IMG/VR virus record: IMGVR_UViG_3300033143_004249
Location: 1 to 39,106 of that record
DNA length: 39,106 nucleotides
Strand: one strand, 5' to 3'
Source of the DNA: a virus
Shown: positions 1-39,106 of the stretch, piece by piece
How the letters are laid out: the number at the start of each line of letters is the position of its first letter
Position numbering within the stretch: position 1 is the stretch's first letter
Program-made: the position numbers and the translations under genes
Notes under the pieces: model-generated
What the model saw: the letters and a program-made list of their open reading frames with translations, nothing else
Told to the model about the DNA's origin: nothing
The model's database searches: none

Positions 1-28
1 TATCACGACCTTGGGTTACGGAGAAGCC

Positions 29-54
29 CTTATACAAAGACGTAAAGGTATAAG
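29..54. other. Inverted repeat upstream of terminase
   Basis: CTTATAC (29-35) and GTATAAG (48-54) are perfect reverse complements separated by 12 nt. They lie just upstream of the small terminase gene, whose ribosome binding site is AGGAG around 65-69. There is no U-tract, so it does not look like an intrinsic terminator. It could be a leader hairpin or part of the packaging site. This is a sequence observation only; the function is open. Confidence 0.35.
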
Positions 55-75
55 AAAATCTTATAGGAGAAAACC

Positions 76-486
76 ATGACAGGAAAGCGAGGCCCCGTGT
101 CCAAGACAAAGGACCTGAAGAAGCTGTCCGGCAGCACTACTCCCCTGACCGACGCTGAAGACGGAGTGGTGTTCAAGCCCCTGGATGGAATGCCCATTGC
201 GCCACCCTGGATACAGGATGACCCGGCAGCCCTGGACTTTTGGAACAGGAACGTTCCGCATTTGATTCGCTATGGATTGCTCGGTGAGATGCACCTTGAT
301 TCCTTTGCCCACTTATCCATGATACACAGCGCACTTCTTGCCCACTACAAATTGAAGACCATGCCATCGGCTTCCCTCCTGGGAGCATACCAAACCTTGT
401 CCTCCGCCTTCGCCATGAACACAGCAGCCTGTGCCCGGATGAAGATGGCAGTTAAAGACAAGAAGAAGCCAAACACCTTCTCATGA
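76..486 (+). CDS. terS: Terminase small subunit, P27-like
   Basis: Predicted small terminase subunit, which recognises phage DNA and hands it to the large subunit for packaging. The 136-aa length fits the P27 family. The N-terminus is basic and has the family's typical opening (GxxxKTKDLKKLSG, then a proline-rich stretch with PPW and a DPAALDFWNR helix). The middle part resembles the 'gll...d.....l' helices of P27 proteins. It sits immediately before the large terminase gene and overlaps it by an ATGA junction at 483-486, so the two are probably translationally coupled. The assignment rests on the N-terminal pattern and on position; the protein is divergent in its C-terminal half. Confidence 0.82.
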   Translation: MTGKRGPVSKTKDLKKLSGSTTPLTDAEDGVVFKPLDGMPIAPPWIQDDPAALDFWNRNVPHLIRYGLLGEMHLDSFAHLSMIHSALLAHYKLKTMPSASLLGAYQTLSSAFAMNTAACARMKMAVKDKKKPNTFS

Positions 487-2153
487 CTACGCCTCGCAGA
501 AAGAACTATGTCCGTGTGGCCAAGCAGTATGCCCAAGAGGCACAGACAGCCGCGTGGGCGGGCAAGTGGACCAAGCTATCTTGTAAGCGATTCCTGGATG
601 ACCTCGAGCGGAAGGATTTAATCTTCGCGCCCCGGGAAGCCAATGAAGCCTGCCACTTCCTGGAGCTTCTCCCTCACGTGGAGGGCACCTGGACGAAACC
701 AACCATTGTTCTACACAAGTCGGACGTGTTCTTCCTGGTGAATCTATTCGGATTCCGGAAGAAGGATGGCACCCGACGCTTCACTACGGCCCTGAAAGCC
801 ATCGCCAGGAAGAACGCGAAGTCCACAATCGCTGCCGGCATAGCCCTTTATTGCCAAGTGAAGGAGCCCGAGGTCGGTCCACAAGTAGTAAGTGCAGCCA
901 CAACAGGCAGCCAAGCCCGCATAGTCTTCAACATTGCCAAGCGTATGGTGGAGAAGACACCGGACATACAAGAGCATTTCGGGATGAAACCGTACGCGAA
1001 CTCCATTGCCTCGTATGATAATGGCGGCAGCTTCAAGCCAATCAATGCGAAAGCCAGCACCCAGGATGGATTGAACCCGACCTGCGTAGTGCTGGACGAG
1101 ATCCATGCCCATAAAGATTCGGACCTGCTGAATGTACTTCGCTCCGCTGCCGGCGCCAGGCGCTCGCCGCTCTTTCTCTTCTGCACCACTGAGGGATATG
1201 AATCGCCCGGACCATGGCATGAGCTTCGCAGCTTCGCCAAGCAGGTTCTCGAGGGCATCATCAAAGCGGACCATTTCTTCTGTGTGTATTACGCCATTGA
1301 TGATGAGGACGATGAATTCGATGAGGCGTGCTGGATCAAGGCCAACCCATTGATGACCGTGAACCCGATTCTGCGTGAGGAGATAATGAAAGAGGCTATT
1401 GAGGCGCGGGCAATGCCGGGCAAGATGGCTGAGTTCCGCATCAAACGCTTGAATCGACAGAGCGCAACGGCCACAGGCTGGATCACATTCTCCTCCTGGA
1501 AGGCCTGCGCCACCGAAGTTGACCTGGATTGGTTGGCTCAGCACCCTTGTTATGGCGGTCTGGACATGGCGAGCGTGGGAGATCTTTGCTCATTCCGTTT
1601 GATTTGGTACATCGATGGCCACTATTACACATGGGGATTGCGCTGGATTCCAGAAGAAGCGGTGAAGTTACGCACTGAAAGAGGGACCGTGCCCTATGCT
1701 GCGTGGGTAGAATCTGGCCATGTGAGGCAAACACCCGGGAAAGTAATCGATCACGACACCATTGAGCAGGAGATCCTTGAGGCATGTGAGCGCTTCCAGG
1801 TGCAGGCTATTGGTTACGATCAATGGAATGCTTCCCAGGTGGTCGCCACCCTGGAGAAGGCCGGTGTCAAAATGAATGTCTTCGTCCAGGGACCGAAGAG
1901 CTATCATCCCGCCATGCAGGAATTCGAACGGGCCTATATCAGTGAGCGCTTTCACTATGGTGATGATCCGGTGCTTACCTGGTGCGCCTCGAACATTGTT
2001 GCCAGGCAGGATGTGAACCTTAACATGGCACCGGATAAAAAGAAGTCAGCAGATAAGATCGATGACATGGTCGCTTTGCTGGAAGCAGTAGGTACAGCCC
2101 TCGTCGAGCGCGGCGAGGGAACAACATACGATGGAGGATTAGATTTCTTATGA
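483..2153 (+). CDS. terL: Terminase large subunit
   Basis: Packaging motor ATPase and nuclease of the Terminase_1 (HK97/P27-partner) type, 556 aa. The variant Walker A is RKNAKST (residues 109-115), and the Walker B plus catalytic Glu is CVVLDEIHAH with D205 and E206. The ATPase coupling stretch LFLFCTTEGYE follows. The C-terminal RNase-H-like nuclease begins with GGLDMASVGDLCSF (first metal-binding Asp) and ends near KIDDMVALLEAV (last acidic residue). The length is normal and the ATG overlaps the terS stop. The next gene overlaps its stop by ATGA (2150-2153). The nuclease domain appears intact, so this should be a working terminase. Confidence 0.96.
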   Translation: MTTPRRKNYVRVAKQYAQEAQTAAWAGKWTKLSCKRFLDDLERKDLIFAPREANEACHFLELLPHVEGTWTKPTIVLHKSDVFFLVNLFGFRKKDGTRRFTTALKAIARKNAKSTIAAGIALYCQVKEPEVGPQVVSAATTGSQARIVFNIAKRMVEKTPDIQEHFGMKPYANSIASYDNGGSFKPINAKASTQDGLNPTCVVLDEIHAHKDSDLLNVLRSAAGARRSPLFLFCTTEGYESPGPWHELRSFAKQVLEGIIKADHFFCVYYAIDDEDDEFDEACWIKANPLMTVNPILREEIMKEAIEARAMPGKMAEFRIKRLNRQSATATGWITFSSWKACATEVDLDWLAQHPCYGGLDMASVGDLCSFRLIWYIDGHYYTWGLRWIPEEAVKLRTERGTVPYAAWVESGHVRQTPGKVIDHDTIEQEILEACERFQVQAIGYDQWNASQVVATLEKAGVKMNVFVQGPKSYHPAMQEFERAYISERFHYGDDPVLTWCASNIVARQDVNLNMAPDKKKSADKIDDMVALLEAVGTALVERGEGTTYDGGLDFL

Positions 2154-2434
2154 ACGACAACTACTTAACTTTATTTTTTCAACTGTGGGCCGGCTTCACA
2201 ATCGCCTGCTTCATCCTGATCCTGTTTTTGGCTGGTGGACGACCGACAAAAGAACGATTGCAATTTCTTACCGGGGTGATAGATTGTCGCGATGTAGTGA
2301 CATTTGGCGGCCTAGCCCTGATTGGATACGGCGCTCAACTGATCTTCGAGCCAGCGGCTTATATTATCATCGGCGCTGGACTTTTTTGGTTAGGAGTACG
2401 TCGCCTTGGGAATACTCAACCGCCTGGAGACTAG
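2150..2434 (+). CDS. Small membrane protein between terminase and portal
   Basis: 94-aa hydrophobic protein of unknown function. Three candidate membrane segments are visible, roughly residues 7-28, 48-66 and 68-86. A short polar loop with several charged residues lies between the first and second, and a basic C-terminal tail includes VRRLGN. It starts on an ATGA overlap with the terminase stop and its 3' end overlaps the portal start by 29 nt, so it belongs to the packaging operon. Small membrane proteins occur at this position in some siphoviruses, but I do not recognise a named family and assign no role. Confidence 0.7.
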   Translation: MNDNYLTLFFQLWAGFTIACFILILFLAGGRPTKERLQFLTGVIDCRDVVTFGGLALIGYGAQLIFEPAAYIIIGAGLFWLGVRRLGNTQPPGD

Positions 2435-3647
2435 AGCAACTTCACAGACTCTTGGTCATCCACGTGATCCTGTTCTTGCCAATTGGTTTGGCGGAGGTTC
2501 TAATACAGCCGCCGGCATGAACGTGACAGCGGAAACAGCTTCCCGAGCCTCAGCAGTTTATGCCTCAGCCAAAGTCCTATCCGAAGCCATTGCTTCCCTG
2601 CCCCTGGTTCTATACAAGCGCACTTCCGGTGGCGGCAAAGAGAAAGCAGTCGACCACCCTTTGTTCAACGTCTTAAAAACTCGGCCCAACCATTATCAAT
2701 CCAGTTTCGAATTCATAGAGCAGGGCGTCCTCAATATGTGCTACAGAGGCGCATCCTATTCGCATATCCTGGCCGATCCAAGGGGCCAGCGCCGCTTGAT
2801 GCAGCTCAATCCGGATAATGTTAGACCTACATTGTTACCCTCCGGCAAGCTCGCCTATGAATATGTATCGCCCCAAGGCGTTTCAAAGGTGCTTCTGCAG
2901 GAAGAAGTTCTCCGAGTCCCTTACCAAACAAAAGACGGGATCAACCCCTTATCAGTTATCGCAGCACAGCGCGAAGCCATTGGAGCTTCCCTTGCCGCAC
3001 AGGATTACAGCGCCCGCTTCTTCGGAAACGATGCCCGCCCCACTGGCGGTTACATGACCTGGGATGGTGGCGCTCGCTTCAAGGATGAAGAAGAGGCCAA
3101 GAAGTTTAGACAGAATTGGCAAGAGTATATGGCGGGAGCCAATAGACACAAGATCGCCGTCCTGAAGCCTGGCATGGCTTACCACGAGCTCGGCATGAGC
3201 AACGAAGACGCGCAGTTTCTTGAGACGCGTAAATTCCAGCGGAGCGAGATTGCTGGCTTCTTCCGGGTGCCGCCTCACATGATCGGTGATCTTGAACGCG
3301 CGACGTTCTCAAATATCGATGCACAAGCGACCGACTTCGTGGTTCACACGGTTGGTCCTTGGCTTGCACGTTGGGAGCCAGCCTTATCGCGCGACTTGCT
3401 GACGGAGCTTGAACAAGAAGACTATTTCTTCGAATTTATGGTGGATGGTTTACTTCGTGGTGATCCGCAGGCAAGGTCCGCCTACTATCAACGGGCAATC
3501 CTTACCGGGTGGATGAATCGGAACGAGGTTCGCGCCAAGGATAATCTACAAGAAGCAGAAGGCCTGGATGAATTCATCGTGCCTTCCAATATGCAAGCGG
3601 CAGAGATGCTAATGAATCAAGCTGGAGGTGAGCAGCATGGAGATTGA
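2406..3647 (+). CDS. Portal protein, HK97 family
   Basis: Dodecameric portal at the capsid vertex through which DNA is packaged, 413 aa, a normal size for the HK97/phage_portal family. The N-terminus MGILNRLE is typical. Family features include TAETASRASAVYASAKVLSEAIASLPL near residues 40-66 (key features: serial Ala/Ser helix then LPL), LQNGV-like LNPDNVRP, and the C-terminal core with EIAGFFRVPPHMIGD followed by an acidic helix. The start is TTG at 2406: GGAG at 2393-2396 lies 9 nt upstream and no ATG gives the expected N-terminus. It overlaps the preceding membrane protein gene, which suggests coupled translation. The stop overlaps the protease start. Confidence 0.95.
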   Translation: MGILNRLETRATSQTLGHPRDPVLANWFGGGSNTAAGMNVTAETASRASAVYASAKVLSEAIASLPLVLYKRTSGGGKEKAVDHPLFNVLKTRPNHYQSSFEFIEQGVLNMCYRGASYSHILADPRGQRRLMQLNPDNVRPTLLPSGKLAYEYVSPQGVSKVLLQEEVLRVPYQTKDGINPLSVIAAQREAIGASLAAQDYSARFFGNDARPTGGYMTWDGGARFKDEEEAKKFRQNWQEYMAGANRHKIAVLKPGMAYHELGMSNEDAQFLETRKFQRSEIAGFFRVPPHMIGDLERATFSNIDAQATDFVVHTVGPWLARWEPALSRDLLTELEQEDYFFEFMVDGLLRGDPQARSAYYQRAILTGWMNRNEVRAKDNLQEAEGLDEFIVPSNMQAAEMLMNQAGGEQHGD

Positions 3648-4224
3648 ACGGCGGGCCTTTGCCCTCGATGATATGAAAGTGGAAACGCGAGATGACGGCA
3701 CGAAGCGCATGATTGGACATGCCGCTGTCTTCAACATGCTTTCCGAAGACCTGGGTGGCTTCCGGGAACAGATAGCCCCGGGCGCTTTTGAAACCGCTTT
3801 GGAATCCGATGACGTGAGAGCGCTTTGGAATCACAATCCGGACCACGTGCTTGGCAGGAATATGTCGGGCACCTTACAGATGAAAGAAGATGAGCGGGGC
3901 CTGGCGATTGAAATTACACCGCCAGACACGCAAATGGCACGAGATCTTATGGTCTCGATGGAACGCGGCGACGTGTCGCACATGTCCTTTGGCTTCAGCG
4001 CTCGCCCTAATGGGCAGAACTGGGCCAAGGATGATGAGGGCAAGGTGATTCGCACCTTGACCAAACTCCGTCTATTTGATGTTTCACCGGTTACATTCCC
4101 GGCGTATCCACAAACAGACATTGCGTTGAGAGCAATGCAAACAGCATTGCCCGAGGCACCCGTTGATAATACATGGAAAATCAAATTAGCTCGCCGGCGT
4201 TTAGAGCTGGCAGCCATATCCTGA
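3637..4224 (+). CDS. Prohead protease, HK97 family (S78-like)
   Basis: Maturation protease that cleaves the capsid protein delta domain inside the prohead. 195 aa from ATG 3637. I prefer this start to GTG 3628 because GGAGG at 3624-3628 lies 8 nt upstream of 3637 and overlaps the GTG itself. Family motifs: IGHAAVFN near residues 27-33, LWNHNPDHVLGR with the catalytic His at 66, and DVSHMSFGF with the likely catalytic Ser at 117. The C-terminal region has the usual LRLFDVSPVTFPAY motif. It overlaps the portal stop by 11 nt and is followed by the capsid gene after 10 nt. No separate scaffold gene is seen, consistent with HK97-type assembly. Confidence 0.95.
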   Translation: MEIERRAFALDDMKVETRDDGTKRMIGHAAVFNMLSEDLGGFREQIAPGAFETALESDDVRALWNHNPDHVLGRNMSGTLQMKEDERGLAIEITPPDTQMARDLMVSMERGDVSHMSFGFSARPNGQNWAKDDEGKVIRTLTKLRLFDVSPVTFPAYPQTDIALRAMQTALPEAPVDNTWKIKLARRRLELAAIS

Positions 4225-4234
4225 GGAGGAAACG

Positions 4235-5464
4235 ATGAGTAAGAAATTAGTTAATCTACGAGAGGCGCGTAACAAGTCCGTTGTGGCTGCCCGCGCCATT
4301 CTGGATCTTGCAGAAGGTGAGAAGCGCGAGCTGACCGCTGACGAGCAGGGCCAGTGGGATGCACACATGGATGATCAGCAGAACAGCGCTGACTCAATCG
4401 GTCGCGAAGAGCGTGCTATTGCAGCAGAGCGCGACCTTGCTGGACAGCACTTTGAGTCCGAAGAGAACAACGACGAGAATCGCGGCAAAGCCCCGGTTCA
4501 CGTAACTGCCACCCCGGAATATCGTGCAGCGCACGAGAAATTCCTTCGCCTTGGCAAGGATCACCTCTCCGCTGACGAAGCACGCGCTTTGTCTGCTGGT
4601 GATGCTACCGAGGGTGGTTATCTGGTGATGCCACAACAGATGGTCTCTGGCCTGCTGAAGAATGTGGATGATGCAGTATACATTCGCCAGAAAGCTACTG
4701 TCCATCAGTTGCCACAGGCAGCTTCCCTGGGCGTGCCTACCCTGGACACCGACCCCTCCGATCCAATCTGGACCGCTGAGATTGCTACTGGCTCCGAGGA
4801 TTCAAGCATGGCTCTCGGTAAGCGTGAGCTTTCGCCTAACCCACTGGCTAAGCGCATCAAGATCAGCAACAAGCTTCTGCGGATGGTACCGGGTATTGAA
4901 GCCCTCGTCATGCAGCGCCTTGGTGTTAAGTTCGGTCGTGTGCAGGAAAGCGCATTTATGACTGGCTCCGGTGCTAACCAACCTCTGGGCTTATTCACTG
5001 CCAGCGATAACGGCATTCCAACAAGCCGGGATATGTCCACAGGCAATGCCGCAACCGCCTTCACATTTGACGGTTTGATCAATGCCAAGTATAACGAGAA
5101 GGAGCAGTACCAGAAGGTCGCTGAATGGCTCTTCCATCGTGATGCAGTGAAGATGCTCGCCAAGCTTAAAGATGGCGAGGGTCAGTATATCTGGGAAGCC
5201 AGCAAGAAGGTTGCTGATCCGGATATGCTCCTGGGACGTCCAGTCACCATGAGTGAATTCGTTCCAAACACCTTCACCTCCGGTCTGTATGTGGGTATCT
5301 TCGGAGACCTCAGCAAGTACTGGATCGCTGATGCAATGAACGTCCAGATTCAGCGCTTGGTTGAGCTATATGCAGAAGCAAATCAGACGGGCTTCATTGG
5401 CCGCCTGGAGTGCGATGGCATGCCTACAGTGGCAGAAGCATTCACCCGCGTAAAACTGGGTTAA
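4235..5464 (+). CDS. Major capsid protein, HK97 fold
   Basis: Major head protein, 409 aa. The first ~100 residues are charged and helix-rich (LREARNKSVVAARAILDLAEG and following) and act as the scaffold-like delta domain of HK97-type capsids. The HK97 fold begins near TPEYRAAHEKF and includes GDATEGGYLVMPQQM, RQKATVHQLP, KRELSPNPLAKRIKISNKLLR and a late ADAMNVQIQRLVELYAEANQTGFIGRLECDG block (given here only for its key residues). A strong GAGGAGG precedes the ATG. Cleavage after the delta domain by the upstream protease is inferred from family knowledge. Gene order protease-capsid is canonical. Confidence 0.96.
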   Translation: MSKKLVNLREARNKSVVAARAILDLAEGEKRELTADEQGQWDAHMDDQQNSADSIGREERAIAAERDLAGQHFESEENNDENRGKAPVHVTATPEYRAAHEKFLRLGKDHLSADEARALSAGDATEGGYLVMPQQMVSGLLKNVDDAVYIRQKATVHQLPQAASLGVPTLDTDPSDPIWTAEIATGSEDSSMALGKRELSPNPLAKRIKISNKLLRMVPGIEALVMQRLGVKFGRVQESAFMTGSGANQPLGLFTASDNGIPTSRDMSTGNAATAFTFDGLINAKYNEKEQYQKVAEWLFHRDAVKMLAKLKDGEGQYIWEASKKVADPDMLLGRPVTMSEFVPNTFTSGLYVGIFGDLSKYWIADAMNVQIQRLVELYAEANQTGFIGRLECDGMPTVAEAFTRVKLG

Positions 5465-5498
5465 GTCTAAAAATAAATACCTGAGGAGGTAGAAGAAG

Positions 5499-5912
5499 AT
5501 GCGAGATCTACACCATGATGTACTATACACGTTAGCGGAGCCGCCACAGGCGGCAGTGACTAACAACACACCTTTCGTCAGTACGATTCTTGACACTGCG
5601 AACTTTGCAATCAATGAGTTCGTCCTGCTGATTGGCTCACTGTCCGATGCCGATGCGACCTTTGTCGTATTGATGGAAGACGGCGATGAATCCAATCTCT
5701 CTGATAATGCCGCAGTGGTAGATTCACAGCTGATTGGAACAGAAGCACTGGCAACTCCGTTGTTCAGTGACGATGACAGCACCAAGAAATTGGGCTACCG
5801 TGGCGCCAAGCGCTACATTCGCGTGACCATCACGCCTTCAGCCAATACCGGCGATATCTACTTCGCCGCTACATGGGCACAGGCCGGCGCGCGTAAAGCA
5901 CCACAGGCGTAA
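5499..5912 (+). CDS. Probable virion (head) structural protein
   Basis: 137-aa protein right after the capsid gene. The layout is familiar from many phage structural proteins: MRDLHHDVLYTLAEPP at the start, then VTNNTPFVSTILD, a beta-rich IGSLSDADATFVVLMEDGD stretch, and the C-terminal GYRGAKRYIRVTITPSANTG motif. It is probably a small beta-sandwich decoration or head-completion protein, but the exact job is not proven. RBS is GAGGAGG around 5482-5488. No membrane or catalytic motif is seen. Downstream genes are spaced a few nt apart, as expected for a head operon. Confidence 0.72.
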   Translation: MRDLHHDVLYTLAEPPQAAVTNNTPFVSTILDTANFAINEFVLLIGSLSDADATFVVLMEDGDESNLSDNAAVVDSQLIGTEALATPLFSDDDSTKKLGYRGAKRYIRVTITPSANTGDIYFAATWAQAGARKAPQA

Positions 5913-5924
5913 GGGGGGTTAGCA

Positions 5925-6641
5925 ATGGCTGATCCTACTTACGGACCGAAGGTCTACCACAAGCAGGGGGGTGACGAGCAAGTCGTCGCCTCCGGTGGTA
6001 AAGTCACCGTTGAATCTGGTGGCGAGATCGATGTTGAATCCGGCGGCGCACTCAAGCTCGCTGGGACTGCGGTAACATCGACGGCTGCAGAGCTGAATAT
6101 CCTGGACGGGGCAACAGTAACACCTGCCGAACTAAACGTCCTTGATGGGCAGGTTCTGGCTGAAGAAGCCGGCGAGGGTATCACAGGTGGAACGGATACA
6201 ATCTACGCTTCTTCTGTTACCAAGATCGGCGGGATAATTAAGACGAGTATCTTGCTGGATCTGGATGGTCTCTCATCCTCTACCACTGACCTGGATATTA
6301 TTGGTCAGGGTGCGGAGGTTGCTCACCTGGGTCAAATCACAGAGGCGCAGAACGGAACCATTCTAACAGGTCGAGTGACCTGCCTGGAAGTTCCAGTTGG
6401 CGGTGTCGATGATATTGACCTCTATGCTGCGACTGAAGATACAGGCGTGTTCGATGGGGATATTGCTTCCCTGACTGAAACCGCGCTAGTAACTTCCGGC
6501 GCTGCCTGGACACTAGGACTTGTCCGAGTGCTTTCGGCGATGCCTGTTGCTGATGCGTTCCTATACCTCACCGGCGGCGACGCTGGTACGGCTGCGGAAT
6601 ACTCGGCTGGCAAGTTCTTGATTGAGCTTGAAGGGTATTAA
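5925..6641 (+). CDS. Probable head fibre / decoration protein
   Basis: 238-aa protein rich in Gly, Thr, Ser and Asp with low-complexity beta repeats. Residues ~18-50 hold repeated VxSGGxxxVESGG units. Residues ~51-76 hold two copies of a T-x-x-ELN[IV]LDG unit (TAAELNILDG, TPAELNVLDG), a motif known from phage fibre and head-fibre proteins. The C-terminal half is beta-rich with alternating hydrophobic residues. It lies between capsid-adjacent structural genes, well before the tail genes, so a role on the head surface is more likely than in the tail. The function is inferred from motif and position. Confidence 0.65.
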   Translation: MADPTYGPKVYHKQGGDEQVVASGGKVTVESGGEIDVESGGALKLAGTAVTSTAAELNILDGATVTPAELNVLDGQVLAEEAGEGITGGTDTIYASSVTKIGGIIKTSILLDLDGLSSSTTDLDIIGQGAEVAHLGQITEAQNGTILTGRVTCLEVPVGGVDDIDLYAATEDTGVFDGDIASLTETALVTSGAAWTLGLVRVLSAMPVADAFLYLTGGDAGTAAEYSAGKFLIELEGY

Positions 6642-6644
6642 CCG

Positions 6645-7016
6645 ATGAGCTACATTCAGAAGTACGAGGTTGTTCTTGTGACCGCGGCTGATGGGACGGC
6701 GGAGGGGTTTACCCCCGTCGTCTGTGGCTTCATTGAGCACATCCACTACACCAAGGTCGACTTTGCTGCGGGTGTGGACATTTCAATTGTAGGTGAAGAT
6801 GCTGACGAGGCCTACTGGGTAGAAGCAGATGTCAATGCTTCTACCAGTAAATCACCCCGCCATCCAACGCATGATGTCGCGGGTGCTGTATTGAAGTATG
6901 CGCCTGCAGGGGCAAATGTTGAATCTAGCATTCCAATCTGCAGAGAACGAATTAAAGTATCCGTCGCCCAGGGTGGTGACACCAAGACCGGTACTTTTGA
7001 AATCTACATAAGTTAA
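6645..7016 (+). CDS. Hypothetical structural-region protein
   Basis: 123 aa, beta-rich, acidic, without a motif I recognise. It starts 3 nt after the preceding fibre-like gene and is followed after 11 nt by a small gene with a good RBS. The sequence has alternating hydrophobic strands (KYEVVLVTAADG, VDISIVGEDADEAYW, RIKVSVAQGG) like a small jelly-roll or beta-sandwich virion protein. Position in the head block suggests a virion or head-completion component. This is an inference from context only. Confidence 0.6.
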   Translation: MSYIQKYEVVLVTAADGTAEGFTPVVCGFIEHIHYTKVDFAAGVDISIVGEDADEAYWVEADVNASTSKSPRHPTHDVAGAVLKYAPAGANVESSIPICRERIKVSVAQGGDTKTGTFEIYIS

Positions 7017-7027
7017 CGGAGGCCTAT

Positions 7028-7324
7028 ATGGGCAGAAAAATCAAAATGCAGACAAACGCTTGTGGTCCACATGGGAACTTCCGTGTGAATGAGGTCTTTG
7101 CCGTGCCGGAAGTTATCTCAACCGACATTGCGGACGAATTTGTCGAGGGCGGCTATGCTATTGAAGTTGGCACTCTGGATCCAGTAGATGAAGAGCAAAA
7201 GGACCCTGAAAAGGTGCTGACTAATGCTGAACTTGTGTCAGCGCTGGAAGCGAAGGGAATCGAGGTTCCTGCACGGGCCAACAAGACCGAGCTTCAGGCG
7301 CTTTTGGATCAGGCTGAAGATTAA
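7028..7324 (+). CDS. Small protein with HeH/LEM-like C-terminus
   Basis: 98 aa. The N-terminal part (residues ~1-55) is a small beta-like region with a basic start (MGRKIKM). The C-terminal ~35 residues (LTNAELVSALEAKGIEVPA and KTELQALLDQ) have the helix-extended loop-helix pattern of HeH/LEM/SAP-type domains, often seen in small phage head-neck proteins. It sits directly before the head-tail adaptor gene (2-nt gap), with AGG-type RBS (GGAGG at 7018-7022). It may be a head-completion or DNA-contact protein. The domain call is by eye. Confidence 0.6.
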   Translation: MGRKIKMQTNACGPHGNFRVNEVFAVPEVISTDIADEFVEGGYAIEVGTLDPVDEEQKDPEKVLTNAELVSALEAKGIEVPARANKTELQALLDQAED

Positions 7325-7326
7325 CC

Positions 7327-7902
7327 ATGATCGTAATCACCGCACCCGCATCGGAGCCGGTAACCAAGGCGGAAGTCAAAGCGCAAATTGGCATCCTCGC
7401 CTCGGATACGGCCCAGGACAACCTCATTGATCGCAGGATCGCTGAGGCGCGGGCGTGGTGTGAGCAATATACAAGGCGAAGTTTCATCACACAAACTTTG
7501 GAACTTCGCCTTGATGCTTTCCCATTACAGATTGAACTGCCTTCGCCTCCGGTGAGCGCCGTGGTCTCAGTCAAGTATATTGACAACAATGGCGATGAGC
7601 AGACCGTGGATTCGGGGAATTATGTGCTTGACACGTACCCCACCACGCCATTAGTCCGTCCAACCTATGCCCTAGTATGGCCGGTATCGCGAAACGAGCC
7701 CCACGCGGTGCGTGTGCGCTATACAGCAGGGTACGGCGACACCGATGCGGTACCGAAATTGATTGAAGAGGCCATTATGCTTCTGGTGGGCCATTGGATG
7801 AACTTTCAGCCACAAGCTGAGAATGGAATCACCGCTTCCCGGGTGCCTTTTGCTATTCGAGACATCCTGGACACTTTCAAAGTTGAGCGGTTCCATATAT
7901 GA
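7327..7902 (+). CDS. Head-tail connector / adaptor, gp6-like
   Basis: 191 aa. Matches the layout of the phage gp6-like / phiE125 gp8 connector family: TKAEVKAQIGI at residues ~14-24, LIDRRIAEARAWCEQYTRRSF with the paired helices that form the ring, a beta-rich centre containing LPSPPVSAVVSVKYIDNNG (key residues only) and YTAGYGD followed by PKLIEEAIMLLVGHWM. The ring would bind below the portal and close the head. The ATG lies 2 nt after the previous stop and the gene overlaps the next by ATGA at 7899-7902. Length is typical for the family. Confidence 0.88.
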   Translation: MIVITAPASEPVTKAEVKAQIGILASDTAQDNLIDRRIAEARAWCEQYTRRSFITQTLELRLDAFPLQIELPSPPVSAVVSVKYIDNNGDEQTVDSGNYVLDTYPTTPLVRPTYALVWPVSRNEPHAVRVRYTAGYGDTDAVPKLIEEAIMLLVGHWMNFQPQAENGITASRVPFAIRDILDTFKVERFHI

Positions 7903-8366
7903 GCCACGCTCGCCAGGTGATCCGGGAGAAGGCAGCCTTATTGTTGGCAACCACGCCAACTACCTGGGTCAGCGTGCTTGAAACCCGCGTCCCAACAAAG
8001 CGGCAGGTTTATCCGTATCTAATGGTCTACTCGGACGGAGAAGCCGTGGACAACCTCACGGAGGATGATCCAACAGTTCTCCAGAGAGATATGAATATTG
8101 TAATTGTCGGGATGCTGCGTATGCCTGGCGGACATGAAACGATAACAATTGAAGATAAGCTGGATGCAGTTGCCGCGGAGATTGAAACGAAGCTAGACTT
8201 CGCTGCCTTGCAGGCAGTGGTGCCCAAGCTTCACGGTCTATTTTTGAACAGCACGGAAATGAGCGTAGTAGTTACGCCCGACGAACAAATTGATCACGCA
8301 GAAATAATTCAAGTATGGACAGCACGTTATTATACGTTAGATGGCGCGCCCGAAGTGCTAATCTAG
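7899..8366 (+). CDS. Probable tail terminator / head-tail joining protein
   Basis: 155 aa. Sequence similarity is not obvious by eye. The position, between the adaptor and the tail-tube protein, the size, and the alternating alpha/beta pattern (N-terminal helix, YPYLMVYSDGE strand, IEDKLDAVAAEIETKL helix, late strand VWTARYYT) match a lambda gpU / DUF3168-type tail terminator. It would cap the tail tube and join tail to head. ATG overlaps the previous stop (ATGA) and the tube gene follows with a strong AGGAGG. The alternative is a head-closure protein; no other gene here obviously fills that role. Confidence 0.6.
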   Translation: MSHARQVIREKAALLLATTPTTWVSVLETRVPTKRQVYPYLMVYSDGEAVDNLTEDDPTVLQRDMNIVIVGMLRMPGGHETITIEDKLDAVAAEIETKLDFAALQAVVPKLHGLFLNSTEMSVVVTPDEQIDHAEIIQVWTARYYTLDGAPEVLI

Positions 8367-8379
8367 GAGGTATGGAAAA

Positions 8380-9030
8380 ATGACAATCTACACAAACTCA
8401 GGCCTAAAGATGTCCATGGAAAGTGCTATTGCAGCCGCCGTCGCCATAACAACCCTGACCAACGCTGCCCCGGGAGTAATTGGTAAGGTCGCTCACGGCC
8501 TATCCGATGGTGACATCGTCCTCTTGCAGGTGGAAGGCATCACCGAATTGGATGGGCGCCTATTCGTCGTCTTCAACAAAGGCACGGATGATTTCGAACT
8601 CGCCGATGTAGGTGGCATTTCTGGGCTATCAACCGTTGGTATGGGCGTATTTACTTCCGGTACATACCAGGTAGTGACCCTTGGTACCTCGGTCAGCGGT
8701 GTCCAGGAATTCTCACCAAGCGGCGGAGATCCAAAATTCGTGGATACAACCACCATCCATGACAAGACCGATAAGCAGATCGTTGTAGGCGCTTCTGCAA
8801 TGGGCTTCGGACTGACCATGCAGTGGGATCCTGCGAACACAGCTCAGGCAGCTATGCGGGCAGCATTCCAGGCGGCAGCTAGTAAGGGCTTCAAACTGCT
8901 TTGGCCAGATGGAACATTCATGCTCTTCTATGGCACTGTTGGATTCACCGGTATGACTGGCGGCTCTAACCAGGGAGTGACCACCACGCCCGCAGCACTG
9001 ACCTTGGAAGGTAACCCAACCTATGTCTAA
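8380..9030 (+). CDS. Major tail tube protein
   Basis: 216 aa, strong RBS AGGAGG. The gene follows the terminator and precedes the frameshifted tail chaperone, which is the standard place of the tube protein. The C-terminal half has the tube-fold pattern (TTTIHDKTDKQIVVG, MGFGLTMQWDP, a long Ala-rich helix AAMRAAFQAAASKGF, then a terminal strand set with FYGTVGFTGMTGG). Residues ~28-85 contain a separate small beta domain with AHGLSDGDIVLL and FVVFNKGTDDFEL, the pattern found as FCCH-like or tail-fibre-associated domains in phage. This domain probably decorates the tube surface. Assignment is by order and pattern. Confidence 0.8.
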   Translation: MTIYTNSGLKMSMESAIAAAVAITTLTNAAPGVIGKVAHGLSDGDIVLLQVEGITELDGRLFVVFNKGTDDFELADVGGISGLSTVGMGVFTSGTYQVVTLGTSVSGVQEFSPSGGDPKFVDTTTIHDKTDKQIVVGASAMGFGLTMQWDPANTAQAAMRAAFQAAASKGFKLLWPDGTFMLFYGTVGFTGMTGGSNQGVTTTPAALTLEGNPTYV

Positions 9031-9361
9031 TCTGATTGAGCAAATCAGGAAGGCAAGACAAACTCGATTGATGGTAAACGGCAGAGTCTTAGTGATCTGC
9101 CGTCCAACCGATCTTGAGATGGTTGAGTATGGCGGCCGGATGACGCAGCGTGTTATCCTGGAACAATTCGTTGTGGATTGGGAAGGCTTCCAAGAGAAGG
9201 ATTTCGTCAAAGGCGGCACCGACGAAGAGGTTCCTTTCCACAGTGATTTGTTCATGGAATATGCTGAGGATCACCCGGAGATTTGGCCCGAAGTAAGTGC
9301 CGCAGTTGTGGAGTCTTATTCTGCACACAAGAAGGCGACTGAGGAGTCACTAAAAAACTGA
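9023..9361 (+). CDS. Tail assembly chaperone, short (G-like) product
   Basis: 112-aa product made when ribosomes do not shift. It begins at ATG 9023, overlapping the tube stop, and ends at TGA 9359-9361, right at the slippery site. By position and the alternating helix-rich, acidic composition (VILEQFVVDWEGFQEKDF and a C-terminal Lys/Glu-rich helix) it corresponds to lambda gpG, which keeps the tape measure soluble and helps tube polymerisation. Sequence alone would not identify it, but the frameshift and downstream T-like extension make the identification firm. Confidence 0.85.
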   Translation: MSNLIEQIRKARQTRLMVNGRVLVICRPTDLEMVEYGGRMTQRVILEQFVVDWEGFQEKDFVKGGTDEEVPFHSDLFMEYAEDHPEIWPEVSAAVVESYSAHKKATEESLKN

Positions 9362-9558
9362 TCGGGTGGCTCGGGACGCTAAATCGCCCGACGCCACCCA
9401 AACCAGCTCCGGAAGATTGCCAAAGTGCCTTGAGAGCTTATAACATGATGGGGGGAGTGGATTGGCAAGCAATCCCCATTATGGCCGAGATATTTGGAGT
9501 CCAAGATGTTGAGATCTTCATTGAACAACTTGTCACCATTCGGGACAACCCGAAATGA
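9023..9558 (+). CDS. Tail assembly chaperone, -1 frameshift (GT-like) product
   Basis: 178-aa fusion made by -1 slippage at 9352-9358 on A_AAA_AAC. In the 0 frame codons are CTA-AAA-AAC-TGA. After slippage, reading resumes at CTG 9358 and stays open to TGA 9556-9558, adding 66 residues starting LIGWLGTLNRP and containing WQAIPIMAEIFGVQDVEIF and a final LVTIRDNPK. That extension has the classic T-domain pattern (W..ip.m.e.fG..d.e.F). The next gene starts inside its stop (ATGA, 9555-9558). I read each codon by hand. The long product would bind the tape measure. Confidence 0.88.
9352..9399 (+). promoter_or_regulatory. Programmed -1 frameshift signal
   Basis: Slippery heptamer A_AAA_AAC at 9352-9358 in the chaperone frame, with 5 nt spacer (9359-9363). 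Then a hairpin: GGGTGGC (9364-9370) pairs with GCCACCC (9393-9399), and TCGGG (9371-9375) pairs with CCCGA (9387-9391), leaving one bulged C (9392) and an 11-nt loop. An SD-like GAGGAG (9341-9346) lies 5 nt upstream of the heptamer and could modulate it. Canonical bacterial -1 frameshift layout. Confidence 0.88.
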
Positions 9559-10001
9559 GTAGCTCCGCCCTCGATGTGAAGGGCCTGCGAGAAGTGCAGA
9601 AGGCCCTTTTTGCCTACAGTGACAAGATGGGCACCAAGATTACTTTGTCCTCTCTTCGCCAAGGCGCTAACCTGGTGAAGAAGCAAGCTCAAGCCAATGC
9701 TCCGGTCCGTACTGGGACACTTCGCCGGGGACTACGGGTCTCCGCTTCTAAGATCCATAAACGTGGAAATCTCATAGGTGTTTACATGACGTTGAGAAAG
9801 GGAAAGGGTCGACAAGATCCGAAAGACCCTTTCTACGGCCGTTGGATTGAGAAAGGTTGGAGGCGCGGGAAGACTAATATCCCGGGTGTCTACTTTTTCG
9901 ATCGGGCCTACGAAAAACAAAAAGGAAACGCGGTGCGAATGATCATTAAGACAGCTCACGCAGGTGGTGAGGTTGTCAAGCGCCGATTGGGGTTGAAATA
10001 A
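9555..10001 (+). CDS. HK97 gp10-like tail/neck protein
   Basis: 148 aa, basic. Pattern of the HK97 gp10 / PF04883 family: VKGLREVQKALFAYSDK near the start, LRQGANLVKKQAQANAPVRTGTLRRGL (key: APVRTGTLR), and the late FYGRWIEKGW and NIPGVYFFDRAYEK block. The family's members usually sit in the neck region, before the terminator and tube genes. Here the gene lies after the chaperone and before the tape measure. It begins inside the stop of the frameshift product (ATGA), so its expression may depend on translation through that frame. Its job is probably tail completion, inferred from family. Confidence 0.82.
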   Translation: MSSSALDVKGLREVQKALFAYSDKMGTKITLSSLRQGANLVKKQAQANAPVRTGTLRRGLRVSASKIHKRGNLIGVYMTLRKGKGRQDPKDPFYGRWIEKGWRRGKTNIPGVYFFDRAYEKQKGNAVRMIIKTAHAGGEVVKRRLGLK

Positions 10002-11770
10002 TGGCAAAGGGCGTAACAGTTGACTTCAATGCGAACGTGGCTCGCTTCACCAAGGGCACCAATAAAGCTGTCAAGGATCTAAATCGGTTCGATAAGAAAG
10101 CCAAGAAGACCGGGATCAGTGTTGGTAAGATGTTCGCGGGCTTGGCGACCGGCGTAGCAATCACGAGCTTTGTCCGGAAGGTGCAGTCCTCCATTGACTC
10201 CCTGGATAAACTTGGCAAATCCGCCAAGGTATTCGGATTCACCACTTCGGCCCTGCAGGAGTACAGATTCGTCGCGGAACAAAGCGGCGTAGCCACTACC
10301 TTGTTCGACAACAGCATGATTGCGCTCACAAAACGTTTGGGCGAGGCTAAGGCCAACACAGGGCCTCTGGTGAGCTTTTTTAAGAAGTACGACACACAGC
10401 TCCTGAAGAACATAGCCTCCTCGGAAAAGACGGAGGATGCACTCAAGCTCATTTTCGAAGCAATGAACAAAACAACCATCGCTTCTGAGAAGGCCGCCAT
10501 CGCCAATGCCGCCTTCAGTCGGTCTGGCGTAGCCCTGGTCAATATGGCCAAGGATTACGAGACTCTACGCAAGCAGGCGCAAGAGCTGGGCATCGTCATT
10601 GATAAGGATCTGGTTGATAATGCCGAGGACGCAGCCGATCAGCTGAATATCATGTCCCGCATTATTGATGCGAATCTCACTGTCGCCTTCATGGAACTTG
10701 CTCCACTCATCATTGATGTGGGTAAGGCCTTCGCGGAAGCTGCACCGAAGATTGCTGTATTTGTTCGGGAAATGTTTAACATAAAGGATCTATCCATCAC
10801 GGGTCAAATCAAGGACATGAAAGAGGAGCTCGCTGGCTTTGAGGCCGAGGCTCGGAAAGTACTCGCTCTCCCGGATGGGGCGTCGCGAGGAGATAATCGT
10901 CCAGCGAAATCCATCGGCATTGATATTATGTGGGCGCGGAAAGAACTCAAAGCGCTTGAAAAGCTCCAAGAGGACTTCCGGAAAACAAAGGACAAGGGCA
11001 AAACCGACATTGTTGTGTCTCCGGTTACTGCGGCGAAAGTTAAGAAAACCAAGAAGGTCCTGGGCGAGCTACAGAATGCCCATGTCGTAGTCTTCAATGA
11101 AATAAAGCGGGATGCGAAGGTTGTCTTCGATTCAACCCGGACAGACGTCGAGAAATACCAAGCCAGTATCCAGCGCCTGGACGAGCTCTTGCTCGCTGGT
11201 GCAATCAGCCAGGATACATTCAACAGAGCCGTAGCCGAAGCGGATGACGTGCTTGAATCTGCCTCCAAGAAAACGGAAGAGGTAAATGAAACTGCCCGGG
11301 AACTGGGATTCACCTTCTCCTCCGCCTTTGAGGAGGCCATTGTGAGTGGCAATAGCTTCCGGGAAGTGCTTCGGGGTATGGCACAGGATATCCTGCGAAT
11401 CTTTGCCCGGAAGGCTATCACTGAACCACTAGCCAGCGGCTTCAGTAGCGTCTTCAGCAACTTCAACTTTGGCAGCCTCTTCGGTTTCGCAGATGGTGGT
11501 CGACCTCGAGCTGGCGTACCGGCAATTGTCGGCGAACGTGGTCCTGAGCTATTCATCCCGGATCGTGCTGGCACGATAATACCGAATCATGCACTTGGTG
11601 GAGGTGGTGGCCCGCAGATCATTCAACACTTTGAGATCAATGTGAATCAGGCCATGCCCGGCATGGAGATCTTGCTGCGTGATGCTGCCGCTCAGGGTGG
11701 CCAGGAAGGCTTCGCTCGAGTAGCTTCGGACTTTCAACGGAATGGTCCATTAGCGAGGTCCCTTGGATGA
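10001..11770 (+). CDS. Tail tape measure protein
   Basis: 589 aa, largest helical protein in the tail block. It sets tail length and is ejected with DNA. N-terminal pattern VDFNANVARFTKGTNKAV then long amphipathic helices. The core has SIDSLDKLGKSAKVFG and TSALQEYRFVAEQSGV, typical of tape measures of the lambda-like class. Residues ~215-240 are hydrophobic (ELAPLIIDVGKAF). The C-terminus ends in the usual GVPAIVGERGPELFIP with GTIIPNH. With ~1.5 angstrom per residue a tail of roughly 80-90 nm is expected, rather short. ATG is directly at the previous stop (1-nt overlap). Confidence 0.92.
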   Translation: MAKGVTVDFNANVARFTKGTNKAVKDLNRFDKKAKKTGISVGKMFAGLATGVAITSFVRKVQSSIDSLDKLGKSAKVFGFTTSALQEYRFVAEQSGVATTLFDNSMIALTKRLGEAKANTGPLVSFFKKYDTQLLKNIASSEKTEDALKLIFEAMNKTTIASEKAAIANAAFSRSGVALVNMAKDYETLRKQAQELGIVIDKDLVDNAEDAADQLNIMSRIIDANLTVAFMELAPLIIDVGKAFAEAAPKIAVFVREMFNIKDLSITGQIKDMKEELAGFEAEARKVLALPDGASRGDNRPAKSIGIDIMWARKELKALEKLQEDFRKTKDKGKTDIVVSPVTAAKVKKTKKVLGELQNAHVVVFNEIKRDAKVVFDSTRTDVEKYQASIQRLDELLLAGAISQDTFNRAVAEADDVLESASKKTEEVNETARELGFTFSSAFEEAIVSGNSFREVLRGMAQDILRIFARKAITEPLASGFSSVFSNFNFGSLFGFADGGRPRAGVPAIVGERGPELFIPDRAGTIIPNHALGGGGGPQIIQHFEINVNQAMPGMEILLRDAAAQGGQEGFARVASDFQRNGPLARSLG

Positions 11771-12375
11771 CTACTTATTCTTTCCCCAGTATTCGGCCAA
11801 CTTCAGTGGAGTGGGAGCTTGTCCCGAACCCACAAAGATCCCTTCGCTCACCGCTCAATAATGCGGTCCAAACACTGGCGGCTCCTGGGGAACTTTGGCA
11901 GGCCAAGATCACCTTTCCACCGAGCTTAGTAGGGGATGCTCGAATCATATTGGCTTGGTTGGCTCGCTTGCGTGGTTCTGCCGGCCGCTTCTACCTGCAC
12001 GATCATTCTCTGCCAACACCCCAGGGCATCGCTACTGGCACGCCATTGGTGAAGGGCGCGTCACAAACCGGACTCACCCTGGTTACTGACGGCTGGACAA
12101 TATCCCAGACCGGCATCCTCAAAGCTGGCGATATGTTTGGATTCGGATCCGAACTGCACATGGTAGCCGTGGACGCAGACTCAGATGGTAGTGGTGATTC
12201 TACGATCACCCTGGTGAAACCAATTCGGACTTCCCCGGCGAACAATGCCGCTATTACAACCAGCTCGCCCAAGGCCACCATGATGCTCCTGGAGAACAAT
12301 CATGCCAAGTGGCGCGTGAGTCCCGGAACTTTGTATGATCCGATCTCCTTTGTCTGCATAGAGGCCTTTTCGTAA
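11767..12375 (+). CDS. Probable distal tail protein
   Basis: 202 aa, no exact family recognised by eye. It follows the tape measure (ATGA overlap at 11767-11770) and precedes a hub-like protein, where distal tail proteins are encoded. N-terminus SFPSIRPTSVEWELVPNPQR is typical of such tail-tip proteins; the middle holds GSAGRFYLHDHSLPTPQG, a long beta insert rich in Thr/Val, and a late FVCIEAFS terminal strand. The likely role is to form the ring at the tube end where the hub attaches. Confidence in the exact label is moderate; a tail role is secure by context. Confidence 0.7.
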   Translation: MTTYSFPSIRPTSVEWELVPNPQRSLRSPLNNAVQTLAAPGELWQAKITFPPSLVGDARIILAWLARLRGSAGRFYLHDHSLPTPQGIATGTPLVKGASQTGLTLVTDGWTISQTGILKAGDMFGFGSELHMVAVDADSDGSGDSTITLVKPIRTSPANNAAITTSSPKATMMLLENNHAKWRVSPGTLYDPISFVCIEAFS

Positions 12376-12932
12376 TGGCTCGTGATTTAACCGGAGCAGC
12401 CAACACCGCCGCACAAGCGGACGTTGTCTATCCGGTGAACTTGGTAGAGCTTGATTTCTCCGGTGGATTCGTTCGAGTGAACTCCTCAATTTATAGCCTT
12501 ACCTACGATGGCGATGTTTACTCCGGCGTTGGCGACCTGGGTCGGATTAACTCTATCTCAGAAGGCTCGGCCGTTGAGGCTCGAGGCGTGGAATTGAACC
12601 TCTCCGGAATCCCCTCCGCACTGATCTCAACCGTCCTGACAGAGCATTATCAAGGGCGTCCTTGCAACATCTACTTTGGACTAATGACGGAAGCCGGCGC
12701 ACTTGTCGCGGATCCAATACTGATGTTCCCGGGTCGCATGGATACAATGGACATCGAGTTGGGCACGACAGCCACGATTACGGTGACCGCTGAATCCCGC
12801 CTGGCAGATTTGAATCGGCCTCGGGTTCGGCGCTACACGCATGAGGACCAGATTGCATTCTACCCGGATGATCTTGGCTTGGAATTTGTACCCCAGATGG
12901 TGGAGAAAGAATTGATCTGGGGCCGAGCATGA
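12375..12932 (+). CDS. Tail tip / hub-like protein (DUF2163-like)
   Basis: 185 aa. Beta-rich with the pattern of the DUF2163/gp27-like hub N-terminal domain: AQADVVYPVNLVELDF, YSLTYDGDVYSGVGDLGRI, VEARGVELNLSGIP, then YQGRPCNIYFGLM and FPGRMDTMDIE. The C-terminal part ESRLADLNRPRVRRYTHEDQ is also typical of these tail proteins, which end in a short loop with conserved Arg residues. The gene overlaps the previous stop by 1 nt and the next start by ATGA. The family assignment is by eye; the tail-tip role is supported by neighbours on both sides. Confidence 0.72.
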   Translation: MARDLTGAANTAAQADVVYPVNLVELDFSGGFVRVNSSIYSLTYDGDVYSGVGDLGRINSISEGSAVEARGVELNLSGIPSALISTVLTEHYQGRPCNIYFGLMTEAGALVADPILMFPGRMDTMDIELGTTATITVTAESRLADLNRPRVRRYTHEDQIAFYPDDLGLEFVPQMVEKELIWGRA

Positions 12933-13324
12933 GGCACAGTAATTGGCCCTCGCTGATGTTCGCAGCTATCGACGAAGCAAGAGAGCGTCCCTTTGTCTGG
13001 GGCGAATCCGATTGCTGTCTATTCGCTGCCGACGTTGTACTGGCCATGACAGGCGAGGATTATGCAGCGCCTTATCGTGGGAAATATAACTCCGCTCGAG
13101 GATCTTTAATCGCGCTCAAGAAGTACGGTGCAGGCACCATTGAGGGATCACTGGATTTGATTTTTCCCCGGCGGCGCTGCCCAAGGCGCGGCGACGTTGT
13201 AATAGTTACCCTGGATGATAGCCCCGCCCTGGGTATTTGTGTCGGAGCACAATCCGCATTCCGAACAAAGGAGGGGATTGTTCTTTTGTCTTCGCAAGGC
13301 CTGATCGGCTGGGAGGTGAACTGA
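12929..13324 (+). CDS. NlpC/P60-like tail protein (DUF6950-like)
   Basis: 131 aa, in the place of the lambda gpK peptidase-like tail protein. The motif WGESDCCLFAADVVLAMTG (C29 and C30) matches the Cys-containing helix of the NlpC/P60 superfamily. However, the second half lacks the expected catalytic His in the usual 'H-G' strand: the sequence reads SPALGICVG. It may therefore be a structural rather than peptidoglycan-cutting member, as known for several phage tail members. Short, basic in the middle (RRRCPRRGD). Overlaps the previous gene by ATGA and the next follows after 1 nt. Confidence 0.72.
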   Translation: MRHSNWPSLMFAAIDEARERPFVWGESDCCLFAADVVLAMTGEDYAAPYRGKYNSARGSLIALKKYGAGTIEGSLDLIFPRRRCPRRGDVVIVTLDDSPALGICVGAQSAFRTKEGIVLLSSQGLIGWEVN

Positions 13325-13325
13325 G

Positions 13326-16064
13326 ATGGCATTCGTCGTCCCGCCAGTCGTATCCTTTGTCTCTAGTGCCTTAATTTCTGCCGGAGCCTCCGTTGCCGTT
13401 GCCGGCACAGTCGCTGGCGTGGTCGGCGTTGCCACCTATTTCGGAGCCACTGCCGCTGTCGCAGCCGTCGCCAATTATGCCATTGGCAAAGTCTTCGCGA
13501 AGAAACCACAACAGGCCGCCCCCTTCTCCCATATTGCCCAGGATCGGACTGTCATGCTCCGTTCCGCAGTGGCGAATCGATCTATCATATATGGCCAGGT
13601 TATGGTATCCGGGCCACTCGTCTTCGCAGCTTCCACCGGCGACACCAATGAATACATCCACCTGGTTGTTGCTTTATCCCATGGAGAGGTCGAAGAGATT
13701 GGCGATGTTTACCTGGGAGACACACTTTCCGACGATGCCCGCTTCTCCGGGTTGGTGCGAGTCAATAAGCACTTAGGCGCTGCCGCTCAGGCCGCTGATT
13801 CGGACCTCGTTTCCGAAGTCACCGAATGGACCACGGATCACAAGCTGTCCGGGATCACCTATGTCTATGTCCGCTTATTATTCGATCAGGACGTCTTCAT
13901 CAATGGTCTGCCAAACATCAAAGCGGTGGTGAAGGGCCGCAAGGTTTATGATCCCCGAGACACAAACACAGTGTGGTCCGAGAACTGGGCATTGTGTATG
14001 CGGGATTATATGACAGCTGACTTTGGCTTGGATGCGGATGCAGCGGAAGTGGATGGGGCTGAGATGACAGCGGCAGCTAACACTTCGGAAGAGTCCGTGG
14101 ATATTCCCGGAGGCACACAAGAGCGCTTCACCTGCAACGGTGTTGTGAGCCTGGGAGATTCACCTGCCGACATTTTGTCGTCAATGCTCACAGCCGGCGC
14201 CGGCGCTTTACCCTTCATCCAGGGAGTCTATACTTTGTTCGCTGGTGAATACCATGCGCCCGCTGTCACCCTGGACGAGAGCGACCTCCGAGCTCCAATC
14301 ATTGTACACCCCCGAATCAGTCGGAAGAGCCTATTCAATGCCGTACGCGGCATATTTGTTGACAGGGATCAGTACTGGCAGCCCGCTGATTTCCCAACCA
14401 TTACCAATGGCACCTATGAGACCCAGGATGGCAGCCAGCAGATCTTCCGGGATATCGAGCTGGCTTATACTACTGATACTTATCGGGCACAGCGGATTGG
14501 TAAGATTCACCTGGAAAAATCACGGCAGGGCATCACAGTGATCTTCCCGGCCAAGCTCACAGCACTGGAATTGACCTCGATGAGTACGGTGATGCTCACC
14601 ATTGATCAACTGGGATGGTCCAGCAAGGTTTTCCGGGTAATGGATTGGACACTGGTGGAAACTGGCGGCGTGGACTTGCTCCTGCAGGAAGAAGCCAGCG
14701 CCTCTTATGATTGGGAGAGCGGTGACGCTACCACGGTGGATCCCGCCCCAGATACGAACCTCCCGGATCCTTGGACAGCGGCACCACCAACCGACCTGAC
14801 TTTGTCCAGTGGTGTTGCTCAGTTGTTCATCCGGAACGACGGTACAATCTTCTCCCGGATCAAAGCTGCCTGGACGGCTCCGGCAGATACTGGGATAACT
14901 GCCGGCGGTCGAATCGAGGTGCAATATAAGAAAAGCGCAGACGGATCCTGGGAGAACGCAGCTTCTCTAGATGGCGCTGTGATATTTACTCACATCCTGG
15001 ACATCGAAGATGGTGTGGCTTACGACGTGCGGATTCGGGGTGTGAATCACTTCGGTGTCCGTAGTTCCTGGGCAACCGTAACCGACCACACTGTGATTGG
15101 TAAGACCGCCGCTCCCGCCACGGTCGCCGCTTTCTCAGCCCAGCAGAACGGCGATGTGGTAACATTCCAGTGGACAAAGGTGGCGGATGTGGACATTGGT
15201 GGCTACGAGCTCCGATATGCTGCCCAGGGCGCGTTTGTTTGGGGCAATGCTACTGTGATCACACTGGAGACCAAAGGTACGTTGGTGACCAATGCAGCGC
15301 TTCCACCTGGGAGCTGGACGTTAGGCATCAAAGCCGTGGACACTTCCGGGAATGAGTCCGCCACAGAGAAGACCTTTGATATAGAGATAACCAACCCCAA
15401 CAATCCGATCGCTAGTCAAGATGAGCATCCCGCCTGGGCAGGTACGCTGGATGGTTTCATCCTGCACAACATTTCGAATTGTTTAGTACCTCTTTCACAG
15501 AACTTAGCCTCCGATGATGACTGGGAGACCTTTGACGAGTTTGTGGTGAATCCAGTAGCTGAGGCCACTTATACAGCAATAGAAATAGACATCGGCTTTG
15601 ATGCTTCCGGCTTGCGGGTTTGGGCGGAAGTCACGGCGGCGCTGGGTCCCGATACCGCCGGCCTGGCAGATCCAATAGTGGATCTGGATCATAAATTGGC
15701 AGCCGGATCCTACGATGGATTTGAACCCTGGACAGTTGGTGTGATCGCCGCTCGATATATGAAGCATCGAGCCCGAATCGTACCCGCCACCGGCGTAGCT
15801 TATTTGTCCACTTTTACGCCCAAGGTCGATATTCCAATTCGAGAGGAGCAGGCTTCGGGAGTAACTATCGGTGTTGGCGGGACAGCAATCGCCTTCACAG
15901 AACGCTTCCATGAAGTACCGAGTATTCAAGTCACGGCGGAAGGCGCTTCGGCGCTGTATCCCGTGAAGAGTGCCCCAACAGTTAACGGTTTCACAGTAAA
16001 AGTATATGATAGCGGCGGAGTTGATGTAGGTGGTACAGTCGACTGGCACGCAATAGGAGCATGA
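13326..16064 (+). CDS. Tail tip attachment / J-like host-specificity protein
   Basis: 912 aa, the central tail fibre or receptor-contact protein (lambda gpJ class). An Ala/Val-rich hydrophobic N-terminus (residues ~5-60) resembles the membrane-like region of such proteins. A hub region with VVKGRKVYDPRD and WALCMRDYMTADFG (residues ~200-240) is typical of phage tail_3/J-like proteins. Two fibronectin type III-like domains follow, roughly 475-585 (VEVQYK-like IEVQYKKSADGSW, then YDVRIRGVN) and 590-685 (FQWTKVADVDIGGYELRYA, then WTLGIKAVDTSGNES). The C-terminal ~200 residues are probably the receptor-binding end. Immediately before the fibre genes, in standard order. Confidence 0.87.
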   Translation: MAFVVPPVVSFVSSALISAGASVAVAGTVAGVVGVATYFGATAAVAAVANYAIGKVFAKKPQQAAPFSHIAQDRTVMLRSAVANRSIIYGQVMVSGPLVFAASTGDTNEYIHLVVALSHGEVEEIGDVYLGDTLSDDARFSGLVRVNKHLGAAAQAADSDLVSEVTEWTTDHKLSGITYVYVRLLFDQDVFINGLPNIKAVVKGRKVYDPRDTNTVWSENWALCMRDYMTADFGLDADAAEVDGAEMTAAANTSEESVDIPGGTQERFTCNGVVSLGDSPADILSSMLTAGAGALPFIQGVYTLFAGEYHAPAVTLDESDLRAPIIVHPRISRKSLFNAVRGIFVDRDQYWQPADFPTITNGTYETQDGSQQIFRDIELAYTTDTYRAQRIGKIHLEKSRQGITVIFPAKLTALELTSMSTVMLTIDQLGWSSKVFRVMDWTLVETGGVDLLLQEEASASYDWESGDATTVDPAPDTNLPDPWTAAPPTDLTLSSGVAQLFIRNDGTIFSRIKAAWTAPADTGITAGGRIEVQYKKSADGSWENAASLDGAVIFTHILDIEDGVAYDVRIRGVNHFGVRSSWATVTDHTVIGKTAAPATVAAFSAQQNGDVVTFQWTKVADVDIGGYELRYAAQGAFVWGNATVITLETKGTLVTNAALPPGSWTLGIKAVDTSGNESATEKTFDIEITNPNNPIASQDEHPAWAGTLDGFILHNISNCLVPLSQNLASDDDWETFDEFVVNPVAEATYTAIEIDIGFDASGLRVWAEVTAALGPDTAGLADPIVDLDHKLAAGSYDGFEPWTVGVIAARYMKHRARIVPATGVAYLSTFTPKVDIPIREEQASGVTIGVGGTAIAFTERFHEVPSIQVTAEGASALYPVKSAPTVNGFTVKVYDSGGVDVGGTVDWHAIGA

Positions 16065-16065
16065 T

Positions 16066-16533
16066 ATGAGTTTTACTCAACCTGATTTTACGGCACAGGA
16101 TGCGGCGACTTACAAAACCAACCTGGATAATGCTTTGGCTTATTTGAAAGGGGTTGATAGAAAACAAAATCTACTTCCAGTCAATTTGGCCGAGGTGATG
16201 AGCAATGGTACTCTGCTTGATGTAACTACGGGCGCGGCTCCTGTGCAGACGGGCGCTGAGGCAGCTCTGGTTGCGGGTGGATCAATTGTTGTTAATGGTG
16301 GTGTGGATTCGGATGCTTCTGGGTATGTTACCGCGGACGTTGCAGTTGCAAGTGTGGCGGGTGGTGAGACAGGCAATTGTCTTGAGGTAACCAACACAGC
16401 GGCAGCTTATGGTCAGTCCTATCTAGCAATTGCGGTAGAGGTCGGAAAGACTTATGCATTCTCGGCCCGTTTTAAGAAGGGCACATCTGGGAGTGGAAAA
16501 ATACGAGTCGGTTCAGCACCCAGCAATGTCTGA
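16066..16533 (+). CDS. Tail fibre protein, N-terminal part (possibly broken)
   Basis: 155 aa. N-terminus YKTNLDNALAYLKGVDRKQNLL is typical of phage tail-fibre/structural proteins that bind the tip. Residues ~75-155 look like the start of a carbohydrate-binding beta domain: NCLEVTNTAAAYGQSYLAI, then VGKTYAFSARFKKGTSGSG and KIRVGS. In such domains about 25 more residues and two more strands follow before NG..YFD..TL.EV. Here the frame stops after GSAPSNV. The missing closing strand appears in the next gene in the -1 frame. This suggests a deletion or frameshift inside one longer fibre gene; a genuine short protein cannot be excluded. Confidence 0.6.
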   Translation: MSFTQPDFTAQDAATYKTNLDNALAYLKGVDRKQNLLPVNLAEVMSNGTLLDVTTGAAPVQTGAEAALVAGGSIVVNGGVDSDASGYVTADVAVASVAGGETGNCLEVTNTAAAYGQSYLAIAVEVGKTYAFSARFKKGTSGSGKIRVGSAPSNV

Positions 16534-16538
16534 TCTTT

Positions 16539-17438
16539 ATGACTAACTCAAATACGAACGGGCATATAGATTATTTTGACACCATTACTCTAAATGAGGT
16601 GGCTACAGGTATTGCTGGTGGAACGACGAGTGGCCCAGACGGTTTGACCAAGACGAGTACGCTAGAAGTCTTTCGCCACCAGGGGGATTCAACACGGCTC
16701 AAGGGGCTTTATGGTTTGAAAGTGATGAAAGGCGCGGCCAGCGCTGAATACCTATTCCTCACGGACATCCCGACTCGACTCGCTTATTATTCACAGTTTA
16801 CAAATGAGACGCTAACCTTCGGTGTGTGGGTGTATGCTGAACAAGCAAACAACGTGAAGGCTCAGATCAATGATTCTGATGGCACTACGTCAAGCGACTA
16901 CGCATCTATCACTACGCTTGAGTGGGTGGAAATCGCCCGAGCATCCGGTGGCTCAATAACGTCATACACGCCCCGCATCCTGTTTGATGGTGCAGACAAT
17001 GATGTGGCCTACATCTCACGGCCAATGCTTAAGTATGGGGCTGGGCTGGATGCTGATGGATATGTCCCCCCGATAGATAAGTGGGTGATCCTGGATGACA
17101 CTACGTTAGACATAGCTGATTCAGCAACACCATTGGCGGCCGATGATAAGACACTGGATCTGGAATCACTCTCCGCATACAGATTGCCACAGTGGTTGAA
17201 GGCTATTGAGGTTGAAATTGTCACTAAAAATTCAGCCGTAGCTGATGCCGCTGGGGTTGAATTGGGTAAAGACTCCGGTGAGCAGAATCTTAGGTGTTAT
17301 CCTCAAGTGAATAATATGTCTGTTGCGGCATCTGGTATAATTCCTTGTGATTCCAACGGTGATATTTACCAAAAAATAACAACAGCAGGAAACACACTTT
17401 CTGCAACAGTATTCCGAGTGAAGGCGGTAAAATTATGA
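16539..17438 (+). CDS. Tail fibre protein, C-terminal part
   Basis: 299 aa. It opens with MTNSNTNGHIDYFDTITLNEV, which is the last strand of a carbohydrate-binding-like domain; the earlier strands lie in the previous gene in another frame. A second domain of similar type spans residues ~40-165 (LEVFRHQGDSTRLKGLYGLKV, then FGVWVYAEQANNVKAQIND). The C-terminal ~120 residues (WVILDDTTLDIADSATP, IEVEIVTKNS) resemble a receptor-binding tip. No strong RBS precedes ATG 16539, 5 nt after the upstream stop. It may be made by reinitiation, or this is the back half of one disrupted gene. Confidence 0.6.
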   Translation: MTNSNTNGHIDYFDTITLNEVATGIAGGTTSGPDGLTKTSTLEVFRHQGDSTRLKGLYGLKVMKGAASAEYLFLTDIPTRLAYYSQFTNETLTFGVWVYAEQANNVKAQINDSDGTTSSDYASITTLEWVEIARASGGSITSYTPRILFDGADNDVAYISRPMLKYGAGLDADGYVPPIDKWVILDDTTLDIADSATPLAADDKTLDLESLSAYRLPQWLKAIEVEIVTKNSAVADAAGVELGKDSGEQNLRCYPQVNNMSVAASGIIPCDSNGDIYQKITTAGNTLSATVFRVKAVKL

Positions 17439-17830
17439 TTACTGATATTGAAGGAACTCAACCAGCTCAATTCATTCTGGATGGTCTGTATGCCTGGGAG
17501 GAGAACATTCCTGAGGGCGAAGACCCACAGATATATCTTAGTGGACGGCTTGAAAGGCTTCGCTTGCAGACCCGCAAGATGGAGTATCCGGATGCACCGG
17601 ACCGTCACAAGATGTCGCTGGGAGAATTTGATGACCTCATCGCCGCTGGTGAAGCGGGAGAACGAACAACCTTCCCAAGTGAACATCCCCCTCAAGAAAC
17701 CTTTGCTGATCTGGCGGAAGACAGTGTGAACATTCAAGCAGCCGTTGATCAGATCACGGACCCAAAGACGAAGGCGGCTTTAAGGCTCATTCTTGGCAGT
17801 AAGGTCCGTCCAGGCAGGGGCCGCAAATGA
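17435..17830 (+). CDS. Hypothetical tail-region protein
   Basis: 131 aa, hydrophilic, acidic at the N-terminus and basic at the C-terminus (KVRPGRGRK). No family recognised. ATG overlaps the fibre stop by ATGA (17435-17438) and the gene overlaps the next by ATGA (17827-17830). It has helix-rich stretches (GRLERLRLQTRKMEY; AAVDQITDPKTKAALRLILG) similar to small fibre chaperones or assembly factors found after tail fibre genes, but I have no motif that proves this. Context (fibre gene upstream, lysis genes downstream) is the only support. Confidence 0.6.
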   Translation: MITDIEGTQPAQFILDGLYAWEENIPEGEDPQIYLSGRLERLRLQTRKMEYPDAPDRHKMSLGEFDDLIAAGEAGERTTFPSEHPPQETFADLAEDSVNIQAAVDQITDPKTKAALRLILGSKVRPGRGRK

Positions 17831-18108
17831 AGAACCCAATCCTTGAGCACATGAGGACGGATCCAAACGCTTCGGACCATGCACAGATTGGAGCGCTGGC
17901 TTCCATGGTTTCTTTCCTGCTTATTGGTGGAATAACCGAGAACATGGAGTACGCCCTCTGGGCCTTCTTCCTGGGTGGCTTCGTTGCCGGGATCGGAATT
18001 GAATCGCAACAAAGATGGGACCGCCGAGGCGGAACGCAGAATACCTGGAAGGAATCTGCATTGGATATATTGGTGACAGGGTGTTGGTACCTCTGGCCTT
18101 TGAGGTAG
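17827..18108 (+). CDS. Small membrane protein, VanZ/DUF2279-like pattern
   Basis: 93 aa. Two to three hydrophobic segments (residues ~20-35, ~42-58 and ~80-92). The G-x-x-x-E-x-x-Q pattern (GIGIESQQRW) followed by an S..D helix (ESALDILVTGCWYLWP) resembles the VanZ/DUF2279 membrane core. Found at the beginning of the lysis block, between fibre and amidase genes, so it may be a holin-associated membrane protein. The resemblance is by eye and weak. ATGA overlap with the previous gene. Confidence 0.58.
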   Translation: MKNPILEHMRTDPNASDHAQIGALASMVSFLLIGGITENMEYALWAFFLGGFVAGIGIESQQRWDRRGGTQNTWKESALDILVTGCWYLWPLR

Positions 18109-18110
18109 AT

Positions 18111-18347
18111 ATGGAGTTTCAAATTATTGTCAATGTGGTGGTCGCAGTAGCCTTCTCAATCTTCGGCTGGTTTGCTCGAATGATGTGGCGTTCGGTTCAG
18201 GATCTACAGAAAGAGATCAGTGAGTTCCGGGTGCATGTAGCAGAGAAATATGCCCCAAAGGATGAGGTCCGGGATGCACTGCTTCGCGTGGAAAAGATGG
18301 TCGGTCGCATCTTCGACCGCCTCGACGAAAAGGCTGACAAAACATGA
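18111..18347 (+). CDS. Membrane-anchored coiled-coil protein, lysis region
   Basis: 78 aa from ATG 18111. GAGG at 18102-18105 lies 5 nt upstream, so I do not use an upstream in-frame ATG at 18015, which would overlap the previous gene almost completely. One N-terminal membrane segment (residues ~4-20) is followed by a long charged helix (SVQDLQKEISEFRVHVAEKY, DALLRVEKMVGRIFDRL). The ending LDEKADK is a common ending of small membrane proteins in phage lysis regions. The topology resembles holin/spanin accessory proteins. The role is inferred. Confidence 0.65.
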   Translation: MEFQIIVNVVVAVAFSIFGWFARMMWRSVQDLQKEISEFRVHVAEKYAPKDEVRDALLRVEKMVGRIFDRLDEKADKT

Positions 18348-18601
18348 TCCGATTCAAACGTGCAGGAGGCCATTTGATTTCGTGCACTTTTCAGAAATCG
18401 AAGAGTCGGTTCCAAGACTTTTTCACTCGGATGCGTTCTGCCGCATTTGAATCTCAATCCTTGAAAATCCCCGAAACACATAACGTCTTTGTTTCATTCG
18501 TCTTTTCTGTTTCCCGAGATTTCCTGAATACTAGTACAAAGGGCCAGTTGCGAAACGTGGGCCACACGCAGGCTAAGGCCCTTCACGGAGGTATTACATG
18601 A
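18344..18601 (+). CDS. Uncertain small ORF between lysis genes
   Basis: 85 aa, no recognisable domain; Phe- and Ser-rich, basic. It starts on ATGA shared with the previous stop (18344-18347) and ends on ATGA shared with the amidase start (18598-18601), which is how most real genes in this phage are joined, and it fills a gap of ~250 nt that is otherwise empty. Against it, no strong RBS is visible (a weak AAAGG-like stretch) and its codon use looks less like the neighbours. This stretch might instead hold a promoter or leader for the amidase. Confidence 0.35.
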   Translation: MIRFKRAGGHLISCTFQKSKSRFQDFFTRMRSAAFESQSLKIPETHNVFVSFVFSVSRDFLNTSTKGQLRNVGHTQAKALHGGIT

Positions 18602-19011
18602 GGCAAATTGATCGGATAATTATACACTGCGCGGACACCCCAAACGGCAGGGAAAACAATGCCGCGGATATTGATCTTTGGCATCGGGAACGAGGCTGGG
18701 ATTGCATTGGTTACCACAATGTTATTTGTATCGATGGCACAGTGGAACGAGGTCGACCCTACTTCCAGAAGGGCGCTCATGCCCGGGGCTACAATGGCTC
18801 TTCCCTTGGGATCTGTTTAATCGGCCGGGACAAATTCACACAGGCACAGTGGGACGGGTTGCTTGCCCTGGTGAAGGACTTGTGCACTCGGTACGGCATT
18901 GACAAAGTGCAGGGCCACCGGGATGTGGATGACCACAAAACCTGCCCGAACTTTAGCGTGGCGGATTGGATCGAGAAGGGTCCAAACCCGGATAACATCT
19001 TGGAGGTGTAA
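18598..19011 (+). CDS. N-acetylmuramoyl-L-alanine amidase (endolysin)
   Basis: 137 aa, T7-lysozyme-like (Amidase_2/PGRP fold), cuts the amide bond between muramic acid and the stem peptide. Zinc ligands by alignment: H10 (IIIHCADT), H107 (GHRDVDDHK) and C116 (KTCPNF); Y39 (GYH) and K114 match the catalytic Tyr and Lys of T7 lysozyme. The length fits a single-domain amidase without cell wall-binding tail. No signal peptide, so release needs a holin. A strong GGAGG precedes ATG 18598. It is followed after 1 nt by the holin gene. Family members also inhibit phage RNA polymerase in T7, but no such polymerase is in this window. Confidence 0.95.
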   Translation: MRQIDRIIIHCADTPNGRENNAADIDLWHRERGWDCIGYHNVICIDGTVERGRPYFQKGAHARGYNGSSLGICLIGRDKFTQAQWDGLLALVKDLCTRYGIDKVQGHRDVDDHKTCPNFSVADWIEKGPNPDNILEV

Positions 19012-19012
19012 T

Positions 19013-19420
19013 ATGTGGAAAGACTTTTTCCAGGGATTAGTATCCCCGATTACTGGATTGATCAGCGAAGCCATTGTCGACAAGGACAAGGCGAACGAGC
19101 TGATCTATAAAGTGCAGGAGTTACTTGATGGAGCAGCGGCTCGCGCCGATGCTTATGCCACGGAGCTTTTGAAAGCGAAGACATCCATCATCCTTGCCGA
19201 AGCCCATGGCACATTCCTTCAGAGATCCTGGCGGCCGCTCATGATGCTCTGGTTCGCTGTATTGATTGGTCTGTGGTGGTTTGGCATCGAACCGGAAGGC
19301 ATGACCCAGGAGGACAAGAACAATTTGTTCGGGTTGCTCAAGCTGGGCATTGGTGGCTACGTGGTGGGCCGCAGTGCGGAGAAGACCATTCCAAAGGCTA
19401 TTGAGGCCTTTAAGAAATGA
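19013..19420 (+). CDS. Holin, 3TM family (gene-transfer-release type)
   Basis: 135 aa from ATG 19013, one nt after the amidase stop, with GGAGG 19002-19006 as RBS; an upstream in-frame start would run through the amidase. The pattern matches the 3TM holin family (PF11351): N-terminal helix, FLQRSWRPLMMLWFAVLIGLWW as a hydrophobic segment (residues ~67-88), then LFGLLKLGIGGYVVGRSAEKTIP as the last. Expected to make inner-membrane holes so that the amidase reaches peptidoglycan. The stop overlaps the next gene by ATGA. Context with amidase and Rz-like gene is consistent. Confidence 0.88.
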   Translation: MWKDFFQGLVSPITGLISEAIVDKDKANELIYKVQELLDGAAARADAYATELLKAKTSIILAEAHGTFLQRSWRPLMMLWFAVLIGLWWFGIEPEGMTQEDKNNLFGLLKLGIGGYVVGRSAEKTIPKAIEAFKK

Positions 19421-19632
19421 CCGCCTTCCTTGCTGCCCTGCCTGGCTTGTTGAAAGACAATAAGAGTAACCTTGGTTGGACCGCCGTTTGTTTGGTTATG
19501 GTGTTGGCTGCGTACCTGGCCCAGGGAGACAAGATTGAGAAGCTCTCCCTGGAGGTCGGGGAGTTGCGGGCGACGGCAAAGTATCAGGAGCAGGCATTGA
19601 AACAATTGACTGAGCTCTGCTCCGAGGATTGA
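19417..19632 (+). CDS. Rz-like (i-spanin-like) small protein
   Basis: 71 aa. One membrane segment near residues 19-36 (LGWTAVCLVMVLAAYLA) with a short N-terminal cytosolic part, then a periplasmic coiled-coil rich in Glu, Lys, Gln (KIEKLSLEVGELRATAKYQEQ). This is the layout of inner-membrane spanins in Gram-negative phages. No overlapping Rz1-type lipoprotein with a lipobox was found in the other frames. ATG overlaps the holin stop (ATGA). It ends the late operon: a ~178-nt regulatory region follows. Confidence 0.68.
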   Translation: MTAFLAALPGLLKDNKSNLGWTAVCLVMVLAAYLAQGDKIEKLSLEVGELRATAKYQEQALKQLTELCSED

Positions 19633-19648
19633 GGCCTTGCATATTAGT

Positions 19649-19782
19649 ACATACGTACGAGCAACCATTTCAAAAAATAAAAACTCCTAAACACGTGCGC
19701 GTAGCTAATGCTCGCATAAATACTTAATATTGTTCACCTATATAGGGATGGGCACATATTAGCACTTTAGCACAGCTAATAT
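19649..19782. repeat. Duplicated regulatory element, left copy
   Basis: One of two copies of a ~135-bp intergenic element (the other at 38339-38473). Shared blocks: A at 19649-19670 (ACATACGTACGAG then AACCATTT), B at 19702-19730 (TAGCTAATG plus CGCATAAATACTTAATAT) and C at 19754-19782, 29 identical nt. Spacings A-B-C are 53/52 nt here and 54/52 nt in the other copy. Each copy has five TTAGC/GCTAA sites at matched positions. ATATTAGC (19756-19763) and GCTAATAT (19775-19782) form an inverted repeat. It lies upstream of the replication genes. Operator, promoter region or origin function is inferred, not known. Confidence 0.85.
19687..19701. repeat. 15-nt repeat shared with right end
   Basis: CTAAACACGTGCGCG is identical at 19687-19701 and 38570-38584. 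It includes the palindrome CACGTG. In the left copy it lies between blocks A and B of the duplicated element, but in the right region it lies after block C, at the start of a small ORF. So it has moved relative to the rest of the element. Confidence 0.7.
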
Positions 19783-19792
19783 GGCCCACTCT

Positions 19793-19810
19793 TTAATGAA
19801 CATTTAATGT
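19793..19810 (+). promoter_or_regulatory. TTAATGT-type repeats before helicase gene
   Basis: TTAATGA (19793-19799) and TTAATGT (19804-19810) are spaced 11 bp, like the three-repeat sites at 26353 and 33975. A third repeat and a clear extended -10 are missing at the expected places (19815 and 19830), so this is a weaker or incomplete member of the set. It supports placing the helicase start downstream, at TTG 19853. Confidence 0.5.
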
Positions 19811-19852
19811 TTGGCCCTTAAGGTGTGCCACCTATTCGAAACGGAGGGCCAA

Positions 19853-21541
19853 TTGGAATTATTCGCGCATCAACAAACAGCCCTGGATCTAATGGCCAAC
19901 AAGCGCGCCTTTGCCTTATTCATGGAACAGGGCACGGGGAAGACGCGCTGCACCCTGGAAGATATGGATCGCCTCTACTCCAGTAATGAAATAAGTGGCG
20001 CGCTTATTATTGCTCCGAACGGGGTGCACCTAAACTGGATCACAGAATTGGATAAATGGGCCGGTTATAGCTACGTGGCCGAATGTTGGAAGGCCAATGC
20101 AGGTAAAGGGCTCTGGAAGGCCTTCAATGCCCGGCTACAGCGCTCTGGTGAACAGCTACAGATTATGGCCATGAACGTGGATGCCTTGGCCACTCCGAAG
20201 GGTTTGGACTATGCAACGGCATTCTGCAAGGCCCATGATGCCTTGTTAGTTATTGATGAATCCAGTCGGATCAAAAACGAAGCTGCAAAGCGAACAAAGA
20301 ATATCGTGAAGCTTGGCAAGCTGGCAAAGTATCGCCGGATCCTTACCGGAACGCCCATCACTCAATCCCCCTTTGACATTTATCCACAACTGAATTTCCT
20401 GGACCCTGAGATCCTGGGATTCAAATCCTTCTACGCCTTCAAGAATCGATATGCCAAGCTGGCCCTGAACAGAAGCACCGTGGCCCAGGTGGAATCTGCC
20501 TTGACCAGCTACTTCATGGAGCGCGGTGAGGTTATCTGCGACTTCAAGCACACTCTGGGGCAGAGCTTCTCTACTTTGTTGATCACCACCGCCCAAGGCG
20601 AGAAGGGCGAGATCACCGCCACGCTGGTCAAAAAGACAAAAGGGCTTCTCATTGTTTCCCTGCGGAGGGGTAATCAGGCCGGGGAATTTCCCCTGAATAT
20701 AAGAGGCAACACCTGGCAGGAGATCCAGGGCTACCAGAAGCTGGACGAGCTCCGTGCAAAGATGGCTCCGCATGTTTACCGGGTACTCAAAGCGGATTGC
20801 CTGGATCTGCCCGATAAGATCTATAGTATTCTACCGGTGGTTATGGGCAAGATGCAGACCAAGCTTTATAATGAGCTCGTGGCCCGGGTGCGCGTGGAAC
20901 TTGCCCAGGGAGATGTCACCGTGGCAATGGCGCTGACTAAACTTCTTCGCATCCAGCAAGTGGTTGGTGGTTATGTGAACACCGACGATGGAATCACCGT
21001 GGAGATCAAGGACAACACCCGGATCAAGGCGCTCGTGGATTACCTGCAGGACACGCAAGGCAAAGTGATTATCTGGGCACGCTTCCGGGCAGAGCTCGAA
21101 GCCATTGCGAATGCCCTGGAAGAAGAATATGGCAAAGGCACCGTGTGTCAATATCACGGTGGAGTCAGCAATGCTGATCGAGCTGAGGCCGTTAATAGAC
21201 TACAGGGCCAGCGCCCCATTGTAAAGAACGGGGAGAGGATCGGCTGGGAAGAGATTCCAGAATGGGAACAAGCGAGGTTCTTTGTTGGCAATCCACATTC
21301 TGGAGGGCTGGGGCTTACGCTTACAGCAGCCACCACCACAATCTATTACAGCAACGACTTCTCCCTGGAGACTCGCTTGCAATCCGAAGACCGGAATCAC
21401 CGGATCGGAACCACAGAACATATTAACTACGTTGATATGCAAGCGGAGGGCACCGTAGATAAACGAATCATTGATGCTCTCCGCGCTAAAAAAGACATCG
21501 CCAGTGTAATCACGGGCGATGAACTCGGAGGATGGTTATGA
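19853..21541 (+). CDS. SNF2/DEAD-like ATP-dependent helicase
   Basis: 562 aa from TTG 19853. GGAGGG at 19843-19848 fits this start; TTG 19811 lies within the promoter-like repeats. Motif I MEQGTGKT (K30), motif II LLVIDESS (D135, E136), motif III LTGTPITQSP, helicase C-terminal part KVIIWARFRAE, GGLGLTLTAA and motif VI LQSEDRNHRIG. The fold matches phage SF2 helicases of SNF2 type, used in replication or recombination. Compared with short phage members I see extra residues ~207-290, including a beta-rich TLLITTAQGEKGEITATLVK stretch. First gene of the replication operon; the next gene overlaps by ATGA. Confidence 0.9.
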   Translation: MELFAHQQTALDLMANKRAFALFMEQGTGKTRCTLEDMDRLYSSNEISGALIIAPNGVHLNWITELDKWAGYSYVAECWKANAGKGLWKAFNARLQRSGEQLQIMAMNVDALATPKGLDYATAFCKAHDALLVIDESSRIKNEAAKRTKNIVKLGKLAKYRRILTGTPITQSPFDIYPQLNFLDPEILGFKSFYAFKNRYAKLALNRSTVAQVESALTSYFMERGEVICDFKHTLGQSFSTLLITTAQGEKGEITATLVKKTKGLLIVSLRRGNQAGEFPLNIRGNTWQEIQGYQKLDELRAKMAPHVYRVLKADCLDLPDKIYSILPVVMGKMQTKLYNELVARVRVELAQGDVTVAMALTKLLRIQQVVGGYVNTDDGITVEIKDNTRIKALVDYLQDTQGKVIIWARFRAELEAIANALEEEYGKGTVCQYHGGVSNADRAEAVNRLQGQRPIVKNGERIGWEEIPEWEQARFFVGNPHSGGLGLTLTAATTTIYYSNDFSLETRLQSEDRNHRIGTTEHINYVDMQAEGTVDKRIIDALRAKKDIASVITGDELGGWL

Positions 21542-22050
21542 GCCTGAAAGAACTGGAGCGGATCGCGCCGCTCGTTGAACGTGCACGAGATAATCGAAGA
21601 CGGATAGAAGAATTAGAATCCTTTTTGAAAACGGCCAAGGCCACCGAGCGGAAGCTCCTGGATATTGAAATCCCGGAATTGATGCAGGAGTTGGATTTGA
21701 CTGCCATCACTACAGCGGACGGAGCCACAGTGGACATAATCCCCTTTGTCGATGCCCGGATCCCAGTTAAAAAGCAGCCACAAGCCTTTGGTTGGCTCCG
21801 AGAGAACGATTTCGGGGACCTGATCAAACACCAGGTGATCAGCCAGTTCGCTGCCGGCGAGGATGATGCTGCCTTCGCTGCCAAGTTATATTTGGAAGAG
21901 AGTGGATTCAATGTAGAAGACAAAGTCTCTGTGCATCCAATGACCCTCAAAGCGTGGGTACGTGAGCAGGATGCAAAGGGCACAGAAATACCGGAAGATC
22001 TTTTCGGTGTGTATCGTGGTCAAACCACGAAGATCAAAGAACCAAAATAG
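21538..22050 (+). CDS. Conserved phage replication-region protein
   Basis: 170 aa from ATG 21538. GGAGG at 21527-21531 abuts an upstream ATG at 21532 (no spacer), so 21538 with 6 nt spacing is the better start, and it gives ATGA overlap with the helicase stop. The N-terminal third is a coiled coil (RARDNRRRIEELESFLK). The rest has LPELM-like IPELMQELD, ITTADGATVDIIP, FGWLRENDFGDLIKHQV, and a C-terminal VSVHPMTLKAWVREQDAKG with IPEDLFGVYRG. I recognise this arrangement from phage proteins next to single-strand binding and primase genes, but no function is established here. Confidence 0.65.
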   Translation: MSLKELERIAPLVERARDNRRRIEELESFLKTAKATERKLLDIEIPELMQELDLTAITTADGATVDIIPFVDARIPVKKQPQAFGWLRENDFGDLIKHQVISQFAAGEDDAAFAAKLYLEESGFNVEDKVSVHPMTLKAWVREQDAKGTEIPEDLFGVYRGQTTKIKEPK

Positions 22051-22091
22051 CTGACCACTCAGTCAGCACAATAAAAAGGAGCACAACTACC

Positions 22092-22862
22092 ATGGTAAGA
22101 CGAGTAGTAAAACCGAAAGAGAAAGAACAGCTACCGGCCGCCATTGACTTTGGCGCGGATGCTGGATCGGGATTCGAAGGCACCAACAAAGATGACTTCG
22201 CTATCCCCTTCATAGCAATTCTGCAGGCACTCAGCCCGCAGTGTAAGCGCCAGGATGGAGCATACATCGAAGGCGCGGAAGAGGGTATGATCCTCAACTC
22301 AGTCACTCAGAACATCATCGATGGCGAGGCAGGTATCCGGGTGATCCCGGTAGCTTACCAACGCCGCATGACGGAATGGGCACTGCGTGAGAATGGTGGC
22401 GGATTTGGCGGTGAACATTTGCCAGAAGAAGCTCCCAGGATCATTGAAACCGATCACAAGAATCGGGACATCTTGGCCAACGGTAACCAGCTTGTGGATA
22501 CACGCAGCCACTTTGTTTTGATCCTGACCGATCAGGGACCGATCCCGGCAATCATCAGCATGTCTTCAACTCAGTTGAAGAAGTCCAAGCGCTGGATGTC
22601 GCTCATGCAGGGCCTCCGCATTGACAACAAGCCGATGCCGATGTTCGGGAATATCTTCCAACTGACCACCGTCCCCGAGTCCAATAAGGAAGGCGATTGG
22701 TATGGCTGGAAAATTGTACACGATTCCCAGGTTGCGGACCCAGAGCTGTATCAAGCGGCGAAGGATTTCAAAGAAGCAATCTTGGTAGGCTCGGTGAAAG
22801 TGGATCGGCCAACCGATGAAACTGAAGGTGATGACAAATCTGAAGACGACATCCCCTTCTAA
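22092..22862 (+). CDS. SSB-like single-strand DNA-binding protein
   Basis: 256 aa. The last residues are acidic and end in SEDDIPF, matching the C-terminal partner-binding tip of bacterial SSB (DDIPF). The body has PFIAILQALSPQCKR, a beta-rich middle (RVIPVAYQRRMTEWA) and DWYGWKIVHDS. The fold is not obvious by eye but this type of protein is common in phage replication modules. Its place between replication genes, right before the primase, supports a role in coating single-stranded DNA. The 41-nt gap upstream holds a weak hairpin (CTGAC/GTCAG around 22051-22066). Confidence 0.68.
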   Translation: MVRRVVKPKEKEQLPAAIDFGADAGSGFEGTNKDDFAIPFIAILQALSPQCKRQDGAYIEGAEEGMILNSVTQNIIDGEAGIRVIPVAYQRRMTEWALRENGGGFGGEHLPEEAPRIIETDHKNRDILANGNQLVDTRSHFVLILTDQGPIPAIISMSSTQLKKSKRWMSLMQGLRIDNKPMPMFGNIFQLTTVPESNKEGDWYGWKIVHDSQVADPELYQAAKDFKEAILVGSVKVDRPTDETEGDDKSEDDIPF

Positions 22863-22864
22863 TA

Positions 22865-24361
22865 ATGGCAAGCGACCTCACCCCTCCCCTCCCCTCCCAG
22901 TGTGAGGCGCTTGCCGCTTTGTTCGTTGGGCTGAACCGGGCACACGGTGAATTCCGTATATCCGGCAAAGGCCCGACGGGCAAGGTTATTGGCCAGGGCG
23001 TCACGGTGAAAGCACCGGCGACGCTTGAGCTGTGGCAGAAGCACCTTGACGGGAAGCAAGGACTTGGCATTGTGCCAATCCTGGCAGACAATCAGGCTCT
23101 ATGGGGAAGCCTCGACATTGATGTATATGACCTGGATCTGGTAGCATTAAACAACCAAGTGCAGGCATTGAAATTACCCCTAATTGTTATGAGAACAAAA
23201 TCCGGCGGCGCGCATTGTTTTGTGTTCCTGGAGAAAGCCCTGCCGGCAGTAGTGCTACGGGAACACCTGATCGCATGGTCCGCCTGGCTTGGCCATGGTG
23301 GCTGCGAAGTATTTCCGAAGCAGAACAAGTTGGCGGATGACGAGGATATTGGTAACTGGCTGAACATGCCATACTTTGAATCCGAACTCACCACCCGCTA
23401 TGCCCTGGACCTGGAAGGCAATGCCCTCTCCCTGGAAGACTTCCTGGCACAAGTAGACGCCAGGAAAACTACCGGTGATGGCCTGGCAGGAGTGGAAGGT
23501 CCCCGTGATGATCGATTACCGGAAGCGCCGCCATGCCTGCAATGCCTGGCAGTCCAGGGCATTGGTGCAGGCCAACGCAATGAAGCGCTCTTCAGCTTCG
23601 GTGTGTATGCCCGGACAGCTCACCCCGAGGACTGGGAAGATGTTCTGGAAGGACTGAACCACGAGCTATTTGATCCGCCGCTGAAGTCCCGGGAAGTGCA
23701 GGGCGTTATCAAGAGCCTGAATCGGAAAGAGTATTTCTACCGATGCAACGAACCACCACTGCGACCCCTCTGCAATAAGCCACTTTGTCAACAGCGCAAG
23801 TTCGGCATTGGTGGGGGTGGCACAGCGGTGGATTTGACTGGCTTGGTTCGTGTTGAGACACGGCCTCCAATCTGGTTCGCTGATGTGGATGGTGCCCGGA
23901 TCCGCCTGGAGACAGCAGATCTACAAATTCAATGTCGCTTTGCGAAGCGCTGCATGGAGGAGATCGGAAAGTGGCCCCGGCCGATGAAGCCAATTGAATG
24001 GCAGAATCTGGTGAACAAGCTCATGGATTGCATGGAGCTTGTTGAAGTCCCGGATGACAGTAGTCCGGAGGGCTTATTCTGGGACCATCTCTGGGGCTTC
24101 GTGGAAGCTGCCGGATCCCAGGCGCGGACGAAGGATGAGCTGGCGCTCATGCACAAAGTGTGGCGGGAGGATGGATACATCTGGTTCCGTTCCCCTGGAT
24201 TAGTGGAATGGTTAAAGCGGCAGCGATTCACGGAGCTATCTCAACCGAAGATCTATGCCACACTCCGCCAGGACGATATGGTCAAGCATCACCAATTCAC
24301 TATCAAAGACAGCAAGGGCAAAGATCGATGCGTCCAATGCTGGGGAGTACCTGAACCATGA
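22865..24361 (+). CDS. Archaeo-eukaryotic-type primase (AEP / PrimPol-like)
   Basis: 498 aa. AEP motifs in order: LDIDVYDLD with D84 and D86 (metal ligands), SGGAH with S113 and H117, and CEVFPKQNK (residues ~147-154). Then a helical PriCT-like part with QGIGAGQRNEALFSFGVYA, and a Cys cluster CNEPPLRPLCNKPLCQQRKFGIG (C294, C303, C308) that looks like a zinc-binding element. The C-terminal ~150 residues are an additional helical and winged-helix-like part (WFRSPGLVEWLKRQRF). It would make primers and possibly also polymerise. This is a different primase class from the T7 or DnaG type. It sits 2 nt after the SSB-like gene. Confidence 0.87.
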   Translation: MASDLTPPLPSQCEALAALFVGLNRAHGEFRISGKGPTGKVIGQGVTVKAPATLELWQKHLDGKQGLGIVPILADNQALWGSLDIDVYDLDLVALNNQVQALKLPLIVMRTKSGGAHCFVFLEKALPAVVLREHLIAWSAWLGHGGCEVFPKQNKLADDEDIGNWLNMPYFESELTTRYALDLEGNALSLEDFLAQVDARKTTGDGLAGVEGPRDDRLPEAPPCLQCLAVQGIGAGQRNEALFSFGVYARTAHPEDWEDVLEGLNHELFDPPLKSREVQGVIKSLNRKEYFYRCNEPPLRPLCNKPLCQQRKFGIGGGGTAVDLTGLVRVETRPPIWFADVDGARIRLETADLQIQCRFAKRCMEEIGKWPRPMKPIEWQNLVNKLMDCMELVEVPDDSSPEGLFWDHLWGFVEAAGSQARTKDELALMHKVWREDGYIWFRSPGLVEWLKRQRFTELSQPKIYATLRQDDMVKHHQFTIKDSKGKDRCVQCWGVPEP

Positions 24362-24606
24362 TATTCTCAGCCGACATATTCGAGCATTCCGAAGCGCTGA
24401 ACCAGAAGCGGAAGGTCGCTCATGCCACTGTAGAGCTGGATGATGGGGGAAGCCTGCACTGCGCCTCTTTGTATTACATCACGTTCAAGAACAATCATGG
24501 AAAGGAGCAGAGCGCCTTGGTCTACGATTACAATATGGCGAATGGAGATCCATGGGAACTTCTCCGAGTGGCAATGAATCAATGCCGGGCAGAGCATAGT
24601 GGATGA
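24358..24606 (+). CDS. Hypothetical small protein
   Basis: 82 aa, alpha/beta small domain (VAHATVELDDGGSLHCASLYYITF; NMANGDPWELLRVAMNQC). No recognised family. ATG overlaps the primase stop (ATGA) and its stop overlaps the start of the next HNH gene by 8 nt. Position in the replication operon is the only functional hint. Confidence 0.55.
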   Translation: MIFSADIFEHSEALNQKRKVAHATVELDDGGSLHCASLYYITFKNNHGKEQSALVYDYNMANGDPWELLRVAMNQCRAEHSG

Positions 24607-24925
24607 TACTAAAGAAGCCTTTGAAGAGCGGATCATGCCGCTCACAGAGACCGGTTGTTGGATTTGGCTGGGTGCAGCTTCAACACGGAAGTGTGGAGCA
24701 ACTTCATACGGTAATGTCTGGGTGAATGGTATTTCGTACCGAGTACATCGATACGCCTATGAACTATACATCGGGCCAATTCCTCCTGGGAAGAAGTTAT
24801 TACATAGTTGTGATCACCCCTGGTGTACTAATCCACAACACCTTACTCCCGGGACACAACAACAGAACATTGATGACATGATGCGGAAGGGGCGACATGG
24901 TTCAAGGCGAGCTCATGCACCGTGA
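24599..24925 (+). CDS. HNH homing-type endonuclease
   Basis: 108 aa, GTG start at 24599. HNH core: LLHSCDHPWCTNPQHLTPG with H69, N78 and H81, followed by QQQNIDDM (N90). Preceded by a Cys-containing small DNA-binding region (ETGCWIWLGA, YGNVWVNGISYRVHRYAYELY). This fits the HNH_3 homing endonuclease family seen in phage genomes. Its last 29 nt overlap the start of the helicase gene. It is probably a selfish or nicking endonuclease inserted in the operon rather than a replication enzyme. Confidence 0.85.
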   Translation: MDDTKEAFEERIMPLTETGCWIWLGAASTRKCGATSYGNVWVNGISYRVHRYAYELYIGPIPPGKKLLHSCDHPWCTNPQHLTPGTQQQNIDDMMRKGRHGSRRAHAP

Positions 24926-26378
24926 ATTGATCCTGGGTCCACCTGGGACCGGAAAAACTACGGAGCTGATCAGCATTGTTGAGAAGCATCTGGAGCAAGG
25001 CATCGCCCCCGATCGTATTGGCTTCGTTTCCTTTACCCGGAAAGCAGCGCACGAGGCACAGGAGCGGGCTGGGTTGCCCAAGGATGCCGTTCCCTGGTTC
25101 CGTACGATTCACTCCCTTGCCTACTATTGCCAGGGTCTCCGCCCGGCGGATGTGATGAATGCCCAACAGTACAAAGTCTTCGGTGAGGAGTTTGGCTTAA
25201 ACTTCACAGGGCGCTCAGATGATACGGGCCTCTTTGAGAAGCGCGGTGACAATGCCATCCTGAACGCCATCAACCTTGCCCGGAATAAATTGACCACGCC
25301 CCGAGAAGAAGCGGCACAGATGGGATTGAAAGAGCCCGTGTGGCGAATTGAGCAGGTGGCAAAGTGGCTGCGTGAGTGGAAAGAGCGGGAGCTCCTCTGG
25401 GACTTCACGGATATGCTGGAGAACTTTCAAAAGGGTCCGCGCCTGGAAGTGCTCATTGTGGATGAAGCCCAGGACCTGACCGCCTTGCAGTGGCAGGTGG
25501 TGAACAAGCTGGCAGCCGAAGTCCGATTCCTCTATGTCGCCGGCGATGATGATCAGGCCATTTATGCTTGGGCGGGCGCGGACATCAAACCCATGATCTA
25601 TTTTGATGGCCATGTTCGCACCCTGGATCAAAGCTATCGAACTCCGAAGGCTGTGCAGGATGCCTCCCTGGTGGTGGCCGCTCAAATCACGGATCGGATT
25701 CCCAAGATCTGGAAACCGAGAGACGCCATTGGATACTTCTCGCAGAATGATAGCCTGGAAGATGTTATCCCGGAAGAGGGGTCCTGGATGTTCCTGGCCC
25801 GAACCAATTATGGTTGCACCCAGATGAAAGAGCACCTGGAGTCCCTTGGAATACTCTACCGAACAGGATCCGGATCAAGCCTCTCCCCGACAATTGTTGG
25901 CGCCATCCGTACCTGGGAAGCTCTGAGACGTGGTTCCCGCATGCCAGCATCTGCTGTGATTCCGATCTATGAGCACATGACAGCGGGCATTGGATACAAG
26001 CGAGGCAGCAAGGCCTCCCTGGATAGGTTCACGGGAATGGTTACCATTGTAGATCTGCAGAAGCGCTATGGATTGCTGGTGGATGCACCCTGGTTCGCGG
26101 TCCTGACCAAGCTGGGCTATGCTCAAATCGCTTACGTGAAGCGTGTCCTGAGTCGCAGGACCGGCTTAGAAGATGGGCGGTGCTATGTAGGCACGATTCA
26201 TTCAGTCAAAGGCGGCGAGGCGGATCACGTGGTTCTCTCTCCGGACATTCCGCCAGCCACCAAACAATTCTCCAATGCGGAAAGGCGCGTATGGTATGTG
26301 GGAGCCACCCGATCCCGGGAGAGCCTCAGGATCCTGCGTCCGTTGACTGATCTTAATGTGTCTTTAATGTTTAATTAA
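24897..26378 (+). CDS. UvrD/Rep-like superfamily 1 helicase
   Basis: 493 aa. Walker A GPPGTGKTT (K20), motif Ia FVSFTRKAAHEAQ, motif II VDEAQDLT, motif III GDDDQAIYAWAGAD, motif IV LDQSYRTP, motif V GTIHSVKGGEADHV, motif VI RRVWYVGATRSR. All core motifs are intact and the size is compact, like phage Dda-type or short UvrD helicases. Probably unwinds DNA during replication or recombination. ATG 24897 has GGAAGGGG upstream; a second in-frame ATG is at 24915. The final 20 codons run into the promoter region at 26353-26395, so its 3' end overlaps the promoter of the next operon. Confidence 0.92.
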   Translation: MVQGELMHRELILGPPGTGKTTELISIVEKHLEQGIAPDRIGFVSFTRKAAHEAQERAGLPKDAVPWFRTIHSLAYYCQGLRPADVMNAQQYKVFGEEFGLNFTGRSDDTGLFEKRGDNAILNAINLARNKLTTPREEAAQMGLKEPVWRIEQVAKWLREWKERELLWDFTDMLENFQKGPRLEVLIVDEAQDLTALQWQVVNKLAAEVRFLYVAGDDDQAIYAWAGADIKPMIYFDGHVRTLDQSYRTPKAVQDASLVVAAQITDRIPKIWKPRDAIGYFSQNDSLEDVIPEEGSWMFLARTNYGCTQMKEHLESLGILYRTGSGSSLSPTIVGAIRTWEALRRGSRMPASAVIPIYEHMTAGIGYKRGSKASLDRFTGMVTIVDLQKRYGLLVDAPWFAVLTKLGYAQIAYVKRVLSRRTGLEDGRCYVGTIHSVKGGEADHVVLSPDIPPATKQFSNAERRVWYVGATRSRESLRILRPLTDLNVSLMFN

Positions 26379-26395
26379 TGTGACTATGATATCAT
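26353..26395 (+). promoter_or_regulatory. Promoter with three 11-bp-spaced TTAATGT repeats
   Basis: TTAATGT repeats start at 26353, 26364 and 26375, exactly 11 bp apart, followed by an extended -10, TGaTATCAT (TATCAT 26390-26395), 15 nt after the third repeat start. The layout is identical at 33975-34017. No good -35 hexamer is present, which suggests activator-dependent transcription; the spacing matches PmrA/PhoB-type response regulator boxes or an unknown phage activator (inference). Transcription would start about 26402, upstream of ATG 26455. Confidence 0.68.
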
Positions 26396-26454
26396 GTACC
26401 CATAAATCAGCAGGCACTGGCCAACCTGCACCAAACCAGGCCAAGGAGCTCAAC

Positions 26455-26982
26455 ATGAAAACATTCGTCATTAACATTAACCCCAAGCACACGAAGCTGG
26501 TAGCAGCTTATGAAACTGTACACGAAGCTGAACAGCATGTCCTGGACGCCAAGCGCGATAAGGATTTCCTGGTAGCTGCATCCTGCGAAGAGGACCTACA
26601 TAACAGGCTTTCTTTGGCTACCATGAGCGAGCTGTACAATAGCACGCAGCCTGAAGACAAGCAGATCAAACACTTCAGCGATAAGACGTCCGGTGCGAAG
26701 CGGACTATGGCAGCCCTGCACGAAGGCAAGAAAACCACCAAGAAATCCGGTGGCAAAGTAGGTCGCCAGACTTACATCAGGCAGCGCCTGGAAGCTGGCA
26801 AGCCTTTGACAATTCAGGTCCTGGTTAAAGAGCTGATTGAAAAAGGGTACGAAACCGATGAAAAGAAGGCTCGGGGCAACTTGCTTCTTGCTGTCTCAAT
26901 TCTCGGTAATGCTAAAAAGCAGAAGGAGCCACTGCATGTCACCAGAACAGAAGACACCCTGCATCACGTCGCTGATTCTTGA
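26455..26982 (+). CDS. Conserved phage protein, possible DNA-binding
   Basis: 175 aa from ATG 26455. AAGGAG at 26443-26448 and the promoter upstream decide this start over ATG 26380. The N-terminal half has LATMSELYNSTQPEDKQIKHFSDKTSGAKR (key: ELYN, FSDK, AKR), a motif seen in phage and bacterial proteins of unclear function. The C-terminal part is basic with KKTTKKSGGKVGRQTYIRQRL and a winged-helix-like stretch (LTIQVLVKELIEKGYETDEKKARG). A nucleic-acid-binding role is plausible, not shown. First gene after the promoter of the modification operon. Confidence 0.6.
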   Translation: MKTFVININPKHTKLVAAYETVHEAEQHVLDAKRDKDFLVAASCEEDLHNRLSLATMSELYNSTQPEDKQIKHFSDKTSGAKRTMAALHEGKKTTKKSGGKVGRQTYIRQRLEAGKPLTIQVLVKELIEKGYETDEKKARGNLLLAVSILGNAKKQKEPLHVTRTEDTLHHVADS

Positions 26983-27376
26983 GGCATTCCACGAGGCAGG
27001 TCCCGCAGTATTCGCGGGGCCTGCTTCTTTGTTGGAACGCTATGAATCAGGTCGATTAGAAATTGAAGGTGAAGATTGGTGGTTGCGAAATCTGCAATAC
27101 ATCAAATATATTTTGAAGCCTTCCAACGAAGAGCTCATCGAATGCGCGGAGCTTTGCCAGCGGAAGAATCAAGCTTATGGCAGCCGAGGCATGTATGCCT
27201 TTGGAGCTAACGGCATCCGGATCCGTTCCGCGGATAAGCTTTATCGGTTCTTGAACCTGACTGAGCATGGCGGTGAGGAGCACGATGAATCTCTCCGGGA
27301 CTCGCTCCTAGATCTATTGAACTATGCAGCGCTGGCTGTCCTGGTTCTAAGGAAACAGCTTCCGTGTGCGGATTGA
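26936..27376 (+). CDS. DUF1599/Nmad1-like nucleotide-modification protein
   Basis: 146 aa from ATG 26936, with AAGGAG at 26923-26928, 7 nt upstream. Residues ~70-140 show the DUF1599 (nucleotide modification associated domain 1) pattern: ECAELCQRKNQAYGSRGMYAFG, then GIRIRSADKLYRFLNL, and ESLRDSLLDLLNYAALAVLVL. The all-helical fold of MazG/dCTPase relatives is expected. Family members often lie next to DNA modification enzymes; the role is not proven biochemically. Here the gene is followed directly (13-nt overlap) by the asparagine-synthase-like enzyme, which fits that association. Confidence 0.78.
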   Translation: MSPEQKTPCITSLILEAFHEAGPAVFAGPASLLERYESGRLEIEGEDWWLRNLQYIKYILKPSNEELIECAELCQRKNQAYGSRGMYAFGANGIRIRSADKLYRFLNLTEHGGEEHDESLRDSLLDLLNYAALAVLVLRKQLPCAD

Positions 27377-28725
27377 ACCTCACCCTGGATGGTGACATCC
27401 AACAAATGAACTGGGCAATCCAGCATCGGGGCATACGCAGTTCAATCGCAGAGCATGGTCCCTGGAAGCTGGGCCATGTTCGCCTGCCAATCAATGAGCT
27501 CTCTGAATCCAGTGATCAGCCAATTCAACAAGACGGCTGGAGCTTTTTATTTGTCGGGGAGTTCTTTGATTGGAAGAAGTTTGATCCGTATGCCACTTGC
27601 GATACTCATGTCCTGGTTGGTGAGTGGCTGCGGCGAGTTTGGGAGGGTGAGAATCCAACCAACCTCTTCAAGGACATTGATTGGATGGGAGCTTTCATTG
27701 CTATTGATCCCGAGGACTGTGCCCATATCATCCAGGACTACTTAGCACAGAAGCCTCTCTATATTCACGAGGCATCCTGCACCATCTCTTCTGAAATTCG
27801 GGGCGTCATGGCTGGGCATGTGAATCATCCGTGGCCCGCCAATGATTTCTACCTGGGAAGCGTGGCCAAATTTGGTTATCATCCCGGCCCGGACACCATG
27901 ATCCAAGGCATCCAAAAGATGCCCCACGCCACTTACACCACCATTGATCCCGGTGATTCCAATGATCACACCATCCGACGAAGCTCCAAAGGCACTCTGC
28001 GACCTCGCCCCGGGAACATCCGGAAGCTCCTGGAAGAATCCATGAAGAAGCGACTCATCTCAGACCAACCCCTTGCCATGCTGGTGAGCGGCGGCCTGGA
28101 CTCAAGCATTGTCTACAAGCTCACGGAGCAGGCAGGCATGTTAGACCAGGTCAAAGTCTTCCACTGCCAAAACGGTGAAGAGCAATGGTTGGACGAGCTG
28201 GGCGTAAAAAATACGCAAATGTTGGAATGCCAGCAGGTCAAGATCGAAGACGCTATTTGGCTGAATGAAGGGCCAGTGGATCTTGGCTCTCTCCTGCCGC
28301 AGATTGCCTTAGCAAGGGCCATGAGTGGCTCACCAGTAGTTTTGACCGGCGATGGTGCTGATGAGCTCTTCGGTGGATATAGGAGGATGGCAGAATACGA
28401 CGCACAGCTTTCCGATATATTCCAGGAATTGGTCTACTATCATCTGCCCCGATTGGACAAGATCCCCATGAGCCACACCACGGAATTGCGAACGCCTTTC
28501 CTGGCCCGGCCAGTAATCGAAGCGGCGCTGGCTTTGCCTTATGCCGAGCGCATAGAGAAGCGGGCACTCAAAGCAGCCTTCCAGGATTTGATCCCGGAGA
28601 CCATTTTGAATAGGCCTAAGCAGCCACTGAAATCTGCCCGAGTCCTGTTCCAGCCAATGGAGTGGCGGATGCAGCTTATTGACGAAACAAGGAGAATGAT
28701 ACAAAATGAAATGCGAGACCTTTGA
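27364..28725 (+). CDS. Asparagine-synthase-like amidotransferase
   Basis: 453 aa. GTG start gives M-C-G-L, leaving Cys2 as the N-terminal nucleophile of class II glutamine amidotransferase domains (Ntn fold), with HRG at 21-23 and GEFFDW near 65-70. The second domain has the PP-loop LVSGGLDSS (S242, D246) and LTGDGADELFGGY (~328-340), i.e. ATP-dependent activation of a carboxylate for amide transfer. The catalytic residues look intact. Size is slightly shorter than bacterial AsnB (~510-550). In this operon, next to base-modification enzymes, the natural substrate may be a carboxyl on a modified base or nucleotide; this is an inference. Free asparagine synthesis is the alternative. Confidence 0.88.
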   Translation: MCGLNLTLDGDIQQMNWAIQHRGIRSSIAEHGPWKLGHVRLPINELSESSDQPIQQDGWSFLFVGEFFDWKKFDPYATCDTHVLVGEWLRRVWEGENPTNLFKDIDWMGAFIAIDPEDCAHIIQDYLAQKPLYIHEASCTISSEIRGVMAGHVNHPWPANDFYLGSVAKFGYHPGPDTMIQGIQKMPHATYTTIDPGDSNDHTIRRSSKGTLRPRPGNIRKLLEESMKKRLISDQPLAMLVSGGLDSSIVYKLTEQAGMLDQVKVFHCQNGEEQWLDELGVKNTQMLECQQVKIEDAIWLNEGPVDLGSLLPQIALARAMSGSPVVLTGDGADELFGGYRRMAEYDAQLSDIFQELVYYHLPRLDKIPMSHTTELRTPFLARPVIEAALALPYAERIEKRALKAAFQDLIPETILNRPKQPLKSARVLFQPMEWRMQLIDETRRMIQNEMRDL

Positions 28726-29278
28726 CGAGCTCTTCCGCCTGCAGATGGCGGTGATTCGAAAATACGACCCAATAGAGAACGCAAATGGCCTGCTACAAAC
28801 TCCCATGGTGCCCGTGGCCTTATCCTGCAGGTTCGGCCAGGCAAGGATAAAGGATTTTGCCTGGCGCATCACTGAGGAGCTTATGGAAGCCCGCCTGGAA
28901 CTAACCCGATTGGATCGAAGTGATGCCGCCCGGGAAGAGGTGATCGATGCCCTGCACTTCATGATCGAGCTCTGCATTCTTGCTGATGTGGAACCGACTG
29001 CCCCGATCCAATTCATCAAGCAGCGCCGCCGGAGCACGGACGAAGCGATTATGGCCGTGATTTACCACCTGGGAATGGCTTGCAACGAGCTGAAGAATCG
29101 ACCCTGGAAGCAGACACAAACCGAAACAGATGAGTCCGATTTCCGGGGCTGGATTCAAGCGGCACTTACTGACCTGGTGCTCCTTATGGACTCCGTCGGA
29201 ATTGCACGCGAAGAGATCTTGGACCACTACACCAAGAAAAACAAAGTAGTAATGAAAAGACCCGAGGAGGGCTACTAA
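28706..29278 (+). CDS. All-alpha NTP pyrophosphatase (dUTPase/dCTPase-like)
   Basis: 190 aa. The pattern FDELFRLQMAVIRKYDPIE at the start and RFGQARIKDFAWRITEELMEA followed by EEVIDALHFMIELC matches the dimeric dUTPase/MazG-like superfamily, with metal ligands E57, E58, E61 and E78, D81 (EExxE...ExxD). Such enzymes hydrolyse dUTP, or dCTP in T4 (gp56 is a distant relative). In a phage with a dCMP-hydroxymethylase-like enzyme, removal of dCTP (to keep unmodified C out) would make sense and fits the position. It overlaps the amidotransferase stop by 20 nt. The substrate cannot be told from sequence. Confidence 0.8.
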   Translation: MKCETFDELFRLQMAVIRKYDPIENANGLLQTPMVPVALSCRFGQARIKDFAWRITEELMEARLELTRLDRSDAAREEVIDALHFMIELCILADVEPTAPIQFIKQRRRSTDEAIMAVIYHLGMACNELKNRPWKQTQTETDESDFRGWIQAALTDLVLLMDSVGIAREEILDHYTKKNKVVMKRPEEGY

Positions 29279-30534
29279 TGAAAGCGATTGGAATAACATG
29301 CGGAATTGGATCCATGCTGCAAGGCGCAAAGGCAGCCGGATTCGACGTCATAGGCAATATCGAATGGCGTAAATATTACCACAAGCGGGACACCGAAGGC
29401 AGGAACACCTTCCGAGAGAATTATCCCGGGGCATTCTTATCGCTCTCCATTGACGACGTTGATGTGGAAGCGCTGCGAGGCACCATCGATCTTGCCATGG
29501 GCCACCCTGAGTGTGGCAAGTACAGCCAGATGAATGTTTACAATAAGGGCTACGCTGAAGGCTTAAAGGATCCCGGTGACATTCCCCTATTCTGTGAGAT
29601 GGTGGACGCACTTCAACCGCGCTTCTTTGTTATGGATGATCTGCCTAAGAGCTTGGGCGCTTTCACCATGGAAGACTATGCCCGCATGATGCCGGGCTAC
29701 GACCTATATCCGGAATGGATCTCCAACTACCACTACGGCAACTGCCAAAAGAATCGCCGGCGCTTATTCATGATCGGGGCGCTGAAGAGCGAGGAGTTCG
29801 TATTCCGTCCAGGTGAGTTCATGCACGACATCGCAATCAAAGATGTGATCGGTGACTTGCTGGATACTGCGGGCGATGGAATGAATGGCCACAACGTGCA
29901 TGTCCTGGATGAAAACTGCGGCAAGGGCAAGAGCTGCCTGGAACTGGACCGCAAGGAAACATGGCGAACTGTGCAGAAGCAGTTTCTAGACGGTATCCGG
30001 GAAGGCGACCGCCTTTTCTATTGGGCCAAGGATGGCGCCCGAAAGCCGCGCATTGGATTTGGCACAGGCTACTGGAACGCGCATTCCCATGTCCTTGATG
30101 GTGGCTCCGCTGCATTGCATCCGATTCACAAGATTCCATTGACTGTGCGAGAGCGCGCAAGGATCCAGGGCTTCGCTGATGACTTCCTATTCTATGGCAT
30201 CAAGACTGATGAAGAAGGCAAGTGGAATATTGAGAAGAATAGCGACCTGGTGAAGCAGACCGGGAAGGCTATGCCAATCCAATTCTGCACCTATGCCGCC
30301 TTTTTGGTTGCTACCCATCTTGGCAAGGCCTTCATGCCTAAGGAGATGATCACTGGGAAGCGCTGTGCGAAGGACAACCCGGAAATCGATGCAGCCAAGT
30401 TCTGGTTCTGCGACAACATTGGTTATGCCGATCAAGAAGGCGCTTGCCAAGCTTGCTGGCTCCGGACGCAATGCAAGAAGCTCCACGATCAAATAGATCT
30501 ACCAGAAACGGAGGTGGAAGATGCCACGGTGTGA
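29278..30534 (+). CDS. Divergent C5-cytosine-methyltransferase-like protein
   Basis: 418 aa. SAM motif I GITCGIGSMLQGAKAAGFDV (residues 5-24) with IEW at 28-30, motif IV GHPECGKYS (75-83) where C79 aligns with the catalytic Cys of PCQ, motif VIII NCQKNRRRLFMIG, and motif IX LTVRERARIQGF. The motif VI glutamate (ENV) is replaced by DDL: FFVMDDLPKSLG (120-122). A Cys-rich C-terminal tail (residues ~363-405, CDN...CQACW...QC) is additional. It may therefore be a methyltransferase of altered chemistry or one using a modified donor or substrate. It sits between the pyrophosphatase and the hydroxymethylase genes. Confidence 0.85.
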   Translation: MKAIGITCGIGSMLQGAKAAGFDVIGNIEWRKYYHKRDTEGRNTFRENYPGAFLSLSIDDVDVEALRGTIDLAMGHPECGKYSQMNVYNKGYAEGLKDPGDIPLFCEMVDALQPRFFVMDDLPKSLGAFTMEDYARMMPGYDLYPEWISNYHYGNCQKNRRRLFMIGALKSEEFVFRPGEFMHDIAIKDVIGDLLDTAGDGMNGHNVHVLDENCGKGKSCLELDRKETWRTVQKQFLDGIREGDRLFYWAKDGARKPRIGFGTGYWNAHSHVLDGGSAALHPIHKIPLTVRERARIQGFADDFLFYGIKTDEEGKWNIEKNSDLVKQTGKAMPIQFCTYAAFLVATHLGKAFMPKEMITGKRCAKDNPEIDAAKFWFCDNIGYADQEGACQACWLRTQCKKLHDQIDLPETEVEDATV

Positions 30535-30832
30535 TGCGTTAGTATCCTCTGGGATGGGCTGGCGCGCGAATCGATGCAGCCACCCAGGTAAGGTTGAAGT
30601 CGATGGGAAGCATTTCTGCGGCATCCATAATCCGAATAAGTTGCCAAGCAAGTCACAGCAACGATCGGAGCTTATCAAGGCACAAAGAAGAAACCGGCGG
30701 GAGTTCGAATCGGATGCGATCAAGCTGGTTCGTGAACTGGCTAAAGAGAATCATCCAAGGGCGCACCTCTTGGTTGATGCGGACCTGATGGCCAATAACT
30801 ATATCAAGCAAAAACTGGAGGATCTAGCATGA
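30521..30832 (+). CDS. Small putative zinc-finger protein
   Basis: 103 aa. The N-terminal 40 residues contain a Cys/His cluster (PRCDALV, ANRCSHPG, DGKHFCGIH) typical of a small zinc-binding domain found in phage proteins, followed by a basic helical C-terminal half (KSQQRSELIKAQRRNRREFE). RBS GGAGG precedes ATG 30521. Overlaps the methyltransferase-like stop by 14 nt and the next start by ATGA (30829-30832). Probably nucleic-acid-binding; the specific function is unknown. Confidence 0.6.
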   Translation: MPRCDALVSSGMGWRANRCSHPGKVEVDGKHFCGIHNPNKLPSKSQQRSELIKAQRRNRREFESDAIKLVRELAKENHPRAHLLVDADLMANNYIKQKLEDLA

Positions 30833-31617
30833 AAATCTACCCTGATTTCCCGGCCGTAATTCAGGCCACTAGTGATAAGATCCGGACGCAGGCTTATGAC
30901 GTGCACACGGACAAATGGCAGGGCTTCGACATTGCTGATCGTCCGGAAGCCGCCATGAAAGAGATAATGAATTGGAACTTCCAGGTGCCGCTTGGTCACG
31001 AATCGCTGATGCTTTATGCAGAGCAGATTCATCCGAACATGCCCTGGGCGAATGATCACTTCCATGAGCGTGTGGCGGGCGAACCGGTTAATCCAGGGGA
31101 AACCTGGTTGACCTGGCCTTGGGCAAACAAGGCGGATGAGTCTCGATGCTTCCCAGGTGGAAAGTTCAGCCACACATACATGGAGCGCTATTGGCCAAAG
31201 AACAAGCCGGAAGACAGCGCCTCGCCAATGTGGGGACACCGATTCAAGTATGGTGATTTGATGGACGTGGTGAACTTGCTGGAAGATCAGCCGGAAACGC
31301 GCCAGGCATATTTGCCCATCTTCTTCCCGGAGGATACTGGAGCGCTGCACGGAAATCGGGTGCCCTGCACATTGGGCTACTTCTTCATGATGCGCCACGG
31401 GTATCTGCATATTCACTATCCGATCCGCTCATGCGATTTCTACCGGCATTTCCGGGATGACTTATATCTCACCACGCGCCTCTTGCTATGGGTGCTGGAC
31501 GAGCTCCGTCAGCGGGATGATGGTTGGCATGCTGTGAAGCCTGGATTCTTCTCCATGTGGATTGGCAGCTTGCACCTATTCATCAATGACTACAACAGGC
31601 TCTATGGCAATGAATAG
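30829..31617 (+). CDS. dCMP hydroxymethylase-like enzyme (TS fold)
   Basis: 262 aa, thymidylate synthase fold. Catalytic Cys180 in RVPCTLGY, R158 in PETRQAY, phosphate motif IRSCDF (200-204), and GSLHLF (246-251) with H249. The substrate-specificity residue, Asn177 in E. coli TS (FNIAS), aligns with Asp211 in HFRDDLYLT. In T4 dCMP hydroxymethylase the same block reads GFRNDYAWQ, also with Asp. Asp at this place selects dCMP over dUMP. So the product is predicted to be 5-hydroxymethyl-dCMP. No N-terminal TS-like extras. ATGA overlap with the previous gene. dTMP supply by this enzyme is unlikely because ThyX is present. Confidence 0.8.
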   Translation: MKIYPDFPAVIQATSDKIRTQAYDVHTDKWQGFDIADRPEAAMKEIMNWNFQVPLGHESLMLYAEQIHPNMPWANDHFHERVAGEPVNPGETWLTWPWANKADESRCFPGGKFSHTYMERYWPKNKPEDSASPMWGHRFKYGDLMDVVNLLEDQPETRQAYLPIFFPEDTGALHGNRVPCTLGYFFMMRHGYLHIHYPIRSCDFYRHFRDDLYLTTRLLLWVLDELRQRDDGWHAVKPGFFSMWIGSLHLFINDYNRLYGNE

Positions 31618-32059
31618 GCCGAACCATATAGCGTACTTTCTGGGCATGGCGGAGTTGGTTGCTACTCGCGGAACATGCGCCAGAAGGGCCGTGGGATGCG
31701 TTCTAACGAACATTCGTGGTCACGTGCTTGCAACAGGGTTCAACGGGGTGGCCAGTGGCTTAGAACACTGCACGGATAAACCCTGCCCCGGGGCCAAATG
31801 CGCCTCGGGTGAGGGCCTGGAACTCTGTGAAGCAATCCACGCCGAGCAGAACGCTCTCCTGCAATGCCATGATGTGCAGACGATCGAGGCGTGCTATTGC
31901 ACAACTGCACCCTGCATCACCTGCACAAAGCTCTTGCTGAATACAAGCTGTCAAGTGATCTGGTTCTTGGAGGATTACCCTCAAGCAGCGGCAGCCAAAA
32001 AACTATGGATAAGCGCTGGGAGGATCTGGGGCAATGCAGCAGAGTCTATTCTCGACTGA
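31604..32059 (+). CDS. dCMP deaminase
   Basis: 151 aa, ATG 31604 (31610 is an alternative, giving MNRP). Zinc-dependent cytidine/dCMP deaminase family: H79-A80-E81 in IHAEQNALLQ and P103-C104-I105-T106-C107 in APCITCTKLL, plus the N-terminal RGTCARRAVGCVL. Additional Cys residues (C56, C61, C66) may hold a second zinc as in T4 dCMP deaminase. It converts dCMP to dUMP for ThyX. In a phage with dCMP hydroxymethylase it stands at the branch between hydroxymethyl-C and T. Overlaps the hydroxymethylase stop by 14 nt and the polymerase start by 26 nt. Confidence 0.86.
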   Translation: MAMNRPNHIAYFLGMAELVATRGTCARRAVGCVLTNIRGHVLATGFNGVASGLEHCTDKPCPGAKCASGEGLELCEAIHAEQNALLQCHDVQTIEACYCTTAPCITCTKLLLNTSCQVIWFLEDYPQAAAAKKLWISAGRIWGNAAESILD

Positions 32060-33971
32060 ACAAATAGCACCAATACCGAAGACGGGCTGGACAGCGCCTG
32101 CGAGCTTCCCGAACCTGGAAGCGGCAAAGACCCTTTGCATTGATGTGGAAACCTGGGATCCCAACCTAAAGGAGAAGGGTCCTGGGTGGGCTACCGGCGA
32201 TGGCCACCTCTGCGGAATTGCCGTGGGCACGGATGATGGCCACAGATGGTATTTCCCTATGCGCCATGAAATTGGTGGTGGCAACATGGATCCCGCCACG
32301 GTGCTTCGCTGGGCCAAAAGGGAATTCAGCCGTCCAGGACAATTGAAGGTCGGTGCCAATCTGCTATATGATGTGGGCTGGCTCTCGACTGAAGGCGTGC
32401 ATGTGGAAGGCCCTTTCTTTGATGTGCAATGGGCGGAAGCGCTCCTGGACGAGCATCGATACAGATACTCCCTGGATAGCATTGCCAAAGATCGGGGCAC
32501 CGGTGGCAAAGTATCCGACGCGCTGTATCGCTGGTGTTCTGCTGCGTATGGTGGAAAGCCCACGGCTCGAGGCCAGGGCGGAAACATCCACCGAGCGCCG
32601 GCTTCCCTGGTTGGCCCGTATGCCGAGGGCGATGTGGATCAGCCACTCCGAATTATGGAACAGCAGATCCAGGAGCTGGATGAGCACGAGCTCACAAAGC
32701 TCTGTGACCTGGAACATCGCCTTCTGCCAATGCTGCATGCCATGCGAGCACGAGGCGCATTGATCCGTAGTGACTGGCAGAAGCTGCGTGACCAGGTGCA
32801 GAGTAAGATTATCATCCCGCCAGGCGTGGACATCTGGTCCCGGGATAGCCTCGCGCACTATTGCCGAGGGAAGGATATAGCTTATCCGATGACCGCCTCC
32901 AAACGGCCCGTGCCGAGCTTTGTTGGGCCTTGGCTAGAAGTGCATCTCCCGGAGATTGCGGCCGCCAGGAAATACGACAAAGCCGCCGGCACCTTCTTTG
33001 ATGGCTATATGGGCAAAGCGGTAAAGAACAAAATTCATTGCCAATTTCATCCGCTGCGTTCCGATGCTGGCGGCACAGTGTCCGGGCGCTTCTCAAGCTC
33101 GGATCCCAATCTACAGAACATTCCGTCCAGGGACAAGGAATTGGCGCCACTTATTCGCGGTCTATTCATCCCAGAAGAGGGCGACCTCTGGTGTAAGCAG
33201 GACTACTCACAAATTGAATATCGCTTGCTGGCTCACTTTGCTCGAGGCACGGGAGCCAACGATGTCCGGGAGAAATATGTCCTGGATCCGAAAACCGATT
33301 TCCATCAAATGGTCTCTGAGATGAGTGGCCTGGAACGCAAGCCCGCCAAGATCCTGAACTTCGGAATGATATATGGGCAGGGTGTAGCAACAACTGCGGC
33401 CACCATGGGCTGTACTGTGTACGAGGCCGAGCGCTTCCGGGAGCAGTACTTTGAGAAGGCACCATTTGTCAAGCACACATTTGACTGGGTGGCGCGAGTG
33501 GCTGGCCAGCGTGGTTATCTGCGCTCCATCGGTGGGAGACTGCATAGATTTGTCCACTGGGAGCCACGTGATTGGGGTCTGCGTGATGACTTCAAATTGA
33601 CCACGGATCGAGATGGCTTGGAAGCTCGGATTCGGGAGCTACAGGCCAAGGCGCGAGAAGCGGGAACCAAAGTCCCCGGCGGCGGCACGGTCCGGGCCAA
33701 GACTCATAAGGCGCTCAATTCCCTACTGCAAGGCAGCGCTGCCGACATAATGAAGATCGCTATGGTTGATGTATGGGAGAGCGGCGTCTGCGACGTCCTG
33801 GGAGCGCCAGTGCTTACTGTGCACGATGAATTGGATTGGTCGGTACCGGACACCCAGGAGGGCAGGGAAGCCATTCGGGAATCCCAGCACATCATGGAGA
33901 ACTGCGTCAAGCTGGATGTGCCTCTGTTGGTTGATACGGAGTGGGGATCGAATTGGGCCAACGTGAAATAG
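32034..33971 (+). CDS. DNA polymerase, family A, with 3'-5' exonuclease
   Basis: 645 aa. Exonuclease motifs: CIDVET (D37, E39), NLLYDVGW and YAEGDVDQ (residues ~196-203). Polymerase motif A DYSQIEYR (D390), motif B R435-xxx-K439-xxx-F443-xxx-Y447 (KPAKILNFGMIYGQ), motif C VHDELD (H597, D598, E599). All catalytic residues present, so a proofreading replicase like T7 gp5 or other phage Pol I types. Phe443 aligns with E. coli F762. An extra basic segment of ~40 residues (~515-555) sits before the last motifs. ATG overlaps the dCMP deaminase stop by 26 nt; last gene of this operon. Confidence 0.95.
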   Translation: MQQSLFSTEQIAPIPKTGWTAPASFPNLEAAKTLCIDVETWDPNLKEKGPGWATGDGHLCGIAVGTDDGHRWYFPMRHEIGGGNMDPATVLRWAKREFSRPGQLKVGANLLYDVGWLSTEGVHVEGPFFDVQWAEALLDEHRYRYSLDSIAKDRGTGGKVSDALYRWCSAAYGGKPTARGQGGNIHRAPASLVGPYAEGDVDQPLRIMEQQIQELDEHELTKLCDLEHRLLPMLHAMRARGALIRSDWQKLRDQVQSKIIIPPGVDIWSRDSLAHYCRGKDIAYPMTASKRPVPSFVGPWLEVHLPEIAAARKYDKAAGTFFDGYMGKAVKNKIHCQFHPLRSDAGGTVSGRFSSSDPNLQNIPSRDKELAPLIRGLFIPEEGDLWCKQDYSQIEYRLLAHFARGTGANDVREKYVLDPKTDFHQMVSEMSGLERKPAKILNFGMIYGQGVATTAATMGCTVYEAERFREQYFEKAPFVKHTFDWVARVAGQRGYLRSIGGRLHRFVHWEPRDWGLRDDFKLTTDRDGLEARIRELQAKAREAGTKVPGGGTVRAKTHKALNSLLQGSAADIMKIAMVDVWESGVCDVLGAPVLTVHDELDWSVPDTQEGREAIRESQHIMENCVKLDVPLLVDTEWGSNWANVK

Positions 33972-33974
33972 CCT

Positions 33975-34017
33975 TTAATGTTACGTTAATGTCTATTTAA
34001 TGTGAGTGTGGTATCAT
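33975..34017 (+). promoter_or_regulatory. Promoter with three 11-bp-spaced TTAATGT repeats
   Basis: TTAATGT repeats start at 33975, 33986 and 33997, exactly 11 bp apart. The extended -10 TGgTATCAT (TATCAT 34012-34017) follows 15 nt after the third repeat start, identical to the site at 26353-26395. The RBS GGAGG (34034-34038) and ATG 34045 lie downstream. This is one of the two clearest promoters in the window. Confidence 0.68.
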
Positions 34018-34044
34018 GTCTTTATATTTTTAACGGAGGCCACC

Positions 34045-34362
34045 ATGAGGAACAAAGCGCAACAACTAGTAGACACACTCAAGCTACTTAAAATCGAATC
34101 TGAGTATATTCGCACCCAGGATCCCGAGATCGAAGATGATATGGTAAAGATCACCGAGACCCTTCATGTGCAGTATGCGCCTTATCAACAACAGTCCTTG
34201 ATCCTGGTTCAGGAAAAGGGCCAAACATTCCAAGAGGTGGATGCCTACTCAAACCCAACCAATGCAGCTCGCGCTATTGCGAGTCTTCTGGGTCGCTTAC
34301 CAAGACAAGCTGAACAGCAGACCATGGAAATGAATACTCAATTCCAGCATGTCCGGCTATAG
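34045..34362 (+). CDS. Hypothetical small protein
   Basis: 105 aa from ATG 34045 (GGAGG upstream); an in-frame ATG at 34006 would lie inside the promoter and is not used. Alpha/beta small domain, LVDTLKLLKIESEYIR then VQYAPYQQQSLILVQ; C-terminal Gln/Met-rich tail. No recognised family. First gene behind the second TTAATGT-type promoter, so probably expressed early or middle. Confidence 0.6.
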   Translation: MRNKAQQLVDTLKLLKIESEYIRTQDPEIEDDMVKITETLHVQYAPYQQQSLILVQEKGQTFQEVDAYSNPTNAARAIASLLGRLPRQAEQQTMEMNTQFQHVRL

Positions 34363-34371
34363 GAGGTTACT

Positions 34372-34656
34372 ATGACGAACAAACCCAGAGAAAAAGTCAT
34401 CTTCGATGATGAGAATAGAACCCCTCGGGAAAAGATCCTTGACATGGTCCAGAAAGAATTGGATGAAGCTAGGGCTAACCCGGAAGAGCCGGGGATTTTA
34501 ATTGCCCGGGAATCAGAGAACTGTGTTTCAGTTTGTGCTCATGCGTCAGATGAGTTTATCTTCCACATGATGATGAACCTGCTTGGCAACATGGAGCCGG
34601 AGACTCGGATGAGGATGCTTATGCACATGGTGCTAGGAGGTAAAGATGAAAGTTGA
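34372..34656 (+). CDS. Hypothetical small protein
   Basis: 94 aa, acidic, N-terminal helix rich in Glu/Lys (REKVIFDDENRTPREKILDMV), a central hydrophobic strand pair (GILIARESENCVSVCAHA) and a Met-rich C-terminal helix (MMMNLLGNMEPETRMRMLMH). AGGAGG-type RBS. No family recognised. It overlaps the next start by 11 nt. Grouped with short genes of unknown role. Confidence 0.55.
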   Translation: MTNKPREKVIFDDENRTPREKILDMVQKELDEARANPEEPGILIARESENCVSVCAHASDEFIFHMMMNLLGNMEPETRMRMLMHMVLGGKDES

Positions 34657-34885
34657 TCGAGAAAAACGCCAAAAAAGACTCAATGAAGCGTTGCTCTGTT
34701 TGAGTGAAGCCAAGCGCGGTTTTTCGGTTTTCGTGGAATGCGAAGATGGTGAATCTATGCGCTCGATCGGAAGCCGAAGCGGTGGTATGGTCATGGCGGT
34801 AGCTTTAGAGGCATTATCAGTCATGCCAGTAGAAGCCATTGCTGAAGTATTGCAACAACTGGCCGAGCGAAAGGCCACTGGATGA
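34646..34885 (+). CDS. Hypothetical small protein
   Basis: 79 aa, basic N-terminus (DREKRQKRLNEALL), Ala/Met-rich helix in the C-terminal half. RBS GGAGG. Overlaps the previous gene by 11 nt and the next by ATGA (34882-34885). Unknown function; likely an accessory host-takeover or modulatory protein by position, which is only a guess. Confidence 0.55.
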   Translation: MKVDREKRQKRLNEALLCLSEAKRGFSVFVECEDGESMRSIGSRSGGMVMAVALEALSVMPVEAIAEVLQQLAERKATG

Positions 34886-35070
34886 ATAAAGCATACGTTG
34901 GCATGACGCTGATGAAGTTCGAAGAATTAGGTATTGAAGTTGATGGGGTTCCGCTGAATATCCAACCCAAGAATCTCATCGGCTTCTTGCCTGTGTTCGC
35001 CTCCCTGGAGGTGGCGAAAGAAGCGGGTTGGGCTGATGCCTTGCCGGTTAATATTGGCAAAGAGGAGTAG
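34882..35070 (+). CDS. Hypothetical small protein
   Basis: 62 aa, alpha/beta, neutral. N-terminal ATGA overlap with the previous gene; followed after 4 nt by the next with GAGGAG RBS. Sequence contains LMKFEELGIEVDGVP and a hydrophobic stretch LIGFLPVFASLEV. No recognised family and no signal peptide. Confidence 0.5.
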   Translation: MNKAYVGMTLMKFEELGIEVDGVPLNIQPKNLIGFLPVFASLEVAKEAGWADALPVNIGKEE

Positions 35071-35074
35071 CACC

Positions 35075-35452
35075 ATGCAGAACGAAGTCGTATCAAACTT
35101 TAAGAAAGCCCACGACTGGCTTATTCAGGCAATTAGTAACTCAGATGGCACAGACCTGGAGACACTGGTTTTTCTATTGAAGCTGGTCAAATGTCGGGCG
35201 GAGGTTGCCGGAGTTCAAACCAAGCATCAAGCAGCGCTGTCAGCCCAGTTGCCACGCAGCCACAAGACTTGGACAGAGCAGGAGCAGCTTGTAGTCATTG
35301 AACAAATGGAGCTGCACGGCGTCGATGACAAGAGTGTGCCTATCACTGCGGCATTAGTCCGGGTTATTGCAGCCCGCAGCCCGCAGCCCGCTTCGCAGCT
35401 TTGGCTCTTTACAGGCCAAAATGCACGAGCTTCGGAATGTGCCAGAGATTGA
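35075..35452 (+). CDS. Hypothetical protein, SANT/Myb-like pattern possible
   Basis: 125 aa from ATG 35075 (GAGGAG 35062-35067). Mostly helical; SHKTWTEQEQLVVIEQMELHG has a faint SANT/Myb-like W...E...l pattern, so a DNA-binding role is possible but weak. Pro/Gln/Ser-rich near the C-terminus, which also carries a short nucleotide repeat (GCCCGCAGCCCGCAGCCCG around 35370-35390) encoding ARSPQPA. Unknown function. Confidence 0.55.
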   Translation: MQNEVVSNFKKAHDWLIQAISNSDGTDLETLVFLLKLVKCRAEVAGVQTKHQAALSAQLPRSHKTWTEQEQLVVIEQMELHGVDDKSVPITAALVRVIAARSPQPASQLWLFTGQNARASECARD

Positions 35453-35467
35453 GAAGGTGGAGTGACT

Positions 35468-35644
35468 ATGAAGAAATGCGGAAAGTGTGGATATGTTGAT
35501 ATGAATGCCGTGCCCGATTGGGACTGCATGAAATGCGGGCATGATCCAAGAACCAGCGAGCCGCTCTTCTGGTTTGCGATGCTCGCCCCCCTGGTACTGG
35601 GTTGGCTCCTGGGTGGCTGGTATTTCTTCGGGTGGTTTGCATGA
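35468..35644 (+). CDS. Zinc-ribbon membrane protein
   Basis: 58 aa from ATG 35468, GGAG at 35459-35462, 5 nt upstream. N-terminal CGKCGYVDM and WDCMKCGHD provide two CxxC pairs (zinc ribbon or rubredoxin-like knuckles). The C-terminal half is a membrane segment (LFWFAMLAPLVLGWLLGGWY). A membrane-anchored small zinc protein; unknown target. ATGA overlap with the next gene (35641-35644). Confidence 0.55.
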   Translation: MKKCGKCGYVDMNAVPDWDCMKCGHDPRTSEPLFWFAMLAPLVLGWLLGGWYFFGWFA

Positions 35645-35811
35645 TGAATTCCATCCAGGGAAGGCCCTGCCTATATTGTGGTACTGAGGGCTGCGACTCA
35701 GCAGGCAAGGTGTGCCGGTATTGCAAGGGCACCGGTACCCAGGTGGTCCGCGGAGATTTGGCCACTGTGCCTATAAAGGAGAATAAAAATGACCACGCTG
35801 ATAACAAGTAG
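35641..35811 (+). CDS. Small zinc-ribbon protein
   Basis: 56 aa from ATG 35641 (ATGA overlap with the previous stop). Two CxxC pairs: RPCLYCGTEGC and KVCRYCKGTG, a DnaJ-like CxxCxGxG hint in the second. Hydrophilic C-terminus. It overlaps the next gene by 23 nt. Likely metal-binding; the function is unknown. Confidence 0.5.
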   Translation: MMNSIQGRPCLYCGTEGCDSAGKVCRYCKGTGTQVVRGDLATVPIKENKNDHADNK

Positions 35812-36118
35812 ATGGCGGTATGAGAATGGTGACTGGGATGGGAAAGACTTCTCCAATCGGAGGGTCCGAGAGCAGTCGATATTCTTAGAAATGGTCTGCG
35901 ATGGGAAGAAGCTGGAATTCATCGGCGGGCCTACAGGCTTCGAATCCTATTATGTGGCCTCCCTGGTTTGCGCGTATGGCGGTCAGCCCCGCCCGGAGGA
36001 GCTTTGTATATGTGCCGGCACGATAAACAGCTGGCCCGCCTGCTATGTGCCCTGGGACGAGGTTATGAGTTTTGTGGAGAGTGCTATAGCAGCTTATAAA
36101 GAAGGAGGACAAGGATGA
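35789..36118 (+). CDS. Hypothetical small protein
   Basis: 109 aa, RBS AGGAG. Aromatic, beta-rich; contains EFIGGPTGFESYYVASLVC and a Cys-rich stretch (LCICAGTINSWPACYVPWDEV). No family recognised. Overlaps both neighbours (23 nt upstream, ATGA downstream). Confidence 0.5.
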   Translation: MTTLITSRWRYENGDWDGKDFSNRRVREQSIFLEMVCDGKKLEFIGGPTGFESYYVASLVCAYGGQPRPEELCICAGTINSWPACYVPWDEVMSFVESAIAAYKEGGQG

Positions 36119-36351
36119 AAATCAATAAGAAAAAGAACAGGGATCAAAGACGGAAACGAGCTCAACCTGCCATGGTCTCCCTGGACGACACCGAGGACGC
36201 CCTGACGAAGAAAACTCAAACGGGTAAGAAGGCTCCCGGGTTCGTAACTGCGGATGGAAAGGAGGGCATCACGTATGCCCATAAGGGCGGCCAGCTCAAG
36301 CACCAATCGCGGAGTAAGTATTCCCCAGGAGGCAAAGATGGGGGATCTTAA
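36115..36351 (+). CDS. Hypothetical basic protein
   Basis: 78 aa, strongly basic and probably disordered (MKINKKKNRDQRRKRAQP, then KKTQTGKKAPG and KGGQLKHQSRSKYSPGGK). RBS GGAGG and ATGA overlap with the previous gene. A DNA- or RNA-contacting small protein is possible; no known family. The gene overlaps a tiny membrane ORF downstream. Confidence 0.5.
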   Translation: MKINKKKNRDQRRKRAQPAMVSLDDTEDALTKKTQTGKKAPGFVTADGKEGITYAHKGGQLKHQSRSKYSPGGKDGGS

Positions 36352-36424
36352 CTTAGCCCTCGCAGCCATCGTGGTTTTCTTCGTCGTGACGGAGCTGATT
36401 CCATATTTATGGAGCTTTCTATGA
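36338..36424 (+). CDS. 28-aa single-membrane-segment protein
   Basis: MGDLNLALAAIVVFFVVTEL and following, ending in YLWSFL. AGGAGG at 36327-36332 lies 5 nt upstream. Overlaps the previous gene by 14 nt and the next by ATGA (36421-36424). One predicted membrane helix covers most of the protein. Too short for standard gene callers. The tight chain of overlaps and the strong RBS support real expression. Confidence 0.55.
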   Translation: MGDLNLALAAIVVFFVVTELIPYLWSFL

Positions 36425-36516
36425 AGATCCGATTTTTCCATGCACCCTGGACGTGGCGAGAGGCGCTTATTGCGCTCTACCTGGTTGTTGGCTCTCTGTA
36501 TCTGGTGCTCGAATGA
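36421..36516 (+). CDS. 31-aa single-membrane-segment protein
   Basis: MKIRFFHAPWTWREALIALY and following, ending in LYLVLE. Basic N-terminus followed by one membrane helix (LIALYLVVGSLYLVL). ATGA overlap on both sides (36421-36424 and 36513-36516). Together with the 28-aa protein it looks like a pair of tiny membrane proteins. Function unknown. Confidence 0.5.
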   Translation: MKIRFFHAPWTWREALIALYLVVGSLYLVLE

Positions 36517-36713
36517 ATAACAGTCCACCAGATCCGAAAGAGATAGCACGTGCCCAGGGCTATCGGAATGGAGGCGCTTCTATAGCGGATGCTGCCATAA
36601 GGTCTAAACGAGGGAAGTCCTGGATCAAGCGATACACACAGGCTCCGATTCAGGGTGCCAGGCGGGATACGCCCTTCTCTATTATGGAATTACTGCCAAT
36701 GGTGCCTAGATGA
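36513..36713 (+). CDS. Hypothetical protein with HTH-like pattern
   Basis: 66 aa from ATG 36513 (ATGA overlap). IARAQGYRNGGASIADAAIR and GKSWIKRYTQ suggest a helix-turn-helix of the type seen in small DNA-binding proteins, but it is short and I would not rely on it. ATGA overlap with the nuclease gene downstream (36710-36713). Confidence 0.45.
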   Translation: MNNSPPDPKEIARAQGYRNGGASIADAAIRSKRGKSWIKRYTQAPIQGARRDTPFSIMELLPMVPR

Positions 36714-37135
36714 CAAAGGTCGCTGAGAAGGTTTTTGTCCGGGGCTTCGTGAAAGCGCTCCGAAGGCGTGGTGCCCATGTGCAGCGCATCGAGGACGCCT
36801 ATTCGAGCCACATCCCGGATATTAACTATGCCTATGAGGGTCTCAGTATGTGGTTGGAGGCTAAATCGGTGCATATACCGAAACGGCCAACTACGAAGGT
36901 CCACCTGGGCTGGACAGATGGACAGCGCCTATGGGCCGAGGATAGACGACGAAGGGGAGGCCATGCTTATGGGCTAATCCGTATCAGCCGAACTGAGGTG
37001 CTGGTGCTTGGCCATTGGACGGAGGATGCGCCCCTGGAAGAGCTCCGCAAGCAGGCCATATTCAAGGGCACGCAGAAAGAGGTTATCGAGTGCCTATTAA
37101 CGGGCATTCGGAAATTAGACGTCAAACACGTATGA
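36710..37135 (+). CDS. PD-(D/E)XK nuclease-like (VRR-NUC/resolvase type)
   Basis: 141 aa. The motif RIEDAYSSHIPDINYAYEG with P36-D37, then WLEAKSV with E50-A51-K52 gives the PD...ExK core. N-terminal helix with VRGFVKALRRRGAHVQ and late TTKVHLGWTDGQRLWAEDR (a Q...W helix) followed by GGHAYGLIRI match phage nucleases of VRR-NUC or Holliday-junction resolvase-like type. Could process branched DNA before packaging. Overlaps the preceding small gene by ATGA and the next lies 9 nt downstream. Confidence 0.8.
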   Translation: MTKVAEKVFVRGFVKALRRRGAHVQRIEDAYSSHIPDINYAYEGLSMWLEAKSVHIPKRPTTKVHLGWTDGQRLWAEDRRRRGGHAYGLIRISRTEVLVLGHWTEDAPLEELRKQAIFKGTQKEVIECLLTGIRKLDVKHV

Positions 37136-37144
37136 GGAGGCACA

Positions 37145-37429
37145 ATGAGTAAAGAAGGGATATGGAAAGAAATCAAAGAAGAGCGAGGGCGCCAGGATGC
37201 CCAATGGGGTGGGCCGGACCATGATGATACGCACGCCCTTTGGAACTGGATAATTTATATTCGAGGGCATAATAAGGCCGCCGGGAAGCTGATGCTCCAG
37301 GAAAGGCCTGTTCATGATTTCGCCCCGGCTGCCGTAGAGCAATTTCGGAAGCAGATGGTCCGAGTAGCCGCTTTGGCCGTAGCGGCCATTGAATCAGTTG
37401 ATCGTAGAAGACTAAAGGAGAGAAAATGA
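37145..37429 (+). CDS. Conserved phage protein with RQDAQWGG-HDD motif
   Basis: 94 aa, RBS GAGGAGG. Starts with a helix EIKEERGRQDAQWGGPDHDDTHALWNW (key: RQxxQWGG, HDD), then a C-terminal helix RVAALAVAAIESVDRR. The motif is familiar from many small phage proteins of unknown role, possibly MazG/nucleotide-related. It overlaps ThyX by ATGA (37426-37429), which fits a nucleotide metabolism link. No function claimed. Confidence 0.6.
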   Translation: MSKEGIWKEIKEERGRQDAQWGGPDHDDTHALWNWIIYIRGHNKAAGKLMLQERPVHDFAPAAVEQFRKQMVRVAALAVAAIESVDRRRLKERK

Positions 37430-38046
37430 CAACTTACGCAACATTAATGAACCACACGCCACTGCAGATCTGCTCACATGCGGTCCGCACGTGCTGGCAG
37501 TCACACGCTAAGGCAGATGACGGTGGTGAGGCTGATAGGGCGCTCATTCTCAAGGTGGGCAACATCTTCAAGCATGCCTCCACCCTGGAGCACTTGAACT
37601 ACACCTTCTATCTGGAGAACATCAGCAGAGCGCTCCTGCAGGAGCTGGCACGGCACCGCATAGCCAGCCTCAGTGTTAAGTCAACCAGGTACACGCTCAA
37701 GGAGCTTAAGGACGAGGATGATGTGCTAGAGCAGCAAGGGCTGATCGAAAAGTACTGTGTGATGACGGGCCACCCTGATGTGGACTTCTATGTAGGCCAG
37801 GCATTGGCTAATCTTCAAACCCTGGTCAAATCAGGTGTGCCGAATGACCAATCCAAGTTCGCTCTGCCTGATGCGTATAAGACTGAGCTCACCTGGACCA
37901 TCAATGCCCGCTCACTGCAGAACTTCCTGACCTTGCGTACGTCCAAGGCTGCAATGTGGGAGATACGGCGCCTGGCTTATGCCATCTTTGATGCACTGCC
38001 TGAGGATCACAAATACCTGTTCGAGGACTTTGTGCATGAGCAGTAA
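37426..38046 (+). CDS. thyX: Flavin-dependent thymidylate synthase
   Basis: 206 aa. ThyX signature R76-H77-R78-x-x-S81 and S86-x-R88-Y89 (RHRIASLSVKSTRYT). Uses FAD and methylene-tetrahydrofolate to convert dUMP to dTMP. The preceding region EHLNYTFYLENISRALLQEL and the C-terminal LRTSKAAMWEIRRLA are also typical. The length is a little short but complete. It is separate from the TS-fold gene at 30829, so this phage has its own dTMP supply. Overlaps the previous (ATGA) and next (11 nt) genes. Confidence 0.95.
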   Translation: MTTYATLMNHTPLQICSHAVRTCWQSHAKADDGGEADRALILKVGNIFKHASTLEHLNYTFYLENISRALLQELARHRIASLSVKSTRYTLKELKDEDDVLEQQGLIEKYCVMTGHPDVDFYVGQALANLQTLVKSGVPNDQSKFALPDAYKTELTWTINARSLQNFLTLRTSKAAMWEIRRLAYAIFDALPEDHKYLFEDFVHEQ

Positions 38047-38278
38047 TATCTGCTTGATAGACAAGAGGGTCCTTACAAGAAAGGACCATAAGTGTAGTTG
38101 GTGTGGAGAGCTGATACCAAAGGGCACCTCCGTCCGCTTTCTCTCTGGGATCTTTGATGATTCGTTTTTCTCTTCCAGGATGCACGATGAATGCGATGCG
38201 GCCTGTTCCCGCAGTGAGGTTGAGGATGGTTATGCCCCGTATGATAATCAAAGGGGCATAGCCTGGCAGGAGGAGTGA
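38036..38278 (+). CDS. Small zinc-binding protein
   Basis: 80 aa from ATG 38036. HKCSWCGELIPKGTSVRFLSG and MHDECDAAC give a CxxC...HxxC pattern of a small zinc ribbon, found in phage proteins near nucleotide metabolism genes. Overlaps the ThyX stop by 11 nt. No signal or membrane segment. Last gene before the right intergenic region. Confidence 0.6.
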   Translation: MSSNICLIDKRVLTRKDHKCSWCGELIPKGTSVRFLSGIFDDSFFSSRMHDECDAACSRSEVEDGYAPYDNQRGIAWQEE

Positions 38279-38338
38279 TGCTGGCTATGTGTGGAGAGCG
38301 GGGTGCTGAGTGGCCTTGGTCTCTAGGCACACTTTAGC

Positions 38339-38473
38339 ACATACGTACGAGGAACCATTTTACACTTTTTATTTTACTGAAATACAAGTGTTTAGCTAAT
38401 GTACGCATAAATACTTAATATATAAGGATAAATAAAGAATACTAACATATTAGCACTTTAGCACAGCTAATAT
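38339..38473. repeat. Duplicated regulatory element, right copy
   Basis: Counterpart of 19649-19782. Block A 38339-38360, block B 38393-38421, block C 38445-38473 (29 nt identical). TTAGC-type sites: TTAGCAC at 38334, 38450 and 38458; GCTAA at 38395 and 38466. The connecting sequences differ between copies, so only the blocks and their spacing are conserved, as expected for protein-binding sites. Confidence 0.85.
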
Positions 38474-38548
38474 CTATGTCCTAAGTATATAGTAACAAAG
38501 GATAAATTATATTGTCTGAAATATAAGTGTTTAATAACAAAGGATAAA
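38378..38548. repeat. Direct repeats (iteron-like) in right region
   Basis: TGAAATAcAAGTGTTTA at 38378-38394 and TGAAATAtAAGTGTTTA at 38517-38533 differ at one base. TAACAAAGGATAAA is exact at 38493-38506 and 38535-38548. A shorter AAGGATAAA also lies near 38424. These are AT-rich and only in the right region; iterons of an origin or regulator sites are possible. Confidence 0.72.
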
Positions 38549-38560
38549 GAGGTTAATACA

Positions 38561-38767
38561 ATGAAATCTCTAAACACGTGCGCGCAATGCTGGAAGGAAA
38601 GTTTCATTCTTCCTGTTTCCTTACGTAAGGGGTGTGGCTTGCAAAGCAGGGCCAGGAATCGTACCTTGTTCTATATGCACCAACACAAATCACTTATTTG
38701 TTCACCTATGCCTACGGATAATATGATTCAGGCGCTGCATCGATTCGATAGCGGAGCGTGTGCTTGA
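38561..38767 (+). CDS. Uncertain small ORF before HNH gene
   Basis: 68 aa. AGAGG (38548-38552) lies 8 nt upstream, and one CxxC (NTCAQCW) is present. It begins with the 15-nt repeat shared with 19687-19701. It overlaps the HNH gene start by 10 nt. Codon use is less typical. I keep it as a weak candidate. Confidence 0.35.
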   Translation: MKSLNTCAQCWKESFILPVSLRKGCGLQSRARNRTLFYMHQHKSLICSPMPTDNMIQALHRFDSGACA

Positions 38768-39045
38768 GCTTCAAGTATGATAGGCGCTGGCGGCGCATAC
38801 GGAAGCAACACCTGGAGATCTCCCCCTATTGCGTGCGGTGCGGCAAGGACGCAGGCATTGTCGACCATAAGATCCAACACAAAGGCGACCCTGTCCTGGG
38901 TTATGATCCGGAGAACCTGCAAAGCATGTGCAAAGGCTGCCACGATAGCTTCAAGCAGCGCCTGGAAAAGAGTGGGAAGATACAGGGATGCAGTATTACA
39001 GGCATTCCAACAGACCCAAACCATCCTTGGAATAAGGGTTTATAA
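38758..39045 (+). CDS. HNH endonuclease next to the packaging genes
   Basis: 95 aa, GTG start at 38758. HNH core with C25-x-x-C28 (YCVRCG), D36-H37 (IVDHKI), N53 (ENLQSMC) and C58-x-x-C61-H62 (CKGCHDSFK). N-terminus YDRRWRRIRKQHLE is typical of HNH endonucleases that lie directly before the small terminase in HK97-type cos phages, where they help cut DNA during packaging. The terminase is at position 76, so the gene order matches only if the end of the window joins its beginning. Zn-binding Cys residues and catalytic residues present. Confidence 0.9.
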   Translation: MCLSFKYDRRWRRIRKQHLEISPYCVRCGKDAGIVDHKIQHKGDPVLGYDPENLQSMCKGCHDSFKQRLEKSGKIQGCSITGIPTDPNHPWNKGL

Positions 39046-39047
39046 GC

Positions 39048-39080
39048 TGTGCATAACATGTGCATAACATGTGCATAAGG
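39048..39080. repeat. Three tandem DnaA-box-like repeats
   Basis: TGTGCATAAca at 39048-39058, 39059-39069 and TGTGCATAAgg at 39070-39080, an 11-bp tandem repeat. Each core TGTGCATAA is the reverse complement of TTATGCACA, which fits the DnaA-box consensus TTATNCACA. They lie after the HNH gene and near the packaging end. Origin, terminase-binding or cos site are the candidate roles. Confidence 0.72.
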
Positions 39081-39106
39081 GGAGGGGGCATGCCATCTCT
39101 GGGACC

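Follow-up and report, generated by a model that had tools for sequence, protein, structure and literature searches.

A viral DNA of 39,106 nucleotides (IMG/VR record IMGVR_UViG_3300033143_004249; the whole stretch is referred to here as the window) carries a gene module that may serve 5-hydroxymethylcytosine (5hmC) hypermodification. There is an even chance that this is its role, in a scheme whose logic is akin to CmoX/CmoY; no CmoA is encoded with it, and a hydroxymethylase is linked to it. In the preferred reading, a C5-cytosine methyltransferase-like (C5-MTase-like) enzyme would act on hydroxymethylcytosine in DNA. The module suggests a kind of DNA hypermodification, widespread among phages, in which 5hmC made at the nucleotide level is joined to C5-MTase/amide-ligase chemistry. 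The genes concerned are:

26936..27376, + strand: Nmad1/DUF1599-like helical protein, weak assignment (PF07659, E 0.0012, below cut-off; phrog_1485, 2e-14)
27364..28725, + strand: AsnB-like glutamine amidotransferase, Ntn glutaminase plus PP-loop synthetase (Asn_synthase PF00733, 1.7e-36, with GATase_6)
28706..29278, + strand: all-alpha NTP pyrophosphatase of the dUTPase_2/MazG type, presumed dCTP-removing (PF08761, 5.9e-8; phrog_12184, 7e-22)
29278..30534, + strand: C5-cytosine methyltransferase-like enzyme with remodelled pocket (DNA_methylase PF00145, 5.7e-18)
30521..30832, + strand: small Cys/His-rich protein of 103 aa, accessory (no family match)
30829..31617, + strand: TS-family dCMP hydroxymethylase-like enzyme (Pfam TS weak, 0.0096; PHROG thymidylate synthase, 2.8e-27)
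31604..32059, + strand: dCMP deaminase (PF00383, 1.1e-13; phrog_174, 2e-29)
32034..33971, + strand: family A DNA polymerase (PolA), presumed to incorporate the modified nucleotide (PF00476, 8.7e-55)
37426..38046, + strand: ThyX flavin-dependent thymidylate synthase (PF02511, 1.3e-42; TIGR02170, 162 bits, above the cut-off of 87.9)

Eight genes lie in one row on the same strand, the DNA polymerase last, and every neighbouring pair overlaps by 1–26 nt in an ORF check. An earlier sequence-only reading had proposed these eight overlapping genes, and all are present at the starts it gave. Two of the starts, 26936 and 31604, are internal ATGs; a mechanical ORF caller begins instead at TTG 26837 and TTG 31562. 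Family support in Pfam and PHROG extends to six of the seven module genes (weak for one of them) and is absent for the zinc-finger-like gene. Family profiles match the labels originally given to the amidotransferase, the pyrophosphatase, the C5-MTase-like protein, the dCMP deaminase and the polymerase. The row is beyond chance, because its order recurs in unrelated viral contigs at approximately 30–60% protein identity, as found by the search for the same neighbourhood in other phages that the earlier reading had suggested.

The supply of the modified nucleotide resembles the T4 5hmC pathway (gp42, dCTPase and dCMP deaminase). A dCMP-selective TS-family enzyme, an all-alpha NTP pyrophosphatase, a dCMP deaminase and a phage polymerase stand in one operon, in agreement with the T4-like plan first envisaged. 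The window differs from T4 in its C5-MTase-like and AsnB-like genes, its family A polymerase and its ThyX. No glucosyltransferase was recognised among the module genes. The TS-family enzyme retains Cys146, Arg166 and Asp169 in alignment. Position 177 of E. coli TS, normally Asn, is Asp in the window enzyme and in every aligned relative, and Asp177 in TS homologues marks the selection of dCMP rather than dUMP (PMC8670742). This residue and the phage's own ThyX are the grounds for reading the enzyme as dCMP-specific: ThyX would supply dTMP, therefore leaving the TS-like enzyme free for dCMP. It very likely acts on dCMP and not on dUMP. In profile comparison with the PDB, the matches are thymidylate synthases together with CMP and dCMP hydroxymethylases. 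Asp177 backs the label dCMP-hydroxymethylase-like for dCMP selectivity at the sequence level; the enzyme is classed as dCMP hydroxymethylase/methylase-like, a class within which sequence does not separate a hydroxymethyl from a methyl product (PMC8670742). The presumed substrate of the NTP pyrophosphatase, by family, is dCTP. The 5hmC carbamoyltransferase phages found by MetaGPA likewise combine an Asp177 dCMP-type TS homologue with amide-like decoration of 5hmC; their decoration is by a carbamoyltransferase, whereas the window has an AsnB-like enzyme and a C5-MTase-like one (PMC8670742).

The C5-MTase-like enzyme combines a familiar fold with a rebuilt pocket. Its AF2 model (pLDDT 90.2) aligns with M.HaeIII (Z 27.2) and with CmoX (8YF3, Z 25.4) in structure comparison. 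It shares with M.HhaI and M.HaeIII the fold (Z 25–27), the catalytic motif IV Cys, Arg163 and Arg165 (M.HhaI numbering), and Ser85 is also retained in alignment. It differs from them in motifs I, IV, VI and X, in the cofactor pocket and in an additional C-terminal 4-Cys motif; motif IV reads HPEC, and DDL stands in place of ENV. Family pocket changes include Gln82 to Gly and Pro80 to an acid. The Asn304 position, Lys330 in the window, is basic in 50 of 51 relatives (Lys 49, Arg 1, Asn 1). In 27/27 compared, position 119, the Glu of motif VI ENV, holds Asp, and position 304, the Asn of motif X, holds Lys. Family-wide shifts at Gly78, Glu119, Val121, Asn304 and other positions are absent from 80 ordinary C5-MTases. 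M.HhaI accepts bulky transfer groups once Q82 and N304 are shortened (PMC10666283), and the equivalent of N304 is the carboxy-SAM-binding Arg in CmoX and Lys in engineered M.MpeI (PMC12783734). Members from AsnB-bearing loci have altered cofactor-pocket residues Phe18 and Asp60, so that the cofactor could be something other than SAM or carboxy-SAM. An acid occupies position 80 in all AsnB-bearing loci and in 0/4 AsnB-less ones, a pairing that comprises two supported independent contrasts (sign test p 0.5).

The AsnB-like protein has the hallmarks of its family: the Cys nucleophile, the PP-loop SGGxDS and the two-domain fold. Its AF2 model (pLDDT 93.6) matches TsnB9 (Z 37.2) and EcAsnB (Z 37.0), and 84 of 85 family members start with Met-Cys. 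Asp384 (human Asp400) belongs to the aspartate pocket of asparagine synthetase (PMC6748925); it is His in 85/85 family members. With this change, and a score of 161 bits against the NCBIfam TIGR01536 cut-off of 267, an ordinary asparagine synthetase was rejected. The pocket residues indicate that the substrate is not aspartate. No cultured phage was found with a close relative of either enzyme (best approximately 27% identity for AsnB and 26% for the C5-MTase), so there is no known nucleoside chemistry to borrow.

Linkage ties the C5-MTase-like enzyme to the hydroxymethylase. The C5-MTase-like gene occurs in 49 distinct loci, nearly all on metagenomic phage contigs. All 32 records flanked on both sides contain a dCMP-hydroxymethylase-type gene (31 within the locus, one elsewhere in the record), compared with 0/27 for ordinary viral C5-MTases used as controls. 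An asparagine-synthetase-like gene is found in 28 of the 32. The dependence runs one way: the hydroxymethylase accompanies the C5-MTase-like gene, but this gene is present in only 3/80 nearest hydroxymethylase loci. No publication that combines hydroxymethylase, AsnB-like and C5-MTase genes came up in a literature search; the survey of Iyer et al. 2013 lay outside the reach of that search. The early idea that amidotransferase and C5-MTase-like protein act on the base gains support from the C5-MTase pocket residues and this gene linkage.

The following pathway is proposed. (i) The TS-family enzyme, going by its residues, would form 5-hydroxymethyl-dCMP. (ii) The pyrophosphatase would remove dCTP, the deaminase would convert dCMP to dUMP for ThyX, and PolA would incorporate 5hmC, as their families suggest. 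(iii) Given the strict gene linkage, the C5-MTase-like enzyme would work on 5hmC in DNA, with its Cys attacking C6; in the enlarged, charged pocket, a group or donor that bears a carboxylate may be used to alter or lengthen the 5-CH2 substituent. (iv) The AsnB-like enzyme, using its own glutaminase, would turn the carboxylate into an amide, on DNA or on the donor. A tentative version of step (iii) is that the C5-MTase-fold family has given up cytosine methylation and treats the 5hmC of DNA as its electrophile: after Cys addition at C6 the 5-hydroxyl would depart, and a nucleophile bearing a carboxylate or amide, supplied with AsnB-like help, would take its place. Thiols have been coupled to 5hmC in vitro by an engineered C5-MTase (PMC7176277), and if the electrophile version is true, the module would be a natural counterpart.

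A described system close in logic is CmoA–CmoX–CmoY of Synechococcus phage S-B43, reported with no mention of a hydroxymethylase (PMC12783734). The earlier remark that no described system has exactly this set needs this precedent, because CmoA/CmoX/CmoY has now been described. S-B43 carries pyrophosphatase, CmoA, CmoY and CmoX in a row, and shares with the window a pyrophosphatase, a C5-MTase fold with a basic residue at HhaI Asn304 (CmoX Arg350 versus Lys330) and an adjoining AsnB-related PP-loop enzyme. By a similar route, the C5-MTase-like enzyme would use host carboxy-SAM to make 5-carboxymethylcytosine at a short motif, the AsnB-like enzyme would convert this to 5-carbamoylmethylcytosine, and the hydroxymethylase would give 5hmC at other cytosines. 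We consider this unlikely, even with the basic residue at 304, the small residue at 82 and the S-B43 gene row in its favour; host CmoA also sufficed in E. coli, and the same paper describes a further cluster of ligases, this one carrying a glutaminase domain (PMC12783734). CmoA (TIGR00740) has no match in the window and none above cut-off in 50 module records, with host supply still possible, nor any in two bacterial bins containing relatives (Myxococcaceae and Saprospirales), whose contigs may be misbinned phage. The window has HPEC and DDL where S-B43 CmoX has SPPC and ENV, and Phe18 and Asp60 of the cofactor site are changed. S-B43 CmoY, at 271 aa, lacks the glutaminase domain that is complete in the window protein, and matches between CmoY and the window AsnB family are weak. 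The route leaves the strict hydroxymethylase linkage unexplained, and full replacement of cytosine by 5hmC would leave no free C5. Strict CmoX/CmoY membership was rejected on HPEC in motif IV and the lack of CmoA, the published CmoX family filter being SPPC plus R350 (PMC12783734).

The AsnB-like gene adjoins the hydroxymethylase in many phage loci without a C5-MTase. Its carboxylate substrate there is unexplained, which counts against the preferred action on 5hmC in DNA; the adjacency favours direct work of the AsnB-like enzyme on the hydroxymethylase product: ATP activation of the 5-CH2OH or the base carbonyl, followed by ammonia, could yield for example 5-aminomethylcytosine, with the C5-MTase a later, optional decorator. 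Base carbonyls are aminated by PP-loop relatives such as GMP synthetase, but we know of no PP-loop enzyme that adenylates an alcohol. The acid-80/AsnB pairing is not directly explained either, and the C5-MTase accompanies the hydroxymethylase in AsnB-less loci (L204, L205, L209 and L244), so it does not need AsnB; direct action is improbable. Least probable is plain T4-like 5hmC DNA, with an ordinary orphan methylase and a metabolic asparagine synthetase. Both proteins do come from common superfamilies with many ordinary members. The C5-MTase shifts unseen in ordinary enzymes, the invariant His at 384, the sub-cut-off NCBIfam score and the strict operon linkage speak against it.

Two module genes are less firmly placed. 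The Nmad1-like label at 26936 stands as a family resemblance, its PF07659 match being weak. The gene sits where most relatives with a recognisable gene carry a dNMP-kinase-like one: among 32 well-flanked C5-MTase loci, 15 have the kinase-like gene, four have Nmad1 and none has both. No hm-dCMP kinase was recognised in the window. The 103-aa Cys/His-rich protein has no match in Pfam, PHROG or NCBIfam, so 'zinc-finger' is a pattern reading of its Cys/His spacing. It matches no other record, an apparent match (L001) being a piece of the window itself, and the gene, first counted in the module, falls outside the conserved core.

Searches keyed to CmoA, SPPC or Arg350 would miss such modules. Their product would bear on the escape of phage DNA from restriction and CRISPR, and the enzymes are possible tools to label 5hmC. 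For the window, PADLOC returned only generic methyltransferase and deaminase matches, and palindrome avoidance in it is mild and uninformative.

The phage module is real and recurring. Its seven genes and the adjoining polymerase gene lie on one strand, where the sequence-only reading had placed them, and neighbours overlap by 1–26 nt:

from 26936, Nmad1-like gene
27364–28725, asparagine-synthetase-like amidotransferase gene (AsnB)
28706–29278, all-alpha NTP pyrophosphatase gene (PPase)
29278–30534, C5-cytosine methyltransferase-like gene (C5-MT)
30521–30832, small Cys/His protein gene
30829–31617, TS-family dCMP-hydroxymethylase-like gene (HMase)
from 31604, dCMP deaminase gene
from 32034, DNA polymerase gene (PolA)

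Pfam, PHROG and NCBIfam bear out most of the family labels first given (AsnB-like, pyrophosphatase of the dUTPase_2 type, C5-MTase, TS fold, dCMP deaminase and PolA), the Nmad1-like label weakly. The small Cys/His protein, first labelled zinc-finger-like, matches no family in these collections, and no counterpart was detected in any other record searched. Elsewhere the window encodes ThyX, helicases, an AEP primase-like protein and a terminase that shares 55% identity with its counterpart in the Pseudomonas phages phi2 and TC7. An HNH endonuclease-like gene (24599–24925) lies directly upstream of a UvrD-type helicase gene at 24897. No terminal repeat was found in the 39,106-base viral record.

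The neighbourhood, which had been proposed as something to seek in other phages, recurs: profile scans identify 49 distinct C5-MT loci, 32 of them well flanked (at least 3.5 kb on each side). In 31 of these 32 HMase lies within 9 kb of C5-MT, and in the remaining one (L192) it is found elsewhere in the record. AsnB is present in 28/32, a pyrophosphatase of either type in 27/32 and dCMP deaminase likewise in 27/32; a kinase-like or an Nmad1-like gene occurs in 19/32, never both together. In one related locus, L002, the genes run kinase, AsnB, PPase, C5-MT, N6/N4-type MTase, HMase, dCMP deaminase, PolA; measured against the window, protein identity is 52% for C5-MT, 41% for AsnB, 34% for HMase and 32% for PPase. 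Ordinary C5-MTase loci of the same viral scan (L217–L243) have HMase in 0/27 cases, and in the reverse direction only 3/80 nearest HMase loci carry C5-MT. Where C5-MT occurs it is thus accompanied by HMase, whereas HMase, a common gene, is also used with other partners. HMase is held by about 60 of 81 AsnB loci (window counted), and many of these HMase-holding loci lack C5-MT; six further AsnB loci are cut off by contig ends. In the partial contigs of one clade of about 15/81 (L053, L057, L060, L065 and about 11 more) HMase was not detected. The setting of that clade comprises T4-like tail and structural genes and a small P-loop protein.

The residue comparisons used reference sequences of AsnB and TS from E. 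coli and of M.HhaI; the AsnB segments match chain 1CT9, and key TS and M.HhaI residues fall at the expected numbers. The window's TS-family protein retains Cys146, Arg166, Ser167 and Asp169. Position 177 is Asp, as in all aligned relatives, which in TS-family enzymes denotes dCMP rather than dUMP (PMC8670742). Supply of dTMP is covered by the window's ThyX. The setting suggests a hydroxymethyl rather than a methyl product, a choice that the sequence itself does not decide.

The AsnB-like protein is predicted to form two domains (pLDDT 93.6), with TsnB9 and E. coli AsnB as nearest structures. It does not reach the NCBIfam asparagine synthase cut-off. Its N-terminal Cys and PP-loop are both intact. 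The equivalent of human Asp400, which lines the aspartate pocket of asparagine synthetase (PMC6748925), is His in 85/85 members, and Glu348 is Asp in 85/85. A DLGSxxPQ-like sequence replaces the TIRASTPM segment; the oxyanion position Asn74 is Val in 50/85 and Asn in 23/85.

The C5-MT active site was compared between 27 family members and 80 ordinary C5-MTases. Cys81, Ser85, Arg163 and Arg165 are retained. All 27 members share Gly78 to His, Gln82 to Gly, Glu119 to Asp, Val121 to Leu and Asn304 to Lys; Pro80 becomes Glu or Asp. At the cofactor site Phe18 is replaced by Thr or Ile and Asp60 is mostly lost. Position 304 in a wider set of 51 is Lys in 49, Arg in one and Asn in one. Gln82 and Asn304 are the M.HhaI residues shortened to let in bulky transfer groups (PMC10666283). 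A structural model of the window's C5-MT (pLDDT 90.2) resembles M.HaeIII (Z 27.2) as well as CmoX (8YF3, Z 25.4), and window Lys330 aligns with CmoX Arg350. Most members carry a conserved C-terminal four-Cys motif, C-x11-C-x2-C-x(4-5)-C (window residues 378–399, C-x11-C-x2-C-x5-C), with a spacing that resembles a metal or iron–sulphur site.

Wherever readable, AsnB-bearing loci have an acidic residue, Glu or Asp, immediately before the catalytic Cys. This residue is Lys or Tyr in four loci for which no AsnB was found anywhere in the record (L204, L205, L209, L244), records that may be incomplete. These four have Phe or Tyr at position 18; their gene order is otherwise much alike, with HMase still close. 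The tree gives two supported independent contrasts for this pairing, both in the expected direction and too few for significance.

The role of the module is most likely cytosine hypermodification. Its genes, their linkage and their residues are the directly observed part of the mechanism, in which 5hmC would be incorporated into phage DNA, C5-MT would work on 5hmC-DNA and an amide would be formed. Installation of a carboxylate followed by amide formation is plausible because of the precedent of Synechococcus phage S-B43 (PMC12783734), whose carboxy-SAM-based cytosine modification system comprises CmoA, CmoX and CmoY. The window C5-MT is strictly linked to HMase, has an altered cofactor site and is not accompanied by CmoA (none above the family cut-off in 50 module records, no match in two bacterial bins with relatives, whose binning is doubtful), all of which argues that it does something other than CmoX. 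An engineered C5-MTase couples thiols to 5hmC in vitro, so the fold can use 5hmC as an electrophile (PMC7176277).

In the C5-MT gene of L008 (8948–11110) a long, intein-like in-frame insertion sits exactly at the motif IV catalytic Cys, beginning Cys-Ile-Val-Ser-Gly-Asp and finishing Lys-Asn ahead of the next Cys. In L007 (9992–12247) and L026 (11275–13581) an in-frame fusion joins C5-MT to a protein of the N6_N4_Mtase type, which many other loci encode as a separate adjoining gene. L003 (8806–11468) and L005 (4422–6829) carry two tandem paralogs, possibly of different sequence specificity. Near two TS-family genes, L216 (7923–10347) has two C5-MTases with Lys at 304 and yet an ordinary ENV motif, possibly an intermediate type.
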